A stretch of 64,000 nt of DNA from Bernardetiaceae bacterium (GTDB lineage: Bacteria; Bacteroidota; Bacteroidia; Cytophagales; Bernardetiaceae): NCBI GenBank assembly GCA_020832465.1, contig JAFIER010000004.1, forward strand, positions 1 through 64,000, given 5' to 3'. Each line of letters starts with the position of its first letter. Within the stretch, counting starts at the first letter, position 1. Positions 1-64,000 of this stretch are shown in pieces. Below the pieces are notes generated by a model. That model saw only the letters and a program-made list of their open reading frames with translations. It had not been told where the DNA came from and ran no database searches. Position numbers and translations under genes: made by a program.

Positions 1-20
1 AGTAAAAAAATAGACCTTTG

Positions 21-141
21 TCATACTACTGGACATTCTCCATATAGAAATAACATTTCTTTGAGAAATGTTATTTCTAAGCCCTTTTTTCCATAGTGGG
101 GGGCAGAATCCCACGCTATGGAAAAATGTATAGTGGTATGA
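21..141. repeat. Element 1 copy (hairpin A plus palindrome C, CATACTAC ends)
   Basis: It begins TCATACTACT at 21 and ends AGTGGTATGA at 141, which are near-perfect inverted ends. Inside are hairpin A (46-78, perfect 15-bp arms, 3-nt loop), the linker AAGCCC and a decayed palindrome C ending CTATGGAAAAATG. The same plan recurs at 61470-61592 and elsewhere. The open frame across it is only repeat sequence. Confidence 0.8.
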
Positions 142-189
142 TCTAATTCAATTGATCTACAAATTGACTCACGCACACCCAAAAAATTT

Positions 190-342
190 GGGTGTACGTC
201 AAGTTGGTAAATCGACTTAGGAAGATTCAAAACTAACAGTTTTTCGAAAACTGTTAGTTATTGACAATTAGTAAATTATAGAAATAATATTTCTGCCAGA
301 AATGTTATTTCTGAGCTAATTTAGCAAAGTTGTCGCACACCC
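190..342. repeat. Element 2 copy (GGGTGTACG ends) with hairpins B and A
   Basis: It starts GGGTGTACGTCAA and ends TTGTCGCACACCC, imperfect inverted ends. Hairpin B lies at 231-259 and hairpin A at 280-312. The string CGCACACCCAAAAAATTT occurs both just before (173-190) and at the right end (335-352), suggesting tandem or nested insertion into an older copy whose remnant is at about 150-180. Confidence 0.75.
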
Positions 343-424
343 AAAAAATTTACTTTATGGAACAATACAAAATTTTTTTAATATGGGCTCGCCCAATTAC
401 ACACACACCTATCAAAAAAACACA

Positions 425-1195
425 ATGAGCATTAACAATAAACACGAAGAAAAAACTTTCGAAGACGAAAAACCATTGCCCTCGGCAGAAGAGCAGGAAG
501 AAAAAATCCGCAAGGCTTTTAGAAGAAAAAACTGGAGCGAAATAAAATCTGCTAACTCCTGGGTTATCTTTAAAGTCATGGCAGAGTTTGTAGAAGGATT
601 AGACAAACTCGCCAAAATAGGACCTTGTGTATCTATTTTTGGCTCCGCACGCACCAAACCCGATAATCCGTATTATCAAATTGCAGAAGAAATAGCTGCC
701 AAACTTGTGCGCCATGGCTATGGTGTAATCACCGGCGGCGGTCCAGGCATTATGGAAGCTGGAAACAAAGGCGCAAAACGAGAAGGAGGTAAATCCGTTG
801 GCTTAAATATTGTATTGCCATTCGAGCAAAGTGCAAATCAATATGTAGATCCTGATAAAGTTATAAATTTTGATTATTTCTTTGTGCGTAAGGTTATGTT
901 TATGAAATTTGCACAGGGATTTGTAGTTATGCCAGGTGGATTAGGCACCTTAGATGAGCTTTTTGAGGCTTATACTCTTATTCAAACCCATAAAATCGGT
1001 CGCTTTCCAATTATCTTAGTAGGGCGTGAGTTTTGGAGTGGACTTTTTGATTGGATAAAAAATGTACTCATCGAGAGAGAAAAGAACGTCAGCCCCGAAG
1101 ATTTGGATTTGATTAAAATTGTCGATACGCCAGATGAAGCCGTGCGAGAAATCGATGATTTTTATTCAAAATATTTGCTATCTCCTAATTTTTAG
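425..1195 (+). CDS. LOG family protein (TIGR00730 type)
   Basis: Predicted nucleoside-monophosphate phosphoribohydrolase of the LOG ('lysine decarboxylase-like') family, a cytoplasmic Rossmann fold. The hallmark motifs are visible: GGGPGIMEAGNKGA in the first half and PGGLGTLDE in the second. The family releases a free base from a nucleoside monophosphate (cytokinin activation in plants); the bacterial substrate here is not known. I chose the ATG at 425 (MSINNKHEEK...), because the 14 residues gained by starting at 383 (MGSPNYTH...) look unlike the family. The N-terminal ~30 residues are charged and variable. The gene stands alone, downstream of repeat elements and followed by a hairpin A. 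Confidence 0.9.
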   Translation: MSINNKHEEKTFEDEKPLPSAEEQEEKIRKAFRRKNWSEIKSANSWVIFKVMAEFVEGLDKLAKIGPCVSIFGSARTKPDNPYYQIAEEIAAKLVRHGYGVITGGGPGIMEAGNKGAKREGGKSVGLNIVLPFEQSANQYVDPDKVINFDYFFVRKVMFMKFAQGFVVMPGGLGTLDELFEAYTLIQTHKIGRFPIILVGREFWSGLFDWIKNVLIEREKNVSPEDLDLIKIVDTPDEAVREIDDFYSKYLLSPNF

Positions 1196-1218
1196 GCAAT
1201 AGCTAAATCATTAGCTTC

Positions 1219-1251
1219 AGAAATAACATTTCGTAAAGGAATGTTATTTCT
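1219..1251. repeat. Hairpin A, solitary
   Basis: AGAAATAACATTTC and its complement around a short loop, 24 bp after the LOG gene stop. It lacks a long T tract, so it may be a weak terminator or only a repeat copy. Confidence 0.6.
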
Positions 1252-1372
1252 GGCTTACTAAACCGTAGCCATAAGAAATATCAAAAAATGGTATCAAAAA
1301 AAAAAAATACATAATTACGATGTTTTTCAATCAAAAAAAACATTTTATTTTCCAAATTAGGTTGTTTTTTTT

Positions 1373-1380
1373 TACTTTTG
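1373..1380 (+). promoter_or_regulatory. Bacteroidota -7 element TACTTTTG
   Basis: Exact match to TAnnTTTG, 38 bp before the hydroxylase ATG. No clear TTG lies at the usual -33 spacing. Confidence 0.6.
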
Positions 1381-1418
1381 TAACAAATAATTTTGTACCA
1401 TATTCCTAAAACAGCCCC

Positions 1419-2399
1419 ATGGATCTTACAAACCCCTTAGTATATGGCATTCCTGCCTTTATCGCTTTTGCTTTATTAGAACTCACATACAGCAAGTTTT
1501 TTGAAAAAAATAATATTTATGAATGGAAAGACTTCGCCGCCAGTGCATTTATGGGGCTCGGAGCAGTTTTGCTTGCGCCTTTGCTCAAAGTTGTATCGGC
1601 TGCTGTTATTTTTGAGTTTGTGTATGAAGTCTTTAACCCCGAAGTTGATGGCGTAAGAACGCATATTTTAGGCTACGCCTCATTTGGGTGGGCCTGGTAC
1701 ATCTGGCTGATTTGTCAGTTTTTAGATGATTTTACTTATTACTGGTTCCACCGACTCAATCATACAGTTCGTTTTCTATGGGCTGCTCATATTGTCCACC
1801 ACTCCTCAGAACATTTCAACTTCGGAACAGGATTTCGTAACGGCTGGTTTACTTTGATGTACAAACCGCTGTTTTATATGTGGCTACCAGCAATTGGTTT
1901 TCACCCCGGTATGGTATTGATTTGTTTAGGGATAGAGGCTTTATGGCAGTTTCAGTTGCATACACAATACGTACCTAAACTCGGGTTGTTAGAAAAATTT
2001 TTGAATACGCATACACAGCACCAAGTACATCACGCTCAAAATATAGAATACCTTGACAAAAACCACGGCGGATACCTCAATATTTTTGATAAAGTATTTG
2101 GCTCTTGGAAAGAGTACGACGAAAATATAGAAATTAAATACGGCGTAATACACCCCCCTAAATCTAATAACCCCGCAGATATTCTACTTCATGAATATCA
2201 AAATATTTGGGCTGATGTTAAAAAATCTAAAAACCTTTACGAGGCTTTTATGTACACCTTCGGAGAACCAGGATGGAGCCCGGATGGCTCTACACTTACT
2301 GTAAAGCAAATACACCGACAAATGAAGCAAGAAGCTATGCTCAATAAAGTACCCCTTACCGCTAAGGTTGCGGATCAAAATCTCTTAGAAAAGGTATAA
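1419..2399 (+). CDS. Sterol desaturase / fatty acid hydroxylase family membrane protein
   Basis: Integral-membrane di-iron oxygenase. The histidine boxes are clear: HRLNH, then HIVHHSSEHFNF, then HTQHQVHHAQN near residue 200. Several hydrophobic spans surround them. The layout (HxxxH, HxxHHSSExxN) resembles the alkylglycerol monooxygenase/sterol desaturase group, so the substrate may be a lipid rather than a sterol; it cannot be read from the sequence. The 326-residue length is normal. Transcription probably starts just after the TACTTTTG box at 1373. It converges on hmuY with an element 1 copy between them. Confidence 0.9.
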   Translation: MDLTNPLVYGIPAFIAFALLELTYSKFFEKNNIYEWKDFAASAFMGLGAVLLAPLLKVVSAAVIFEFVYEVFNPEVDGVRTHILGYASFGWAWYIWLICQFLDDFTYYWFHRLNHTVRFLWAAHIVHHSSEHFNFGTGFRNGWFTLMYKPLFYMWLPAIGFHPGMVLICLGIEALWQFQLHTQYVPKLGLLEKFLNTHTQHQVHHAQNIEYLDKNHGGYLNIFDKVFGSWKEYDENIEIKYGVIHPPKSNNPADILLHEYQNIWADVKKSKNLYEAFMYTFGEPGWSPDGSTLTVKQIHRQMKQEAMLNKVPLTAKVADQNLLEKV

Positions 2400-2404
2400 A
2401 AAAG

Positions 2405-2530
2405 CATACCAAATATACATTTTTCCATAGCGTGGAGCTGGCAAACCCCACGCTATAGAAAAATGGGCTTAGAAATAACACGCCTTTCAGACATGGTATT
2501 TACAAATGGCGAATGTATAGTAAGTTATGA
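2405..2530. repeat. Element 1 copy, reverse orientation, between convergent genes
   Basis: Palindrome C is at 2419-2464 (CATAGCGTGG and CCACGCTAT arms, one arm damaged). It is followed by the linker GGGCTTAG and a degenerate hairpin A. The ends CATACC and GTTATGA are worn forms of the CATACTAC end. It sits where both converging genes end. Confidence 0.7.
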
Positions 2531-2537
2531 TACTTAC

Positions 2538-3167
2538 TTAAAAACGCTCGCTACCATTGGGCTGATGCACATAGCGAAAAGTATAAGTAGCAGACTGATC
2601 GCGGAAAGCATCAGGCTCAGCAGGTGCACCTTTGTAATAGCTCAAAATCTCGAGCTTAGTAAATTTACCCTCATGTGTGCGCACCAATATAATACGACCC
2701 GCAATCGGAGAAACAATATGACTCTGTGGATTATAGCTGTACCAACCATTGCCACTACCCATCGGAATCGCTAAGTTTGGTGCATTATCCTGCGCAAATT
2801 CCGTACCCGCAGGGACTTCCATTAGCTCCTCGAAAATGCCACTTACTACTGCCGCTGCGGCATCGCCCTCACCACTTGTGCCACCGTTCACACGAATAGC
2901 CAATCCTTTAATGGCAATATCCCAAGTTTCATCTTCACTTACAACCTCACCCTTCGCAAGGTTGAAATACACAAAAGGACGCTCCTCGACGACCTGCCCC
3001 GTTTCTCTATCTATCACATCATTAGGCGCAGCCAAATCTTTTATCAGCACGACCTCCAAGTCTGGCACAGGGTCCTCGCTTTTTTCCTCTTCGCTGCCGC
3101 AAGATACAAAGGTAAAGACAGCCATAAATAAAAACACATACACGAACAGTTTATCAAAAATTCTCAT
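2538..3167 (-). CDS. hmuY: HmuY-family heme-binding lipoprotein
   Basis: Predicted surface or periplasmic heme-binding lipoprotein that passes heme to the adjacent TonB receptor. The signal peptide ends in TFVSC (Cys23), followed by an acidic linker. The mature part shows HmuY-family signatures: YFNLAKGEVV, then TWDIAIKGLAIRVNGG, then PIAGRIILVRTHEGKFTKLEI with YYKGAP. The ATG at 3167 is preferred over the one at 3194 because it places the signal peptide at the N-terminus. It lies 51 bp after the receptor and shares its transcript. The two heme ligands known in Porphyromonas HmuY cannot be assigned with confidence. Confidence 0.88.
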   Translation of the reverse strand: MRIFDKLFVYVFLFMAVFTFVSCGSEEEKSEDPVPDLEVVLIKDLAAPNDVIDRETGQVVEERPFVYFNLAKGEVVSEDETWDIAIKGLAIRVNGGTSGEGDAAAAVVSGIFEELMEVPAGTEFAQDNAPNLAIPMGSGNGWYSYNPQSHIVSPIAGRIILVRTHEGKFTKLEILSYYKGAPAEPDAFRDQSATYTFRYVHQPNGSERF

Positions 3168-3218
3168 CGTAAAATTTAGATTAAGGTAAAACATATAGAA
3201 AATTAAAATTGAAAAAGT

Positions 3219-5315
3219 TTAATTGCCTTCAAACTGCAACCGCAGCGCAGCATACCAAAGCCTACCCGGCATGGTCGGAATAAGCCTCGAGTTGGTTTGA
3301 TTCAAAAAATTATCACAGCCCATTTGTAGGCGATACTTTTGTTTGAAAGTTTTGGCAATCGCAGCGTGCAACGTAACAAATCCTGGTACGTACTCATTAT
3401 CGTTATCTAAAATTTGATTGGCGTTGAGGTCTCCAAATCCATATCGCCCGCGCCATACGGCACGCAGAGAAGATTCTATACCCGTTTTTGATTCGCAATA
3501 AAAAATTTTTAAGTTCCCGCTGTGGCGCGAACGGTTGAAAAGCCCGCCGTACTCATCAGCCCTTACACGTCTTGTGCGTAGCGTTTCGCTATCGCGCTTA
3601 AAGACTTCACCATTTTCTATAGCTGCTATAACATCTCTATCCTTAGCTATAAGGTATTGATAACCCGCTGATATACGCAATCCCTTAAGCGGTGTATAAT
3701 GCGATTCGAGTTCTGCACCTTGTGTAAAAACGCTGTTCAGATTCAGATAGCTAAACACAAACTGACCGTTTTGCTTCTGCGCTATGGGCTGGGTCTCGAT
3801 AAGGTCTCTGACTTCGTTGTGAAAAGCATTTATTGAAAAGCTAAACTTTTGATGAGGCGTAAAGACCGCACCTATGTTGTATGCCCACGAACGCTCAGCA
3901 CGCAGATTACCAATCTGCTCGGCAGGAAACAGCATTTGCGCAATTTGCCCTTGAGACTCTAACCGCTGCAAACCCTCAGCAAGCTCAGCAGCCCCGAGTA
4001 CGGCATAGCCCACTACGGCATTATCAAAGTTTAGATAAAGCTGGCGAAAATCTGGGGCTTTGAAGCCCGCCGCTACCGAAGCCCGCAGATTCAGCCAAGG
4101 GGCTAATTCATAGCGAAGGGCTAACTTGGGGCTTAGTTGCGAATTGTATTCGCTATGCGTATCGAAACGCGCACCGATGATGCTGTTCATACGCGGTGAA
4201 ATTTCCCATTCATGTTGAGCAAAAAGATACTGACTCAAAAAGGGCGTAACATCATTGTAGCGTGTTGCCTCTACGGCTTCGCGCACTACGCCCCCACCAA
4301 AAGTCAGAATATGAGCATCACTATGGTAGTACTCATTCAAGGATTCTATGCGCAGAAAATTTTGATTGAAAAAATTTGCATCATACATACTACCACTCTC
4401 AAACTCCCGCAACTCGTTGTTTGTGGAATATGCACTGTGGTATAATCTCAATTGGGATTTAAAGCTATCCGAAAAGCGATGGCGCAAATCTAATTTATGA
4501 TTGTAGTCCTGCACCCTACCATCGCCCACGATTTTAAGTAGGTCAGCCTCACTACCAATACCAAAAGAAGGATTTTGATTTTCATAAAAAATACGAGACG
4601 AGAAATCGAGCTCCGTGCGTGAGCTAAGCTGATAAGCTACTTTAAACCTCGCCGTGTAGTTGTGAAAGGGCGCTACAGTTTGTCCAAAGCGCTCGGGATT
4701 AAAATCAAAACCGCCCGTTTGATAGCGATTGAGCAGTGCATAGACCGATAATTTTTCGTTGGCATAGCTTCCATCAGCCGTAAAATCACTGGTTTGATTT
4801 GTACCATAACGACCAGAGAGCGTAGTTTTCCAACCTTGCTTAGGTTTTTTGGTAATGATATTGATAACGCCTGCCAAAGCCTCAGAGCCGTATAAGCTCG
4901 AAGAAGGTCCTTTCAAAATCTCGATGCGCTCCACATCGGCAAGGGCAATACGAGAGAGCTCCAGAGTGCCTGCCGTGCGTCCTATAAGCGGCTCGCCATC
5001 GATGAGAATCAATGTATAATCCGGTGAAAGACCTTGAATCTGTACACCACTACCATGGTCTTCCGTAACGGCTAAGCCCGTCTGCTCAGCAAGCAATTCA
5101 TTCAGACGAAGCAGACCCGAAGCCTCTATCTGCTCCCGAGAAACCACCGTTATGGGCACAGGCAAAACCTCGATTTGTTTTTCGTTACGTGTAGCCGTAA
5201 CTACTATGTTGGCCAAAGTCGCGCCCTCTCTGATGCTATCCTTATGCACCAAATCTTGTGCATAAGTGCTTGATAAACAAAATGTTAAAATCAATAAGTA
5301 AAATATAACTCGCAT
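3219..5315 (-). CDS. TonB-dependent outer-membrane receptor, probable heme receptor
   Basis: Signal peptide to about residue 20 (cut near TYAQ), plug domain about 35-145 (IVVTATRNEKQIEVLPVPITV; ILKGPSSSLYGSEALAGVINIITKKP), then a long beta-barrel ending in hydrophobic LRLQFEGN. A GFKAPDFRQLYL string resembles the FRAP region of heme receptors. Context (hmuY downstream, hmuTUV and hmuS divergent) makes heme the likely ligand; a cobalamin or siderophore receptor is the alternative. The start is the ATG at 5315. The ATG at 5339 lies inside the predicted -7 box (5337-5344), so it would be upstream of the transcript start. Confidence 0.9.
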   Translation of the reverse strand: MRVIFYLLILTFCLSSTYAQDLVHKDSIREGATLANIVVTATRNEKQIEVLPVPITVVSREQIEASGLLRLNELLAEQTGLAVTEDHGSGVQIQGLSPDYTLILIDGEPLIGRTAGTLELSRIALADVERIEILKGPSSSLYGSEALAGVINIITKKPKQGWKTTLSGRYGTNQTSDFTADGSYANEKLSVYALLNRYQTGGFDFNPERFGQTVAPFHNYTARFKVAYQLSSRTELDFSSRIFYENQNPSFGIGSEADLLKIVGDGRVQDYNHKLDLRHRFSDSFKSQLRLYHSAYSTNNELREFESGSMYDANFFNQNFLRIESLNEYYHSDAHILTFGGGVVREAVEATRYNDVTPFLSQYLFAQHEWEISPRMNSIIGARFDTHSEYNSQLSPKLALRYELAPWLNLRASVAAGFKAPDFRQLYLNFDNAVVGYAVLGAAELAEGLQRLESQGQIAQMLFPAEQIGNLRAERSWAYNIGAVFTPHQKFSFSINAFHNEVRDLIETQPIAQKQNGQFVFSYLNLNSVFTQGAELESHYTPLKGLRISAGYQYLIAKDRDVIAAIENGEVFKRDSETLRTRRVRADEYGGLFNRSRHSGNLKIFYCESKTGIESSLRAVWRGRYGFGDLNANQILDNDNEYVPGFVTLHAAIAKTFKQKYRLQMGCDNFLNQTNSRLIPTMPGRLWYAALRLQFEGN

Positions 5316-5336
5316 AGGTTTAGGGTTTTGTTGTTG

Positions 5337-5368
5337 CAAACATAAAACTTATTTAGACTTATTACAAA
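5337..5368 (-). promoter_or_regulatory. Promoter of the receptor-hmuY operon
   Basis: On the minus strand TATGTTTG (5337-5344) matches TAnnTTTG exactly. A TTTG (5365-5368) lies 20 bp upstream. The predicted start site is near 5332, giving a leader of about 15-20 nt before the ATG at 5315. Confidence 0.75.
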
Positions 5369-5371
5369 TAA
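5349..5371. promoter_or_regulatory. Candidate heme/iron operator, receptor side
   Basis: Imperfect palindrome TTATTT-N11-AAATAA with GACTTA in the spacer, covering the -33 region of the receptor promoter. The same 23-bp site (19 of 23 identical) covers the hmuT promoter at 5576-5598. Its position fits a repressor such as a Fur- or DtxR-type protein; the protein is not identified. Confidence 0.65.
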
Positions 5372-5422
5372 AAATAAGAATTTTTTTCAAAAAAATTATC
5401 AGGCTCTTATCTAACTTTAAGC

Positions 5423-5512
5423 GCACTACTTAGACATTCGCCAGCCAGAAATAATATTTCGCAAAGCCATGTTATTTCTAAGCCGATATAGAAAAATCTA
5501 TAGTGGAGTAGT
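5423..5512. repeat. Element 1 derivative lacking palindrome C
   Basis: Ends ACTACT and AGTGGAGTAGT are inverted. Hairpin A with damaged arms is at about 5448-5480, followed by AAGCC and a short AGAAAAATCTATAG remnant in place of palindrome C. It sits between the two divergent hmu promoters without touching either operator. Confidence 0.6.
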
Positions 5513-5575
5513 CTGAGCTTTAAGCAAAAGATTCACCAGCAGGGATTTGCAGTTTTTTTGAAAAAAAACTTATTC

Positions 5576-5598
5576 TTATTTTGACTTAATCTAAATAA
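5576..5598. promoter_or_regulatory. Candidate heme/iron operator, hmuT side
   Basis: TTATTT-N11-AAATAA with GACTTA in the spacer; 9 of 11 symmetric pairs match. It contains the TTG of the hmuT promoter, so a bound protein would block RNA polymerase. Confidence 0.65.
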
Positions 5599-5610
5599 TA
5601 ACTACATTTG
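5581..5610 (+). promoter_or_regulatory. Promoter of the hmuTUVS operon
   Basis: TTG at 5581-5583, a 19-bp spacer, then TACATTTG at 5603-5610, an exact Bacteroidota promoter. The leader to the hmuT ATG is about 38 nt. Confidence 0.8.
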
Positions 5611-5652
5611 TGCTTGAAACCTAATTTATAAACTGTCTAAATAACTTATACA

Positions 5653-6561
5653 ATGCGACTGAAATCTTTTTATTTTTATTGTGCGTTAGGCGTTGCCTTG
5701 CTTTTTTCCTGTGGGAATAGCAAAACAGAATCGCAAGCCGAAGCAAGCGAATCACAAATAGAAAATACGCAAGAAACAGGCAAAAAAATTGTTTCCTTGA
5801 GCGGCGCACTTACCGAAATTATTTTTGCTGCTGGTTACGGCGATAAAGTAGTCGGTACGGACGTAACGAGCACCTACCCCGAAGCAGCAGCGGCTTTGCC
5901 AAAAGTAGGGCATAATCGCAATATAGAAGTAGAGGGCGTGCTTTCGCTCACGCCTACTCACCTGTTTACTATCAAAGATGCGCTCAAGCCCGAGGTGGTA
6001 TCGCAGTTCGAAACAGCAGCCTTACAAACAGAGGCTTTCGTGCAAGAATTTACTATAGAGGGCACAAAAAAGCTGATTCAATCTGTTTGTGAAACCCTCG
6101 AAACGCCCCAGACAGCGCAAAAACTCAACAGCAAAATCGATGAAGATTTAGCCAAAGTAGAGCCGCTCGCTCAAAAACCTAAAGTACTTTTTATCTATGC
6201 GCGGGGTGCGGGCTCGCTTATGGTAGCGGGCGAAGGCACACAAATGCAAGAAATGATACAACTCGCTGGTGGCAAAAATGCCGTAACAGGTTTTGAAGAT
6301 TTCAAACCGCTTACTGCCGAGGCATTGGTGCAAGCAAACCCTGATATTATTTTGATGTTCGACTCTGGGTTGCAGAGTTTGGAGGGTGATGCGGGTCTGC
6401 TCGAAGTGCCTGGCATGAGGGATACGCCAGCGGGCAAGCACAAAGCCTTTATCTCGATGGACGGACAATTCTTATCGGGCTTCGGACCTCGTGTAGGCGA
6501 AGCGGTTTATACCTTAAATCAAAAATTCAAAAATTTGAGTGATGCTGGGCAAGCCCAATAA
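5653..6561 (+). CDS. hmuT: Heme ABC transporter substrate-binding lipoprotein
   Basis: Periplasmic binding protein of the PF01497 type that delivers heme to HmuUV. The signal peptide ends LLFSC (Cys20), followed by a Ser/Glu/Gln-rich linker. The mature domain begins KIVSLSGALTEIIFAAGYGDKVVGTDVTSTYP and has VGHNRNIEVEGVLSLTPTHL, typical of HmuT. The usual tether between two lobes fits the ~300-residue length. First gene of the heme import operon; its end overlaps hmuU by 20 nt. Specificity (heme rather than ferri-siderophore) is inferred from hmuY, hmuS and the receptor. Confidence 0.92.
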   Translation: MRLKSFYFYCALGVALLFSCGNSKTESQAEASESQIENTQETGKKIVSLSGALTEIIFAAGYGDKVVGTDVTSTYPEAAAALPKVGHNRNIEVEGVLSLTPTHLFTIKDALKPEVVSQFETAALQTEAFVQEFTIEGTKKLIQSVCETLETPQTAQKLNSKIDEDLAKVEPLAQKPKVLFIYARGAGSLMVAGEGTQMQEMIQLAGGKNAVTGFEDFKPLTAEALVQANPDIILMFDSGLQSLEGDAGLLEVPGMRDTPAGKHKAFISMDGQFLSGFGPRVGEAVYTLNQKFKNLSDAGQAQ

Positions 6562-7585
6562 TATCAATCTACTGCTTTTAAGCTGTCTAATTTTTTCCTT
6601 GCTTGCCGCAACGGGTATAGGTGCGGTTTCGATTGCGCCACTCGAGGTCTTAGCGATTGTAAGCAAAAAATTGGCTTGGCACTGGGGCAATTTTACGGCG
6701 CAACAGGAGGTTGTCTTATGGTCTATCCGTCTGCCTCGTGTTTTGATGAGCATTCTGGTAGGCGCGGCTTTAGCGATTTGTGGGGCAGCGATGCAAGGGC
6801 TTTTTCGCAATGCCCTTGCTGACCCCTCGATTATCGGTATATCGGCTGGTGCTGCATTTTCAGCGGCTTTGGTTATTGTGCTTATCGCCCCTATGCTTTC
6901 TGCCTCTATGCTTTGGGCGGGCTTTTCGCTGCTTTCGGTAGCAACTTTTACGGGGGCTGTGCTCTCGACGGTTTTGATATTTGCCTTAGCCAGAGAAAAA
7001 CGCAAAACTAATGTCGTTACGATGCTTTTGGCAGGCATTTCTATCAATGCTTTAGCTGGCGCAGCCACAGGTTTATTGACTTACTTGGCTGATGATGCCC
7101 AACTTCGCAGCCTTACCTTTTGGACTTTGGGCAGCTTAGGTGGCACGACGTGGAAAGCCGTCATTTTCATGAGTGTAGCTACGGGCTTGAGCTTGCTGAT
7201 TTTATTGCGTTTGCACAAATCTTTCAACGCCTTAGCCTTGGGCGAAGCCGAAGCCATACATCTCGGTGTTTCGGTAGAGTCGCTTAAAAGGTGGGTTATT
7301 TTTGCTACGGCATTGGCAGTCGGTGTATCGGTTGCTTTTTGTGGAATGATAGGATTTGTGGGCTTGGTTGTGCCGCATATTATGCGTCTTTGGGTAGGGG
7401 CAGAGCATCGCTATCTGCTGCCCGCTTCGGCTTTGGGTGGGGGGCTTTTGTTATGCTGGGCAGATACGCTTTCGCGCACTTGGGCTGCACCTGCGGAGAT
7501 TCCAATCGGTGTCATTACCGCCTTAGTGGGCGCGCCCGTGTTTTTGTTTTTGCTGTTCAAACAGCGCAGGGCTATGGCAATGTAG
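6542..7585 (+). CDS. hmuU: Heme ABC transporter permease (FecCD family)
   Basis: FecCD/BtuC-type permease with about ten membrane spans. Family signatures are visible: LWSIRLPRVLMSILVGAAL near residue 60, GAAMQGLFRNALADPSIIGIS after it, and VAFCGMIGFVGLVVPHIMRLWVG in the last third. It forms the inner-membrane channel with HmuV. The ATG at 6542 follows a GTG at 6539 that could also serve. It overlaps the hmuT end by 20 nt, implying translational coupling. A 226-bp gap full of repeats separates it from hmuV. Confidence 0.93.
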   Translation: MLGKPNNINLLLLSCLIFSLLAATGIGAVSIAPLEVLAIVSKKLAWHWGNFTAQQEVVLWSIRLPRVLMSILVGAALAICGAAMQGLFRNALADPSIIGISAGAAFSAALVIVLIAPMLSASMLWAGFSLLSVATFTGAVLSTVLIFALAREKRKTNVVTMLLAGISINALAGAATGLLTYLADDAQLRSLTFWTLGSLGGTTWKAVIFMSVATGLSLLILLRLHKSFNALALGEAEAIHLGVSVESLKRWVIFATALAVGVSVAFCGMIGFVGLVVPHIMRLWVGAEHRYLLPASALGGGLLLCWADTLSRTWAAPAEIPIGVITALVGAPVFLFLLFKQRRAMAM

Positions 7586-7621
7586 CATAGCTTATGGGCT
7601 ATGTTTGCTAATGATTTTGTT

Positions 7622-7706
7622 AGGGGTGTAGATAATTGGTTATCAGGATTCTATAGCAATAACATTTCTGTCAGAAATGTTATTTCTGGGCTAATTTAAC
7701 GCATAA
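7622..7706. repeat. Element 2-like copy with hairpin A inside the hmu operon
   Basis: It begins GGGGTGTAGATAATTGG and ends GGGCTAATTTAACGCA, similar to other element 2 copies. Hairpin A is at 7655-7687, with one arm starting AGCAATAAC so that one pair is lost. Confidence 0.55.
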
Positions 7707-7741
7707 TAGAAAACAATCCTTTAGGACTGAAATATGGGTAG

Positions 7742-7774
7742 AAAACTAACAGTTTTTGAAAAACTGTTAGTTTT
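7742..7774. repeat. Hairpin B inside the hmu operon
   Basis: Perfect 16-bp arms (AAAACTAACAGTTTTT and complement) with a 1-nt centre, 38 bp before the hmuV ATG. In RNA it is a strong hairpin that could reduce read-through from hmuU into hmuV. Confidence 0.7.
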
Positions 7775-7811
7775 AAGATAGCGAAGTTCCATTTTTATAA
7801 CAGAAAAAATT

Positions 7812-8594
7812 ATGTTAGAAGTAGAACAGATTTCATATTGCATTAAAGGCAAATCTATCCTCTCGGACATCAGTTTCGAGCTGGAGCGGGGGGACTTTTT
7901 GGCTATTATCGGTACGAATGGGGCGGGCAAATCCACGCTTATCAAAACCTTGAGCCAAGAACTTCGACCTTCGCACGGCGAAGTGCGTTGGAAAAATCGC
8001 AGTTTGAGCAGTTGGAAACCTCAAGATATTGCGTTAGAACGGGCTGTTATGACGCAGCATGTGGGTTTGAGTCAAGATTTTAAAGTCGAAGAGGTTGTTT
8101 TGATGGGACGCTATCCACATTTCAAACATCAGCCTACTTCTGAGGACAAAGATTGCGTCTGGCGGGCGATGCAAAAAACGCAAGTCGAGCATTTGGCGCA
8201 GCGCAATTATTACAGTCTCTCGGGCGGCGAGCGGCAGCGTGTGCAGTTTGCCCGTGCGCTTACGCAAATGGATAGCCCGCAAAGGGGGGCAAAAATGCTT
8301 ATGCTCGATGAGCCTTTGAATAATCTGGACCTCAAGCATCAGCATTACGCTTTGCAACTTGCACAAGATTTTGTCAAAGAAGGCAATATTTTGTTACTTG
8401 TTATTCACGACATCAACCTCGCTGCTATGTATGCCGATAAAATTTTACTACTCAAAAACGGGCGAAAATTAGCCTTTGGCGATACTGCCGAAGTGCTCAG
8501 CGAGCAAAATTTACAGCGCGCCTATGAGTTTAATCTAAAAGTTACGGCACACCCTTTTGTGGGCTGTCCAGCGGTGCATTTTTATCCAACTTGA
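7812..8594 (+). CDS. hmuV: Heme ABC transporter ATP-binding protein
   Basis: Cytoplasmic ATPase energising HmuTU. Walker A GTNGAGKST is at residues 34-42, the ABC signature LSGGERQR near 138, Walker B MLMLDEPLNNLDLKH near 165 and the switch histidine in VIHDINLAAMYADK. Length 260 is standard for HmuV. It is the third gene of the operon but is separated from hmuU by repeat hairpins, so relative expression may be lowered. It ends 121 bp before the hmuS ATG. Confidence 0.93.
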   Translation: MLEVEQISYCIKGKSILSDISFELERGDFLAIIGTNGAGKSTLIKTLSQELRPSHGEVRWKNRSLSSWKPQDIALERAVMTQHVGLSQDFKVEEVVLMGRYPHFKHQPTSEDKDCVWRAMQKTQVEHLAQRNYYSLSGGERQRVQFARALTQMDSPQRGAKMLMLDEPLNNLDLKHQHYALQLAQDFVKEGNILLLVIHDINLAAMYADKILLLKNGRKLAFGDTAEVLSEQNLQRAYEFNLKVTAHPFVGCPAVHFYPT

Positions 8595-8600
8595 AAAAAT

Positions 8601-8671
8601 AGATTTCAGAACTAACAGTTCTGCCAGAACTGTTAGTTCTGAAATCTGGCACAGACTAAATTCTATGCTAC
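8601..8671. repeat. Left copy of an inverted repeat flanking hmuS (contains hairpin B)
   Basis: It holds the hairpin AGAACTAACAGTTCT-GCC-AGAACTGTTAGTTCT (8608-8640) extended by TTTCAGA/TCTGAAA arms, then CTGGCACAGACTAAA and CTATGCTAC. An inverted copy with about two mismatches over 64 bp is at 9986-10049. Confidence 0.8.
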
Positions 8672-8715
8672 AAGTGCAACAAAATTTCTTACTCAAAACA
8701 TATTCGTTAATTATC

Positions 8716-9765
8716 ATGGAAACAAACATTTTAACCTCGAGATGGGCGGCATTGAAAGCCGAGAATCCACAAATCCGTATTCGTAATGCGGCACAAGAAT
8801 TAGGCGTAAGCGAAGTCGAGCTTTTGGCTGGTGAATGCGGCAACACCGTATGGCGATTGCGCCCCGAGTTTCAAGCTATTTTAGGCGAGGTCGAGACTTT
8901 GGGGAAAGTCATGGCACTCACTCGCAATGAAGAAATCGTGCACGAGCGCAAAGGTACTTATCTCAATCCGTCGTTGAACAACAACCACGTGGGTCTGTTT
9001 GTAGGCGAGGATATTGATTTGCGTATTTTCTTTTCTTCTTGGGCTTCGGCTTTTGCCGTCAAAGAAGGCAGCGATGAGAAACCCCGCTATAGCATTCAAT
9101 TTTTTGCCGAAGACGGAGAGGCGATTCATAAAATTTACCTCACGCCGCAAAGCGATTTTGATGCTTTCGAGACTTTGGTAGAAAAGTACAAATCCGATGA
9201 CCAAACGCCCGAGCAGGCTGTAACGCCACGCCCTGCGCCGGAAGCCGAAACGCCCGATTCGGATATCGATGTAGAAAAATTTCAAGAGGCTTGGCGCAAT
9301 TTGAAAGATACACATGACTTCTTCGGACTTTTGCGTAAGCACAAGCTCGCCCGTGTGCAAGCCCTGCGCCTTGCGCCTGAGGGAGGTTTTGCCGTAAGGC
9401 TCAAAAATGATACGTTGCGCGCTACGCTCAACGCCGCTGCCGAGCGTCAGATTCCGATTATGGCATTTGTAGGCAATCGAGGTATGATTCAGATTCATAC
9501 AGGCGAGGTTGAGCATATTGTAGATTATAATGAATGGCTCAACGTCTTAGACCCCGATTTTAATTTGCACGTCAAAGAACCTGCTATTGCACAAACTTGG
9601 CTCGTACGTAAGCCCACAGAAGACGGCATGGTTACGGCACTCGAGTTTTTTAATGAAAAAGAGGAGCAAATTCTACAACTTTTTGGTAAGCGCAAGCCCG
9701 GCATTCCCGAGCTTGAGAGCTGGCGAGAACTCATAGCAGAAATAGAAGCGCAGCATCAGCTTTAA
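8716..9765 (+). CDS. hmuS: Hemin-degrading factor / heme chaperone, HemS family
   Basis: Cytoplasmic protein that receives imported heme; family members degrade or carry it. Two HemS-type repeats are visible: residues about 20-165 (ALTRNEEIVHERKGTYLNP, FFSSWASAFAVKE) and about 190-345 (DTHDFFGLLRKHKLARVQALRL, ALEFFNEKEEQILQLFGKRKPG). The ATG at 8716 gives 349 residues, the usual length; the upstream part of the frame from 8557 overlaps hmuV and codes through a repeat, so it is not real protein. Last gene of the heme import cluster, flanked on both sides by the inverted repeats. Confidence 0.92.
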   Translation: METNILTSRWAALKAENPQIRIRNAAQELGVSEVELLAGECGNTVWRLRPEFQAILGEVETLGKVMALTRNEEIVHERKGTYLNPSLNNNHVGLFVGEDIDLRIFFSSWASAFAVKEGSDEKPRYSIQFFAEDGEAIHKIYLTPQSDFDAFETLVEKYKSDDQTPEQAVTPRPAPEAETPDSDIDVEKFQEAWRNLKDTHDFFGLLRKHKLARVQALRLAPEGGFAVRLKNDTLRATLNAAAERQIPIMAFVGNRGMIQIHTGEVEHIVDYNEWLNVLDPDFNLHVKEPAIAQTWLVRKPTEDGMVTALEFFNEKEEQILQLFGKRKPGIPELESWRELIAEIEAQHQL

Positions 9766-9824
9766 GCAAAACTCAATTTTGTGTTTGGTATGGACACTAA
9801 ACACGGCGTAAATATCGACTTTCC

Positions 9825-9857
9825 AACTTTGACAAAGTGCGAAACTTTGTCAAAGTT
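9825..9857. repeat. Perfect hairpin after hmuS
   Basis: AACTTTGACAAAGT (9825-9838), a 5-nt loop, then ACTTTGTCAAAGTT (9844-9857). A related ACTTTGTCAAAGT half is at about 43446. It has no T tract directly after it; a conventional terminator follows at 9883. Confidence 0.7.
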
Positions 9858-9882
9858 AAATCCTTCGTTTTATCTAAACGAG

Positions 9883-9916
9883 AAAGCACTACTTTTTTAA
9901 GGTGGTGCTTTTTTTA
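9883..9916 (+). terminator. Rho-independent terminator of the hmu operon
   Basis: AAAGCACTAC pairs with GTGGTGCTTT (9902-9911, one G-U pair) and runs into a T tract to 9916. Confidence 0.8.
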
Positions 9917-9985
9917 TGTAAAATGCTGGCAGTAAACGCAAATTTATTTATATTGCATTATCACATAATGCTACTCTTATCTTTT

Positions 9986-10049
9986 GTAGCATAGACTTTA
10001 GTCTGTGCCAGATTTCAGAACTAACAGTTCTGCCAGAACTGTTAGTTCT
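9986..10049. repeat. Right copy of the inverted repeat flanking hmuS
   Basis: GTAGCATAGAC, then TTTAGTCTGTGCCAGA, then the hairpin B core. It is the reverse complement of 8608-8671 with about two mismatches in 64 bp. Confidence 0.8.
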
Positions 10050-10129
10050 AAACTCCTCTGACGCTATATACGTAGCTTCCGCAATACAATTATTTTTACA
10101 ATCAAACAAATTAAAACTTTTTAGAACTC

Positions 10130-11008
10130 ATGAAAAAAAGTATTTTTTCTTTGCTCACTATCTCTTCGCTTTTGATTTTATCATCGTGTGGTGGTGGTGG
10201 CGGTGCGGATACGCAAACTGATACAGGCGATAGCGATTCACTTCACACAGAAATGTCTGAGGAGACAAACTTCGAGGCGACTTCCGACGAAGTCAAAAAA
10301 ATTGATTTTGAAATCTTTGCAGATAGTGGTGCGGTTGCGCTTGTAGAGAGCGAACCTGATTCGCCTGGCGCAACTTTCAAAGAAGAAATTTTGGTTGTTA
10401 CTCAAGTGCCGAGTCAGACGAATTTGGAGGCTATCCAAGCTATTTTACAGAAAGTACAAAACTATACAGGCGATGCAAAACAAGCCTTAGCCCAAAAGAA
10501 AACAGAATACTTAGATGATTATGTAGAAATGAACTCTGAAGAAATGGTAGGCATGTCGGCAGATTGGTATAAGGAAAGCACTGTAGAAGTCGTTTTTAAT
10601 AATGATTATTTTACGACGATTGGTTTTTATTCTGATGAGTACGGCGGCGGCGCGCGCAGTTTTTACAGCAGTTCTTATCTGGTGTTAGATTTGAAAAATA
10701 GCAAGAAAATCACTTTATCAGATATATTTGATGCTGATGGCATAGACAAACTCACACAAAAGCTCACCGAGGAGGCCTTAGCTATGGCAAAAGAAGAAGG
10801 GGCTTTGTCTTTAGAAGATGCTGGTTTTATGGTAGAAAAAGTAGAGCCTACGGAGCGTTTTTTAGTTGATAAGCAAGGTCTCCGTTTTGAATATGCGCAG
10901 GCAGAAATAACATTCCGTGCTGTAGCCCCGCCGGTTTTTCTTTTTGAGTGGAGTGAGCTAAAAGATATTATGAAGTCTGATTCGCCTTTGCGGGTTTGGG
11001 TCAGATAA
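10130..11008 (+). CDS. Lipoprotein with DUF3298/RsiV-like C-terminal domain
   Basis: The signal peptide ends LILSSC (Cys20) followed by GGGGG and an acidic linker. Residues about 60-170 resemble the DUF4163-type region. Residues about 185-285 carry YGGGARSFYSSSYLVLDLKNSKKITLSDIF and FEWSELKDIM, typical of the DUF3298 domain found in RsiV (anti-sigma/lysozyme-binding) and in PdaC-like proteins. No transmembrane anti-sigma part or sigma-factor gene is present, so a cell-envelope role is inferred without a defined function. It stands alone after the hmu terminator. Confidence 0.8.
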   Translation: MKKSIFSLLTISSLLILSSCGGGGGADTQTDTGDSDSLHTEMSEETNFEATSDEVKKIDFEIFADSGAVALVESEPDSPGATFKEEILVVTQVPSQTNLEAIQAILQKVQNYTGDAKQALAQKKTEYLDDYVEMNSEEMVGMSADWYKESTVEVVFNNDYFTTIGFYSDEYGGGARSFYSSSYLVLDLKNSKKITLSDIFDADGIDKLTQKLTEEALAMAKEEGALSLEDAGFMVEKVEPTERFLVDKQGLRFEYAQAEITFRAVAPPVFLFEWSELKDIMKSDSPLRVWVR

Positions 11009-11035
11009 GGAATAAAGGGTGGAGGGGATTTACCA

Positions 11036-11139
11036 TTCAGTATTAACAGTTCGCAGCGGATTGTTAGTGTTGCATCTATTTTTCTATAGTTGGGTGTGGG
11101 CATAGACCAGGCTATGGAATAATGATGTATGGTAGTATG
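11036..11139. repeat. Degenerate hairpin B followed by degenerate palindrome C
   Basis: ATTAACAGTTCGCAGCGGATTGTTAGT is a decayed hairpin B. TTTTTCTATAG...CTATGGAATAATG followed by GGTAGTATGA is the outer part of a decayed element 1. Confidence 0.45.
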
Positions 11140-11150
11140 AGCAATCATAT

Positions 11151-11182
11151 TTTTGCGTTTTGTTATGATTATTTTATATTTG
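11151..11182 (+). promoter_or_regulatory. Promoter of the TRAP binding-protein gene
   Basis: TTTTG at 11151-11155, a 19-bp spacer, then TATATTTG at 11175-11182; both elements match the Bacteroidota consensus. Confidence 0.75.
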
Positions 11183-11232
11183 AAAAGTGTTCAGTTTATA
11201 TGTATAGACAACCCGATTAAATTAGGCATATT

Positions 11233-12369
11233 ATGAAAGGACGACGAGAGTTTATCAAAAAAGTGGGTCTTACGAGCTTAGCTGGTGGTTTAGGATTTGT
11301 TTCACTTTCGGCCTGCGAGGAGAAAAAAAGCAATGAAGAGAAGCTTTCAGAGTTTGCTGCATTGCAAGGTAGTAAGCCTCTTTATGAATGGAGTATTGCG
11401 ACGACTTGGCCTCCAAATTTTCCTGTATTGGGCGAAGGTGTAGTGCTTTTTGCTAAATATGTAAAAGAGATGACTGGTGGCAAGTTTCGCATTAAGGTTT
11501 TTGGTGGTGGCGAGCGTGTACCAGCGTTAGAGGTTTTTGATGCTGTTGGCAATGGTGCTATTGAGATGGGACATGCAGCGCCTTACTATTGGGCTGGTAA
11601 AGTGCCTTCTTGTCAGTTTTTTGCTTCTATTCCTTTTGGCATGAATGCCCAGCAAAGCATAGCCTGGATAGCCAATGGAGGTGGTCTTGAGTTATGGGAG
11701 GAGATTTACGCACCTTTTGGTGTTGTGCCTATGCTTGGTGGCAATACTGGCGTTCAGATGGGTGGTTGGTTCAATAAGTCTATTGATAAAATAGAGGATA
11801 TTAAAGGTTTAAAAATGCGTATGCCTGGTTTAGGTGGTAAAGTATTACAAAAAGCAGGTGGCTCGGCAGTTACTGTGGCTGGTGGTGAGATTTATACAAA
11901 TTTAGAACGAGGCGTTATAGATGCAACGGAATGGATAGGTCCTTATCATGACTATAAAATGGGTTTTCATAAAGTAGCGCGCTACTATTACTATCCGGGC
12001 TGGCATGAGCCTGGTTCGCTTCTGGAGTTTACGGTGAATAAATCCAAGTATGAATCATTGCCCAATGAGCTACAAGAAATTATTCGTGCGGCGGCAGCGC
12101 GCGCTTCTACTTGGATGTTCAATGAGTTTGAAGTTAAGAATATGATATATTTGGATAAAATTATGTCAGAGTCATCAGTTGAATTGCGTGAGTTTCCGCA
12201 GTCGGTGCTTGAGGGTTTAAAGGTTCATACAAATACAGTTTTTGATGAGCTTACTGCTCAAGATGCACCGAGCCGTAAGATATACGAGGCCTATAAGGCT
12301 TTCCGCAATAATGCCAAACGCTGGTCTGCTATTACAGAGGAGGCTTTTTATCAAAAAATTCAGATATAG
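11233..12369 (+). CDS. TRAP transporter solute-binding lipoprotein (DctP family), orphan
   Basis: Extracytoplasmic solute receptor of the DctP superfamily. The N-terminus combines a twin-arginine motif (GRREFIKK) with a lipobox (LSAC), suggesting a Tat-exported lipoprotein. The body has [26 protein letters not shown] and [24 protein letters not shown]-like strings, closest in memory to the TakP group that binds 2-oxoacids or other carboxylates; the conserved Arg in KMRMPG would hold a carboxylate. No DctQ or DctM membrane gene is adjacent in the window, so the partner must be elsewhere. It has its own good promoter. Confidence 0.88.
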   Translation: [378 protein letters not shown]

Positions 12370-12380
12370 ATAGGGCTGCT

Positions 12381-12476
12381 TATGTCAAGTTGGTCAATTG
12401 GCTTAGATAGTTTCAGCACTAACCGTTTTTCGGAAACGGTTAGTGCTGGGCTAATTTAGCAAAGTTTTCGTGCGCT
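12381..12476. repeat. Element 2-like copy with covariant hairpin B
   Basis: TGTCAAGTTGGTCAATTGGCTTAGATAG and GGGCTAATTTAGCAAAG flank a perfect hairpin at 12415-12447 with arms AGCACTAACCGTTT. Here C-G pairs replace the T-A pairs of the usual hairpin B on both arms. Confidence 0.7.
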
Positions 12477-12497
12477 TTTGTAAGGCAGTGAGTATCG

Positions 12498-13820
12498 CTA
12501 TAAAATCATAAAAATATCAACCCTTCTGTTGAGTGCTTTTTGTGCTTCATCGGTATTATCAGCAATGGGATAGCTCTCCCCGTAGTATTCTGTAATAATT
12601 CGGTTTTTGTCAATGCCTTGCGCAATTAAATACTGCTTTACACGTTCACTTCTTCGTTTAGCGAGTTGCAAGTTATAACTTTCACTGGCATCAGAATCGG
12701 TGTGTCCGAGAATGCGTAGCTTTGTATTTGGATTAGCTTTGGCCAAATGTATGAGCGTATTTACTGCTTCAGATAAGCTATCTTTATGAAACTGGTCTGC
12801 ATCAGAATCAAACCAAATACGCGCCAATTTTTTTAGATTCTTGACTTCGTATCCAAAAGTTACGGTACGGAAGGGTTTGCCCTGAAATTCTGTGGACTTT
12901 CCATGCTCTTTGACAAAATCAGGATTAAATAGTTTCGTACCGCTCACTACTAAGGCATTGGTATAGCTTACAGCGGCTTCTTTGGCATGGGCAGAACTTG
13001 CAAGTCCGAAAAGGATAGCTTCTGTGCTATAGCTACTTATCAAGCTCTGTAAATTATCTTGCAAAACAATGGCATGGGCAAAAACTTCAGCCCCAATTAC
13101 CCTATCGTTAGTAAGTGCTATAAAACCGACAATATCTTTATCCTTTGGGAATTGTTGTGCAAAATGCTTGAGGTAGCCCGGTTGTTTGTCCTTAATGAGT
13201 GGGTGCTTACTTACTGCTAACAAATCATCAGTAGCGGATTTTATCTCTAATCGTGATAGGTAGTCAGATACGTTATTCCATACAAGTTGCTGGTTATTGT
13301 GCCTCATGCCCTGTTCCTTGACGCTTTGGGGTGCTGTCATAGGTACAAAATTAAAATTCATATTACTTTCGGAAGACCAACGCCCTTCTTCGATACAAAA
13401 AACGGGCATTCTTTCACGCTTTTTATTAGGCATTACAATCACGTCATCTCTGAGCATACGATTTTGCTTACCGCCCTCTAACAAGCTACCGCCAAGGGCA
13501 TAAAGGGTATCGGGTGAAAGGTTATCCATAAGCAAAGCACTTACCTGCGGTTTAAACTCTTGGCTACCATCTGGCTTAAGCACTATAAACTCCGATATGC
13601 TTGCTTGCCCTGCGCGTATGGCTCTATCTGCACTTTTAAGAAAATTTCCTTCTCCAAAGTGCGATAAATACATTTCACTGGCGCGTATAGGATATATGCG
13701 CAAATTTTGATATTCTATGGGATTGTTCGTATCTAAGGTTAGATGCGTCTGCTGTCCATATAAGCTACTTATGAGGGTTAAAAGACCGATTAGCGAAAGT
13801 ATTATGATTTTTCGTGGCAT
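12498..13820 (-). CDS. Periplasmic ARPP-1-like/OmpA C-domain fusion protein
   Basis: Signal peptide about residues 1-22 (cut near LYGQ). Residues about 35-300 resemble the ARPP-1 domain: YQNLRIYPIRASE, ALGGSLLEGGKQNRMLRDDV (about 108-127) and MPVFCIEEGRW (138-148). Residues about 320-440 form an OmpA-like peptidoglycan-binding domain: ARIWFDSDADQFHKDSLSE, LGHTDSDASESYNLQLAKRR, YGESYP and NRRVDI. The protein should be anchored to the cell wall with the N-domain in the periplasm; the N-domain activity is unknown. The ARPP-1 call rests on remembered signatures. It is divergent from the TetR gene, which may share its regulatory region. Confidence 0.8.
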   Translation of the reverse strand: MPRKIIILSLIGLLTLISSLYGQQTHLTLDTNNPIEYQNLRIYPIRASEMYLSHFGEGNFLKSADRAIRAGQASISEFIVLKPDGSQEFKPQVSALLMDNLSPDTLYALGGSLLEGGKQNRMLRDDVIVMPNKKRERMPVFCIEEGRWSSESNMNFNFVPMTAPQSVKEQGMRHNNQQLVWNNVSDYLSRLEIKSATDDLLAVSKHPLIKDKQPGYLKHFAQQFPKDKDIVGFIALTNDRVIGAEVFAHAIVLQDNLQSLISSYSTEAILFGLASSAHAKEAAVSYTNALVVSGTKLFNPDFVKEHGKSTEFQGKPFRTVTFGYEVKNLKKLARIWFDSDADQFHKDSLSEAVNTLIHLAKANPNTKLRILGHTDSDASESYNLQLAKRRSERVKQYLIAQGIDKNRIITEYYGESYPIADNTDEAQKALNRRVDIFMIL

Positions 13821-13957
13821 GATTCCTTTTTTTAGGTAATACTATTTGAAATGTAAACTGCATATAAAACTACAAAATGGCAACTTTTATTACTTGTAAT
13901 TTAATCTTTTAACGTAAATTATTTGAAAAAGTATGCACAATTGTCTGTCTTTTTTTG

Positions 13958-13965
13958 TAGTTTTG
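13958..13965 (+). promoter_or_regulatory. -7 element TAGTTTTG of the TetR gene
   Basis: Exact TAnnTTTG match 60 bp before the ATG; the upstream -33 match is poor. Confidence 0.55.
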
Positions 13966-14025
13966 TGTTCATAAAATGACTGTAAGTCAATCATTAGGCA
14001 AAGATAGTAATAAGTAACAAAATAT

Positions 14026-14724
14026 ATGGGTGTTTCGGAACGAAAAGCAAGAGAAAAATTACGTCGCAAGCAAAATATTATAGATGCAGCCGAAGATGTT
14101 TTTTTTACACAGGGTTTTGAAAACTCGACAATGAGTCAGGTTGCGCTTAAAGCAGAGCTCAGCAAAGGCACACTTTATCTTTATTTTAAAAGCAAAGACG
14201 AGATTTATAGTGCCATTATTTTACGAAGTTTTCATATCTTGCAACAGCATTTAGAGCAAGTACTTACGGACTGCGCCGCCCTTTCGGGTTTTCGTATGTT
14301 AGAAAAAGTAGCGGAGGCTTATATCAAATTTGCTTATGAGTTTCCTAATTATTTCAATACAATTTTGGATTATGAAAATAGCGATTTTGATTTAAAAAAC
14401 CTCGAAGGCGAGGCCAGACGTGCACTCGAAGCAGGTAATGGCGTTATAGATTTGCTTGTAAATGCTATTCGTAAAGGACAAGAAGACGGTAGCATACGTC
14501 CAAGCTTAGAAGCTACGGAAATGGCTTTTGTGCTTTGGAGCCAGCTTACGGGGCTTTTGCAAGTTATTCGCAAAAAAATGGATATTATTTCGCATTATTT
14601 TAGCATTCAAAAAGATAATTTGTTGCAAACACACCTTGAGATTATGAAAAAAGGTATAGAACTTTTAGAGTGGAAAAGCAACGAAAGTAAAGACACAATT
14701 AGACCTTTGCGCAGTGATGAGTAA
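14026..14724 (+). CDS. TetR/AcrR family transcriptional regulator
   Basis: The N-terminal helix-turn-helix (residues about 12-58) has the family pattern: IIDAAEDVFFTQGFENSTMSQVA followed by LSKGTLYLYFKSKDEIY. The C-terminal ligand/dimer domain is variable and about 170 residues long. The effector is unknown. It lies divergent from the ARPP-1/OmpA gene (205 bp apart) and 91 bp before rsgA; the first arrangement is the usual one for a TetR target, but no operator palindrome stands out. Confidence 0.92.
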   Translation: MGVSERKAREKLRRKQNIIDAAEDVFFTQGFENSTMSQVALKAELSKGTLYLYFKSKDEIYSAIILRSFHILQQHLEQVLTDCAALSGFRMLEKVAEAYIKFAYEFPNYFNTILDYENSDFDLKNLEGEARRALEAGNGVIDLLVNAIRKGQEDGSIRPSLEATEMAFVLWSQLTGLLQVIRKKMDIISHYFSIQKDNLLQTHLEIMKKGIELLEWKSNESKDTIRPLRSDE

Positions 14725-14815
14725 TTAGCATGATACAATTTTCTTACAGCATCACTACGCATTTATACAGAAACCAAAAGATTATGAACCATCAAACTCA
14801 ATTTCTATCAAGCCT

Positions 14816-15757
14816 ATGAGCGATAGTACTTTTCGCGCACAAATTATGCGCTCTACAGGTTCGTGGTATGATATTAGGCACACCGAAACGGGAGAGGCTT
14901 ATAAAGCACGTTTGCGAGGTAAACTAAGGCTTAAAGGATTAAAAGTTACGAATCCAGTAGCCGTAGGTGATTTTGTGGTGTGTGAAATAGAATCACAAGC
15001 TGATAAAATTGCAAATATCAAAGAAATTGAAAAACGCAAAAATTATATTATCAGACAAGCGCCGCATAAGCGTGCATTTGGGCATATCATAGCCGCTAAT
15101 ATTGACCAAGCTATACTTATTGCTACACTTTCACGCCCCCGCACTTCTTTGGGGTTTATTGATAGATTTTTGGTGGCTGCTGAATCTTTCCGAATTCCAG
15201 CGGTTATTGTATTCAATAAGCGTGATGTCTTAAGCCCCGAGGAAATTGAACTACAAAAAGCCTATCAAAAATGCTATGAATCTATAGGCTATCCAACCCT
15301 ATCTCTCTCGGCTACAGAAGATGAAAGCCTCGATGCGCTCGATGAACTCCTTAAAGGAAAACTTTCTCTATTTTCAGGACACTCAGGGGTAGGAAAATCT
15401 ACCTTACTCAACAGACTTGCACCAGAAATTGGACAAGCTACAAAAGAAATTTCAAATTTTTCGCAAAAAGGCGTACATACGACTACTTTTGCTGAAATCT
15501 TTGAAATACAACCCGAAACATTTCTTATAGATACGCCCGGTATAAAAGAAATGGCACTCGCTTATACAGAAAAAGCCGAAATTGCACACTATTTTCCCGA
15601 AATGCGTGCCCTGCTCAATGCCTGCAAATACCATAACTGCCTCCACTTAAACGAACCTCAGTGCGCTGTTATTGATGCTGTAGAAGCGGGTAATATTGCA
15701 TACGAACGGTATGAAAGTTATATAAGCATGCTCGAAAATGCGGATAATAGGCATTAA
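14816..15757 (+). CDS. rsgA: Ribosome small-subunit biogenesis GTPase RsgA
   Basis: Circularly permuted GTPase that checks 30S maturation. An N-terminal OB fold (about 1-75) precedes the G domain, whose motifs appear in permuted order: G4 NKRD, then G1 GHSGVGKST, then G3 DTPG. A C-terminal zinc knuckle has the Cys-x4-Cys-x-His-x5-Cys pattern (CKYHNCLHLNEPQC). Length 313 is typical. It converges on the NosL-like gene 17 bp away. A second ATG (MRSTGS) lies eleven codons in, but the full form is the family norm. Confidence 0.94.
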   Translation: MSDSTFRAQIMRSTGSWYDIRHTETGEAYKARLRGKLRLKGLKVTNPVAVGDFVVCEIESQADKIANIKEIEKRKNYIIRQAPHKRAFGHIIAANIDQAILIATLSRPRTSLGFIDRFLVAAESFRIPAVIVFNKRDVLSPEEIELQKAYQKCYESIGYPTLSLSATEDESLDALDELLKGKLSLFSGHSGVGKSTLLNRLAPEIGQATKEISNFSQKGVHTTTFAEIFEIQPETFLIDTPGIKEMALAYTEKAEIAHYFPEMRALLNACKYHNCLHLNEPQCAVIDAVEAGNIAYERYESYISMLENADNRH

Positions 15758-15774
15758 CGCCAACAAATACCTTA

Positions 15775-16287
15775 TTATTTTTTTCCTTGTAATACTTCTG
15801 AAAGTACGCTTGCATTGATTTGCTCAAAGGTATAAATAGCCTCTCCTTTGTGGTCTATTTTAAACTCCTGAGCAGCATCTTGCGTATCAAAAGGCATAAA
15901 ATCTGCCCCCATAGGTCCTTTTTGCTGACTACCACTTACATAAAACGCTTTTTTAGCCTCAATTTTTTTAGTGGTATAATAATCCGTTACTTGGGCTTCG
16001 GTTATATCCGCCGCAGTTATTTGATTTTCATCATTCAAATAAAAAGCAAACAAACAGCGCGTAGAGCAAAAACCATGTTGTGAGGAAGCTGTTTTAAAAT
16101 AGGCATTAAACTTTGGAAACTCGCCCGAAGGCATGCCACAAAAACTGCAATCCTGCTCGAGAGGAGAAGGCCTTACCTGAACCTCCGAAGAAGTCTCTTG
16201 AGTATCGGTGCGCTCCTGTGTTTGGCAACTTATAATCAAAAAAGCCAAGCATAAAAATCCAAAACAAACTAAAAAAAATCGTTTCAT
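15775..16287 (-). CDS. NosL-like copper-site lipoprotein
   Basis: The signal peptide ends LIISC (Cys21). Then comes CSFCGMP, a NosL-type copper-binding motif, followed by a second Cys pair (GFCSTRC) and YVSGSQQKGPMGADFMPF near the end, as in NosL. NosL delivers Cu(I) to nitrous oxide reductase, but no nos genes are in the window, so a more general copper role is possible. The ATG at 16287 starts the signal peptide directly; the upstream ATG at 16317 would add ten residues before it. Confidence 0.85.
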   Translation of the reverse strand: MKRFFLVCFGFLCLAFLIISCQTQERTDTQETSSEVQVRPSPLEQDCSFCGMPSGEFPKFNAYFKTASSQHGFCSTRCLFAFYLNDENQITAADITEAQVTDYYTTKKIEAKKAFYVSGSQQKGPMGADFMPFDTQDAAQEFKIDHKGEAIYTFEQINASVLSEVLQGKK

Positions 16288-16357
16288 ATCATTGAATAAA
16301 ATTAACAAAGTATTCACTTTTTACCCCAAATATACTAAGCTATCCGCAACATTCAGC

Positions 16358-16540
16358 CATACGTCAAGTTGGTAAATCAACTTAGATAGTTTCAGCCTTC
16401 ACAGTTTTTAAAGCCGTAGCATAACGAAGCTGGTGCTTCGTACTACAGGCAGTAAAGATATTAGATGCCAAATTTTTAGAAATAACATTTCTGTCAGAAA
16501 TGTTATTTCTGACAGAATTTAGCAAAATTGTCGTACACCC
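16358..16540. repeat. Element 2 copy, long form with hairpin A
   Basis: It runs from ATACGTCAAGTTGGTAAATC to TTGTCGTACACCC. It contains an internal stretch with GAAGCTGGTGCTTCG and GATATTAGATGCC, also found in the copy at 28818, then hairpin A at 16478-16510. Confidence 0.7.
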
Positions 16541-16604
16541 CAACATATAAAACTTCTTATATCTGTATTTGTTTTGGCCTTTCGAACATAAACTTTATCG
16601 CTTT

Positions 16605-16728
16605 TCATACGCATAGACCTTCGCCAGCGAGAAGTAACATTTTTTAGAGAAATATTATTTCTAAGCCCATTTTTGTATAGCTTGGGGTTTGCAAAGCCTA
16701 CGCTATGCAAAAATGTATAGTAGTATGA
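16605..16728. repeat. Element 1 copy (hairpin A plus palindrome C)
   Basis: Ends TCATAC and GTAGTATGA. Damaged hairpin A at about 16628-16663, linker AAGCCC, then palindrome C with mismatched arms. The 530-bp gap between the NosL-like gene and the ABC exporter is almost entirely elements 2 and 1. Confidence 0.7.
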
Positions 16729-16819
16729 TTCCTAATCAAACTTTTCTTATTAGCTTGCGTTATACATAGGCTAAACTTTATTGTGCAATTGCTATTTTGA
16801 GCTATCTTAACGCTATACC

Positions 16820-18616
16820 ATGAAAGAACTCAGTAAATTAAATCCATACATTTATCGCTATAAATGGCATCTTTTGGGCGGTACGCTTTTCGTACTGCTT
16901 TCTTCTTTGTTTGCTATTATACCAGCACAAATTGTACGCTATGCGTTTGACCTGCTCGGCGAGACTATAGAAGTCTATCGCTTACACGCCGATTTTGAAG
17001 CACAAGGTGAGCTATATGAGCGTTTTGCTACTACGGTTTTGCTTTATGGCAGTATTATTATTGGTTTAGCACTATTGCGTGGTGTCGTTTTGTTTTTTCA
17101 AAGGCAGACTATCATTGTCATGTCCCGACATATTGAGTATGATTTAAAAAACGATATATATCTGCATTATCAATCCTTACCGCTGAGTTTTTACCGCAAG
17201 AATAATACTGGTGATTTGATGGCACGCATTTCTGAAGATGTCAGTCACGTGCGTATGTACTTAGGACCAGCCATTATGTATAGCATCAACACGATTGGTA
17301 CTTTTGTGCTTGTTATTGCTTATATGCTGACTATCAATGTCAAACTTACATTTTTTGCACTCTTACCCCTGCCTGTGCTTTCTGTGAGTATTTATTATGT
17401 CAATAACATTATCAATCAGCGTTCGACGGCATTACAAAAAAGTCTTTCTTCGCTTACTACTTTTGTGCAGGAGTCCTTCTCTGGTATTCGGGTTGTCAAA
17501 GCATTTACAAGAGAAAAGGATTTGTCTTCAAAATTTTTATTTGAAGCGAATACTTACAAAGGCAGAGCTTTAGATTTGGTAAAAGTAGAAGCTCTTTTTT
17601 TTCCTTTGATTGTAGCTCTTATCGGATTGAGCACGGTGCTTACAGTATATGTAGGTGGTCTTGAAATCATGGCAGGACGCATAACAGCGGGCAATATTGC
17701 TGAGTTTATTATTTATGTGAATATGCTAACTTGGCCTGTAACATCTGTGGGCTGGGTAACGAGTATAATTCAGCGTGCCGCTGCTTCTCAAGCGCGTATT
17801 AATGAGTTTTTGGATACGCCCAATCATATTGTATCGGTAGAAAATCAGCCCGCTACGGATATTCAAGGTCGCATATACTTCAATGATGTAAGTTTTGTTT
17901 ATCCAGAATCAGGGATAGAGGCGCTTCAAAATATAAGTTTTGAAATTTCGCCTGGTGAAACCTTAGCCATTTTAGGGACTACAGGCTCCGGTAAATCTAC
18001 GATTGCTAATCTTATTTCTCGTATGTATGAACCCACAAAAGGAGTAATTCATATTGATGAGAAGCCTATTGAGGTTTATAATGTACAATCCCTACGTGCG
18101 CAAATTGCTTATGTACCACAAGATGTATTTCTTTTTTCAGACAGCCTCAGAGAAAATGTAACTTTTGGAATGAGCGAAGGTAGCGTTTCGGAAGCACAGG
18201 TTATACAAGCAGTAAGTGATGCTGATTTGTATCAAAATATTCTTGACTTTCCAAGGGGCTTAGATACAGAACTTGGAGAGCGGGGCATTACACTCTCTGG
18301 GGGGCAGAAGCAGCGCCTAAGTATTGCAAGGGCGATTGTTAGAAATCCTAAAATTCTTGTCCTTGATGATTGCTTATCGGCAGTAGATACCAAAACTGAA
18401 AACAAAATCTTGAACAATATGCAACGCATTATGAAAGGACGAACCGCTATAATTATTTCGCATAGGGTTTCATCAGCACAGCTGGCGGATAAAATTATTG
18501 TCCTTGATGACGGAAAAATCGTCGAAGAAGGAAAGCATGAGCAACTTTTGCAATCCAATGGCATATACAAAGAGCTCTACGAAAAACAACTCGAGACCGA
18601 AGTCAAAGTCAGTTAA
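16820..18616 (+). CDS. ABC exporter, fused permease-ATPase (MsbA/MDR type)
   Basis: Half-transporter: six membrane spans in residues about 15-310 and an ATPase domain from about 340. Walker A is GTTGSGKST, signature LSGGQKQRLS, Walker B ILVLDDCLSAVD, with a histidine in IIISHRVS. The coupling region PLSFYRKNNTGDLMARI is typical of lipid and drug exporters. Whether it moves lipid A, another lipid or a drug cannot be decided. It works as a homodimer or with a partner not seen here. It converges with the DUF423 gene 12 bp away. Confidence 0.92.
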   Translation: MKELSKLNPYIYRYKWHLLGGTLFVLLSSLFAIIPAQIVRYAFDLLGETIEVYRLHADFEAQGELYERFATTVLLYGSIIIGLALLRGVVLFFQRQTIIVMSRHIEYDLKNDIYLHYQSLPLSFYRKNNTGDLMARISEDVSHVRMYLGPAIMYSINTIGTFVLVIAYMLTINVKLTFFALLPLPVLSVSIYYVNNIINQRSTALQKSLSSLTTFVQESFSGIRVVKAFTREKDLSSKFLFEANTYKGRALDLVKVEALFFPLIVALIGLSTVLTVYVGGLEIMAGRITAGNIAEFIIYVNMLTWPVTSVGWVTSIIQRAAASQARINEFLDTPNHIVSVENQPATDIQGRIYFNDVSFVYPESGIEALQNISFEISPGETLAILGTTGSGKSTIANLISRMYEPTKGVIHIDEKPIEVYNVQSLRAQIAYVPQDVFLFSDSLRENVTFGMSEGSVSEAQVIQAVSDADLYQNILDFPRGLDTELGERGITLSGGQKQRLSIARAIVRNPKILVLDDCLSAVDTKTENKILNNMQRIMKGRTAIIISHRVSSAQLADKIIVLDDGKIVEEGKHEQLLQSNGIYKELYEKQLETEVKVS

Positions 18617-18628
18617 GCACAATATACT

Positions 18629-19003
18629 TTACGCACGGTATAGGCTAAGACCCGTTGTGCACCAGCCCAAAATAAGCAATACACCACCAATTGGCGTAAT
18701 TGCGCCAAGCCAAGTTATGCCTGTCAGGCAGAGCAGGTATAGCGTCCCGCTAAAAATAAGCGTTCCGATGAGCATAAACCAAGCGGCGAGGTTCAATAGT
18801 TTATTTTGTTTTTGCCAGTGTGCAAACCCGATACCCATAAGGGCAAAAGTATGATAAAAATGATAGCGAGAGGCTGTATGAAAAGTTTCTAATCGCCCGC
18901 TTTGGCGTAGCATTTCATCAAGTGCATGCGCACCGAATGCACCTATAGCTACTGCTGCTGCGCCGAGTAGGCAAGCAATCAAAAGAATGGTTTTGGCTTT
19001 CAT
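18629..19003 (-). CDS. DUF423 small membrane protein
   Basis: About 124 residues with four membrane spans. The DUF423 (YgdD-like) signatures are present: AIGAFGAHAL near residue 22, FHTASRYHFYHTFALMGIG, FSGTLYLLCLTG and PIGGVLLILGW. Function is unknown. The ATG at 19003 begins the first span; the 32 residues ahead of it in the open frame are not family-like. Confidence 0.9.
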   Translation of the reverse strand: MKAKTILLIACLLGAAAVAIGAFGAHALDEMLRQSGRLETFHTASRYHFYHTFALMGIGFAHWQKQNKLLNLAAWFMLIGTLIFSGTLYLLCLTGITWLGAITPIGGVLLILGWCTTGLSLYRA

Positions 19004-19077
19004 AATGATTTGATTATATGAAAATTCAGAGGTCTGCAAAGCAGGTGGTTTAAAATTCAATATACACAATAAAACGC

Positions 19078-19139
19078 AAAAAGACAACCGCTCAAGCAAT
19101 CTATAATGAAAACATCATAAGGCTCGGGGTTGTCTTTTT
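19078..19139 (-). terminator. Terminator-like hairpin after the rpmH cluster
   Basis: AAAAAGACAACC (19078-19089) is fully complementary to GGTTGTCTTTTT (19128-19139), so it can act in either direction. The loop is long (38 nt). It follows the small basic ORF on the minus strand. Confidence 0.6.
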
Positions 19140-19189
19140 CTACTTGCATATTGTAGCATAGCAAAAGGCATAAAAGTCTGAAAAAAAAA

Positions 19190-19327
19190 TTAGTTTTCAG
19201 AAGACTGCTTTGCAGTAGTGCGTCTTTCTACACGTGCCGCTGTGATTTCGGCAGCTTTGATTTGCGCAGCATGATAATTGAGTTGTTCCTTATTTTTAAG
19301 GATTTTTTTGGCTACTCTTTTTCTCAT
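19190..19327 (-). CDS. Small basic protein downstream of rpmH
   Basis: A 45-residue ORF beginning MRKRVAKKILKNKEQLNY with Ala/Glu/Lys-rich helical sequence after it. It lies 73 bp after rpmH on the same strand and before the hairpin at 19078-19139, so it is probably co-transcribed. From memory, similar short KRVAKKILKN proteins occur in other Bacteroidota, which supports a real gene. No function is known; the charge suggests RNA or ribosome contact. Confidence 0.6.
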   Translation of the reverse strand: MRKRVAKKILKNKEQLNYHAAQIKAAEITAARVERRTTAKQSSEN

Positions 19328-19400
19328 GATTTCTTGGGAGTTTAGGCAAAATGAATAAATGCTTATAAAATAAAGGCAGTAATAAAAGCCAATAAGTGTT

Positions 19401-19556
19401 TTATTTATGCGGACGCTCGTCCGATACACTTAACTTTTTTCTACCTTTTTTACGACGGCGTGCCAATACGGCTCTGCCGTTTGCTGATGCCATACGCTCA
19501 CGGAAACCGTGTTTGTTCTTGCGCTTGCGGCGCGAAGGTTGGAATGTTCGTTTCAT
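19401..19556 (-). CDS. rpmH: 50S ribosomal protein L34
   Basis: A 51-residue protein starting [20 protein letters not shown], with [21 protein letters not shown] after it: the L34 family from end to end. It is part of the large ribosomal subunit near the 23S core. The C-terminal tail SVSDERPHK is the longer Bacteroidota form. It is too short for ordinary ORF cut-offs. The common rpmH neighbours rnpA and dnaA are not adjacent here. Confidence 0.97.
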
Positions 19557-19723
19557 AATAACGTCTTTATTTGTACTTGATACGTATGTTTCTCAAAAGA
19601 ACAGCAAAATTAGTAGTAATTTTTTGAAAAAGCAAATTCTAAAACCTTTTTATTCAAAGTTTTTGCTTCTTGGGTATGCAAATACAATAAATTAGCATAC
19701 AGCCCGCTCATAGGGGCTTCTTT

Positions 19724-20263
19724 TTAAAATGGAGATTGATAAGAGTTTTTCAAAAAGTCGTCCCATTTTTCTTTTTTATGTAGGTCGTTGGCAAAATAAT
19801 AAAGCATAGGGTGCAACTCTTCGGGTTTGCGATAGCCTGGTAAGGGCTGAATCATATTAAATTTTTCGTCTAAGAAAACAACCGTAGGGTAAGACATTCT
19901 TCCGTTGAGCAGGGCGGCTGCAAGTTCGTGTACGCCTCTTTTGCCTTGATCTTCTAAAAAATTAAAAGTTTGGTCTCCGAGTATAACTTTTGCTTTTTGC
20001 TCGGCATTAAATTTGACAGCATAATAATCGCCACTTAATAGTTTGCGAATTTCGCTGTCGCTAAATGTATTTTTATCCATTTTGCGACACCAGCCACACC
20101 AGTCGGTATAAACATCGATAAAAATTTTGCGTGGATTTTCTTGCGTGCGTGTATATGCTTCCTCTATACTAAGCCATTCAACATCCTGTGATTGAACAGC
20201 TGGGCTTAGAAGAGCGAGCATAAAAAACAGGAAAAAGCAGTTTGCATATATCCTTATTTGCAT
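19724..20263 (-). CDS. Periplasmic thioredoxin-like protein (CGWC)
   Basis: Signal peptide (MQIRIYANCFFLFFMLALLS, cut near AVQSQ) and one thioredoxin fold of the DUF255/thioredoxin_7 type. The active site is WCGWC (Cys56, Cys59) after IFIDVYTDW, and the cis-proline loop is MSYPTVVFL. Probably a periplasmic disulfide reductant or isomerase. The ATG at 20263 is chosen because it begins the signal peptide; the frame extends 18 codons upstream. Confidence 0.87.
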   Translation of the reverse strand: MQIRIYANCFFLFFMLALLSPAVQSQDVEWLSIEEAYTRTQENPRKIFIDVYTDWCGWCRKMDKNTFSDSEIRKLLSGDYYAVKFNAEQKAKVILGDQTFNFLEDQGKRGVHELAAALLNGRMSYPTVVFLDEKFNMIQPLPGYRKPEELHPMLYYFANDLHKKEKWDDFLKNSYQSPF

Positions 20264-20455
20264 ATTTTGAAATGATTTAAGTTTGGTGTATAAAACCTCA
20301 CTATGTTGTGAGTTCATAAAATTTGTAAGTACAAAAAACAGGCATTTTTGTGCTTAAAGCACTATTATGCACTTTATTTTGTTTAAAAATAACAAATACT
20401 TGCAACATTTGACAAAATAATGCGGTCTTTTTTCTGAATTGATATTAAAAGTTGT

Positions 20456-20463
20456 TATTTTTG
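20456..20463 (+). promoter_or_regulatory. -7 element TATTTTTG of the PKD lipoprotein gene
   Basis: Exact TAnnTTTG match, 36 bp before the ATG at 20499. Confidence 0.6.
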
Positions 20464-20498
20464 CACTTTATCAAAAACATTTTAGATTTCAATAAAAT

Positions 20499-21275
20499 AT
20501 GATTATCCAAAAACAAATTTCTGCCTTCATACTGCTCCTGAGTTTAGGCTTGGGCTTAGTAAGCTGCGGTGGCGATAGCGAAGGTAACGGAGACGATCCT
20601 ACGCCCACCCAACTGCTCCCACAAGTACGCATCAATATGCCCCAGCGCGATACACTTGTCTATACAGGCGTAACGATACTTTTTACAGCTACTTCTCAAA
20701 ATCAAGTTGATGAGTATCAATGGGCTGTAAATGGCACGCCTGTCGAAGGTGATAGAGATGATAACAGATATAGCTATTCGCATAACTTTAACCAAGTGGG
20801 TGAGTTTACAGTATCTATATCAGTAACCAACGAAAGAGGAACGATAGAAAATAGCCGAGTCGTTAGAGTAGAAAATCCACCTATTTCGCGTGAAGATTTG
20901 CTCACTGGCGGCAGTAGCAAGCGTTGGAACTACGATAAAATATTGCTCAATAATCAAGGCTCGAATTTATTAAGGTCTTATGAAACGGATAATTCGCTTG
21001 TGATTTATAAAGACGTACAAGTAAACGACCTTGGAAGAAACTATCGCTTGTTTTTTGACCCAGGTAGCAACCGTACAATCCCGAGAGACCCTATACCGGG
21101 CGAGGAACAAGAAGTATATGGCAATTGGCAGTTTTTGGCAGATGGACGTTTGTTAGAACTCCGTCCCATATTTTCTGACCCTATGACTGTAGTCGAAATT
21201 ACAGAAACTAACTTAGTTATTTCTATTCGCTCTACGAACACGGCAAGCATTTACTATTATTTTAAAGCCAATTAA
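20499..21275 (+). CDS. Lipoprotein with a PKD-like domain
   Basis: The signal peptide ends GLVSC (Cys23). Residues about 45-125 form a PKD-type Ig fold (DEYQWAVNGTPVEG, NQVGEFTVSISVTNERG). Residues about 130-258 begin LLTGGSSKRWNYDKI and end in short beta strands, resembling the lipocalin-like domain often fused to PKD modules in Bacteroidota surface lipoproteins. Function is unknown; a cell-surface role is likely. It is followed by a hairpin A with a T tract that should end its transcript. Confidence 0.82.
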   Translation: MIIQKQISAFILLLSLGLGLVSCGGDSEGNGDDPTPTQLLPQVRINMPQRDTLVYTGVTILFTATSQNQVDEYQWAVNGTPVEGDRDDNRYSYSHNFNQVGEFTVSISVTNERGTIENSRVVRVENPPISREDLLTGGSSKRWNYDKILLNNQGSNLLRSYETDNSLVIYKDVQVNDLGRNYRLFFDPGSNRTIPRDPIPGEEQEVYGNWQFLADGRLLELRPIFSDPMTVVEITETNLVISIRSTNTASIYYYFKAN

Positions 21276-21304
21276 ATCAAGGGCTAAAATAGGTTTATAA
21301 AAAC

Positions 21305-21342
21305 AAAAAAATAACATTTCTCAAAGAAATGTTATTTTTTTT
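21305..21342 (+). terminator. Hairpin A copy acting as a terminator
   Basis: AAAATAACATTTCT and its complement with a CAA loop, followed directly by TTTTTTTTG, 30 bp after the PKD gene. It is the one copy of hairpin A with a proper U tract. Confidence 0.75.
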
Positions 21343-21401
21343 GTGCCTAATTTTTTGTGCATAAAAAGAGGCTAAAAGCCTCAAAATTTGATAAAATGTT
21401 G

Positions 21402-21409
21402 TATTTTTG
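21402..21409 (+). promoter_or_regulatory. -7 element TATTTTTG of the cysteine desulfurase gene
   Basis: Exact match 50 bp before the ATG at 21459. It lies downstream of the alternative ATG at 21357, which is therefore not used. Confidence 0.65.
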
Positions 21410-21458
21410 CACCAGCAATAACTTACTGATAAATAACCATTTACTTGTATTTGCATCT

Positions 21459-22625
21459 ATGAGTCATCAAACTAACACACGAGTTTATCTCGATAACGCC
21501 GCAACTACAGCACTTGATCCAAGAGTGTTGGAAGAGATGTTGCCTTATTTTACTACGCACTTTGGTAACCCCTCTTCTATCCATGCAGATGGTAGCAGAG
21601 TGCGCTCGGCAATAGAAAAAAGCCGTAAAAAAGTAGCAGAGTTGCTTAATACTTCTCCTTCTGAAATATTTTTTACCTCAGGGGGCACCGAGTCGGATAA
21701 TACAGCCTTACGCTGCGCTACTAAATCACATCAAATTCAGTATATTATCACCAGCCCACTCGAGCATCATGCCGTATTGCATACAGCAGAAGACTTGGAA
21801 AAAGCAGGGCAGGTAAAATTACTTTACGTCGCACATGACGAAAAAGGCAATATTGACTTAGCAGATTTAGCGCGTTTGCTCTCGAAGCACCCTAAAGCCT
21901 TAGTATCGCTTATGCACGCCAACAATGAAATTGGTAATATCTTAGATTGGCAAATCGTAGGCGAGCTTTGTGCGCAATACGGTGCAGTTTTTCATTCTGA
22001 TACCGTCCAGACTGTGGGGCACTATCCCATAGATTTGCAAGAGGTCGATGTGCATTTGATTGCCGGTGCAGCGCATAAATTTTATGGACCCAAAGGTGTT
22101 GGATTTATGTACATACGTCAAGATGCGCAAATCTGTCCTTATGTTACTGGCGGTGCGCAGGAGCGAAATATGCGAGGCGGTACAGAAAATATTTACGGTA
22201 TTGTAGGGCTGGCTAAGGCTTTAGAGTTATGCCTTGCCGAGCGCGAGGCAAACTATAAGCATATTTTTGCACTCAAAACCTATATGATTGAAAAGCTATG
22301 CCACGTCTTTAAAGATGCGCAGTTCAATGGTGAATCCCAAGACCCTAAAAAGAGTTCTTATAAAGTCTTGAATGTAAGCCTTCCTAAATATGAGCTCAGC
22401 GATATGTTGCTTTTCAACCTCGATATTCAAGGTATTTCTGCTTCAGGTGGAAGTGCCTGCTCGAGTGGCTCAAGCTTAGGTTCTCATGTTTTGCGTGCCT
22501 TACAGGCAAATCCAGAACGCACGTCTATTCGTTTTTCTTTTGGCAAAGATAACCGCAAAGAAGATATTGATTTTACCGTAGCCAAACTTGCCGAAATTTA
22601 CGAAATAGAAAATGCAAGTGTATAG
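21459..22625 (+). CDS. Cysteine desulfurase (NifS/IscS class)
   Basis: PLP enzyme taking sulfur from cysteine for Fe-S clusters or thio-modified tRNA. The start MSHQTNTRVYLDNAATTALDP is family-standard. The PLP lysine lies in AGAAHKFYGPKGVG, the nucleotide-binding histidine in SPLEHHAVL and the catalytic cysteine in SGGSACSSGSSLGSHVL. Length is 388. It is not beside iscU, suf genes or mnmA, so its sulfur acceptor is not shown by context. Confidence 0.94.
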   Translation: MSHQTNTRVYLDNAATTALDPRVLEEMLPYFTTHFGNPSSIHADGSRVRSAIEKSRKKVAELLNTSPSEIFFTSGGTESDNTALRCATKSHQIQYIITSPLEHHAVLHTAEDLEKAGQVKLLYVAHDEKGNIDLADLARLLSKHPKALVSLMHANNEIGNILDWQIVGELCAQYGAVFHSDTVQTVGHYPIDLQEVDVHLIAGAAHKFYGPKGVGFMYIRQDAQICPYVTGGAQERNMRGGTENIYGIVGLAKALELCLAEREANYKHIFALKTYMIEKLCHVFKDAQFNGESQDPKKSSYKVLNVSLPKYELSDMLLFNLDIQGISASGGSACSSGSSLGSHVLRALQANPERTSIRFSFGKDNRKEDIDFTVAKLAEIYEIENASV

Positions 22626-22810
22626 CATACTTACAGCACTTCTACTCATAAAATAGTCTTCTATAGGGCTGATGCTGTTACGGATATAGCGCAGGGGCTA
22701 CCTGAAAACAATATTTTTCAACGCATTCATAGCCTATTTCATAACATACTATGATACATTTTACCATAGCATCGTGGGGTTTATAGTGCAGTCAGCAGAT
22801 ATTTAATAAA

Positions 22811-22854
22811 ATTTTAGCACTAACAAGTTCTGCCAGAACTGTTAGTGCTAAAAT
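22811..22854. repeat. Extended hairpin B between convergent genes
   Basis: ATTTTAGCACTAAC and GTTAGTGCTAAAAT arms with AGTTCTGCCAGAACT inside and one bulged base. The upstream AGTGCAGTCAGCAGATATTTAATAA is repeated at 46907-46933 beside another hairpin. It could terminate the outer-membrane protein transcript. Confidence 0.65.
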
Positions 22855-22861
22855 GAGTTTT

Positions 22862-24178
22862 TTACTCATAACGGCGGCGCACAAACCATCTATCTAAGAT
22901 AGTCAAGCCGAGTGAAATTCTTACATAGCGTTCTCTTACAAGTCCATTTTCAAGCGTACCTCTTTGCCCTACGGCGGCGGCAATATTTAACCCTGAGAAA
23001 CTTGAGCGTGCTGGTAGTGTAATGCCAGCATGCAAAGATAAGTTATCGATGTGTTGCCCCCGCAGCATAATAGCACTTCTTTCGTATCGCAAACCAGCTC
23101 TATAAGTAGTGCGCGATAAGATTGAGGTTGCTCTTACATTGGGAATAAGCTCACCGCCAAATGCGATGGTTACGGCTTGCTGAAGGCTATCATTCGGGAT
23201 TTTACTATCGCTATATTCTGCCCAATTTTCTAAGGATACGTCTATACCAATGGTATAAGCCGAGCGTTTTTGTGTGCGCGCCACTTCCTCAATAGGGCGT
23301 TGTAGGCTTATGCCTAATCGCCATGAAGAGGGTATTTGGATGCTGCCGGCGTTATTACTAAAAAGTGTATCGCTTTCTAATAATGCTTCATCAAAAAGTT
23401 TGCGTTGAAAGGCACGAAACTCCGTAGTTTTGAGCGAAGTGCCGAGTGCATAAGTTACGCCAAGGTTGATAAAAGAGTGGCTTGCTTTGCCTGCGGGCTT
23501 GAACCTATAATGCAAACCGCCTTCAAATGAAAAATCACTGACATTGCGCCTATCTAATAGTTCTATGATAAACTCATTTTGTCCGTCGTCTAAGATAGAT
23601 TGTGTTCTATCTCTCAAAAATCCAAAGTTGTAATTAGCGCGCACGCCTACGGAAAGTTCTTTCCAAATCTTTGCCCCTGTATTGAAGTATAATTGTGAAA
23701 TTCCGCCTTCACCCTGGTTTTCAAAACGTGTAAATACTTGGGTTCTGGGTAAATAAGCCGTTTCTATATTGGCATAAGAAATGACCGTAGCGGCTTGAAA
23801 GCCTAATCCTATTGTCCATTTAGGAGAGACGGGGAATGCAAAAGCTACAGATGCAAGGTTGCCTGAGAAATCTGTAAACTGTGCGTCTTGCCCTTCTAAA
23901 TTTTTATACTCGCTTGTAATGGCAGCTTCGAAAGTAGTCAGTGAGTTGAACCTTAGCAAAGCGGGGTTTTGGGAGTTAAGGTGTTTGCTATTAGGGTTGC
24001 TAATGCCTAAGCCTCCCATAGCAAAATTGGGTAGCGACATAGATTGCGCATTAAGCCCCACGCCTATGCGCGAATAAGGAGATTGCGCCAGCTGTGCCAT
24101 AGCAAAACTACTTGGTAAGAAGAGTAACACCATAGCAAAGATAACGACTTGAACGATACGAAAAAAGAATGATAACAC
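22862..24178 (-). CDS. Outer-membrane beta-barrel protein (SPYSRIG type)
   Basis: Signal peptide (cut near AMAQL), then QSPYSRIGVGLNAQ, the N-terminal signature of a Bacteroidota outer-membrane protein family often found beside coaX. The rest is alternating short beta strands (FALGSP- and FINLGVTYALG-type) ending ISLGLTILDRWFVRRRYE. It resembles FadL/OMPP1-like barrels in layout; the substrate is unknown. It follows coaX by 77 bp on the same strand and is likely co-transcribed. Confidence 0.8.
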   Translation of the reverse strand: MLSFFFRIVQVVIFAMVLLFLPSSFAMAQLAQSPYSRIGVGLNAQSMSLPNFAMGGLGISNPNSKHLNSQNPALLRFNSLTTFEAAITSEYKNLEGQDAQFTDFSGNLASVAFAFPVSPKWTIGLGFQAATVISYANIETAYLPRTQVFTRFENQGEGGISQLYFNTGAKIWKELSVGVRANYNFGFLRDRTQSILDDGQNEFIIELLDRRNVSDFSFEGGLHYRFKPAGKASHSFINLGVTYALGTSLKTTEFRAFQRKLFDEALLESDTLFSNNAGSIQIPSSWRLGISLQRPIEEVARTQKRSAYTIGIDVSLENWAEYSDSKIPNDSLQQAVTIAFGGELIPNVRATSILSRTTYRAGLRYERSAIMLRGQHIDNLSLHAGITLPARSSFSGLNIAAAVGQRGTLENGLVRERYVRISLGLTILDRWFVRRRYE

Positions 24179-24255
24179 GGGTCTAAATAGTTTTAATGAA
24201 TATAAATATGCAGATGCTTAAATTTTATTTGCAGTCCAATAAAGAAAGCGTATGT

Positions 24256-25008
24256 TTAATAAGGGGGTTGTGGCAGTTTTTGATGTTGTAATACCGCAGC
24301 TAATCCCTTCAATACCAGATGCACTTCTTTGTATAAGTGTACAAAGTTGGGTGTTTTTATTTTTTTCTCAAAAAAATCAGCATCACCACCGCAAAGAATA
24401 ACGTTAAAGTTTCTATAATTGCCTTTATAGGCTTCTATTTGGGCTTGTATTTCTCCAATGATACCACGCACTACACCAATTTGCATGGATTCTTGTGTAT
24501 CTCCGCCTTCGAGGGGAAGCGTAGTATTAGGCGTTGGCACTAATGGCAACTTGGCTGTAAGTCGGTGCATAGCCTCGAAGCGCATGCGCAAGCCAGGCGA
24601 TATGCTCCCACCTTTATAGATTTTTTCAATAGTAATGAAGTCATAAGTAATACAGCTACCCGCATCAATAACTAAATTGTGTGCTTTGGGGAATATAGCT
24701 TGTGCGCCTATGACTGCCGCTAAGCGGTCAGTGCCGAGCTGCTCAGGTTTGCGGTATTGATTCTGTATCGGAATATCCGTATCCGATTTTAACCAAAGCA
24801 AAGGTGCTATGCGCTCAAGTGCTTCTGTCCAGATAGCATCATCAGCCCTTACCGAAGTGGCTACGATATGCGTAGGTTGGCGCAACCTGGCGAGTTGCTG
24901 TATATCAGTCAAAGTAATTTGTGTATCGACTGAAGTAAGTATGCCATTTTCGAAATAGCCAATTTTAGCTAAGCTATTACCGATATCTACTGCCCAGATG
25001 CTTGCCAT
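24256..25008 (-). CDS. coaX: Type III pantothenate kinase
   Basis: First enzyme of coenzyme A synthesis from pantothenate, of the ASKHA fold. The phosphate-1 loop is DIGNSLAKIG at the N-terminus, GTDRLAAVIGA is in the middle and DAGSCITYDFI follows. Gly-rich motifs near the C-terminus (LCGGDADFF) complete the fold. Length 250 is normal. The gene has a TAATTTTG -7 box on the minus strand and precedes the outer-membrane protein gene, a synteny that recurs in the phylum. Confidence 0.95.
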   Translation of the reverse strand: MASIWAVDIGNSLAKIGYFENGILTSVDTQITLTDIQQLARLRQPTHIVATSVRADDAIWTEALERIAPLLWLKSDTDIPIQNQYRKPEQLGTDRLAAVIGAQAIFPKAHNLVIDAGSCITYDFITIEKIYKGGSISPGLRMRFEAMHRLTAKLPLVPTPNTTLPLEGGDTQESMQIGVVRGIIGEIQAQIEAYKGNYRNFNVILCGGDADFFEKKIKTPNFVHLYKEVHLVLKGLAAVLQHQKLPQPPY

Positions 25009-25097
25009 GATTTATACACTTCTTTTTTTGAATCAAGGAACTTATTTTCAGACCGCTAAATTCTGAATAAAAAACGTACTTTCAATATAAATTGCTG

Positions 25098-25105
25098 CAA
25101 AATTA
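25098..25105 (-). promoter_or_regulatory. -7 element TAATTTTG of coaX
   Basis: Exact TAnnTTTG match on the minus strand, 90 bp before the coaX ATG. Confidence 0.55.
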
Positions 25106-25196
25106 CAAATTATAAGGTTTTCTTTGCACAATATTGAAAAGCATTGTTTATATTGTAAGTTGTTTGAATCCTACACAAAAAATCAAAGCCCGCAGT

Positions 25197-27767
25197 ATGG
25201 CAAAACTAAATCCCCATACCGAAGAGCCACATGCTATAAATCAGGACTTGCTGCGCAAGCTCGAGGAGTTTGAGCAGGAGCAGTTGCGTCAAGATATTGA
25301 ATCTTTTAAAGCTGATGTCGAGGAAAATTACCTCCGACACAAAAAAGAACAGCCTGCATACAGCCACATCAAAAAAGATTTGAACTATAGAATTATGCTA
25401 CACGAGGGCAGCCTCAAAGAGCAATACAAAGCGTTCAAAGAGCGTGCGCGTATATTACAAGAGGCTATTCCTACGCCAGAGGAAGTCAAAACCGCAGATG
25501 ATTTGCGCTATGGTGCGCAGGTTTACCTCAAAGCATTTGCAGAGAGAAAAGCCCGTAGCGGTCCTCACTCACGCGGAGAACCTACTGAAAAAACTTGGGA
25601 AACGGAGCTACAGCGCATCGTTGATCAACAAAAAAATGACTTTGAAACCCTCGTGGGTGAAAAGCTCATGAGCCGTTTAGGTGTGCTAATGCTTGTCATA
25701 GGTATAATATTTTTTATCAACTATGGCGTTGCAGAAGGTTTTATAGGTGCTTTCGGGCAAGTTATGACCGGCTTTATATCAGGGAGTATTGTCTTGATTA
25801 TATCTAATCGAATGCGCCGAAAAGGTTTTCAGACTTTTAGTACGCTGCTGCTACTCGCTGGTATGGGGTTGCTTTATTATACCTCTTTTTTGTTTAATGA
25901 AGTCTATGACGACCTCACTACACTTATTATTTCATTTGGGCTAAATTTAGCCGTAACAGGCGTAATTATCGGTATTTCACTTTATTACAATCGTAGGGAT
26001 ATAGGGCTTTTAGCAATTATTGCGGGTTATATTACGGCTTTTATTGTGTATCGCTATCACCCTGGTAATTATGCCGCATTATTTACTTACTTGCTCATTT
26101 TAGCTGCCATATCACTTGCTATTGCCCATTTTAAGCAATGGATTACGCTTAATACAATTAACTTTTTTGTATCCATACTTATTTTCTTTGGCTGGGTACT
26201 GACGCATTCTATCCGTTCAGCGGAAGATTATCACGATACTGCCTTGCTTTTTGGTTCTTTGTATTATGTTGTATTTTTTACAATGAACGTGCTCTATAGC
26301 CTGCGCAATAGTCTCTCCTTGCTCAACTATTATATGATGCACATCAATACTTTGAGCTATGTCATTACTGTTTTTATTGTATTGCGCCAAACGGATTCAT
26401 TAGCAGATTTTGGCTGGCACGCACTTGCACTCTGCGCTTTCAACTCTTTTTATGCCTATATTTTGTATCGGCAGAGTGAAAGTGATTTGAACTTTTTTTA
26501 TACCGTGTTAAGCTATTCGATCATATTTTTTACGATATCAGCGCCGCTTGTAGCAGGTGTGCAGTATATGAATCTGTTTTTCTTAGCAGAGTCTTTGCTA
26601 CTGCTTTATGTAGGCTTGCGTACTCAAACTTCAGTCATACAAAAAGCAACGATTATTGTCATGGGGCTTGCCCTTATATCCTTGGTTATAGACTGGTATA
26701 TAGTCTATGGCAATGCGCTTACACAGTTTTTTTGGAATGCTGCTACATTTGCCAGTTTTATTACCGTAGTAGGTTTAGTCATAGGATTTATGATGCTACT
26801 CAAGCGGGATAAAGATGAGCCTTTGGGTTTCCTAAACTGTGGCGGATACCGTATTGCGCTTATCGCTACGGCGGGTGTGGTCGTGCTTCTCACTGGTAAT
26901 CTTGAGTTTATGATGCACGAGACAAGCAACTTTAGCAATGAGTACATGCGAAAAATGTTTTTAGGTATGTACAATACTGTATTTATTGTGGGCTTATGGT
27001 TTTTGCTCAAATACTTAAAAATAGATGGTGTAAAGCGCAATGTAAGCTGGGCTGTTGTATTTGTAGCCCTTCTTTATTTCTTTTTGGGGCATCCGAGTGC
27101 AGCGAATTTGAGAGATGAGCATCTTACGATGCAGGGTATGCAGTCTGCACTTCTTGCTGACGAAAATTTACTTTTTGATTTTTTCTTTCATTATATTACC
27201 GTAGGGCTTTGTTCGCTTGGTTTATATTTTGCTGCTAAAGATAATTATAAGGATTTAGGTCCGAATGCCGTAGAGTATGCTGTTATGGTTTATTTAGCAG
27301 CTTCTATTATCACTATATACGGCACTTTTGAAGTCTCACATTGGTATTTACTTGTGAGTTATGACCCTATTGAAAACAATGATATTAGTGTGATATTGCG
27401 CAGTGCGCGCCTTTTAGGCTTTACGTTTTTTTGGGCAGGCTTCTCATCAATGGTTGTTTGGCTGGGCACTCGTTTCAAAATCAAAGAATTGCGCCGCTAT
27501 GGTTTAGTGCTTTTTATCATCACGATTATCAAGTTTTATATTATGGATTTTGGCGAGCTCGAGATTGTCGGCAAGATTATATCTTTCCTTGCTATTGGTT
27601 TGATGCTCGTCGTGATTGGATTCCGTTACAACCGTATCAAAAAAGCGGTTATCGAGAGTGAACTTGCCAAAACATTTGGAAAAATAAAAAATGATGATGC
27701 TTTAAAGGAAAGCAAAAAAAAGCCACCCGAACCGAAAAGTAAATCCGACGATGAGCCAGAGTCATAA
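25197..27767 (+). CDS. DUF2339 large polytopic membrane protein
   Basis: About 856 residues. The first ~155 residues are soluble, charged and partly coiled-coil (LEEFEQEQLRQDIESFKAD). Then come more than twenty hydrophobic spans, starting MSRLGVLMLVIGIIFFINYG, and a short Lys/Pro/Glu-rich tail. The GVLMLVIGIIFF start and the repeated spans match DUF2339, whose role is unknown. The ATG at 25197 is preferred; the frame allows a start at 25134. Its last 17 nt overlap the PDZ protein gene, so the two are probably translated together. Confidence 0.85.
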   Translation: MAKLNPHTEEPHAINQDLLRKLEEFEQEQLRQDIESFKADVEENYLRHKKEQPAYSHIKKDLNYRIMLHEGSLKEQYKAFKERARILQEAIPTPEEVKTADDLRYGAQVYLKAFAERKARSGPHSRGEPTEKTWETELQRIVDQQKNDFETLVGEKLMSRLGVLMLVIGIIFFINYGVAEGFIGAFGQVMTGFISGSIVLIISNRMRRKGFQTFSTLLLLAGMGLLYYTSFLFNEVYDDLTTLIISFGLNLAVTGVIIGISLYYNRRDIGLLAIIAGYITAFIVYRYHPGNYAALFTYLLILAAISLAIAHFKQWITLNTINFFVSILIFFGWVLTHSIRSAEDYHDTALLFGSLYYVVFFTMNVLYSLRNSLSLLNYYMMHINTLSYVITVFIVLRQTDSLADFGWHALALCAFNSFYAYILYRQSESDLNFFYTVLSYSIIFFTISAPLVAGVQYMNLFFLAESLLLLYVGLRTQTSVIQKATIIVMGLALISLVIDWYIVYGNALTQFFWNAATFASFITVVGLVIGFMMLLKRDKDEPLGFLNCGGYRIALIATAGVVVLLTGNLEFMMHETSNFSNEYMRKMFLGMYNTVFIVGLWFLLKYLKIDGVKRNVSWAVVFVALLYFFLGHPSAANLRDEHLTMQGMQSALLADENLLFDFFFHYITVGLCSLGLYFAAKDNYKDLGPNAVEYAVMVYLAASIITIYGTFEVSHWYLLVSYDPIENNDISVILRSARLLGFTFFWAGFSSMVVWLGTRFKIKELRRYGLVLFIITIIKFYIMDFGELEIVGKIISFLAIGLMLVVIGFRYNRIKKAVIESELAKTFGKIKNDDALKESKKKPPEPKSKSDDEPES

Positions 27768-28662
27768 GTCCTACTACCTATGGGGGGCTATAATCGGATT
27801 TTGGATATGTAGCCTGACGGCTTGGCAAGCTACAGCGCAAACACTGCCACGCAGAGCGCATTTGGGTGCGCAAATCGGTACGCTTACGCCAGCTATCAAG
27901 CGGGCGTATCGCCTGCCTGATAGTTTGAAGGGGATTATTTTCTATAAAATATTCCCCGCTATGGCTGCTGACCAAGCCAATTTGCAACCCCAAGATATTG
28001 TGCGCACTATCAATAACCAAAAAGTAAGCGAAGCCGCAGAGCTTGTTCGGGCAGTAGCGCAAGCTAAGGGGGGCGATAGTTTGCGCTTCGAAGTGTTACG
28101 CAAAGATAGTACATTCGTACAAAATATTGTTTTAGGATTCTATCCGAGAGAGTATAATTTGTTTTTCGAAACTTTTTATACCTCTGTGTGTAATGCGCAG
28201 GGAGATACGCTTTCGCTTATTTATACCAAACCTAACAGCGATAATGCCGTACCGCTCGCTTTGCTACTACCGAAGGATAAGTCTATTTCGGTAGAATATC
28301 CTTTTTTACCAAGGGAGGGTTTGTATCGCTATGTCGAGACCTTAAGCCGCCAGGGCATAGCCACATTGCGCATCGAGCAGAGAGGCTGTGGTGATGACAG
28401 AAGAAGCCCTGATAGTTGCCAAACAGCACTTATTACAGACTGGCAAGCATCGCTAAGTACGTTCAAACGTTATGCTTTTATAGATACTAAAAAAGTATTT
28501 TTGCTCGATGAAGCCGAGAATAATGATGCCTATTTTTTATATCAAAACCTCGATTTTGTCTTTGCTGGATTTATAAGCAGTAGTAAAGTAGGAAATCCAC
28601 ACTTGCATTATGACCCTGAAAAAAAAGACTTTTTATTTGAGGTGGTTGAGTCTATAAAGTAG
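27751..28662 (+). CDS. Exported PDZ protein with a degenerate alpha/beta-hydrolase domain
   Basis: Signal peptide (cut near ATAQT), PDZ domain about 30-130 (HLGAQIGTL, DIVRTINNQKVSEAAELVRAV), then an alpha/beta-hydrolase-like region: LALLLPKDK, GLYRYVETLSRQGIATLRIEQRGCG (compare LARQGIAVLRYDDRGVG in active relatives). Where the nucleophile elbow GHSEGG should stand, the sequence reads LLDEAENN, and it ends early. It is therefore probably a non-enzymatic binding or scaffold protein. It overlaps the DUF2339 gene by 17 nt, hinting at a joint envelope function. Confidence 0.72.
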   Translation: MSQSHKSYYLWGAIIGFWICSLTAWQATAQTLPRRAHLGAQIGTLTPAIKRAYRLPDSLKGIIFYKIFPAMAADQANLQPQDIVRTINNQKVSEAAELVRAVAQAKGGDSLRFEVLRKDSTFVQNIVLGFYPREYNLFFETFYTSVCNAQGDTLSLIYTKPNSDNAVPLALLLPKDKSISVEYPFLPREGLYRYVETLSRQGIATLRIEQRGCGDDRRSPDSCQTALITDWQASLSTFKRYAFIDTKKVFLLDEAENNDAYFLYQNLDFVFAGFISSSKVGNPHLHYDPEKKDFLFEVVESIK

Positions 28663-28734
28663 CAAACTCGCTGGCACAAGTTGCAAAAACAAAACAAAAA
28701 ACTTAAATTTACATTTTGTATGTTAAACGCAGGT

Positions 28735-28802
28735 TGCTATACATTTTTTCATAGTCTGGAGTTTGCAAACCTCACGCTATGGAAAAATAGACTTAGAACT
28801 AA
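28735..28802. repeat. Degenerate palindrome C
   Basis: CATTTTTTCATAGTCTGGAGTTTG and a complementary arm with several mismatches, then the linker GACTTAGAACTAAC. It adjoins the element 2 copy at 28818. Confidence 0.55.
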
Positions 28803-28817
28803 CATGGCTCAAAAAAC

Positions 28818-28999
28818 GGGTGTACGACAATTTTGCTAAATTATCTTAGAAATAATATTTCTGTCAGAAATGTTATTTCTAAAAATTTGACATCTAATAT
28901 CTTTACTGCCCGTAGTACGAAGCTGAATATTCGGGCTACAGCTTTAAAAACTGTTAGTTCTGAAATTGTCTAAGTTTATTTACCAACTTGATGTACACC
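28818..28999. repeat. Element 2 copy, long form, reverse orientation
   Basis: It starts GGGTGTACGACAA and ends TTGATGTACACC. Hairpin A is at 28848-28880, then GACATCTAATATCTTTACTGC and a half hairpin B (ACTGTTAGTTCTGAAAT). The middle matches the copy at 16358-16540 in reverse. Together with 28735-28802 it fills the 450-bp gap before hemL. Confidence 0.72.
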
Positions 29000-29114
29000 T
29001 CATCAAACATTATCATGTTTATCAAGTGTTTAATTGCTTATTATAGCCGCAAAAGGGTAATAAAACTAAAGCAAAAGGCGTGATGCCATAATTACATCAT
29101 TTTTAAGTCAAATT

Positions 29115-30407
29115 ATGCCAAAAGAATACATCAATAGCGAAACTTTATTTGAGCAAGCTCAAAAAACTATTCCGGGTGGGGTAAACTCACCTGTGCGTGC
29201 TTTTAAAGCTGTAGGCGGAACGCCTATTTTTATTAAGGCTGCCGAAGGTGCTTATATTTACGATGAAGACGATAACCAGTATATCGAGCTTATCAACTCT
29301 TGGGGTCCCATGATTCTTGGGCATGCCAATCCTTATGTATTGCAAGCCGTGGAGCAGGCGGTCAAGAACTCTCTCTCTTTTGGCGCGCCAACTATTAGAG
29401 AAATTATTATCGCCGAGCTTATCGTAGATATGGTGCCCTCGATAGAAAAAGTTCGTATGGTAAACTCTGGTACGGAAGCTACTATGTCGGCAGTGCGTGT
29501 AGCGCGTGGATTTACAGGGCGTGAGAAAATTATTAAATTTGAAGGTTGCTACCACGGGCATGGCGATTCTTTTTTGATTGCTGCTGGAAGTGGTGCCGTT
29601 ACTATGGGGCAGCCTAATAGCCCTGGAGTAACCAAAGGTACGGCAAAAGATACCCTTACTGCACCTTATAACGATTTACAAGCTGTAGAGGACTTAATTA
29701 CAGCCAACCCCGATAGCATTGCTGCTATGATTATCGAACCCGTAGCGGGAAATATGGGCTGCGTCGTACCTAAGGAAGGCTATTTAGAAGGATTGCGTGC
29801 CCTTTGCGATAAGCACGGTATTGTACTTATTTTTGATGAAGTCATGACAGGCTTTAGGCTCGCCCCTGGCGGTGCACAAGAGCGGCTTGGGGTCATACCT
29901 GATATGACTACATTAGGTAAAATTATTGGTGGAGGAATGCCGGTCGGTGCTTATGGTGGAAAGGCTGAAATTATGGATTGTGTATCCCCACAGGGGCCAG
30001 TTTATCAAGCAGGTACGCTCTCTGGCAACCCCGTAGCTATGGCCGCTGGATTGGCTATGCTCAAGCAATTGCACGAACACCCAGAGGTGTATAAGCAGCT
30101 CGATTTGATTACAGGGCGTATCGTAGAGGGTTTGAAAGAAAATCTCAAAAAACTCTCACTCAATTATACGATAAATCATATCGGCTCGATGTTTACCCTC
30201 TTCTTTACGGATAAGCCCGTATATGATTTCGCCTCCGCACAGCAGTCTGATACAGCTATGTTTGGGCGTTATTTTCATAAAATGCTGGATAATGGTGTGT
30301 ATCTCGGACCCTCACAATTCGAGAGTCTGTTTGTCTCAACGGCTATTAGTACGCAAGATATTGATAAGCTCAATCGTGCAAGCTACGATGCGCTTTCATC
30401 GTTGTAA
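29115..30407 (+). CDS. hemL: Glutamate-1-semialdehyde 2,1-aminomutase
   Basis: PLP enzyme forming 5-aminolevulinate in the C5 route of tetrapyrrole synthesis. The start ([25 protein letters not shown]) is diagnostic. FDEVMTGFR binds the cofactor ring and the PLP lysine is in [18 protein letters not shown] (about residue 269). Length 430 is standard. No other hem gene is adjacent. The cell can therefore make heme as well as import it through the hmu locus. Confidence 0.97.
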
Positions 30408-30436
30408 ATCATAGCATGAAGTAATGAAAATCAAGC

Positions 30437-30535
30437 CACTATACATTTTTGCATAGCGTGGGGTTTGCAAACCCCACGCTATGCAAAAATGGGCTTAGAA
30501 ATAACATTTCTTTGAGAAATGTTATTTCTGGCTTT
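30437..30535. repeat. Element 1 copy with perfect palindrome C and perfect hairpin A
   Basis: Palindrome C at 30444-30491 is 48 bp, perfect and loop-free, with arms CATTTTTGCATAGCGTGGGG and centre GTTTGCAAAC. After the overlapping linker GGGCTTAG comes hairpin A (30497-30529), also perfect. It lies right after hemL. Confidence 0.85.
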
Positions 30536-30609
30536 TCATCAAAGTTTATTTTGTATTAAGTTATTTCAACAAAAAAATACAACTTCAAACGTCCTAACTT
30601 ATCTTTTTT

Positions 30610-31590
30610 ATGCTTACCGACCACTGGATTATTGCTCAATTATTAGCCGAGACCTGCGCCTTTGTACTGCTTACAGTGGCACTTTTTAGAGCGCAATTTA
30701 TTATGCGGTATTGGAATCCGGCTAAGCCTGATGAGTTGCAACTAAACTTAGAGCGCGGCAGTTATTTAGTGGCATTGCTTGTGCAAGTCGTTTTATTTTT
30801 CTCGATGATATCTTTGGTGCTTTTTATCATTACAGTCAATCACCACCTGCCCCCCGTGATTGAGGGTGCGATGTGCGCCACAGGTACGCTCGCTGCCAAT
30901 AGCTACGGATATCCTTTGCTTTATCTCAAAATTTTTTCTGTATTTGTGTATGCTATGTTTTTGTTTTTACAAAAACTCGACAGCCGCTCACCCCTTACCC
31001 CTCTTACCCCCCGTAAATATTTTTGGGTTTTCCCTGCTTGGCTTTTTTCTTTGGGCAATATAGGGCTTCTTTATCTTTATTTTACGCATATTTCGCCCGA
31101 TGTCATTACTACTTGCTGTGCTGTACGTTCATTCTCGAGCGGTGGTGTAGCGTTGCAGGACACTTTTCTCGATGTAGGCGTACAGACCCGTGCGATTATT
31201 ATCTTCGTAAATAGCTTTTTTCTTTTGGCTTTTTGGCTTATATTTTTGAAAAAACGCCTTTTCCCACAGCTTGTTTTGTCTGTATTTTATGTTATTTCGG
31301 CGGTTTATGCTCTGAAATATTTTTTTGTAAAATACATATACGGACTTCCTTCGCATGATTGCCTATTCGATTTGTTTTTTGTGCGTTACTATAGCATTGG
31401 CTATTTGCTTTTTGCAAGCTATTACGGTTTGTTGCTCTCTTTGCTTTATGGCTGGCTTTTGCGGAGTTATGCGTCGGTTTTAGGTATTGAATCTAAAGCA
31501 TTAGGCGCACGTTATTTTGCTTTGTTTTGTCTTTTAGTTTCTTTTCTTATTCCCGTAGCTTATTGGTACTTTTGGGAGGGTACTTTGTAA
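30610..31590 (+). CDS. Unrecognised polytopic membrane protein with conserved-looking Cys motifs
   Basis: 326 residues with about eight hydrophobic spans. Between spans are GAMCATGTLAANSYGYPLLY, DVITTCCAVRSF and LPSHDCLFDLFF, the last two on loops that could face the same side. The Cys clusters and the HDC string suggest thiol chemistry or metal/heme binding. I do not recognise a characterised family; similar MCxxG/TCC/HxC membrane proteins of unknown role exist in other bacteria as far as I recall. It is monocistronic, after an element 1 copy. Confidence 0.7.
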   Translation: MLTDHWIIAQLLAETCAFVLLTVALFRAQFIMRYWNPAKPDELQLNLERGSYLVALLVQVVLFFSMISLVLFIITVNHHLPPVIEGAMCATGTLAANSYGYPLLYLKIFSVFVYAMFLFLQKLDSRSPLTPLTPRKYFWVFPAWLFSLGNIGLLYLYFTHISPDVITTCCAVRSFSSGGVALQDTFLDVGVQTRAIIIFVNSFFLLAFWLIFLKKRLFPQLVLSVFYVISAVYALKYFFVKYIYGLPSHDCLFDLFFVRYYSIGYLLFASYYGLLLSLLYGWLLRSYASVLGIESKALGARYFALFCLLVSFLIPVAYWYFWEGTL

Positions 31591-31686
31591 GATGTTCAAA
31601 TTTGAAAAGAAGCGCGAAAGTATAGCTGGTTTTAGCCTTGAAAGGTTATTGCTGACAGGAAAATGTCTGGTAGTATGTGATGCCAC

Positions 31687-32769
31687 TTATATGGGCAGGA
31701 GCAAATCCACTAACCTTTCTGTGGCTTCACGTGAATGTGCGGGGAAATTGGCGATACGAATTTGCGTACTTTTAGCTTCCCCATATCCACTACCAATGAG
31801 TAGCCCTTGTGCTTTCAATTTTTCTATATAATCTTGCGCTTTGCCTTCGAGGACATCAGCGACAATAACGGTTTTGGAGCGAAATTTTGCTTCTGCTACT
31901 GCGGGTTTAAATTTTTTATCCTGCTCAAGGTGGTGGTAAAGCAAAGTTGCTTTATAGTCAGTTTCCCTTCTCAATACATCAATACCTCTGACTAACATAT
32001 CGTTACAAACACCGCCGAGCAGATAAATACCCATTACATTAGGCGTTTCGGGCGTTTGAAATTTTTTAGCTTTGCTCATAAGCGAGGGTAGGCTGTGATA
32101 CGTGCCAATAGATTTGCCCTGGGCGAGTTTGGCTTCTGCCTTAGCCAAGCAGCGGTCATTAAAAATCCATATTCCTAAGCCTGCGGGCATGCCAAATCCT
32201 TTTTGTACGGAAAAATATACTGTATCTATGTGCTCAAAAGGAATATGGGCATAAGGCAATCCAGAAACAGCATCGAGTGCAATGAGCATATCTGGGTGCT
32301 TTTGGCGTAAAGCGGCTAATCCTTCAAATGGCTGGCTTACGCCCGTTGAAGTTTCGTTTTGCGTAAGCGCAAGCAACTCTGTTCCTAATGGTACTTCTAC
32401 TTCACGCAAGTCAAAACCTTTGCCTGAGGGGAGCTTTTGTGCTTCAGCATCGAGTTGCAAATCAAGTGCAAAATCATAAAATTTTTCTGAAAAAGCACCA
32501 TTTACTAAATGATAGGACTTATGCACTACGCAATTTTGTAAAATTCTTTCCCATATTTCATTTGCTGATGAAGTAAATACAATATGAAAAGAATCAGGCA
32601 CTGCGAGTAGTTCACGCAAAAGTACACTGCTCTCTTTGTATATATTTTCAAAAGCACTACTGCGATGCGATACAGACCCTACGCCTTCGCGTAAAGCACG
32701 GCGAAGATGCTCGGCTACTGTAAAATAAAGTTCGGAAGGACCAGGAGTGAAATGTAATAGTTGTTGCAT
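31687..32769 (-). CDS. serC: Phosphoserine aminotransferase-like class V aminotransferase
   Basis: PLP enzyme of the SerC group (3-phosphohydroxypyruvate to phosphoserine in serine synthesis). The start LLHFTPGPSELYFTV is typical; SHRSSAFENIYKES follows and the PLP lysine is in YFSVQKGFGMPAGLGIWI. Length 360 matches SerC. It belongs to the subgroup used by Cytophagia-type bacteria. serA is not adjacent. A related class V aminotransferase is less likely. Confidence 0.88.
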   Translation of the reverse strand: MQQLLHFTPGPSELYFTVAEHLRRALREGVGSVSHRSSAFENIYKESSVLLRELLAVPDSFHIVFTSSANEIWERILQNCVVHKSYHLVNGAFSEKFYDFALDLQLDAEAQKLPSGKGFDLREVEVPLGTELLALTQNETSTGVSQPFEGLAALRQKHPDMLIALDAVSGLPYAHIPFEHIDTVYFSVQKGFGMPAGLGIWIFNDRCLAKAEAKLAQGKSIGTYHSLPSLMSKAKKFQTPETPNVMGIYLLGGVCNDMLVRGIDVLRRETDYKATLLYHHLEQDKKFKPAVAEAKFRSKTVIVADVLEGKAQDYIEKLKAQGLLIGSGYGEAKSTQIRIANFPAHSREATERLVDLLLPI

Positions 32770-33204
32770 ATATATGATAATAGTCTAATATTTTGATATT
32801 TTGATGTAAGAATAACAGCAGTAAGCACCTCAATACAATTTAGTTTTAGCAAGCCTACAAAATGCTATGATTTTAGGGTTTTATTCGGTAAAACGAAAAT
32901 AATCAAGCTAAAAAAGTCCTTACACTTGCATTTTTACAAAAAAATTGCGATAATTGCAGTGCCTTACATATATTTTTGTTTTTCAAAGACAATGATAGAT
33001 TATATGTAAGTAGCGAGAAGGATAGATTTTGATTTTTGTTTTCGAGAGCAATACCCGTAGATGTATCATTTACGGGTATTTTGTTGTATAGTTTTTTACC
33101 CATAACAAAACAAGATGTAAAACAGCCTTCCTTGCATTTAGGTTTAAATTTTTTGAGAAATATTACTTCTCTTTTGATTTTTTTGTTCAAATAATTATTG
33201 CTGT
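32770..33204. other. Intergenic region with a perfect 10-bp hairpin
   Basis: Divergent gap between serC and the acetyltransferase gene. AATACCCGTA (33050-33059) and TACGGGTATT (33071-33080) form a hairpin with an 11-nt loop, about 125 bp before the acetyltransferase ATG. It is unlike the repeat families. A 95-codon open frame over it on the minus strand looks non-coding. I see no known riboswitch. Confidence 0.5.
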
Positions 33205-33663
33205 ATGATGTACACTATCCGAAAAGCACGCAAAGAAGACGTACCTGTTATATTTTCGCTTATCGAGGCTTTGGCAGTGTTTGAAAAAGCACCCCACGAA
33301 GTTGATAACACTGCCGAGCAGTTAGCACTTGATGCCTTTGGCGATACGCCTCACTGCCGCATTTGGGTAGCCGAGAGCCATGAAGGAGAGATCATTGCTA
33401 TGGCACTTTGCTATACACGTTACTCTACTTGGAAAGGTGCTTGCTTATACTTAGAAGATTTGTACGTCTTGCCTGAGTGGCGCAATCGCGGTATTGCTAA
33501 AGCCTTTTTCAAACTGCTCATTGAGGTGGCTAAAAGCGAGCACATGGCTATGATGGTATGGCAAGTGCTCGATTGGAACGAACCAGCTATAGCATTTTAC
33601 AAAAAAATAGGCGCGGAGCTCGATGGCGAATGGATAAACTGCCGTTTAAAGCTCAACGCATAA
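33205..33663 (+). CDS. GNAT N-acetyltransferase, diamine acetyltransferase-like
   Basis: 152-residue GNAT domain. The start TIRKARKEDVPVIFSLIEAL, the strand CLYLEDLYVLPEWRNRGIAKAF (acetyl-CoA loop RNRGIA) and QVLDWNEPAIAFYKKIGAELDGEW match the spermidine/spermine acetyltransferase-like subgroup. The substrate may be a polyamine or another small amine. A second ATG immediately follows the first. The transcript likely ends at the hairpin at 33720. Confidence 0.9.
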   Translation: MMYTIRKARKEDVPVIFSLIEALAVFEKAPHEVDNTAEQLALDAFGDTPHCRIWVAESHEGEIIAMALCYTRYSTWKGACLYLEDLYVLPEWRNRGIAKAFFKLLIEVAKSEHMAMMVWQVLDWNEPAIAFYKKIGAELDGEWINCRLKLNA

Positions 33664-33719
33664 TAATAAATCATCATTGATATAACTTAATGATAGGGTG
33701 GGTAAGTATGCCTATGTAT

Positions 33720-33753
33720 GTGCCTTCACAGGCTCAAATGGCTGTGAAGGCAC
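33720..33753. terminator. Terminator hairpin between convergent genes
   Basis: GTGCCTTCACAG and CTGTGAAGGCAC form a perfect 12-bp stem with a 10-nt loop, followed on the plus strand by TTAAAGTTTT. It lies between the acetyltransferase and the YwqK gene ends. Confidence 0.7.
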
Positions 33754-33788
33754 TTAAAGTTTTGCCAAGTGGGGCGGGCTTATCGCAC

Positions 33789-35261
33789 TTATCTGAATAG
33801 TGCTTTGTTAAAAAATGGAATTTTAGGGCTCCAGCGATTTTTTCGTTTTTTCTTAATCATATATTTTTTAGAAGATTTAAGCTCTCCAAACCTATAGGTT
33901 TCGCTGTGCGTACGCATTTCCTCTTCGTCGTAGTAATACCAGCGTCCGTATTTTTTGTCTCTTGTAAAAAGTCCTTCTGCGGCTATTTTTCCGTTGTCAT
34001 GATAGAAGGTTGCTTCGCCCCATTTTTGATTGAGTTTGTAGGTAATGGCACTCTCTATATTGCCATTGCGGCTGTATGATTCTGTTATGCCTTTTTGAAA
34101 ACCTTTTTCATAGTTTTCTTTTGTTTGAATTTTTCCATTGGCATAATAGGTTTCTCTTTTGCCTTCGAGCTTATTTTTTTCATAGTTTTCTTTGATGCGT
34201 AGGTTTCCATTTTGATAATAATGCTTCCAAGTACCGACATTGAGCTTTTTTTGTATTTGTTTTTCGAGCTCAAGGTTGCCGTTGGGATAATATAATTTGA
34301 TTTTTTCTAATGAACCGCTATATTTAGTTTCTTTTTGCGGTTTACCATTTTCATAATAAATTATCGCATTTTGCATATAGCCATGTCTGTAGTTGATAAG
34401 TTGTTTTAGCTTACCACTGTCTTCAAAGTAGCTACGTGCATCGCCGTGTAAAAGTCCGTTTTTGTAATTTGCTTCTTGTAAAAGATTACCATTTTCGGCA
34501 TAGCGTTTATGAAACCCATCTTTTTGCCCACCGACGTTGTGTGTTTGAATCTCGAGCTGACCGTTTTCATAATAACTTTCAAAGTCTCCATCTAACTCTC
34601 CTTTGATATAATTAGCCTTAGTGCGCATATTTCCGTTAGGATAATAGGTTATTTCATATCCATGGGCTTGGTTATCTTTATACTCGAGTGTGCGCTTGAG
34701 CGTGCCATCGGCATAAAACTCTTCTATTGTGCCTTGAATTTTGCCATTGGCAAAATAGGTTTTAGATTTAATCTCACCATTGTCGTAATAGGTAAAAAGC
34801 TGGTCGCGCAAGCGGTCTTGCTCATAGAACCCACGTTGAATCACTTTGCCTTCATGATTAAAAGCCAGCATTTCGCCTTCTTTTAAATCATCTTTGCAAT
34901 TGTATTTGAGCATTTTATTGCCATTGGGATAGTACTCGTAAAAAGTACCTTGTTTTTTGTCTGATTCGTAATAACCTTCGGTTTTGAGGCTACCATTGGG
35001 ATAAAACTCCTGCACTTTACCCACAAGTTTTCCACTATCAAACATGGCTATATTTTGCAGTTCGCCCGTAGGATAATACCCCCTAAACTCACCGTGAATT
35101 AAGCTACTATCCGTGCCTATAATGTGATATTTTTCTTTGATATAATCGCGCTCGGGGTCGTAATACTTACGAACAGGATTGAGCGAAAGCTCCTGCGCTT
35201 GCGCTACTTGGCATAGAAGCAGAAGGCTCAATATAAGATAAGCAAAAACTGTATTTTTCAT
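33789..35261 (-). CDS. Exported YwqK/MORN_2 repeat protein
   Basis: Signal peptide (MKNTVFAYLILSLLLLCQVA, cut near AQAQE), then about 17 tandem copies of a ~23-residue unit of the form YYxNGxxKxxxxYxxGxxxGxxxxY (FYPNGSLKTEGYYESDKKQG, YYENGQLEIQTHNVGGQKDG). The C-terminus is basic (KKYMIKKKRKNRW). Such MORN_2 proteins are often labelled YwqK antitoxins, but nothing resembling a toxin is adjacent and the signal peptide points to an exported protein. The ATG at 35261 starts the signal peptide. Confidence 0.85.
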   Translation of the reverse strand: MKNTVFAYLILSLLLLCQVAQAQELSLNPVRKYYDPERDYIKEKYHIIGTDSSLIHGEFRGYYPTGELQNIAMFDSGKLVGKVQEFYPNGSLKTEGYYESDKKQGTFYEYYPNGNKMLKYNCKDDLKEGEMLAFNHEGKVIQRGFYEQDRLRDQLFTYYDNGEIKSKTYFANGKIQGTIEEFYADGTLKRTLEYKDNQAHGYEITYYPNGNMRTKANYIKGELDGDFESYYENGQLEIQTHNVGGQKDGFHKRYAENGNLLQEANYKNGLLHGDARSYFEDSGKLKQLINYRHGYMQNAIIYYENGKPQKETKYSGSLEKIKLYYPNGNLELEKQIQKKLNVGTWKHYYQNGNLRIKENYEKNKLEGKRETYYANGKIQTKENYEKGFQKGITESYSRNGNIESAITYKLNQKWGEATFYHDNGKIAAEGLFTRDKKYGRWYYYDEEEMRTHSETYRFGELKSSKKYMIKKKRKNRWSPKIPFFNKALFR

Positions 35262-35300
35262 ATTTATGATAGGTTTATATGGATTTTTGATTTTCAAATA

Positions 35301-35338
35301 TTAGCACAAACAGTGCTCTCAGAACTGTTTGTGCTTTT
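35301..35338. repeat. Covariant hairpin B
   Basis: AGCACAAACAGT (35303-35314) pairs with ACTGTTTGTGCT (35324-35335). Relative to the common hairpin B, T-A has become A-T in both arms. Confidence 0.7.
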
Positions 35339-35345
35339 ACATATT

Positions 35346-35480
35346 CATACCAATATACATTCCACTATACATTTTTCCATAGCGTGGGGTTTGCAAACCC
35401 CACGCTATGGAAAAAAAGGCCTTAGAAATAACATGGCTTTGAGAAATATTATTTCTGGCTGATGAATGTAGTAGTACGAT
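35346..35480. repeat. Element 1 copy upstream of dnaK
   Basis: Palindrome C at 35372-35415 is perfect over 44 bp. Linker GGCCTTAG, then hairpin A at 35424-35456 with one mismatch pair, then a GTAGTACGA end. Confidence 0.75.
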
Positions 35481-35585
35481 ATTTACTACAAAACGAAAAA
35501 ATCAAGCCAATATTTTAATAGGCAAAGATTAACACGCTTTAGCTAATCTATTTTTAGCGATATTTTGGAAAAGGAGTGTGCTATC

Positions 35586-35647
35586 GAGGTTTGGCATATT
35601 TTGCTATAAAATATGCCATCTTGTCAGTGTTTTGAGGCTTGGCATAT
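35586..35647. promoter_or_regulatory. Three TGGCATAT boxes upstream of dnaK
   Basis: GAGGTTTGGCATAT (35586-35599) and GAGGCTTGGCATAT (35634-35647) are direct copies 48 bp apart. The inverse ATATGCCA (35611-35618) pairs with the first box as a hairpin (TGGCATATTTT / AAAATATGCCA). This is a candidate binding region for a heat-shock regulator; CIRCE and sigma-54 elements are not matched. Confidence 0.45.
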
Positions 35648-35774
35648 ACATTGACTATAAGTTCGTGTATATAAGGTTGTAAATTTTTATATCAAGCGAT
35701 ATAGTATTTTCAATCGCATTACTAACGACCTTTTTAAAATCTAATTTACATATTCACAAGAATTATATAAAACT

Positions 35775-37703
35775 ATGGGAAAAATTATAGGAATTGACTT
35801 AGGCACTACAAACTCCTGCGTATCCGTTATGGAAGGTAGCGAGCCTATTGTAATACAAAACGCAGAAGGGCAACGCACTACACCTTCTATTGTTGCTTTT
35901 TTAGATAACGGCGAGCGGAAAGTAGGCGCACCAGCCAAAAGACAAGCGATTACAAACCCCGAGCGCACGATTAGCTCTATCAAACGATTTATGGGGCGTA
36001 GCTTTTCAGAGTCTGAAAGAGAATTAAAATACGTATCATATCCTATCGTACAAGGCGCAAATAATACGCCTCGTGTAAAAATTAATGATAGGCAATATAC
36101 ACCACAAGAAATCTCTGCGATTGTACTTCAAAAAATGAAGGCTACGGCAGAAGATTATCTCGGCACTACGGTCTCTGAAGCCGTTATTACCGTACCCGCT
36201 TATTTCAACGACGCACAACGCCAAGCTACAAAAGAAGCAGGCGAAATTGCAGGTTTGAAAGTAAGACGAATTATAAACGAACCTACGGCAGCAGCACTCA
36301 CCTACGGCTTAGATAAAAAAGACCGCGATATGAAAGTGGCTGTTTTTGACTTAGGTGGTGGTACTTTTGATATCTCTATCCTCGAGCTCGGTGATGGCGT
36401 TTTTGAAGTAAAATCTACAAATGGTGATACACACCTCGGTGGTGATGACTTCGACCAAGTAATTATAGATTACTTAGCCGATATTTTCAAGAACGACCAC
36501 AATATCGATTTGCGCAAAGACCCCATGGCTTTGCAACGCCTAAAAGACGCAGGTGAAAAAGCTAAAATTGAGCTTTCAAGTGCTTCAAGCACCGAAATAA
36601 ACCTGCCTTATATCATGCCTGTTGATGGAGTACCTAAGCACTTAGTAACTACATTGACACGTGCTAAATTCGAGCAAATTGCTGATAGCTTAATCAAACG
36701 AACACTTGAGCCTTGCAAAGCAGCATTGAAAGATGCTAATTTACAAGCCTCTGAAATAGACGAAGTTATTTTAGTAGGTGGCTCTACACGTATTCCAAGA
36801 ATACAAGAAGAAGTAGAAAAATTCTTTGGTAGAAAGCCTTCAAAAGGTGTAAACCCCGACGAAGTAGTGGCACTTGGTGCGGCTATTCAAGGAGGTGTAC
36901 TCACTGGAGAAGTCAAAGATGTATTACTCTTAGATGTTACACCTCTCTCCCTCGGTATCGAAACTATGGGGGGCGTGTTTACAAGACTTATAGAATCTAA
37001 TACAACTATACCAACACGCAAATCGCAGACATTCTCTACAGCAGCTGACAATCAGCCGTCAGTAGAAATTCACGTATTGCAAGGCGAGCGGCAGCTGGCA
37101 AAAGATAATAAAACTATCGGACGATTTCACTTAGATGGCTTACCGCCAGCACCAAGAGGCGTACCGCAAGTAGAAGTTACTTTTGATATTGATGCAAACG
37201 GTATTCTCAATGTATCTGCAAAAGATATGGCGACGAACAAAGAGCAAAAAATCCGTATCGAAGCCTCGTCTGGTCTGACAGATGCTGAAATAGAGAAAAT
37301 GCGCCGCGAAGCCGAAGCTAATGCGGAATCGGATAAAGCTGAAAAAGATAAAATTGAAGCCGTAAATAAAGCTGATTCTATGATTTATACCACAGAAAAA
37401 CAGCTTAAAGAATACGGAGACAAACTCTCAAGCGGGCATAGAACAAGCATCGAAGCTTCGCTCGAAGATTTGAGAAAAGCACACGCAGAGCAAAATACAG
37501 AGGCTATCAATACAGCACTCGAATCTTTGCAAGCTGCTTGGAATGCCGCTTCACAAGAAATGTATAGCCAAGCCAATAATGGTGCGGAAGGTGCAGCCCC
37601 AGGTGGCGAACAAGCCACAGGAAACGCACAAGGTACAAATGGCAAAGCTGATGACGACGTAACTGACGTGGACTACGAAGAAGTCGATAAAGACAAAAAG
37701 TAG
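35775..37703 (+). CDS. dnaK: Molecular chaperone DnaK (Hsp70)
   Basis: ATP-driven chaperone. Start [21 protein letters not shown]; ATPase signatures [17 protein letters not shown] and [14 protein letters not shown]; interdomain linker [17 protein letters not shown]; substrate-binding domain with [18 protein letters not shown]; tail ends [17 protein letters not shown], the usual acidic type. Length 642 is standard. It is not next to grpE or dnaJ. The long leader contains repeats and the TGGCATAT boxes. Confidence 0.98.
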
Positions 37704-37846
37704 TAGCTAATTACTATCTGAAATCAAAATAAGTTTGAATATAAGGAATTAAATTCTTATATTTATGAGCAATAAATGTGTGAAAATAAATAGGCGCATG
37801 CGATTTAGCTAATCTTACCTATATATTTTTTACATAAATTACAAAT

Positions 37847-37878
37847 AAAAAAGTCTTCGCAATGCGAAGACTTTTTTT
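37847..37878 (+). terminator. Strong terminator between dnaK and bcp
   Basis: AAAAAAGTCTTCGC, loop AAT, GCGAAGACTTTTTTT. The A run on the left makes it potentially bidirectional. It separates bcp from dnaK read-through. Confidence 0.85.
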
Positions 37879-37972
37879 ATGCTACAAAAAATACCAAACA
37901 AAGGCTTGTTATTTATCGCATTTTGCTTATATTAGCAAGTGTTTATTCGTTTTTACGCTAATCAAAAATCTT

Positions 37973-38425
37973 ATGCTTAATATCGGAGAAAAAGCCCCTA
38001 ATTTTGAGGGCAAAGACCAAACAGGAAGTACCATCAAACTCGAAGACTTTAAAGGCGAAAAGCTCGTCTTGTATTTCTATCCTAAGGATAACACCTCGGG
38101 CTGCACGGCGCAGGCTTGTAACCTAAGAGACAATTATGAAGCACTCTTAGAAGCTGGATTTCAAATCGTGGGAGTGAGTAAGGACGACGAGAAGTCGCAT
38201 CAAAAATTTATTGACAAGTATGACTTACCATTTCCGCTTATCGCTGATACAGATACCAAAATCAATCAAGATTATGGCGTTTGGAAAGAAAAAAAAATGT
38301 TTGGAAAAACCTACATGGGGACTCAGCGCACAACATTTGTCATAGATGAGGAGGGTAAAATTATCGATATTATCAAAAAAGTAAAAACTGATAACCACGC
38401 CGACCAAATCTTAGCATCGCTATAG
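37973..38425 (+). CDS. bcp: Thioredoxin-dependent peroxiredoxin, Bcp/PrxQ type
   Basis: Reduces peroxides in the cytoplasm. Start MLNIGEKAPNFEGKDQTG; peroxidatic Cys44 in NTSGCTAQ and resolving Cys49 five residues later, the PrxQ spacing; VGVSKDDEKSHQKFIDKY follows. The ATG at 37973 gives 150 residues; the longer frame from 37862 starts within the dnaK terminator and is rejected. A TATATTAG box at about 37927 may be its promoter. The 3' end overlaps recX by 6 nt, tail to tail. Confidence 0.94.
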   Translation: MLNIGEKAPNFEGKDQTGSTIKLEDFKGEKLVLYFYPKDNTSGCTAQACNLRDNYEALLEAGFQIVGVSKDDEKSHQKFIDKYDLPFPLIADTDTKINQDYGVWKEKKMFGKTYMGTQRTTFVIDEEGKIIDIIKKVKTDNHADQILASL

Positions 38426-38884
38426 CTCCCTGAGCACTTCATAAATAAGTTCAGATTCGTAGCCTTTGGAAGCCCCAAAACGCAATATTTTTTGCTTGCG
38501 CTTAAAAATATCGGGCTCTTTGAGGCTACGATTTTTTTGTTCAAGTAAAGTATAAAGCGTCTCGTAATAATCTTCTTGTGGGATTTCGCCCAACGCCTTT
38601 CGGATATACCCCTCCGAAATTTGCTTTTGGCGCAAAGCATTTTTAATCTTGAGCCGTCCCCATTTTTTGATGCGGAACTTACTACCCGCATAAATTTCTG
38701 CAAAACGCGCCTCATTGAGAAAATTTTCAGATACTAATAGGCGCATAATCTCCTCTACAACCTCTTGCTCTTCTATGCCCCACTCCTCGAGCTTTTGCGC
38801 TACTTCCAAAGGCGCACGCTCTTGATATGCACAAAAAGAGGTCGCTTTTAAAAAGGCTTCTTTGGGGCTTAATTTTTCTGACAT
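38420..38884 (-). CDS. recX: Regulatory protein RecX
   Basis: Three-helix-repeat protein that controls RecA filaments. Visible features: AFLKATSFCAYQERAPLEVAQKLEEWGI (first repeat), RFAEIYAGSKFRIKKWGRLKIKNALRQKQIS (RecX core) and ILRFGASKGYESELIYEVL at the end. Length 154 is normal. recA is not in the window. Convergent with bcp, sharing 6 nt at the stops. Confidence 0.92.
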   Translation of the reverse strand: MSEKLSPKEAFLKATSFCAYQERAPLEVAQKLEEWGIEEQEVVEEIMRLLVSENFLNEARFAEIYAGSKFRIKKWGRLKIKNALRQKQISEGYIRKALGEIPQEDYYETLYTLLEQKNRSLKEPDIFKRKQKILRFGASKGYESELIYEVLREL

Positions 38885-38916
38885 AAAGATAAAGAGAGTT
38901 GTAAGAATTAGTAATC

Positions 38917-39020
38917 GTCTTAGATCGTTTCAGCACGCACCGCTTTTCGAAAAATGAGAGTGCTAAGCCCATTTTTCTATATCAAGTGGAGTTTACAAAC
39001 CCTGCGACATGCAGCTATGC
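38917..39020. repeat. Chimeric decayed repeat (element 2 left part, element 1 right part)
   Basis: CGTCTTAGATCGTTTCAGCAC is like the element 2 start. A worn hairpin B with AGAGTGCT is joined to the AAGCCCATTTTTCTATA linker of element 1 and a decayed palindrome C. Confidence 0.45.
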
Positions 39021-39105
39021 ATAGCCAGATAAGCAAAGATAAATAAAGTACGGATAATTTTCCAATTTAACAAAGTGTAGTACCTTTAATAACATCTTTT
39101 TTTTG

Positions 39106-39113
39106 TATATTTG
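39106..39113 (+). promoter_or_regulatory. -7 element TATATTTG, distant from the M61 gene
   Basis: Exact TAnnTTTG match 234 bp before the ATG at 39347. Element 2 (39133-39266) lies between the two. Confidence 0.45.
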
Positions 39114-39132
39114 TAAAGCAATCTTATAAAGT

Positions 39133-39266
39133 GGGTTGTGCGCCTGTAGTAACGAAGCACCAGCCTTGTTATAAGCCACTTCCGAAGCTGGAGCTTCGGG
39201 CTATAGTTTTTAAAAACTGTGAATGCTCAAACTATTTAAGTTAATTTACTAACTTGACGTACACCC
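39133..39266. repeat. Element 2 copy, reverse, inside a putative leader
   Basis: GGGTTGTGCGCC at the left and AACTTGACGTACACCC at the right are inverted ends. The inside has GAAGCACCAGC and GAAGCTGGAGCTTCGGGC, shared with other long element 2 copies. Confidence 0.65.
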
Positions 39267-39346
39267 TATAAAGTATTGCTAAGTAGGTGTAGAAAAATCC
39301 TTAACTACGCTACTCACTTTTTCTCATCTGATAATAATGTAGAATT

Positions 39347-41191
39347 ATGAAAAAAATTCAAAATTGCACGTTTTTTTTACTATTATTGACCTGCTTTTTC
39401 CCTGCCTTAGCCCAGCATAATGCTTATCACTTTCATGTGAATTTGAACGAGGCGGAGGGGCACACACTGCCTGTAAGCTTGTTAGTACCTACGATATCGC
39501 AAGATACAATTTCTTATTTTATGCCCAAAATCGTACCCGGTACGTATAGTATTTATGATTTTGGACGATTTCTTAGCGACTTTGAAGCCACTGACAAAGA
39601 GGGGCAGCCTCTTGAGGTAAAGCGCATGAATGACAACGAATGGCAGATTTATAATGCTAAAAATTTGTATAAAATTCGATACATAGTTGAAGATACCTAT
39701 CATACACGAAAAGGCAATAAAATTTTTGAACCTGCGGGTACGAATATCGAACCCGGCAAAAATTTTATTATCAATCAGCATGGTTTTTTTGGTTATTTTG
39801 AAGGTATGAAACGCCTGCCTTACACGCTCGAGTTTGTGAAGCCCGAAACCTTCTTTGGCTCGACTTCCCTGAAACGTCAAGATAACGACGATGCACAAAA
39901 AGATATTTTTACCGTAGAGAATTATAACGACCTTGTCGATGCTCCTTTGATGTATTGCAAACCCGATACTATGGTATTTGAAGTCGGAGGTGCAGAAATT
40001 TTAGTATCTGTATATTCGCCTAATAGCATCGTTGGGGCTAAGTTTTTGGGTGATAAAATTCGCAAAACCTTAGAAGCACAGAAAAACTACTTAGGAGGTA
40101 CTTTGCCTATTGATAATTATGCTTTTATATTGTATCTTTTTCGCGGGCGCAGTGGCTCGGGGAGTTATGGTGCGCTTGAGCATTCTTACTCTTCGTTTTA
40201 TTATCTGCCCGAAATTCCAGGTGAGTTTTTGGCACAGTCGGTGATAGAAATCGCTGCTCATGAGTTTTTTCATATCGTAACGCCTCTGAATATTCACTCC
40301 GAAGAGATTCATTATTTTGACTTTAATGATCCTAAAATGTCTAAGCATTTGTGGCTCTATGAAGGCGTGGTTGAATATTTTGCGCACCATATGCAAGTCT
40401 CCGAAGCGATGATAGAGCTCCCAGAGTTTTTAAATACGATGAAAGATAAAATCATAGCCGCCTCGCGTTACCGTCAAGACCTATCATTTACAGAAATGAG
40501 TTTGGGCTGCCTCACGGAGCACAAAAAGCAGTATAATAACGTGTATGACAAAGGTGCATTGATTGGTTTGTGTTTGGATTTGCAATTACGCATCAGTTCA
40601 AAAGGTGAGCGAGGGCTACGGGATTTGATTATGGAACTCTCCGAAAAATACGGAAAAGACAAACCCTTTAAAGATGAGGAACTTTTTGATGAAATTGAAG
40701 CCATGACGTATCCTGAAATTGGTGAGTTTTTTAAGAAATATGTAGCTGGCACAGAGCCACTTCCTATTGGAGAACTCTTCGAGCAAATAGGCATTTACTA
40801 CTCTGCAACGGGCAAATCGCCTAAGGTTTCTTTTGGAAATTTTGAGTATGATGTTACCGAAGAGGGGATTGTCGTTACTGATGTATCCGAGCTTGATGAT
40901 TTTGGTAAGTCGCTCGAGATGCAAGTAGGTGATATCCTTACGCATTTGAACAAAGAAAAAATTACGCCTGAAAATATTAGTCAAATTCTCCAGAAGTACC
41001 ATAGCCAAACTCGAGAAGGGGATAATATTGATCTCGTCGTACTGCGTGAAAACAAGCGAGGAAAGTACAAAAAACGAAAATTGCGCGCCTCTGCCAAAAT
41101 GACTAGACTTATACCCAAGCACGGTTTTAAAATCTTAGACAATGCTACCGATGAGCAAAAAGCATTGCGCAAAGCGTGGCTTATGCAGTAA
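39347..41191 (+). CDS. M61-family metallopeptidase with PDZ domain
   Basis: Exported peptidase related to glycyl aminopeptidase. Signal peptide (cut near ALAQH), N-terminal beta domain (MPKIVPGTYSIYDFGRFLSDFEA is a family signature), catalytic HEFFH at residues 305-309 with the third zinc ligand in LWLYEGVVEYFA about 30 residues later, and a C-terminal PDZ domain about 485-590 (MQVGDILTHLNKEKITPENI). Length 614 is typical. Probably periplasmic or outer-membrane-facing. Confidence 0.92.
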   Translation: MKKIQNCTFFLLLLTCFFPALAQHNAYHFHVNLNEAEGHTLPVSLLVPTISQDTISYFMPKIVPGTYSIYDFGRFLSDFEATDKEGQPLEVKRMNDNEWQIYNAKNLYKIRYIVEDTYHTRKGNKIFEPAGTNIEPGKNFIINQHGFFGYFEGMKRLPYTLEFVKPETFFGSTSLKRQDNDDAQKDIFTVENYNDLVDAPLMYCKPDTMVFEVGGAEILVSVYSPNSIVGAKFLGDKIRKTLEAQKNYLGGTLPIDNYAFILYLFRGRSGSGSYGALEHSYSSFYYLPEIPGEFLAQSVIEIAAHEFFHIVTPLNIHSEEIHYFDFNDPKMSKHLWLYEGVVEYFAHHMQVSEAMIELPEFLNTMKDKIIAASRYRQDLSFTEMSLGCLTEHKKQYNNVYDKGALIGLCLDLQLRISSKGERGLRDLIMELSEKYGKDKPFKDEELFDEIEAMTYPEIGEFFKKYVAGTEPLPIGELFEQIGIYYSATGKSPKVSFGNFEYDVTEEGIVVTDVSELDDFGKSLEMQVGDILTHLNKEKITPENISQILQKYHSQTREGDNIDLVVLRENKRGKYKKRKLRASAKMTRLIPKHGFKILDNATDEQKALRKAWLMQ

Positions 41192-41212
41192 TATTTTTTG
41201 AGAAGTCTCGTC

Positions 41213-41340
41213 GTATTACATAGATGCGCTTTCTTTAAAATCATTGTAGCACTCGAACTGTGAGTGCTAAGCCCATTTTTCCATAGCGTCGTAGGGTTTG
41301 CAAACCCTACGACGCTATGGAAAAATCAATAGTGGTATGA
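41213..41340. repeat. Element 1 copy with 52-bp perfect palindrome C
   Basis: Palindrome at 41275-41326 with arms reading CCATAGCGTCGTAGGG and centre GTTTGCAAAC, two arms of 26 bp without mismatch. The hairpin before it is a short B-like TAGCACTCGAACTGTGAGTGCTA instead of A. Right end AGTGGTATGA. Confidence 0.8.
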
Positions 41341-41380
41341 AGAGAAATGTATAAAAGTTATTCTACAAATCCATAAACAC

Positions 41381-43273
41381 ATGAAAATAGGTATTTTTTT
41401 TGGAGGGGTCTCACGCGAGCGCGAGATTTCTTTTGCGGGTGCAAAAACGGTTTATAAAACTTTAGATAGAAGCCTATTTGAGCCTGTACCTATCTTTATA
41501 GATAGCTTTGGTAATTTTATAAAAATTGATAAGCGGTTTTTAGAAGCCGAGAAAATCAATGATTTTTTTCCGCCCGAGAGCTACAAACAGCCTGGCAACA
41601 AAGACTTCGAAGGTATTTATGCCGAAACGCTTAGCGAGATATCAGAGCATGATTATCGGGAAATGATTAAGCAAGTAGGTGTGCGCCTCATGGTAGAAGA
41701 TTTGCGCAAGCACATAGATTTTGCTTTTTTGATGCTACATGGCACTTTTGCCGAAGATGGCATTATTCAAGGTTTGTTTGAGTGGTTCTCGATTCCTTAT
41801 TTAGGGACTTCGCTCTTCTCCTCTGCTTTTAGCATCGATAAGCATTTACAAAAAGAGGTCTTTCAAGCCTTAGGTTATGGCAATTATAAGGCGCATCAAA
41901 TTGTCTCCCGCGATGAGTGGCTCAAAGGAAAAAATCAAAAAGCACTCTTCGAAGGACTCAAAGAAAAAATAGGGCTGCCGCTCGTTATCAAAGCACCCTA
42001 CCAAGGCTCTTCTATTGGTGTGAGTATTTTATACAAAGACGATTTTGAAACTTTTAGAGAAGCCGTTAATCATTGCTTTTTCTTACGTGAGATTCCTAAA
42101 AAGTTCTGGACTTCGCTTTCCGAAGTAGCCAAACACGAATATTTACAAGCTCTTTTACATATCAATACAGGCTTAGGGCTTCCACTTGCTTTCGAGGATA
42201 GCTCTTTATTGGCCGGCGATTTAGGGGATATTATTTGCTATAATGCCAAAGAATTGTGGCAGAAGCTCGATGCTTATTTTGAATACTCAGATGATGATGC
42301 CCTGATTTCTGCCTTTGATAGCGAAGATATTGTCCTTTTCGAGACGCACATCAAAGGACGTGAATTTTCTTGTGGCGTGCTACAATCCCCCGAAGGCAAA
42401 GCCGTAGCCTTACCCCCTACAGAAATTATTGCGCCCAACAAAATCTATGATTTTGAAGCTAAATATAAGCCTGATGGCAGTCGTAAGGTGATTCCTATTG
42501 ATATTCCCGTAAAAGATATATACCGCATTCAAGAACTTTGTACAAAGATTTTTGAAAAATTTAAATTTGCTGTATGTGCGCGAATGGACGGTTTTTATGG
42601 CGAAAATGGCGAAATTACGATTATTGATGTCAATACCTTACCGGGCATGTCCCCAACTTCTTTAATCGTGAGACAGCCAGCTGAAGTGGGCATTACACCT
42701 ACGAATTTCTTAACCTATTTGATAGAAAGTTCATGGCAAATGAGAACTTTGCACAGCAATCGTCCTTATGTTTACAAAAGAAAATGGAAAAATTTGAGCC
42801 GAAAAATTGATAATAATTTTGCATCTCAAAAAAATAAACCTCAAAGTGCCGTACTTATTGCAGGCTTCGGCGATGCCGCTACTGAAAACTTCAATTGGGC
42901 GCGTGAGCAGTTTATTAGTTTAGATAGTGCCGAGAGTACGGTGCCTATAGCAATATGGTGGGAGCGCAAAAATGAAAAAAATTATTTTTATGAAATTCCG
43001 ATTTCAGTATTGCTCAAGCCCTATATAGAGGAAGTGCAGCAGGCTATTCAAAGTGATTTACACCCTGCAATTTTATATACCATCGAGCAGGCCAAAACTT
43101 TGAGCGAGCGTTATGCACCTAATTTTAAGCCCCGTATTGTACCTATAAAATTGGCGGATTTTGCAAGCCAAATTTCGCAGGTCTATTGCGCCTGCAAAGC
43201 CGTACCTGAAAGTGTAGTAGGTAATATTGAACACGTACTGCGTGCCTCTTCGGTTTCTATCAAAAAGAATTAG
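41381..43273 (+). CDS. ddl: D-Ala-D-Ala ligase-type ATP-grasp protein with extra C-terminal domain
   Basis: Residues 1 to about 455 form a D-alanine-D-alanine ligase: GIFFGGVSREREIS, LMLHGTFAEDG, VIKAPYQGSSIGVS, GREFSCGVLQ, YDFEAKYKPDG and DVNTLPGMSPTS. An insert of about 90 residues sits between the ATP loop and GREFSC. Residues about 485-630 are additional: SAVLIAGFGDAATENFNW and LDSAESTVPIAIW echo the N-terminal IGIFFGGVSREREISFAG and LDRSLFEPVPIFI, followed by YEIPISVLLKPY. This looks like a worn, truncated second ligase N-domain. Normal Ddl has 300-370 residues. The first half should be active in peptidoglycan precursor synthesis. Confidence 0.8.
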   Translation: MKIGIFFGGVSREREISFAGAKTVYKTLDRSLFEPVPIFIDSFGNFIKIDKRFLEAEKINDFFPPESYKQPGNKDFEGIYAETLSEISEHDYREMIKQVGVRLMVEDLRKHIDFAFLMLHGTFAEDGIIQGLFEWFSIPYLGTSLFSSAFSIDKHLQKEVFQALGYGNYKAHQIVSRDEWLKGKNQKALFEGLKEKIGLPLVIKAPYQGSSIGVSILYKDDFETFREAVNHCFFLREIPKKFWTSLSEVAKHEYLQALLHINTGLGLPLAFEDSSLLAGDLGDIICYNAKELWQKLDAYFEYSDDDALISAFDSEDIVLFETHIKGREFSCGVLQSPEGKAVALPPTEIIAPNKIYDFEAKYKPDGSRKVIPIDIPVKDIYRIQELCTKIFEKFKFAVCARMDGFYGENGEITIIDVNTLPGMSPTSLIVRQPAEVGITPTNFLTYLIESSWQMRTLHSNRPYVYKRKWKNLSRKIDNNFASQKNKPQSAVLIAGFGDAATENFNWAREQFISLDSAESTVPIAIWWERKNEKNYFYEIPISVLLKPYIEEVQQAIQSDLHPAILYTIEQAKTLSERYAPNFKPRIVPIKLADFASQISQVYCACKAVPESVVGNIEHVLRASSVSIKKN

Positions 43274-43280
43274 AACAAAG

Positions 43281-43406
43281 CATACTCCTATACATTGGCC
43301 AGCCCGAAATAACATCTCTTTGAGTAATGTTATTTTTAAGCCCATATTTCCATAGCATAGGGTTTGCAAACCCTATGCTATGGAAAAAACATGTATTGTA
43401 CTATGA
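43281..43406. repeat. Element 1 copy with covariant palindrome C
   Basis: CATACTCCTATACATTGGCC at left and GTACTATGA at right. Hairpin A is worn; palindrome C at 43347-43386 is perfect over 40 bp with arms CCATAGCATAGGG. Confidence 0.75.
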
Positions 43407-43407
43407 A

Positions 43408-43436
43408 AACAAACAGTTCTGCCAGGACTGTTTGTT
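43408..43436. repeat. Covariant hairpin B
   Basis: AACAAACAGT and ACTGTTTGTT arms with the usual TCTGCCAG centre. Directly abuts the element 1 copy; a half ACTTTGTCAAAGT follows at about 43446. Confidence 0.65.
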
Positions 43437-43525
43437 CTCATACTTAAACTTTGTCAAAGTGAAACGATATGGTTGAATTAAAAAATAAATTGCGAATCCA
43501 AACTAATTAGTTCATAAAAACATTA

Positions 43526-43533
43526 TAACTTTG
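43526..43533 (+). promoter_or_regulatory. -7 element TAACTTTG of lepA
   Basis: Exact TAnnTTTG match 80 bp before the lepA ATG at 43614; it also lies 35 bp before the upstream ATG at 43569. Confidence 0.6.
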
Positions 43534-43613
43534 TAACGCAGTTGTTTTGTATCATAACCCTTTAGGTTGTGCCGCATGAAGCGAGTCATATTTTAGCAAG
43601 CATAACATTATAT

Positions 43614-45401
43614 ATGAAAAATATTAGAAATTTTTGCATCATTGCTCACATAGACCACGGCAAGAGTACCTTAGCCGACCGTCTTCTTGAGAAAACGCAA
43701 ACGATTACAGACAGAGAAAAACAAGACCAACTCCTCGATAACATGGATTTGGAACGGGAGCGAGGGATTACGATAAAAAGTCATGCTATTCAGATGCAGT
43801 ACAAACGCCCCGATGGCGAGTATGTGCTGAACTTGATAGATACGCCTGGGCACGTAGATTTTTCTTATGAAGTTTCGCGCTCTATTGCTGCTTGCGAGGG
43901 GGCATTACTTATTGTCGATGCAGCACAAGGCATTGAGGCTCAGACTATATCCAATCTGTATTTGGCTTTAGGTAATGACCTCACGATTGTGCCCGTCATG
44001 AACAAAATAGATTTGCCGAGTGCCGAGCCCGAGGTTGTTGCCGATCAGATTATGGATTTAATCGGTTGTGAGCGCGAGGATATTATTTCGGCAAGTGCAA
44101 AGGAGGGTATCGGTATTCAAGAAATTTTAGATGCCATTGTAGATAGAATTGCTGCCCCAGTAGGCGATCCTGAGGCTCCTTTGCAAGCCCTAATTTTTGA
44201 TTCTGTGTATAACTCTTACCGTGGGGTAGAGGTTTATTTTAGAATCATGAACGGTAGCATCAATAAGGGAGACCACGTGAAGTTTATGGCAACAAAAGAT
44301 ACTTATCACGCCGATGAGATTGGAGTTTTGAAGCTCAAGCAAGAGGAGCGCAAAACACTATCAGCAGGGAATGTAGGCTATATTATCTCGGGTATCAAAA
44401 ATGCAAAAGAGGTAAAAGTTGGTGATACCATTACGCAAGTCGCTCGTCCTTGTGAGAAAGCTATTGAAGGTTTCGAGAATGTAAAACCTATGGTTTTTGC
44501 TGGTGTTTATCCCGTAGAAACAACTGATTTTGAAGAGCTTCGTGCTTCTATGGAAAAATTACAGCTCAATGACGCGGCTTTGATTTGGGAACCCGAGACT
44601 TCTGCGGCATTGGGGTTTGGCTTTCGCTGCGGCTTTTTGGGTATGCTACACATGGAAATTGTGCAAGAACGCCTTGAGCGCGAATTTGATATGACAGTCA
44701 TTACGACCGTGCCATCGGTGCGCTTTAGAGCCTATCTCACTAACGGGGAGTATATAGATGTAAGCTCACCCGCAGATATGCCCGAGCCAGGAACGATTAA
44801 GCACGTCGAAGAACCTTTTATTAAAGCCTCAATTATTACAAAAGCAGATTTTATCGGTCCAGTTATTGGGCTTTGTATGGAAAAACGAGGTATTTTTATA
44901 AATCAATCACACCTGACTTCAGACAGAGTAGAGCTTATTTTTGAGTTGCCACTTGCCGAGATTGTATTTGATTTTTACGACAAACTCAAATCTTTTTCAA
45001 GGGGCTATGCTTCTCTGGATTATGAAATTATTGGTTTGCGGGCTTCTAATATGGTTAAGCTAGATATTATGCTCAACGGCGATAAAGTAGATGCACTTTC
45101 AGCTATCGTACACAAAGATAAAGCCTACGAATGGGGCAAGCGTATGTGTGAGCAACTCAAAGAACTTATCCCAAGACAGCAGTTCGAAATTGCTATACAG
45201 GCTTCTATCGGTATGAAAGTCATCGCACGTGAAACAATTAAAGCCCTAAGAAAAAACGTAACAGCTAAGTGTTATGGTGGTGATATCTCGCGTAAGCGAA
45301 AACTTTTGGAAAAACAAAAGAAAGGAAAGAAACGTATGCGCCAGGTTGGCAATGTGGAAATTCCACAAGAAGCATTTATGGCCGTACTGAAAATCAACTA
45401 A
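43614..45401 (+). CDS. lepA: Elongation factor 4 (LepA)
   Basis: Ribosomal GTPase. Start [25 protein letters not shown] (G1), [12 protein letters not shown] (G2), DTPGHVDF (G3), NKIDLP (G4). The LepA-specific C-terminal domain is present ([33 protein letters not shown]). The ATG at 43614 gives the usual 595 residues; the 15 upstream codons are not family-like. Confidence 0.97.
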
Positions 45402-45477
45402 TTTTATCCATAAGATAATTCTAAGCCTAAGTTAAGAATTTGTGTAAAAACTCATAACTACTCTGCATTTTGCCATT

Positions 45478-45510
45478 AGAAATAACATTTCTCTGAGAAA
45501 TGTTATTTCT
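45478..45510. repeat. Hairpin A, solitary and perfect
   Basis: AGAAATAACATTTCT, loop CTG, AGAAATGTTATTTCT, within ATTAG/CTAAT extended arms, 77 bp after lepA and 92 bp before the DUF1015 gene. Confidence 0.7.
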
Positions 45511-45601
45511 AATGCCATTATACAAACATAAAGTAAGTGTACTTTTTACACGACTTCCAAAACCCTATGCTTAGGATATGACAATCTCAATATTCTTGTT
45601 C

Positions 45602-46882
45602 ATGGCAGAAATCAAACCGCTCCGAGCTTGGCGTTATAATCCCGAAAAATTTCCGAATATTGATACGCTTATCTCGCCTCTTTTCGATGTTATTTCGGAA
45701 AAGCAAAGGGAAGCCTTATATCAAAATCCTTATAATAGCATTCACTTATCAGTACCACGTGGCGCAAACCCAAGCCAAGAAGCAGCCCAAATACTCAAAA
45801 AATGGCAGCAAGAAGGTGCACTCTTACAAGACGAAAAGCCCGCTATTTATGTCTATTATCAACATTTTCATCTACCCAATAGTCAAAAAAGTTACTGCCG
45901 CAAAGGTTTTATTGCTTTTATCAAGGCGTATGATTGGGATAAAAAAGTTTTATTGCGGCACGAAAACACCATACCCGCTGCTGTTAATGACCGCATAGAA
46001 CTACTTGCCGAGACAAAACTCAATGCAAGCCCAACGCACGGACTCTACTACGACCCCACTTTTCATTTGCAACCACTCATGGATAGTGCTATGCAAAACC
46101 CTATCTACGAAACAGAAAACTATCAAGGTGTAAGAGATGTCATGGCTAAAATTGATGAGCCTGAGCAAGTGCAGATTTTTATTGATCATATTCAAAATCA
46201 ATCTATTATATTGGCTGATGGGCATCATCGTTATGAAGGCTCGCTCACTTATCGAAAAGCACAGAAGGCTGCAAATCCTAATCATACAGGAAAAGAAGGC
46301 TATAACTACCATTTGATGTATCTGACTAATGCAGCGTCTAATGATTTGCGTGTGCTACCGACCCATAGGCTACTCAAAGGATTTGAAAACTTTTCAGAAG
46401 AGGGGATTATCAACAAATTATCAGCCTTTTTTACTGTAAAAAACGTAGAAATGGCTCAGGATTTGAACGAAATTATTTTGGGAAAAACGCATTGTTTTGG
46501 TCTGGCTTTCGCTGAAAATAGTTATAAAATCAGACTCAAGCCCGAAGCCCTCGATAAAATTAGCTGGAACTTTCCAAGAGTTGTAAAGCAGTTAGACCTG
46601 ACCGTATTGCATTATTTTTTGATAGAAAAAGTACTCGGTATTGAGCGCAATGCGCAGCGAAGTTCGCCTCATATTGTATTTGAGCGAAATTTTACAGACT
46701 GTCTCAGGAAAGTCTCGAGCGGCGAGGCGCAATGTGCAGCCATTACTAATGCCGTTACGATGGAGGAGATTCAAGCTGTTTGTCATAGTGGTTATACTAT
46801 GCCTCAAAAATCTACTTATTTTTACCCAAAAGCGATTTGCGGGTTTCTCTTTGGCAGTATTGTCGATGACGTTTTATTATAG
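45602..46882 (+). CDS. DUF1015 family protein
   Basis: About 426 residues matching DUF1015 end to end: AEIKPLRAWRYNPEKF, ISPLFDVISEKQREALYQNPYNSIHLSVPRG, and the conserved ILADGHHRYEGSLTYRKAQ near residue 205. Soluble and cytoplasmic. The function is not established; the family is often near serine or amino-acid genes. The ATG at 45602 (MAEIKPL) is chosen over the one 24 bp upstream because family members start this way. Confidence 0.9.
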   Translation: MAEIKPLRAWRYNPEKFPNIDTLISPLFDVISEKQREALYQNPYNSIHLSVPRGANPSQEAAQILKKWQQEGALLQDEKPAIYVYYQHFHLPNSQKSYCRKGFIAFIKAYDWDKKVLLRHENTIPAAVNDRIELLAETKLNASPTHGLYYDPTFHLQPLMDSAMQNPIYETENYQGVRDVMAKIDEPEQVQIFIDHIQNQSIILADGHHRYEGSLTYRKAQKAANPNHTGKEGYNYHLMYLTNAASNDLRVLPTHRLLKGFENFSEEGIINKLSAFFTVKNVEMAQDLNEIILGKTHCFGLAFAENSYKIRLKPEALDKISWNFPRVVKQLDLTVLHYFLIEKVLGIERNAQRSSPHIVFERNFTDCLRKVSSGEAQCAAITNAVTMEEIQAVCHSGYTMPQKSTYFYPKAICGFLFGSIVDDVLL

Positions 46883-46889
46883 CTTATGT

Positions 46890-47173
46890 ACTCCGATAAA
46901 GTTTTTAGTGCGGTCAGCAGATATTTTTAATAACTCAAGCGTAAATTTTTAGAAATAACATTTCTGCCAGAAATGTTATTTCGGTAGTCTTAAAGATATG
47001 ATGCTCAAAGTCTTTAAAAACTAACAGTTCTCAAAGAACTGTTAGTTCTAAGCATTACTTGTTATACACTACCAATTTTTCCATAGTAAAGAAATTACCC
47101 CATACTTATTGCTTCTTAGTACAGTCAAAAATATTAGATGTCAAAAGGTCTAGACTATAAACTTTATCGGAGT
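46890..47173. repeat. 284-bp composite element with 15-bp inverted ends
   Basis: ACTCCGATAAAGTTT (46890-46904) and AAACTTTATCGGAGT (47159-47173) are perfect inverted ends. The inside carries AGTGCGGTCAGCAGATATTT, hairpin A (46953-46984), the 91-bp element 3 (46985-47075) and ATATTAGATGTC, a string from long element 2 copies. It exactly fills the gap between two convergent genes. Confidence 0.75.
46985..47075. repeat. Element 3 (91-bp MITE-like), copy 1
   Basis: GGTAGT and ACTACC ends with imperfect inner complementarity, and a perfect hairpin B (CTAACAGTTCT-CAA-AGAACTGTTAG) in the centre. 88 of 91 bases equal the copy at 56289-56379. Confidence 0.85.
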
Positions 47174-47181
47174 GCAATCAT

Positions 47182-47946
47182 TTACATATTGAGCAAATCC
47201 AAATCGTCTTCTGAAAGTGTTGCTTGCTTTTGGGCTACAATATCTTTCTTACTTGGCATTTTGTTTTTTTCCCAACTAGGCAGTCCATATACAGAACCTT
47301 TTCGTCCTTCTTTGTCATGCGCTACGATTCGTCCTTCGTGTTTTTTGAGTTTACTCAAAGTATTCGCAAAAGAGGCATCAAAACGTTTTTGTTCGGAGTC
47401 ATCTACATCGAGTCTTCTATATGCTATACTGCGTAACTCACTTGCACCCAAATACTTATTCTCTTCTTTGAGTGTATTCATGATAAAATCTTCAATTTCC
47501 TTACGAGGGCGTCGCTTATATTTTCGCCTTTTAGGCTTTTCAGCTACGGGTTCTTCTGCTACTTCTTTTTCTTTTTTACTTTCTCTTTCTACGTAAGTAG
47601 TATCGGTTGCTTTGTCTTCTGTTATTGGACTATCAGAGACAATAGCGGGATGTTGCTTGCTATAGGTTTTCTCAATTTTTGTGGCTTTGGGCAAGGTGCT
47701 ACCTTCGGCTATTAAAGCAGGTGTATCTGCTTTTTCGGTAGCATAGCTCACCGCTGGGGGCGTAAATTCTGCGGGAGTTGCCTGCGCCCGTACTTGCTGA
47801 GGTGCGGGTGCTTGGTTCACCTGCGAACGAAGTTGTGCTAAGATATTGATAACCTCTAACATACGTGTCTCTATTTGAGACTTTTCGTCTTCGTATTTAC
47901 GAATTAAATCATCGATTTGGGAATCGCTTAAATAAACCGTTTTCAT
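47182..47946 (-). CDS. Coiled-coil protein with C-terminal winged-helix-like domain
   Basis: 254 residues. N-terminal helix/coiled coil (about 5-45, DSQIDDLIRKYEDEKSQIETRMLEVINIL), a Pro/Ala/Thr/Glu-rich disordered middle (45-135), a basic patch (KPKRRKYKRRPRKE) and a compact C-domain about 148-225 (IEDFIMNTLKEENKYLGASELRSIAYRRL, GRIVAHDKEGRKGSVYGLPSW) with the helix-helix-helix-wing pattern of winged-helix DNA binders. I do not recognise a named family. A nucleoid or regulatory role is a guess. Confidence 0.7.
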   Translation of the reverse strand: MKTVYLSDSQIDDLIRKYEDEKSQIETRMLEVINILAQLRSQVNQAPAPQQVRAQATPAEFTPPAVSYATEKADTPALIAEGSTLPKATKIEKTYSKQHPAIVSDSPITEDKATDTTYVERESKKEKEVAEEPVAEKPKRRKYKRRPRKEIEDFIMNTLKEENKYLGASELRSIAYRRLDVDDSEQKRFDASFANTLSKLKKHEGRIVAHDKEGRKGSVYGLPSWEKNKMPSKKDIVAQKQATLSEDDLDLLNM

Positions 47947-48528
47947 GGTATTACAAATTATGATATGAATGAAAAATAAATTTCTAAAATTAAAAATGTC
48001 AAGTAAATTAGGGGGGGAAGCTACTATTATAAATGCGTATGGAATAGTATTAGAACATTATTACCTTCGTTTTAGAAGTTAGAACTAATAGTGCTTGCAG
48101 AACTATTTTGTGCTAATCTCTAAGCCTCATAGTCTTTATTACAAGCATACTAATGAATTTGTTTTACGCACTTACCTTACGCAAAAGTAACATATTTTTT
48201 ATAATAAACAAATTATAAATGAAAAAAATAGCATTTCTATCAAAAACAGTTGCAACTTCCTTATATTGAAGCCTTAGGCAGGCTGATTAACCTATTTTAA
48301 AAAAGAAATAATGCGGGCTAAAACCCACTGCTTTTTGTGAACTAAGTGCCTTAGTAAGCCTTATAATTAGCTTTTAATCAGTTTTTTAGCATGGTATATA
48401 AGCTGTATTTGATGCGTTAGAAAAGTCTTGAACTTATAAGTTTGATAAGTTAAAGAGGAGGCTAAGCGGTTTAACTATAGGTATAAGTAATTTTTTAGTG
48501 ATAAAAACATTTTTTTAATGCTAAAAAA
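47947..48528. other. Intergenic region without a gene
   Basis: 582 bp between two minus-strand genes. It holds a worn hairpin B (AGAACTAATAGTGC...GCAGAACTATTTTGTGCT, about 48080-48116) and GCGGGCTAAAACCCACTGC at about 48312. I see no ORF, tRNA or clear promoter. Confidence 0.5.
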
Positions 48529-49587
48529 CTACTTAAAATAGCGATTACGCCAAGCTAATATAGGCTGTTCGAGAGCATAAGAGAGCAGGCTACCCAGCAG
48601 TACACTCGTAACGACATAAATTATAAAAGCTAATCTACCTGTTTGAAGGCTAAAAAAGAACCACTCAATAGGCAAATGAACCAAGTAAATTGCATAAGAA
48701 TAACGACCCAATAAAGCTAAAGATTTTATTAAATGATGTATTTTTAGCTTTTTACTCCAATGGATAAGTATTTTGTTGCCTATTAAGCAAACTAAAAGTA
48801 AGGCTGCAAAACCCAATGCTACTAAACTCAAACCTACGCCATATATCACAGGAGAAGAGATAGGATAACGCAAAAGAAAAGCAAAGGTAAGCAGTGAAAT
48901 ACAGACAAAAATAAAGTAGTACCTTTTTACAAAAATAATCATTTTTTTAGCCTCAAAATAGTAGTAATAGGCTACTAACGCCCCTATAAAAAAGCTGTCT
49001 AATCTCAAATGAGTAGGTAAAATGCGCAAACCGTGTGTATAAGGTGCATCAGGGGCATAGCATAAGCGAATTGTTATACTCAAAAAAATGATAGATAATG
49101 CCAAAAAAGGAAAATAACGCCTACGAAGCCATAAATAAGGAAAATATAACACAAATGAAAGCAATAAATAAAAATGCTCCTCTACTGCTAAAGACCATGT
49201 ATGATTCCAAAGCCCCCCAAAATAGTTCTGCACAAACAAACATTCGGCGATAAGCCGAGTATAAAAATTATTTACTTCATACAAGCCGAGTTGATAAAGT
49301 AAGGCAGTCAAAAAAATAAAAAGATAAAAAAGGGGATATATTTTGAGCGCACGACGCACCAAAAAACGACCTATACGTACCTTATCATACTTTTTATAAT
49401 CAGAAAATAATAAGCCCGAGACCAAAAAACCACTTAATACAAAAAATAAATCCACGCCCGCCCAACCTATTTGATAAAGCGAAGCGTGAACAAAATGATG
49501 CCTACCCAAAACCATCAAAATGGCTAAAGCCCGGAGTAAATCTAAGCTAAGTAAACGGCGGTTTTTTATGCTATCAGACCCGTACAT
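48529..49587 (-). CDS. Acyltransferase 3 family membrane protein
   Basis: OafA/YrhL-type O-acyltransferase with about ten membrane spans. The start SLDLLRALAILMVLGRHHFVHAS carries the catalytic-region histidine; GWAGVDLFFVLSGFLVSGLLF and WSLAVEEHFYLL are further signatures. It probably acylates a cell-envelope sugar. The ATG at 49587 overlaps the rluD end by 14 nt, so translation is probably coupled; an upstream start at 49605 is possible. Confidence 0.92.
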   Translation of the reverse strand: MYGSDSIKNRRLLSLDLLRALAILMVLGRHHFVHASLYQIGWAGVDLFFVLSGFLVSGLLFSDYKKYDKVRIGRFLVRRALKIYPLFYLFIFLTALLYQLGLYEVNNFYTRLIAECLFVQNYFGGLWNHTWSLAVEEHFYLLLSFVLYFPYLWLRRRYFPFLALSIIFLSITIRLCYAPDAPYTHGLRILPTHLRLDSFFIGALVAYYYYFEAKKMIIFVKRYYFIFVCISLLTFAFLLRYPISSPVIYGVGLSLVALGFAALLLVCLIGNKILIHWSKKLKIHHLIKSLALLGRYSYAIYLVHLPIEWFFFSLQTGRLAFIIYVVTSVLLGSLLSYALEQPILAWRNRYFK

Positions 49588-50638
49588 AGCGTTCCCACTT
49601 TTCAATTACTTGCAGAAAATCATCGGGAAGTGTAGAATCAAAATGTATAAATTGCTCCGTTCTTGGGTGGATAAAACCCAATGATTTGGCATGCAATGCC
49701 TGCCTTGGAAGGATAGTAAAGCAGTTTTCTACAAAAGCACGGTACTTTGAATATACCGAACCTTTGACAATGCGCTTACCGCCATACATAGGATCTCCAA
49801 AAAGTGGGTGCCCTAAGTGCTTAAAGTGCGCCCGGATTTGATGCGTACGCCCCGTTTCTAAATTGCACTGCACGAGTGAGATATACCGTAAAGTTCGCAA
49901 AACTTTATAATGCGTTACGGCATGCTTGCCACGCTCGCCATCAGGATATACACTCATGATTCGCCGGTCTTTTAGCCCACGTGCAATATGCCCCCTGATA
50001 ACGCCACTCTCTGGCATAGGCTCGCCCCATACAAGTGCGTTATACGTGCGCTCTATGCTATGCGCAAAAAACTGTTTAGATAGAAAGTTTTTTGCATATT
50101 CATGCTTGGCAACGACGAGCAGGCCTGTTGTATTTTTATCAATACGATGCACCAAACCAGGGAATACAAGCCCTTGTTTTTGAAAATGAAAAGCCAAGGC
50201 ATTAGCCAGCGTACCCGTCCAGTTTTCTGTAGCGGGGTGCACAACTAAGCCCGTAGGTTTATTCACAATCAGCAAATCCTCATCTTCATATACAATATCA
50301 AGGGGAATATCCTCTGGCAAAATTTCACCTGTATCTCGGACGGGGTCTGGTAGGTGTACTGTAACCACGTCGAGCGGCCTTACTTTATAATTAGACTTGA
50401 TATGACTATCATTGACAAGCACATAACCCGCTTTTATAGCATTTTGTACTCGGTTTCTTGTCGTGCGTGCAAGCCTATTCATCAAAAATTTATCAATACG
50501 CTCGAGCTCTTGCTTAGGGTCGACAATAATGCGGTGGTGCTCATATAGCTCATCATCGCTGTCATTATCTTCAAAATCGCTAAGATCGTTTGTTTGCTCA
50601 AACTCTTCAGTATCCTCTGCTATGTTACGTTCTTCCAT
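49574..50638 (-). CDS. rluD: RluA-family 23S rRNA pseudouridine synthase (RluD-like)
   Basis: Acidic N-terminal extension (about 1-35), S4 RNA-binding domain about 45-110 (ERIDKFLMNRLARTTRNRVQNAIKAGYVLVN), catalytic domain with HRIDKNTTGLLVVAK holding the catalytic Asp, and TGRTHQIRAHFKHLGHPLFGDPMYGG. The S4 plus synthase layout and length fit RluD (helix 69 uridines) rather than RluA. First gene of a two-gene unit with the acyltransferase. Confidence 0.93.
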   Translation of the reverse strand: MEERNIAEDTEEFEQTNDLSDFEDNDSDDELYEHHRIIVDPKQELERIDKFLMNRLARTTRNRVQNAIKAGYVLVNDSHIKSNYKVRPLDVVTVHLPDPVRDTGEILPEDIPLDIVYEDEDLLIVNKPTGLVVHPATENWTGTLANALAFHFQKQGLVFPGLVHRIDKNTTGLLVVAKHEYAKNFLSKQFFAHSIERTYNALVWGEPMPESGVIRGHIARGLKDRRIMSVYPDGERGKHAVTHYKVLRTLRYISLVQCNLETGRTHQIRAHFKHLGHPLFGDPMYGGKRIVKGSVYSKYRAFVENCFTILPRQALHAKSLGFIHPRTEQFIHFDSTLPDDFLQVIEKWERYVRV

Positions 50639-50682
50639 AATGTATGCGAGACTTAATCTGTACTTTTTTTTATATATTTTTA

Positions 50683-50690
50683 CAAAGATA
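50683..50690 (-). promoter_or_regulatory. -7 element TATCTTTG of rluD
   Basis: Exact TAnnTTTG match on the minus strand, 45 bp before the rluD ATG. Confidence 0.65.
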
Positions 50691-50728
50691 CAAAAGATTT
50701 TACGAATAGTAGAATCTAAGTAGCTGTG

Positions 50729-50797
50729 GGTGTACGTTAAGTTTGTAAATTAACTTAGGTAGCTTCGGAAGGCTACAGCAAAGTTGTCGTGCGCCCG
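50729..50797. repeat. Element 2, minimal 69-bp copy
   Basis: GGGTGTACGTTAAG at left, AGTTGTCGTGCGCCC at right, with only a short AGCTTCGGAAGGCT hairpin between instead of hairpin A or B. It shows the element is defined by its ends. Confidence 0.65.
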
Positions 50798-50974
50798 TAG
50801 CCGTTACTCTTACTTGAAGCCTTGTAAAATTTTTATTTGGAATAAATACTTAATTTTTTTTAAATCCACAAAAAACCTTCGTAAATTAGCAACTGCAAAT
50901 ATTGGCTTACTGTTCCTATTCTAATGCAATACCACCGAAATTTTAATTTACCTACATAGATGTTTAGTTCATAT

Positions 50975-52597
50975 ATGAAATTTTTTACTTATTGCCTTCT
51001 GCTTATTATGTTGCTTTGTGCAACATTGAGCCTGCAAGCGCAGCAAGCACAAATTGATAAAATGGAGCAACTTGCAAAGCAGAATAAATATTCTGATGCT
51101 ACAAAGCAGGCTTTAATGATTGCTAATAACTACGCCCGTAATGTGCGCACCTACAACGAGGCAACGATATATTACAAAAAAGCCTTAGACTTTGCCTCAC
51201 AGGCAAACGATAGAAGGCTATTGGCTACTGTATATTTTGAAACGGGGCAGTACTATGCAAGAAGAGGCATGTGGAAAGATGCCGATCAAAATTTAATAGC
51301 AGCTTATAATCAATATCGCGCCGTAGGCGATAAAAAGGAGCAGGCAAGGGTCTATCGCGCCGCCGCTGCTATTTATCTTGCAAATAATAGAAATGCTACG
51401 GCTATAGACTTGCTTGAAAAATCAGCCTCTACTTACAAAGATGTAAGAGAGTATAATAACGTTATCGATATCTATGAGCAACTGGCTAAAATTTATACCA
51501 ATTTAAACAATACAAGCAAAGCACAATTTTATCAAAACCAAGCGCGACAACTCGCCGCGCCAGCAAGGCAAGTAGCAAAAATTCAAAAGCAAGAAGAAGG
51601 TATTACCATCGATTCGCTCAATATGACAAGAGAAGAACTCGAACGTGAAAAAAGAAGACTTGCCCTGCTCGAAAACGAAAAATCTAAACAAGAAATGATG
51701 TTAGATTCTATGCTCGCTGCTGGAGAAGACCAAGCAGCACGCATGAGAGAAGCAGAAGCAAGGGCTGAGTTTGCTCAATTGCAAGCAGAGCAAAGACAAA
51801 AAATGTTGCTTATTGTGGGGGCAGCAGGGGCTGTTGCCTTGCTCTTTTTGATTTTTGCAATCATTGCTTTTATCGGTAAAAGAAAAGCCAATAAAGTCCT
51901 CGAGTATAAAAATAAACAAATCGAAGAGCAAAAACTGCTCATAGAAAAAGAAAAAGCACAAACGGATAAAGTATTGCTCAATATTTTACCCAAAGAGGTC
52001 GCGGAGGAGCTTAAAGAAAAGAAAATGGTGACGCCACGTGCCTATGATATGGTATCTGTTATTTTTACCGACTTCAAAGGCTTTACTAATATTGCCGAAA
52101 AACTCTCGCCAGAAGAGATTGTCAGGGAGCTCGATACTTGTTTTACCGAGTTTGATAGAATTTGTGGTGAGTACAACCTTGAAAAAATCAAAACCATTGG
52201 TGATGCCTATATGTGCGCTGGAGGGCTACCCGTGCCTAATACTACAAATCCTTACGATGCCGTAGCTGCTGGCTTGGCTATGCAAGAATGGATGGAAGAT
52301 ATGAAACGCAAAAAAGAAATGCTCGGCGAAATCTTTTTTGAGCTAAGATTAGGTATCCATACAGGAAAAGTCGTCGCTGGTGTTGTTGGTGATAAAAAAT
52401 ATGCTTACGACATCTGGGGAGATGCCGTAAACCTTGCTGCACGCATGGAGCAAAGCGGAGAAATAGGTAAAGTAAATATCTCAGGAGATACTTATGACCT
52501 TGTCAAAGATAGATTTTTCTGTACGCACAGAGGAAAAATCAAAGCCAAAAATAAAGGAGAAGTAGATATGTATTTTGTCGAAAGACCTTATGCTTAA
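50975..52597 (+). CDS. TPR-containing membrane adenylate cyclase (class III)
   Basis: Signal sequence (MKFFTYCLLLIMLLCATLSL), periplasmic TPR repeats about 25-185 (NEATIYYKKALDFASQANDRRLLATVYFETG), a coiled coil, a membrane span at about 275-300, a second coiled coil, then a class III cyclase domain about 350-540. Metal Asp residues are in FTDFKGFT and GDAYM; the purine-selecting Lys (KIKTIGDAYM) and Asp (YDIWGDAVNLAARME) are those of adenylate cyclases; Asn and Arg of NLAARME are present. It should make cAMP in response to a periplasmic or envelope cue. The ATG at 50975 opens the signal sequence. Confidence 0.9.
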   Translation: MKFFTYCLLLIMLLCATLSLQAQQAQIDKMEQLAKQNKYSDATKQALMIANNYARNVRTYNEATIYYKKALDFASQANDRRLLATVYFETGQYYARRGMWKDADQNLIAAYNQYRAVGDKKEQARVYRAAAAIYLANNRNATAIDLLEKSASTYKDVREYNNVIDIYEQLAKIYTNLNNTSKAQFYQNQARQLAAPARQVAKIQKQEEGITIDSLNMTREELEREKRRLALLENEKSKQEMMLDSMLAAGEDQAARMREAEARAEFAQLQAEQRQKMLLIVGAAGAVALLFLIFAIIAFIGKRKANKVLEYKNKQIEEQKLLIEKEKAQTDKVLLNILPKEVAEELKEKKMVTPRAYDMVSVIFTDFKGFTNIAEKLSPEEIVRELDTCFTEFDRICGEYNLEKIKTIGDAYMCAGGLPVPNTTNPYDAVAAGLAMQEWMEDMKRKKEMLGEIFFELRLGIHTGKVVAGVVGDKKYAYDIWGDAVNLAARMEQSGEIGKVNISGDTYDLVKDRFFCTHRGKIKAKNKGEVDMYFVERPYA

Positions 52598-52721
52598 TCA
52601 AACATCAACGTACCTTTTCTGCGCCCTATTTTGATAGCTAATTTAAGCAGGCACAATAACATTTTTCTACGGTAGAGTGTTATGGCTAATGCTTAATTCT
52701 TGTTTATAATTATTTCTGAGT

Positions 52722-53582
52722 ATGCTCAAAAAAATGCTATTTATATGGCTATGCTTTGCCTTATCGGTAAGCCTTGCACAAGCACAAGAACTTCCGCGTA
52801 GCAGCCAAATTTGTGAAATTACACAAAATATCGGACTGACAAAAGTTAAAATCAAATACAACCGTCCTAATATACGAGGTAGGGAGGTCTGGGGCAAGCT
52901 TGTACCCTACGAAGAGGTTTGGAGAGCAGGTGCAAACGAAGCTACAAGCATCGAGTTTGAGCACGATGTCCAAGTGGGAGGGCAAGCGCTTAAAGCAGGG
53001 CGCTATGCTATCTTTGTTATTCCAAGAAAAAAAACTCCCTGGACGGTTATTTTTACCGATAAACCCGATGTCTGGGGAACGGATTATGACCCCAAAGATA
53101 AAGTATTGAGTTTTAATGTACTCCCAGAGAAATGCTATTTTTGTGAATCCCTTACTTATCAGTTTGCACATATTACAGAAAATTCTGCTAATTTAGTGCT
53201 TGCCTGGGAAAAACTTACCATTTCTTTTTCTATCGTAACGGATACGAAAGAGCGCGCCCTCAATAATATTGAAACTGCTATTGCCAATGCCGCAGAGGAC
53301 GAATGGCAGGTCTATGTCAGAAGTGCAAGGTATTATAAAGACAAACAAATAGATAGCGAAAAAGCCATGCAATGGGCTGAAAAAGCTATCGAAATCAATC
53401 CAGAGCATTTCCTTGCCTACTGGGTAAAAGCAGAACTACTTGCAGAGAAAGAAGATTTTCATAAAGCCGTAGAAATTGCAAAAACAGCGATTAGCTATGG
53501 CAAACAAAGCAAAGAGGGAGATTTTTCTTACGAAGTACAAATTTTACAACAAATTGCAAATTGGGAGCGAAAAGTAAAGTAG
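52722..53582 (+). CDS. Exported DUF2911 protein with a C-terminal TPR-like region
   Basis: Signal peptide (cut near AQAQE). Residues about 25-190 match DUF2911: VKIKYNRPNIRGREVWGKLVPYEEVWRAGANEATSIEFE and LKAGRYAIFVIPRKKTPWTVIF. Residues about 200-285 form two or three helical repeats (EKAMQWAEKAIEINPEHFLAYWVKAELLAEKEDFHKAVEIAKTAI). Periplasmic; function unknown. It follows the cyclase by 124 bp on the same strand. Confidence 0.87.
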   Translation: MLKKMLFIWLCFALSVSLAQAQELPRSSQICEITQNIGLTKVKIKYNRPNIRGREVWGKLVPYEEVWRAGANEATSIEFEHDVQVGGQALKAGRYAIFVIPRKKTPWTVIFTDKPDVWGTDYDPKDKVLSFNVLPEKCYFCESLTYQFAHITENSANLVLAWEKLTISFSIVTDTKERALNNIETAIANAAEDEWQVYVRSARYYKDKQIDSEKAMQWAEKAIEINPEHFLAYWVKAELLAEKEDFHKAVEIAKTAISYGKQSKEGDFSYEVQILQQIANWERKVK

Positions 53583-53634
53583 ATGTTCGAAGTACTTGAA
53601 TAGCTACGTACGCATATCGTGCCGAGGTAGCTCA

Positions 53635-53670
53635 GAAATAATATTTCTGACAGATAGGTTATTCATAGGT
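53635..53670. repeat. Worn hairpin A
   Basis: CAGAAATAATATTTCTGACAG followed by a damaged right arm (ATAGGTTATTCAT), 52 bp after the DUF2911 gene. Confidence 0.4.
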
Positions 53671-53788
53671 TAATGTTGTAAAACGTTCGTATGCTCATAG
53701 ATTTGTACCCTATATGCCATTATGAAAATGAACAAAAAGTTAATTCATATTAAGTTCAAATCAAATTTCTTTTTTTGGGCTTACATTA

Positions 53789-53819
53789 TTGTCCTTTCGA
53801 GGCATTCTATGTAAATTTG
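53789..53819 (+). promoter_or_regulatory. Promoter of the PhoB/PhoR-type pair
   Basis: TTG at 53789-53791, a 20-bp spacer, then TAAATTTG at 53812-53819, 37 bp before the response-regulator ATG. Confidence 0.7.
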
Positions 53820-53855
53820 GCTGAATTTATTTTTTTTACATAAGCTTTACATATA

Positions 53856-54551
53856 ATGAGTTCTCAAAAGGTACTAATCGTAGATGACGAGCCAGACATC
53901 CTTGAGATGCTGACTTACAATTTAGAGCGTGAAGGATATGAGGTGCGCTGTGCCGAAAACGGAGTTGAGGCACTTGAGGTTATAGAAAACTTTACCCCCA
54001 ACATTATTCTACTCGATATTATGATGCCTAAAATGGACGGTGTAGAAACTTGTAGAAGAATCCGAAGCATAGGCGATATGGCGCAGCCGCATATTATATT
54101 TCTCACGGCACGTGCTGAGGAGTATTCCGAAGTGGCTGCTTTTGATGTCGGTGCAGACGATTATCTCACAAAACCTATAAAGCCTCGTGCGCTTTTAAGC
54201 CGTATCAGTGCAATCTTTAGAAAAGAATCGCAAAAAACACAAAATCAAGAGCAAGATATTATCGAAATTGCAGATTTAGTTATAGATAAAACAAGCTATA
54301 CGCTCAAACAAAATAACCTGCCTATTGCATTACCCAAAAAAGAGTTTGAGCTGATTTTTTTCTTAGCGCAAGCGCCTAATAAAGTATTTAGTAGGGAGGA
54401 TATTCTTAAAAATATCTGGGGGCAAGATGTCTATGTATTGGCACGCACCGTTGATGTACATATTCGGCGTATTAGAGAAAAATTAGGAGAGCGTTACATA
54501 CAAACTGTCAAAGGGGTTGGTTATAAATTTATGTTGCCTTCGGAGGAGTAG
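53856..54551 (+). CDS. OmpR/PhoB-family response regulator
   Basis: Receiver domain 1-120 with acidic pocket DDEPD, phospho-acceptor Asp54 (ILLDIMMPKMDG) and Lys in YLTKPIKPR; winged-helix DNA-binding domain about 135-230 with VFSREDILKNIWGQDVYVLARTVDVHIRRIREKLG. Sequence and partner resemble PhoB. It pairs with the sensor kinase 59 bp downstream. No Pho box or phosphate genes are adjacent, so a phosphate role is not shown. Confidence 0.95.
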   Translation: MSSQKVLIVDDEPDILEMLTYNLEREGYEVRCAENGVEALEVIENFTPNIILLDIMMPKMDGVETCRRIRSIGDMAQPHIIFLTARAEEYSEVAAFDVGADDYLTKPIKPRALLSRISAIFRKESQKTQNQEQDIIEIADLVIDKTSYTLKQNNLPIALPKKEFELIFFLAQAPNKVFSREDILKNIWGQDVYVLARTVDVHIRRIREKLGERYIQTVKGVGYKFMLPSEE

Positions 54552-54610
54552 CGATCCAATACACTTTTTAAAAGTGGTCAAAAAAAATTGCAAAAAATAA
54601 AAAAAAATCA

Positions 54611-55774
54611 TTGAAAAGTATAAAAGACTATTGCATTCGTCTTGTAAATCAATTTAATATTGCTCAGGTTTTGAAACTCTCGGCACTTGCAGACCTTTTT
54701 GTTAGTTCACGTGGCGTAGCTTTGCTTTTAGCTATTTTTATCTCACTTGTAACAAGTGCTTTTCTCTCGCTTGTGCCGAGTGTAGGTATTTTTGCGCTTA
54801 GTGTAGCGGCTTTAATTTCTTTTGCCTCTTCTTTTTTGCTGATTTATATTACTTTTGAGTTCTTGATATTCAAAGAAATCAACAACATATACCAAAAACT
54901 GTCAAGAATCAAAAAAAAGGATTTTAAGGCAATGCCTATCAGCAATATGCCCGTTTCTGCCAATCCTATACGGAGAGTCAATCAAGAAATTACAGCTTAT
55001 GCCAGCCAAAAACAAAGCGAAATTGAAGAGTTACGAAAACTCGAAACCTTTAGACGTGAGTTTATTGCAGATGTATCCCACGAACTCAAAACCCCTATAT
55101 TTGCAGCACAAGGCTTTATTCTAACCCTACTAGATGGCGCTATTAATGACGAAAACGTTAGAGAAAAATTTCTCAAAAAATCTGCTAAAATTATGGATTC
55201 GCTCGGTATGTTAGTGCAGGATTTGCTCACGCTCTCGCAGATAGAATCTGGCGATATCGCTATGCGGCACGAAACTTTTAATATCGTAGAAATTGCAGAA
55301 GAGGTCATCGAACAACTCGAGGATAGAGCCGAAGAGCGAAATGTATCGCTCAAACTCAAGTGTAGCGAAGACGCTCTATGGGTCATTGCCGATCCTTATC
55401 GTATCAGTCAAGTACTTGTCAATCTTGCTGTAAATGCCATTAAGTACGGACGTGAAAACGGAAATGTAGATATTTTAATCGAGCCTCGTATCAAAAATAT
55501 CAAAATTTCTGTTATTGATGACGGCGCTGGTATATCGCCCGAGCATCAAAGCCGAATTTTTGAACGCTTTTATAGAATCGAGAAAAGCCGCTCTAAACGG
55601 GAAGGAGGTACAGGACTCGGACTATCCATTGTAAAGCATATCCTCGAGAGGCACGAATCTCAAATCAACGTCAAAAGTGAGGAAGGAAAAGGCACTTGTT
55701 TTTATTTCAAACTACCCAAAGCCACACCACCACCTGCTGAAAAACCGCAAACAGATAACTCAGAAGTTAAGTAA
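54611..55774 (+). CDS. Sensor histidine kinase, PhoR-like, TTG start
   Basis: Two membrane spans (about 33-88), a short linker, then HisKA (REFIADVSHELKTPIFAAQGF, His near 156) and HATPase with N box VNAIKYG, G1 DDGAGIS and GGTGLGLSIVKHIL. No large periplasmic sensor domain is present. The start is read as TTG at 54611 (MKSIKDYCIRL); the next in-frame ATG is inside the linker before HisKA and would lose both spans, and a stop lies upstream at 54569. The 3' end abuts a truncated element 1. Confidence 0.9.
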   Translation: MKSIKDYCIRLVNQFNIAQVLKLSALADLFVSSRGVALLLAIFISLVTSAFLSLVPSVGIFALSVAALISFASSFLLIYITFEFLIFKEINNIYQKLSRIKKKDFKAMPISNMPVSANPIRRVNQEITAYASQKQSEIEELRKLETFRREFIADVSHELKTPIFAAQGFILTLLDGAINDENVREKFLKKSAKIMDSLGMLVQDLLTLSQIESGDIAMRHETFNIVEIAEEVIEQLEDRAEERNVSLKLKCSEDALWVIADPYRISQVLVNLAVNAIKYGRENGNVDILIEPRIKNIKISVIDDGAGISPEHQSRIFERFYRIEKSRSKREGGTGLGLSIVKHILERHESQINVKSEEGKGTCFYFKLPKATPPPAEKPQTDNSEVK

Positions 55775-55775
55775 A

Positions 55776-55854
55776 ATGCTATGGAAAAATGGGCTTAGAA
55801 GTAACATTTCTTGGAGAAATGTTACTTCTATATGGAGAATGTCCAATAGTATGA
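55776..55854. repeat. Element 1, truncated, with covariant hairpin A
   Basis: It starts in the right arm of palindrome C (GCTATGGAAAAATGGGCTTAG). Hairpin A (55797-55829) has arms AGAAGTAACATTTCT and AGAAATGTTACTTCT: a G-C pair replaces the usual A-T on both arms. Right part ATATGGAGAATGTCCA and end TAGTATGA match the reverse of 21-45. Confidence 0.8.
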
Positions 55855-56001
55855 TAAGATACAAAACACGCCAATTCTACAAGGCTCAAATCCCTGATTT
55901 TGATAAAAAAATTTGAATTTCAAGTTTTTGCATGTAATTTTGTTGAATTTAGATTTTCAATATCAAAATTTTTCTGTTTTTATGCAGTAGGCATGCTGAT
56001 T

Positions 56002-56114
56002 GGGTGTACGTCAAATGGGCAAAACGACTTAGTTAGTTGTGGCGCTGAGAGCTTTTCTCCACTGATTATAGCCATATTATTTCTGGGCTAATTTAGCAAA
56101 ATTGTCGTACACCC
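56002..56114. repeat. Element 2 copy with 13-bp inverted ends
   Basis: GGGTGTACGTCAA (56002-56014) and TTGTCGTACACCC (56102-56114) match at 12 of 13 positions. The inner hairpin is lost, leaving a half hairpin A before GGGCTAATTTAGCAAAAT. Confidence 0.75.
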
Positions 56115-56288
56115 TGCTAATTTGATGTTGAGGCTGTTTAAAAATATTTCTTAAAACGCAATAAAATTAGCTTTTACAATAGCTACAGGTGTACATTTGC
56201 TTTTGTAAGGTATTCTGGGGGTGGTTGAAGTAAGAGATAGAATTTTATTTTAACATAGTTTTTTAAACAGCTTCGTTATTGATTTTTT

Positions 56289-56379
56289 GGTAGTCTTAAA
56301 GATGTAATGCTCAAAGTCTTTCAAAACTAACAGTTCTCAAAGAACTGTTAGTTCTAAGCATTACTTGTTATACACTACC
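56289..56379. repeat. Element 3 (91-bp MITE-like), copy 2
   Basis: Same ends, length and hairpin as 46985-47075 with three substitutions. It ends 30 bp before tpiA, so its hairpin is likely in or near the tpiA leader. Between 55855 and 56288 apart from element 2 I see no gene. Confidence 0.85.
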
Positions 56380-56408
56380 GATTTTTTTACTTTAAATTTA
56401 CGAAAACG

Positions 56409-57167
56409 ATGAGTCGCACCAAAATTATTGCAGGCAACTGGAAAATGAATCTCTCACGTATGCAGGCGCAGATACTGACTTCCGAGATTCAACAAATGGC
56501 CAAAGATGAGCTATCTTCAAATAATGAATTGATTTTAATTCCACCATTTGTGCATCTACAGACGGTATCGCATCTTATTGAAAAGGGGCAAGGAGTTGCA
56601 TTAGGTGCGCAGAACTGTGCGGCTTTTGAAAGTGGTGCTTATACAGGAGAGGTCTCGGCAACGATGCTTAGGGATTACAATTGTAGTTTTGTACTGATTG
56701 GACATAGCGAACGCCGTGATTATTTTCATGAAAATGCAGAAGTTTTAGTAGCAAAACTTGCACAAGCACTTGCTCAGGGCTTGCGTCCTATTGTTTGCTT
56801 CGGCGAACCGCTTGAGGTGCGTGAGGCAGCTACTTATTTAAACTTTGTAGAAAAACAGCTCGATGATACGCTCAAAGGGTGTACTTCGCTCGAGGGTTTT
56901 GTATTGGCTTATGAGCCAGTATGGGCAATTGGCACAGGCAAAACAGCATCTGCTGAGCAGGCACAAGAAGTACATGCGCATATTCGCAACTACTTGAAAC
57001 GCAAGTTTGGTGAAAAAGTAGCATCAGAAACACCTATTTTATACGGTGGAAGTTGCAAACCCGACAACGCTGCTTCTATTTTTGAGGGTCAGGATATTGA
57101 TGGAGGGCTTATCGGTGGGGCTGCCCTTAAATCACGAGATTTTATAGATATAGCCAAACAGCTATAA
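56409..57167 (+). CDS. tpiA: Triose-phosphate isomerase
   Basis: Glycolytic TIM barrel. Start MSRTKIIAGNWKMNL holds the Asn and Lys of the active site; catalytic His is in VLIGHSERR and catalytic Glu in AYEPVWAIGTGKTAS; the phosphate loop is GGSCKPDN and GGLIGGAALK. Length 252 is normal. It stands alone between repeat clusters. Confidence 0.97.
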   Translation: MSRTKIIAGNWKMNLSRMQAQILTSEIQQMAKDELSSNNELILIPPFVHLQTVSHLIEKGQGVALGAQNCAAFESGAYTGEVSATMLRDYNCSFVLIGHSERRDYFHENAEVLVAKLAQALAQGLRPIVCFGEPLEVREAATYLNFVEKQLDDTLKGCTSLEGFVLAYEPVWAIGTGKTASAEQAQEVHAHIRNYLKRKFGEKVASETPILYGGSCKPDNAASIFEGQDIDGGLIGGAALKSRDFIDIAKQL

Positions 57168-57361
57168 ATCACTTTTTTATAAAGCTTTAACAGCCTTTTT
57201 TGCTTCATTTCGATTGTTTTTTTCGTACTTTTGGCAATCATTAAAGATGACTACCATGATCCATAAATTATTGGGGCTGCGAGCTTATAGCTGGTTTTTA
57301 GGAGTATGAACCTTGAAAGGTTCGTAGTAGATAGGAAAAACGTCTCTGACTTATAGCTGAT

Positions 57362-57456
57362 TATAGTCTGCCCCCCCTACGCTATGGAAAAAGGGGCTTA
57401 GAAATAACATTTCTTTGAGAAATGTTATTTCTAAGTGGCGAATATATAGCAGTATG
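57362..57456. repeat. Element 1 copy with half of palindrome C
   Basis: Only the right half of C remains (CCCCCCCTACGCTATGGAAAAAG), then GGGGCTTAG, perfect hairpin A (57400-57432) and AGCAGTATG. The rest of the 57168-57590 gap holds no gene. Confidence 0.65.
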
Positions 57457-57578
57457 CTGTATATCTATCGGTGTATGAAAGAAATTTTATTTTCACTTCG
57501 TACACCCCCAAAAACAATGCTTTTGTGATATAGAATCTGGATTTAATATTTATTACTTTTTACAAAGTGCTATTCGCA

Positions 57579-57586
57579 TAGATTTG
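57579..57586 (+). promoter_or_regulatory. -7 element TAGATTTG immediately before the porin ATG
   Basis: Exact TAnnTTTG match ending 4 bp before ATG 57591, which would place the transcript start at or next to the start codon. Confidence 0.45.
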
Positions 57587-57590
57587 TTAC

Positions 57591-59681
57591 ATGAAAAATA
57601 TCTTGGCGCTAATAAGTTGTATTTTTATTTCGGTAGGCTGCCTTTTGCTTCCTTTTGCATTGGAGGCACAGGTTGATCCAGCCAAAAAAGGTATAGAACT
57701 ACAACCATTAGAAAAAGGAAACCTGAGCAATAAGCCCAAAACTGGCAACAACAATACTAATATGCCGCCCCCAGATGGTGAAGGTATGGATTCGGATACA
57801 ACAAAAACAGCACAAAGTGCTGCTGATACCTTAGGTTTCGGACCTCATACTACCACTTTTTTGCGCGAAACTGATGTACTTTATAGTATCAATCGCTCTT
57901 ATAATCCAGATACTTCACTATATCTTTTTCACCGTTATAATGCAGTAGAGCTCAACGACTTTATGAGTCAGGATTTGGGTAATCTGGGTATGGCTACACG
58001 CCCTATTTTTTACGATGCACCCGATATGATTGGCACAAGGCTCGGGCTTTCTGTTTTTGATCATTACATGCGCACACCCGAAGATGTGCGTTATTTTCGT
58101 ACACTTTCACCTTTTACCGAAATTGAGTTTTCGCAGGGGGGCAACGGACGTTCCGACTTAAAAGTATCCTTTTCGCGTAATGTCAATTCACGATTTAATG
58201 TAGCAATGGCTTATGAAAGGCGCAGTGCTAACCGGCTTATAGGAGGGCTATCTCGCCGAAATGACCCGAGCCTTACAGGGCAGGCTATAGAGCTGAGCAC
58301 ACGTTATATATCTAAAAATAAACGCTACAAATTGCTCACAACCCTACTTTTCAATGACCACAGTGTAACGGAAAGTGGTGGGCTTACGGCAGATATTGAA
58401 GTACCAGAGGGGCAGAGCTTTTTGGATAGCATGGTACAGCTCGATGATACACGCTTAGGATTTAAACTAAGTGAGGCTGAAAGCCGTCAAATTCGGCGTA
58501 CAGCACATTTTTATCAGCAATATGCACTCAATCGCAGAGAAAATATAGCATTATTTCACGTTTTTGATTATAGCTCCCAAGACAACTATTTTACAGATAG
58601 AAACTTTTCTCAAAACCAGGGTTTTTATGATTCTGTATATTTTGACCCCGCCAACTCGAGTATTTCGCAGGCTCGTTTCGCCACTTGGCGTGTGTTGGAT
58701 AACAAAGCGGGTTTTAAGGGCAAAGCGGGAAATTTTCGTTATAATACTTATATGCGCTATCGAATCTACGACTACGGTGCAAATTTTATAGTAGATAGTT
58801 TGCAGTCAGCAGTACGATTAGCGAAAGGCGATCCACAAGTATCCTTAGATACGGCAGTAAGCATACCTTTAAATAATGAGCTTTTTGTCGGTGGTGCGCT
58901 TCGCTACTTTTTGCCTAATAACGGCGTTGCGGAAATAAGCGGTGAGTATATGACGGAAGGGGCGTATCGTGCAGAGGCATATTGGCGAACGGGGCGTTTG
59001 CAATTGCGTTATAAACGCAGCCACTATCTGCCCTCTGCCGTGGTGCGTAGCTTTTGGGGCAACCATCACCGCTGGCAAAATGAATTTGAAAATACGACTG
59101 CCGACCGCATAGAAGCTGCTTATGGCTTTAACCCTCTGCCTTATCTATCGGTAAGTCCTTTTATGCAAATTGATAATGTACAAAATTTAGTTTACTTTGA
59201 TTCGGCACAGCAAGCCGCACAAGCAAAAAGTAGCTTGCAAATGTTTCGAATCGGTACGCAAGCTGCCGCTCAATATGGATATTGGAATGCCAAGCTCAAG
59301 TTGATGTATAACCACCGAGAAGGCGAGGACGTATGGCGTATGCCTACACTTTTTACTAATCTTTTGATTACCTATGACCGTATGCTTTTTGATAGCGTTA
59401 TGGAGGCGCAGTTTGGTGTAGATTTTCATTATCATAGTCGCTATCAGGCTAATGCTTATTCGCCTGCAAGCAATCAGTTTTATTTGCAAAATGATGAGCG
59501 TGTAGGCGGATTCCCGCTTGCTACCTTGTTTTTTAATTTTAAAGTCAAGCGCGTACTGCTATCTTTACGTATGTGGAATGTACTTCAAGGCGTAACGGCT
59601 GCTAATTTTTATGATACACCTTTTTATATTGCACAGCCTCGCGCTTTTGAAATCCGTATAAACTGGCTATTTTTTGATTAA
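57591..59681 (+). CDS. Putative outer-membrane porin (Porin_10 type)
   Basis: Signal peptide (cut near LEAQV), a Pro/Asn/Asp-rich linker to about residue 75, then a barrel. DTSLYLFHRYNAVELNDFMSQDLGNLGMATRPIFYD is the family's N-terminal signature, followed by TEIEFSQGGNGRSDLKVSFSRNVNSRFNVAMAYE. The C-terminus ends in alternating residues with a final aromatic (INWLFFD), as barrel proteins do. Solute specificity is unknown. Length 696 fits. The gene may be leaderless. Confidence 0.85.
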   Translation: MKNILALISCIFISVGCLLLPFALEAQVDPAKKGIELQPLEKGNLSNKPKTGNNNTNMPPPDGEGMDSDTTKTAQSAADTLGFGPHTTTFLRETDVLYSINRSYNPDTSLYLFHRYNAVELNDFMSQDLGNLGMATRPIFYDAPDMIGTRLGLSVFDHYMRTPEDVRYFRTLSPFTEIEFSQGGNGRSDLKVSFSRNVNSRFNVAMAYERRSANRLIGGLSRRNDPSLTGQAIELSTRYISKNKRYKLLTTLLFNDHSVTESGGLTADIEVPEGQSFLDSMVQLDDTRLGFKLSEAESRQIRRTAHFYQQYALNRRENIALFHVFDYSSQDNYFTDRNFSQNQGFYDSVYFDPANSSISQARFATWRVLDNKAGFKGKAGNFRYNTYMRYRIYDYGANFIVDSLQSAVRLAKGDPQVSLDTAVSIPLNNELFVGGALRYFLPNNGVAEISGEYMTEGAYRAEAYWRTGRLQLRYKRSHYLPSAVVRSFWGNHHRWQNEFENTTADRIEAAYGFNPLPYLSVSPFMQIDNVQNLVYFDSAQQAAQAKSSLQMFRIGTQAAAQYGYWNAKLKLMYNHREGEDVWRMPTLFTNLLITYDRMLFDSVMEAQFGVDFHYHSRYQANAYSPASNQFYLQNDERVGGFPLATLFFNFKVKRVLLSLRMWNVLQGVTAANFYDTPFYIAQPRAFEIRINWLFFD

Positions 59682-60232
59682 ATGCGCTTTATTTAGACTA
59701 ACTTTACAAAAAAAAGTCTTGTAAGTCAGTATTTTATTAAATTTTTTGTACATTTATAGCTTTTATCATACGGCATTATTACAGAATACTTGCGATCTGT
59801 ATAGCCTATGATTTTTTAACCTTTATGTACAGAAAATAGGTAAGTTGCTTAATCCTTCTTTAAGGGCTTTGAATGCTGATTATCAAAAAATTGCTATCAT
59901 ACAAAAAAATATAATTGAAAATTCAGGCGATAAATCGGCTTGTAAGATAGTTTTCTTTGTATAAGCAAATGGGCTTATTTTGCAACTATTACGCCTACAA
60001 AACGTACTTGCATAGGAGACATGCTAAGCCACAGGTAGGCAAACAATTTATAAAATTTTTCATTTCTTTGCTATAACAAACTATACTACTATACATATTG
60101 CAAAGAGATAGTCATAATGAGCAAAAAGATGTTGTTTTACCAAATCTTGTTACAGTATTACAACTACAATTTTTGCAAGCAAAGGAGTAAGCCTTGTACT
60201 TATCTCGAGATACAAAAAAATTAAACAAAAAA
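59682..60232. other. Intergenic region without a gene
   Basis: 551 bp, AT-rich, free of the repeat families, which is unusual here. It contains in-frame codons upstream of the kinase from a TTG at 60194, but no convincing ORF, tRNA or terminator. A promoter for the kinase is probably inside but no exact TAnnTTTG was found. Confidence 0.4.
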
Positions 60233-61468
60233 ATGAGAGTTGATCATTCTGCCATTTTATACATAGACGACGAAGCCTCAAACTTAGAAGTGTTCGAAGC
60301 ACAGTTTAAAGCGGACTACACTTTATTTACGGCACAGTCTGGTACAGAGGGTATGCGTTTGCTCACCGAGCACAGAGAAAAAATAGCTGTTATCATCACC
60401 GACCAGCGCATGCCTGATATGAGTGGTATGGAGTTTCTCAAACACATGCGAGAGGTCTATCCTGATAAAGTTAGAATTTTGCTTACTGCTTATAACGATT
60501 GGCGTATTATAAGCCGTGCTATCAATGATTGTGATATTTATAGGTATGTCTCGAAACCTTGGGATTCTAAAGAACTGCGCTTTACAATCAATAAAGCCAT
60601 TGAAAATTATTTACTCAAAAAGGAAAATCAAAAACTTATAGAAGACCTGCGCCAAACGAATGTACACCTTGAAGGCATCGTGAGTAAACGTACTGCCGAA
60701 GTCGAAGCACAAAATCAAAAATTACAAGAGCTTAACGAAGAGAAAACAGCTATTGTAAATATGGTAGCTCACGATTTAAAGTCCCCGCTTAATCGCATTA
60801 AGGGTTTTTCCCAACTTATTCCTCTTGTGGGTGAACTCAACGAAGAGCAAAAACTTTATTTAACGCAAATCAATGAAGTTTGTAATGATGCCTCTTCCAT
60901 GATTCAACGTTTTTTGGATATAAATGCCATTGAATCCAAGACCAAAGAGGTCAAGCTCGTCCCAATAGAACTCTCTGCATTATTGCGCCATATCATCAAA
61001 GGCTATCACGAGCAGGCGCATCAAAAGGATATTCAAATGCACTTTCATTCTGATGCCTCCAAAATTTATATTCAAGGCGATGAAGAGTATCTAAACCGAA
61101 TATTCGATAATCTACTCTCTAACGCCCTGAAATTTTCCCCCGAAGGTCGCAATATTTATATCCGAATCGAACTCAAAAATCCTGAAAGCGAAGTAGAAGT
61201 ACACATCAAAGACGAAGGACCAGGATTGAGCGATAGCGATAAAGAAAAACTTTTTAGAAAGTATCAAGTATTGAGCGCAAAACCTACGGGAAACGAAAGC
61301 TCTACAGGTTTGGGCTTATCTATTGTCAAAACGCTGCTTAGTCGCATTGAAGCCAGTATTATTGTTGAGAGTGAAAGGGGAAAAGGTACGGATTTTATTA
61401 CGTTTTTTCAACCCTATACCGATATTGAAAGCATTAAAGCCTTAGAAATGCAAGAAGAAGATGCTTAA
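60233..61468 (+). CDS. Response regulator-histidine kinase hybrid (receiver first)
   Basis: Receiver domain about 5-122 (ILYIDDEASN, Asp in VIITDQRMPDMSG, LLTAYNDWRIISRAIND, YRYVSKPWD), a coiled coil about 130-180, HisKA with MVAHDLKSPLNRIKGFSQL, and HATPase with NLLSNALKFSP, KDEGPGLS and TGLGLSIVKTLLSR. No membrane span, so it is a cytoplasmic signalling protein receiving phosphate from another kinase. The receiver resembles the RpfG/HD-GYP-associated type. The ATG at 60233 is used; a TTG at 60194 would add 13 residues. Confidence 0.9.
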   Translation: MRVDHSAILYIDDEASNLEVFEAQFKADYTLFTAQSGTEGMRLLTEHREKIAVIITDQRMPDMSGMEFLKHMREVYPDKVRILLTAYNDWRIISRAINDCDIYRYVSKPWDSKELRFTINKAIENYLLKKENQKLIEDLRQTNVHLEGIVSKRTAEVEAQNQKLQELNEEKTAIVNMVAHDLKSPLNRIKGFSQLIPLVGELNEEQKLYLTQINEVCNDASSMIQRFLDINAIESKTKEVKLVPIELSALLRHIIKGYHEQAHQKDIQMHFHSDASKIYIQGDEEYLNRIFDNLLSNALKFSPEGRNIYIRIELKNPESEVEVHIKDEGPGLSDSDKEKLFRKYQVLSAKPTGNESSTGLGLSIVKTLLSRIEASIIVESERGKGTDFITFFQPYTDIESIKALEMQEEDA

Positions 61469-61469
61469 T

Positions 61470-61592
61470 CATACTACATAGACATTCGCTAGCCAGCAAT
61501 AACATGTCTCAAAAAAATGTTATTGCTAAGCCCATTTTTGCATAGCTTGGGGTTTGCAAACCCCAAGCTATGCAAAAATGTATAGTAGTATG
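61470..61592. repeat. Element 1, best complete copy
   Basis: CATACTAC at 61470 and GTAGTATG at 61592 are perfect inverted ends. Hairpin A (arms AGCAATAACAT and ATGTTATTGCT, covariant) at about 61495-61527, linker AAGCCC, then palindrome C at 61533-61580: 48 bp, perfect, loop-free, arms CATTTTTGCATAGCTTGGGG. Confidence 0.9.
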
Positions 61593-61741
61593 TGCTTAAT
61601 AAAAATGATAAGTAAGGGTACAAAAATAACAGCCCTTTTTAGTTGTTTAATAAGCTCATAACCAAATACTTGCTGAAATAATAAAAAAGCACTGGTGCTT
61701 AGATAGAGTTTAAAATTATTTGAAGTAGTAAAAAAAGGGGC

Positions 61742-63109
61742 ATGGCTCATAACAGATTACAGCAATTTAAAACTTGGATTTTTCAACCTACAGATATTGC
61801 CTTTTTAGTGTATGTTAGGGTACTTGTAGCGGGTTTGATGACGGGTGAGTTTATCAATCATTTGTTTATAGGAGTTATTGAAGAGTTGAGCGAGCCTGCG
61901 CTTAACTTTCCATTTTTTTCGTGGCTACCGCCTTGGGAGTCTGTATATATGCTTTACGCACATTATATACTGACGGCATTAGCGGGTATTTTTGTAGTAT
62001 TAGGACTTTTTTATCGCTTTTCGACGGTTGTTTTTGCTTTGGGAACGACGAGTATTTTTTTGTTCGAGCAGGCTGAGTACGTAAATCATACCTATTTATA
62101 TTGCTTATTGGCTTGGTTGCTTTGCTTTATGCCTGCGCATCGAGCCTTTTCATTAGATGTTCGCCGTGGTGCTGTATCGCAGGTCGGTCATGTGGCTCAT
62201 TATTGGCGTTTGCTTTTGCTTTTTCAGATGGCGGTTGTGTATTTTTATGCAGGTACGGCTAAAGTAAATCCTGATTGGCTTTTAGCCAAGCCCTTAGATA
62301 TGTGGCTCTCTTATAAAGCTAATCGTCCACTTATTGGTGGACTTATTGCACACCCTCTTACTGCTTGGGTAATGAGTTATGGCGGCATGCTTTTTGACTT
62401 ATTTATTGTACCGCTTTTAATATGGAGGCGAAGCCGTCCTTATGCTTTTGGCATAGCGATATTTTTTCACCTTACTAATGTAGCTATATTTGGTATTGCT
62501 ACTTTTCCTTGGTTTTCGATAGCGATGAGCGCGCTATTTTTCCCGCCTTCGCTATTGCGCCGTTTTTTGTGCCGTATTCCTTATGTGCATTTGCCAAGTT
62601 TTAATAGTAGCGAAAGGATTTACTATAAGGATACTTATAAACGTATCGCAATATTTTTGTTATTTTTGTATGCAACAGTACAGATACTTGTGCCGTTAAG
62701 AGGTTTTCTGTACCCCTATCCTTCGAGCTGGTCTGAGGAGGGGCATAATTTTTCGTGGCACATGATGTTGCGTTCAAAGCAAGGAAGTTTGTATTTTAGG
62801 GTAGTAGATAAAGCAACTCAAACTGTATATAGAGAGTACCCGCTTGCTTATATCACGCAGGGGCAGTATAAAGATTTGATATACAAGCCCGATATGATTT
62901 TGATTTTTGTAGATTTTTTGAAAGATAAATACAAAAACGAACGTCAAATTTCGGAAGTAGAAATATATGCCGTCAGTAATGTCTCTTGGAATGGACGACC
63001 TTATGTACCGCTTGTCAATCCTGATATAGATTTGAGCCAAGAAAAACGAGGTTTGCATCATTATAGCTGGATTATGCCCCCTTATAAGCCTAAAGAAGAG
63101 GTAAATTAG
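61742..63109 (+). CDS. HTTM-domain membrane protein (vitamin K-dependent gamma-carboxylase-like)
   Basis: About eight membrane spans in residues 15-320. HTTM hallmarks include FEQAEYVNHTYLYCLLAWLLCFMPAHRAFSLD and YFYAGTAKVNPDWL, as in bacterial relatives of gamma-glutamyl carboxylase. The C-terminal ~130 residues (from HNFSWHMMLRSKQGSLYFRVVD) are soluble and probably periplasmic, with SWHMMLR typical of the family. The bacterial reaction is not established. It starts 150 bp after an element 1 copy. Confidence 0.87.
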   Translation: MAHNRLQQFKTWIFQPTDIAFLVYVRVLVAGLMTGEFINHLFIGVIEELSEPALNFPFFSWLPPWESVYMLYAHYILTALAGIFVVLGLFYRFSTVVFALGTTSIFLFEQAEYVNHTYLYCLLAWLLCFMPAHRAFSLDVRRGAVSQVGHVAHYWRLLLLFQMAVVYFYAGTAKVNPDWLLAKPLDMWLSYKANRPLIGGLIAHPLTAWVMSYGGMLFDLFIVPLLIWRRSRPYAFGIAIFFHLTNVAIFGIATFPWFSIAMSALFFPPSLLRRFLCRIPYVHLPSFNSSERIYYKDTYKRIAIFLLFLYATVQILVPLRGFLYPYPSSWSEEGHNFSWHMMLRSKQGSLYFRVVDKATQTVYREYPLAYITQGQYKDLIYKPDMILIFVDFLKDKYKNERQISEVEIYAVSNVSWNGRPYVPLVNPDIDLSQEKRGLHHYSWIMPPYKPKEEVN

Positions 63110-63427
63110 CCATCGCTTTTCGTATAATTTTTTTTTTAAGACATACCTAAGTGATGCACAATATCGCAATAGAGGTATTTTTATGAAAATATAAGAATCA
63201 AACTTCAATTGATAGTCAAAGGTTGAATCATTTTGGGAACGAATTTTGATTATACTAATACTTGTAATCCTTACTTTGAGGAGTACGCAAAAGGTATATA
63301 TTGATGTTTGGCAACTTTTGCAACATTGTTAGCAATCTTAACGTATTTCAAAAAGTAAAATTTAATGTACTTGTTTTGTATTAACAAACCTTTTTATTTT
63401 TCTAATTAACCAAAAATCTAAAAATTT
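63110..63427. other. Intergenic region before the last gene
   Basis: 318 bp without repeat families or ORF. A weak TACTTG...TTTTGTA region near 63369-63381 may hold the promoter of the downstream lipoprotein; it is not an exact match. Confidence 0.35.
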
Positions 63428-64000
63428 ATGAACAAAATTCTGTTTAATCGTTTGAGCTTATTTGCGATAATCGCAGCTCTTGGTTTTTTTGTAACTTCTT
63501 GCGACAGTGAAGAAGATGAGCTTCCTGAAGGTCTTAACATTAGCTTTACGCCTCCATCAGGACAGAAAGCAGTAGGTGAAGCAGTAACTTTTAATGTACT
63601 TGTTGTAGCGGATAATCGTATCGAGAAATTTGAGGTGCGTCGTGGTACTTCCACTATTGACCTTATTGAGCGTGGCGATCCTCTTATTTCTAACAATACA
63701 AATTTAAGCTATACCTTCAACTACACTCCCACGCCTGATGACGCTGGTCGTAGTATTGAATTTGCTTTTATCTTGACAGACCGCAATGGTGCTACTGCAC
63801 AGCGTAACTTCTCTATCGAAGTAGGCACTGGCGCAGCTGATCCTACGCCTCTTAAATCACACACAAGTGTACTTATGGGTGCGCAGAACAATACTTCTTT
63901 GGGTAGCTTCTTAGATGCTGACAACGGTAACGTACTTTTGCTTAGCCAAGCGCGTAGCAACCCTGGTGTAGTAGATATGACTTACCTTGTGGGCGCTTCT
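63428..64000 (+). CDS. Lipoprotein with an Ig-like domain, 3' end beyond the window
   Basis: The first 191 codons only. Signal peptide ends FVTSC (Cys25), followed by an acidic linker. Residues about 35-140 look like a cadherin/Ig-type beta domain (ISFTPPSGQKAVGEAVTFNVLVVADNRIEKFEVRRG, GRSIEFAFILTDRNGATAQRNFSIEVG). After residue 145 a new region begins (SHTSVLMGAQNNTSLGSFLDADNGNVLLLSQA) that is common in Bacteroidota surface lipoproteins of unknown role. The frame is open to the window edge. Confidence 0.8.
   Translation, partial: MNKILFNRLSLFAIIAALGFFVTSCDSEEDELPEGLNISFTPPSGQKAVGEAVTFNVLVVADNRIEKFEVRRGTSTIDLIERGDPLISNNTNLSYTFNYTPTPDDAGRSIEFAFILTDRNGATAQRNFSIEVGTGAADPTPLKSHTSVLMGAQNNTSLGSFLDADNGNVLLLSQARSNPGVVDMTYLVGAS

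Follow-up and report, generated by a model that had tools for sequence, protein, structure and literature searches.

The two sites that lie between the divergent heme-uptake genes of this Bernardetiaceae genome are almost certainly Fur binding sites. Judging from sequence, we regard it as very probable (roughly 0.93) that iron-loaded Fur would repress both hmu operons by covering the -33 region of their promoters. That a motif of this type is a Fur box is already known from another Bacteroidota bacterium; less expected is the finding that each site also appears to form half of its own promoter.

Two Predicted Operators at the Divergent hmu Promoters

The hmuR-hmuT intergenic region is 313 bp long and contains the only two exact matches to TTATTT-N11-AAATAA in the window, that is, the whole 64-kb stretch of DNA analysed (table 1). 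The letters of operator 1 are TTATTTAGACTTATTACAAATAA, or TTATTTGTAATAAGTCTAAATAA when read in the direction of the hmuRY promoter, and those of operator 2, which run in the direction of the hmuTUVS promoter, are TTATTTTGACTTAATCTAAATAA; GACTTA is present inside both. The initial annotation had described a matched pair of 23-bp sites, and the pair stands, with 19/23 identical bases in the orientation given there and 18/23 once each site is oriented along its own promoter. Its observation that each copy overlaps the -33 side of a good Bacteroidota promoter is likewise confirmed for hmuRY and hmuTUVS, and in a common register, exactly 4 nt separating each 23-mer from a perfect TANNTTTG at both promoters. 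If TANNTTTG is numbered -12 to -5, following PMC9723704, each operator spans about -39 to -17. Translation of hmuR probably begins with the ATG at 5315; the TTG listed as its start (5339) falls within the -7 element.

A 46-nt inverted repeat, 78% complementary, contains both operators together with the A-tract TTTTTTTGAAAAAAA (15/15), and possibly represents UP-like elements or an old inverted promoter duplication. Additionally, a weaker third candidate site follows the predicted hmuT transcription start at a distance of some 7 nt. Far from this locus, positions 59689-59711 (TTATTTAGACTAACTTTACAAAA) show 3 mismatches to TTATTTAGANNNNNTCTAAATAA; they lie just beyond the end of an ORF with no evident iron gene adjoining, and the match is probably due to chance.

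Table 1. Features of the hmu locus, with the Fur orthologue encoded elsewhere in the genome. Positions are those of the window unless otherwise indicated.
Feature	Position	Strand	Remarks
Operator 1 (putative Fur box), hmuRY promoter	5349-5371	-	Inner 19 bp 5351-5369; 16/19 vs published box
Operator 2 (putative Fur box), hmuTUVS promoter	5576-5598	+	Inner 19 bp 5578-5596; 16/19 vs published box
Possible third, weaker Fur box (tentative)	5622-5644	+	TAATTTATAAACTGTCTAAATAA; 4 mismatches to published 19-mer
-33 element TTTG, hmuRY promoter	5368-5365	-	From sequence; within operator 1
-7 element TATGTTTG, hmuRY promoter	5344-5337	-	Fits TANNTTTG; 20-bp spacer from -33
-33 element TTTG, hmuTUVS promoter	5580-5583	+	From sequence; within operator 2
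-7 element TACATTTG, hmuTUVS promoter	5603-5610	+	Fits TANNTTTG; 19-bp spacer from -33
hmuY	2538-3194	-	Pfam PF14064 HmuY
hmuR, TonB-dependent receptor	3219-5315	-	Pfam PF00593/PF07715
hmuT, periplasmic binding protein	5653-6561	+	PF01497; NCBIfam IsdE-like match, below cut-off
hmuU, FecCD-type permease	6539-7585	+	PF01032
hmuV, heme ABC transporter ATPase	7812-8594	+	NF010068, above cut-off
hmuS, HemS/ChuX-type protein	8716-9765	+	PF05171; likely ATG start at 8716
Inverted-repeat left arm (operator 1 + A-tract)	5349-5394	+	Partner 5553-5598
Inverted-repeat right arm (A-tract + operator 2)	5553-5598	+	Partner 5349-5394
Fur orthologue	G000:C83:8639, locus L016		158 aa

Correspondence with a Published Fur Box

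The inner 19 bp of each operator agree at 16/19 positions with the Fur box of Riemerella anatipestifer, ATTTAGAATTATTCTAAAT, a published consensus derived independently of the present sequence. When the intergenic region was shuffled with its dinucleotides preserved, one site of this quality appeared in 29/5000 shuffles and two separate ones in 0/5000; similarly, the joint score of both operators against the consensus was reached in 0/3000 shuffles of the sites themselves. Furthermore, a sequence model trained only on the hmu boxes of other species, used to rank sites in the organism's own 4.6-Mb genome, places operator 2 first and operator 1 among the top few. A chance match between A/T-rich sequences was also considered, and was rejected on the basis of the shuffles, of reversed-pattern controls and of relatives with a G+C content of ~50%.

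The remark that the site does not look like the classical Fur box is literally right. Scored directly, each operator matches the E. coli Fur box GATAATGATAATCATTATC at 10/19 positions and TGATAATNATTATCA at 9-10/15, in neither case better than shuffled sequence, and identity with the classical box was rejected accordingly. The accompanying suggestion of a motif possibly new to the phylum is not borne out, the box having already been tested by EMSA in R. anatipestifer (PMC5609570). It was in that work that ATTTAGAATTATTCTAAAT was derived, that Fur was found to shift the hmuR promoter among others, and that hmuY and hmuR were seen to be induced when iron was restricted and likewise when fur was lost (PMC5609570). 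In the same species, the hemin receptor gene rhuB has a Fur box supported by EMSA (PMC10986502), and mutation of the Fur box in the bidirectional promoter of rhuH and rhuR-rhuA leads to derepression (PMC11967795). Binding of Fur to its box is metal dependent in R. anatipestifer, with a divalent metal. In F. psychrophilum, iron represses the related hfp operon, and heme does so to a lesser extent.

Conservation and Distribution of the Box

A box is found upstream of hmuT in 23 of 25 loci from other Bacteroidota, and at 20 of the 25 it has at most 3 mismatches, against 0.11 expected. Two genomes of the same order with G+C ~50% (G015 and G034) share the divergent hmuRY/hmuTUVS arrangement with two boxes, the distance from each box to its -7 element being 4 nt here too; these loci support the earlier proposal that a single repressor, here an iron-responsive one, governs the uptake steps at the outer and the inner membrane. 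The G+C ~50% genomes that have the motif do so without A-tracts of the type seen in the window. In G035 the last gene of the hmu operon is fur itself. No box was found at the hmu genes, divergent in sequence, of G010 and G013, two members of the same family as the present organism.

The motif was further counted across genomes, allowing up to 2 mismatches, with counts of the reversed pattern serving as controls. Where the Fur orthologue is encoded (12 genomes), there are 90 sites versus 7 controls, and two Chitinophaga genomes without it yield 2 versus 1; the two hmu loci, out of 25, that lack a box are those of the latter genomes. Both Chitinophaga genomes (G043 and G044; L021, L022) have an hmuT homologue, with neither a close Fur orthologue nor an excess of Fur boxes, and iron control there must differ. 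In F. beibuense, P. hiemivivus and O. jilunii, the motif precedes TonB receptors, hemA (three times), feoA and feoB, as well as a multiheme cytochrome c, sdhC, DUF6686 and regulators. The initial annotation had proposed looking for the motif before other iron genes, and in these relatives it is enriched there.

Searching the organism's own genome by pattern and by the sequence model, and reading the surroundings of a few matches, we found the motif also before a FecA-like receptor, sufB and sdhC, the last of these links being shared with Olivibacter. At 3 mismatches or fewer, the motif count in this genome is 19 versus 10 for the control. Since this excess is only twofold, the regulon beyond hmu is an uncertain list of candidates. 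Several matches of the sequence model adjoin no iron gene and were left out of the evidence. A literature search for comparative genomics of the Bacteroidota Fur regulon returned nothing directly relevant.

Among these candidates, the putative box upstream of sufB lies at G000:C189:16565-16587 (L128), and another precedes an Fe-S assembly protein gene adjoining sufE (G000:C100:31594-31612; L049). The candidate box of sdhC (G000:C284:5202-5224; L126) is located upstream of the promoter core, and activation instead of repression is conceivable in this case. The small family DUF6686 is repeatedly encoded directly behind a Fur box (L064:1628-1951, L071:1074-1388 and, as a weak case, L102:1558-1908), and once inside an hmu cluster, between an hmuY-like gene and hmuT (L131). 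This recurrence suggests an iron-related role for the family.

The Identity of the Regulator

Across genomes, the occurrence of the motif tracks Fur and shows no such link to the DtxR family. Repressors of the DtxR/MntR family bind TTTAG...CTAAA-like palindromes, the genome encodes one of them (L018, 221 aa), and the operators weakly resemble the DtxR and MntR consensuses, 43 and 62 of 3000 shuffles, respectively, reaching the same score. Nevertheless, it is most improbable that L018 uses the sites: G015, G034 and G045 lack a DtxR-family match above cut-off yet contain the motif and hmu genes preceded by a box, Chitinophaga has DtxR and has lost the motif, the published EMSAs on the motif used Fur, and L018 is itself most MntR-like. 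It was this co-occurrence pattern that led us to reject a DtxR/MntR operator. The odds are equally slim for a second Fur-family protein, the Zur-like L017, or some other heme- or zinc-sensing regulator. L017 does belong to the Fur family, and P. gingivalis Fur, with its non-canonical behaviour, illustrates that Bacteroidota homologues can be atypical. However, the recognition helix of L017 has Arg instead of Asn (TIYRTL) and its best score, a weak one, is to Zur; moreover, the motif adjoins iron and heme genes and has been lost in Chitinophaga, which retains only divergent Fur-family members. The gene for L017 (G000:C246:15224-15634) is divergent to that of a TonB-dependent receptor, and the protein probably acts as a zinc regulator through a separate box.

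The 46-nt inverted repeat with its A-tracts, which spans both operators, raises another scenario, in which an A/T-rich promoter was duplicated in inverted orientation and the sites are alike for that reason alone, with no part in regulation. Such an artefact is insufficient because the motif recurs at unrelated iron genes; it is also kept at differently arranged hmu loci and in genomes of G+C ~50% that lack such A-tracts. We give this scenario hardly any credence.

Returning to Fur, we infer that the organism's own protein binds the operators, with Fe2+ as the metal and repression as the outcome. Of the "iron- or heme-sensing" repressor initially predicted, the iron part holds, Fur orthology and the published work both pointing to Fe2+, while positive evidence for heme sensing was not found. 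In iron-replete cells, Fur dimers loaded with Fe2+ would occupy both boxes, mask the -33 elements and spacers there (about -39 to -17) and so deny RNA polymerase access to the two divergent promoters. Outer-membrane uptake (hmuR, hmuY) would then be shut off together with inner-membrane uptake and heme handling (hmuTUVS), and iron shortage would release both promoters.

Operator, Promoter and Recognition Helix

In both window operators the promoter-distal half carries the TTTG of the -33 element, and we propose that it does so because this half-box also serves as the -33 element. Among the fetched loci, a distal TTTG is present in 12/21 boxes that have a -7 element at the spacing seen here versus 12/200 others, in a count that enters every site in both orientations and includes related, hence non-independent, species. 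A separate scan of 395 genomes of the class for a box plus TANNTTTG gave 37 matches versus 2 controls; in this class-wide set, a -7 element 5-7 nt past the 19-mer, equivalent to a -33/-7 spacer of 19-21 bp, accompanies 12/16 boxes with distal TTTG versus 2/21 without (Fisher P = 8e-5, operator 2 being part of the test set). Each site thus seems to form half of the promoter that it shuts off. In such an overlay the distal half-site would yield its symmetric base, TTATTTA changing to TTATTTG or TTATTTTG, and thereby supply the TTTG; operator and promoter would be locked into one register, and operator strength may be traded for promoter strength. In open-access text we found neither a mention of this overlay nor a directly relevant study of Fur boxes that overlap TAnnTTTG promoters.

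A further clue comes from the recognition helix, in which Asn follows ATVY/ATLY in 16/16 Fur orthologues examined (ATVYN in the organism's own Fur). The Fur proteins of C. jejuni and Magnetospirillum have Arg at this position; the corresponding residue of B. subtilis PerR is Asn61. We put forward that the box may be unlike the classical one because this Fur has the PerR-type Asn, an explanation drawn from sequence; a limited search of the open-access literature on these Fur boxes found no mention of this detail. The joint reading, in which recurrent Bacteroidota Fur operators are overlaid on the promoter and the PerR-type Asn has shifted the box of the phylum away from the classical form, appears to us somewhat better than evenly probable.

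The supposed unknown regulator is hereby replaced by a Fur box that can be used for predicting iron regulons in Bacteroidota, where scans with E. coli-type boxes are unsuccessful. Two features, the operator laid over the -33 element and Asn in place of Arg in the recognition helix, offer concrete, testable reasons for the unusual iron boxes of the phylum, and the motif flags DUF6686 as a probable iron-linked family.

Comparison with Known Systems

What the window operators have in common with the E. coli Fur box is the regulator family and the general inverted-repeat layout. The Bacillus PerR box, TTATAATNATTATAA, comes closer to the box of the phylum: 6/7 letters of its half-site TTATAAT, including the first three, agree with the Bacteroidota half-site TTAGAAT, and PerR shares with this Fur the Asn in the recognition helix. 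In contrast to PerR, this Fur retains Glu in place of the Asp that is reportedly peroxide sensing, and the genes that it is predicted to target concern iron and heme; the fit of the window operators themselves to the PerR box is poor. The nearest counterpart is R. anatipestifer, with the same palindrome, the same targets hmuR and hmuY, a divergent-promoter setting and a Fur orthologue. Unlike R. anatipestifer, the present locus has GACTT in the centre of the box and TTTG in its promoter-distal half, and the divergent partner is the hmuTUVS transporter. Finally, whereas R. anatipestifer has one box per divergent pair, here there is one box per promoter.
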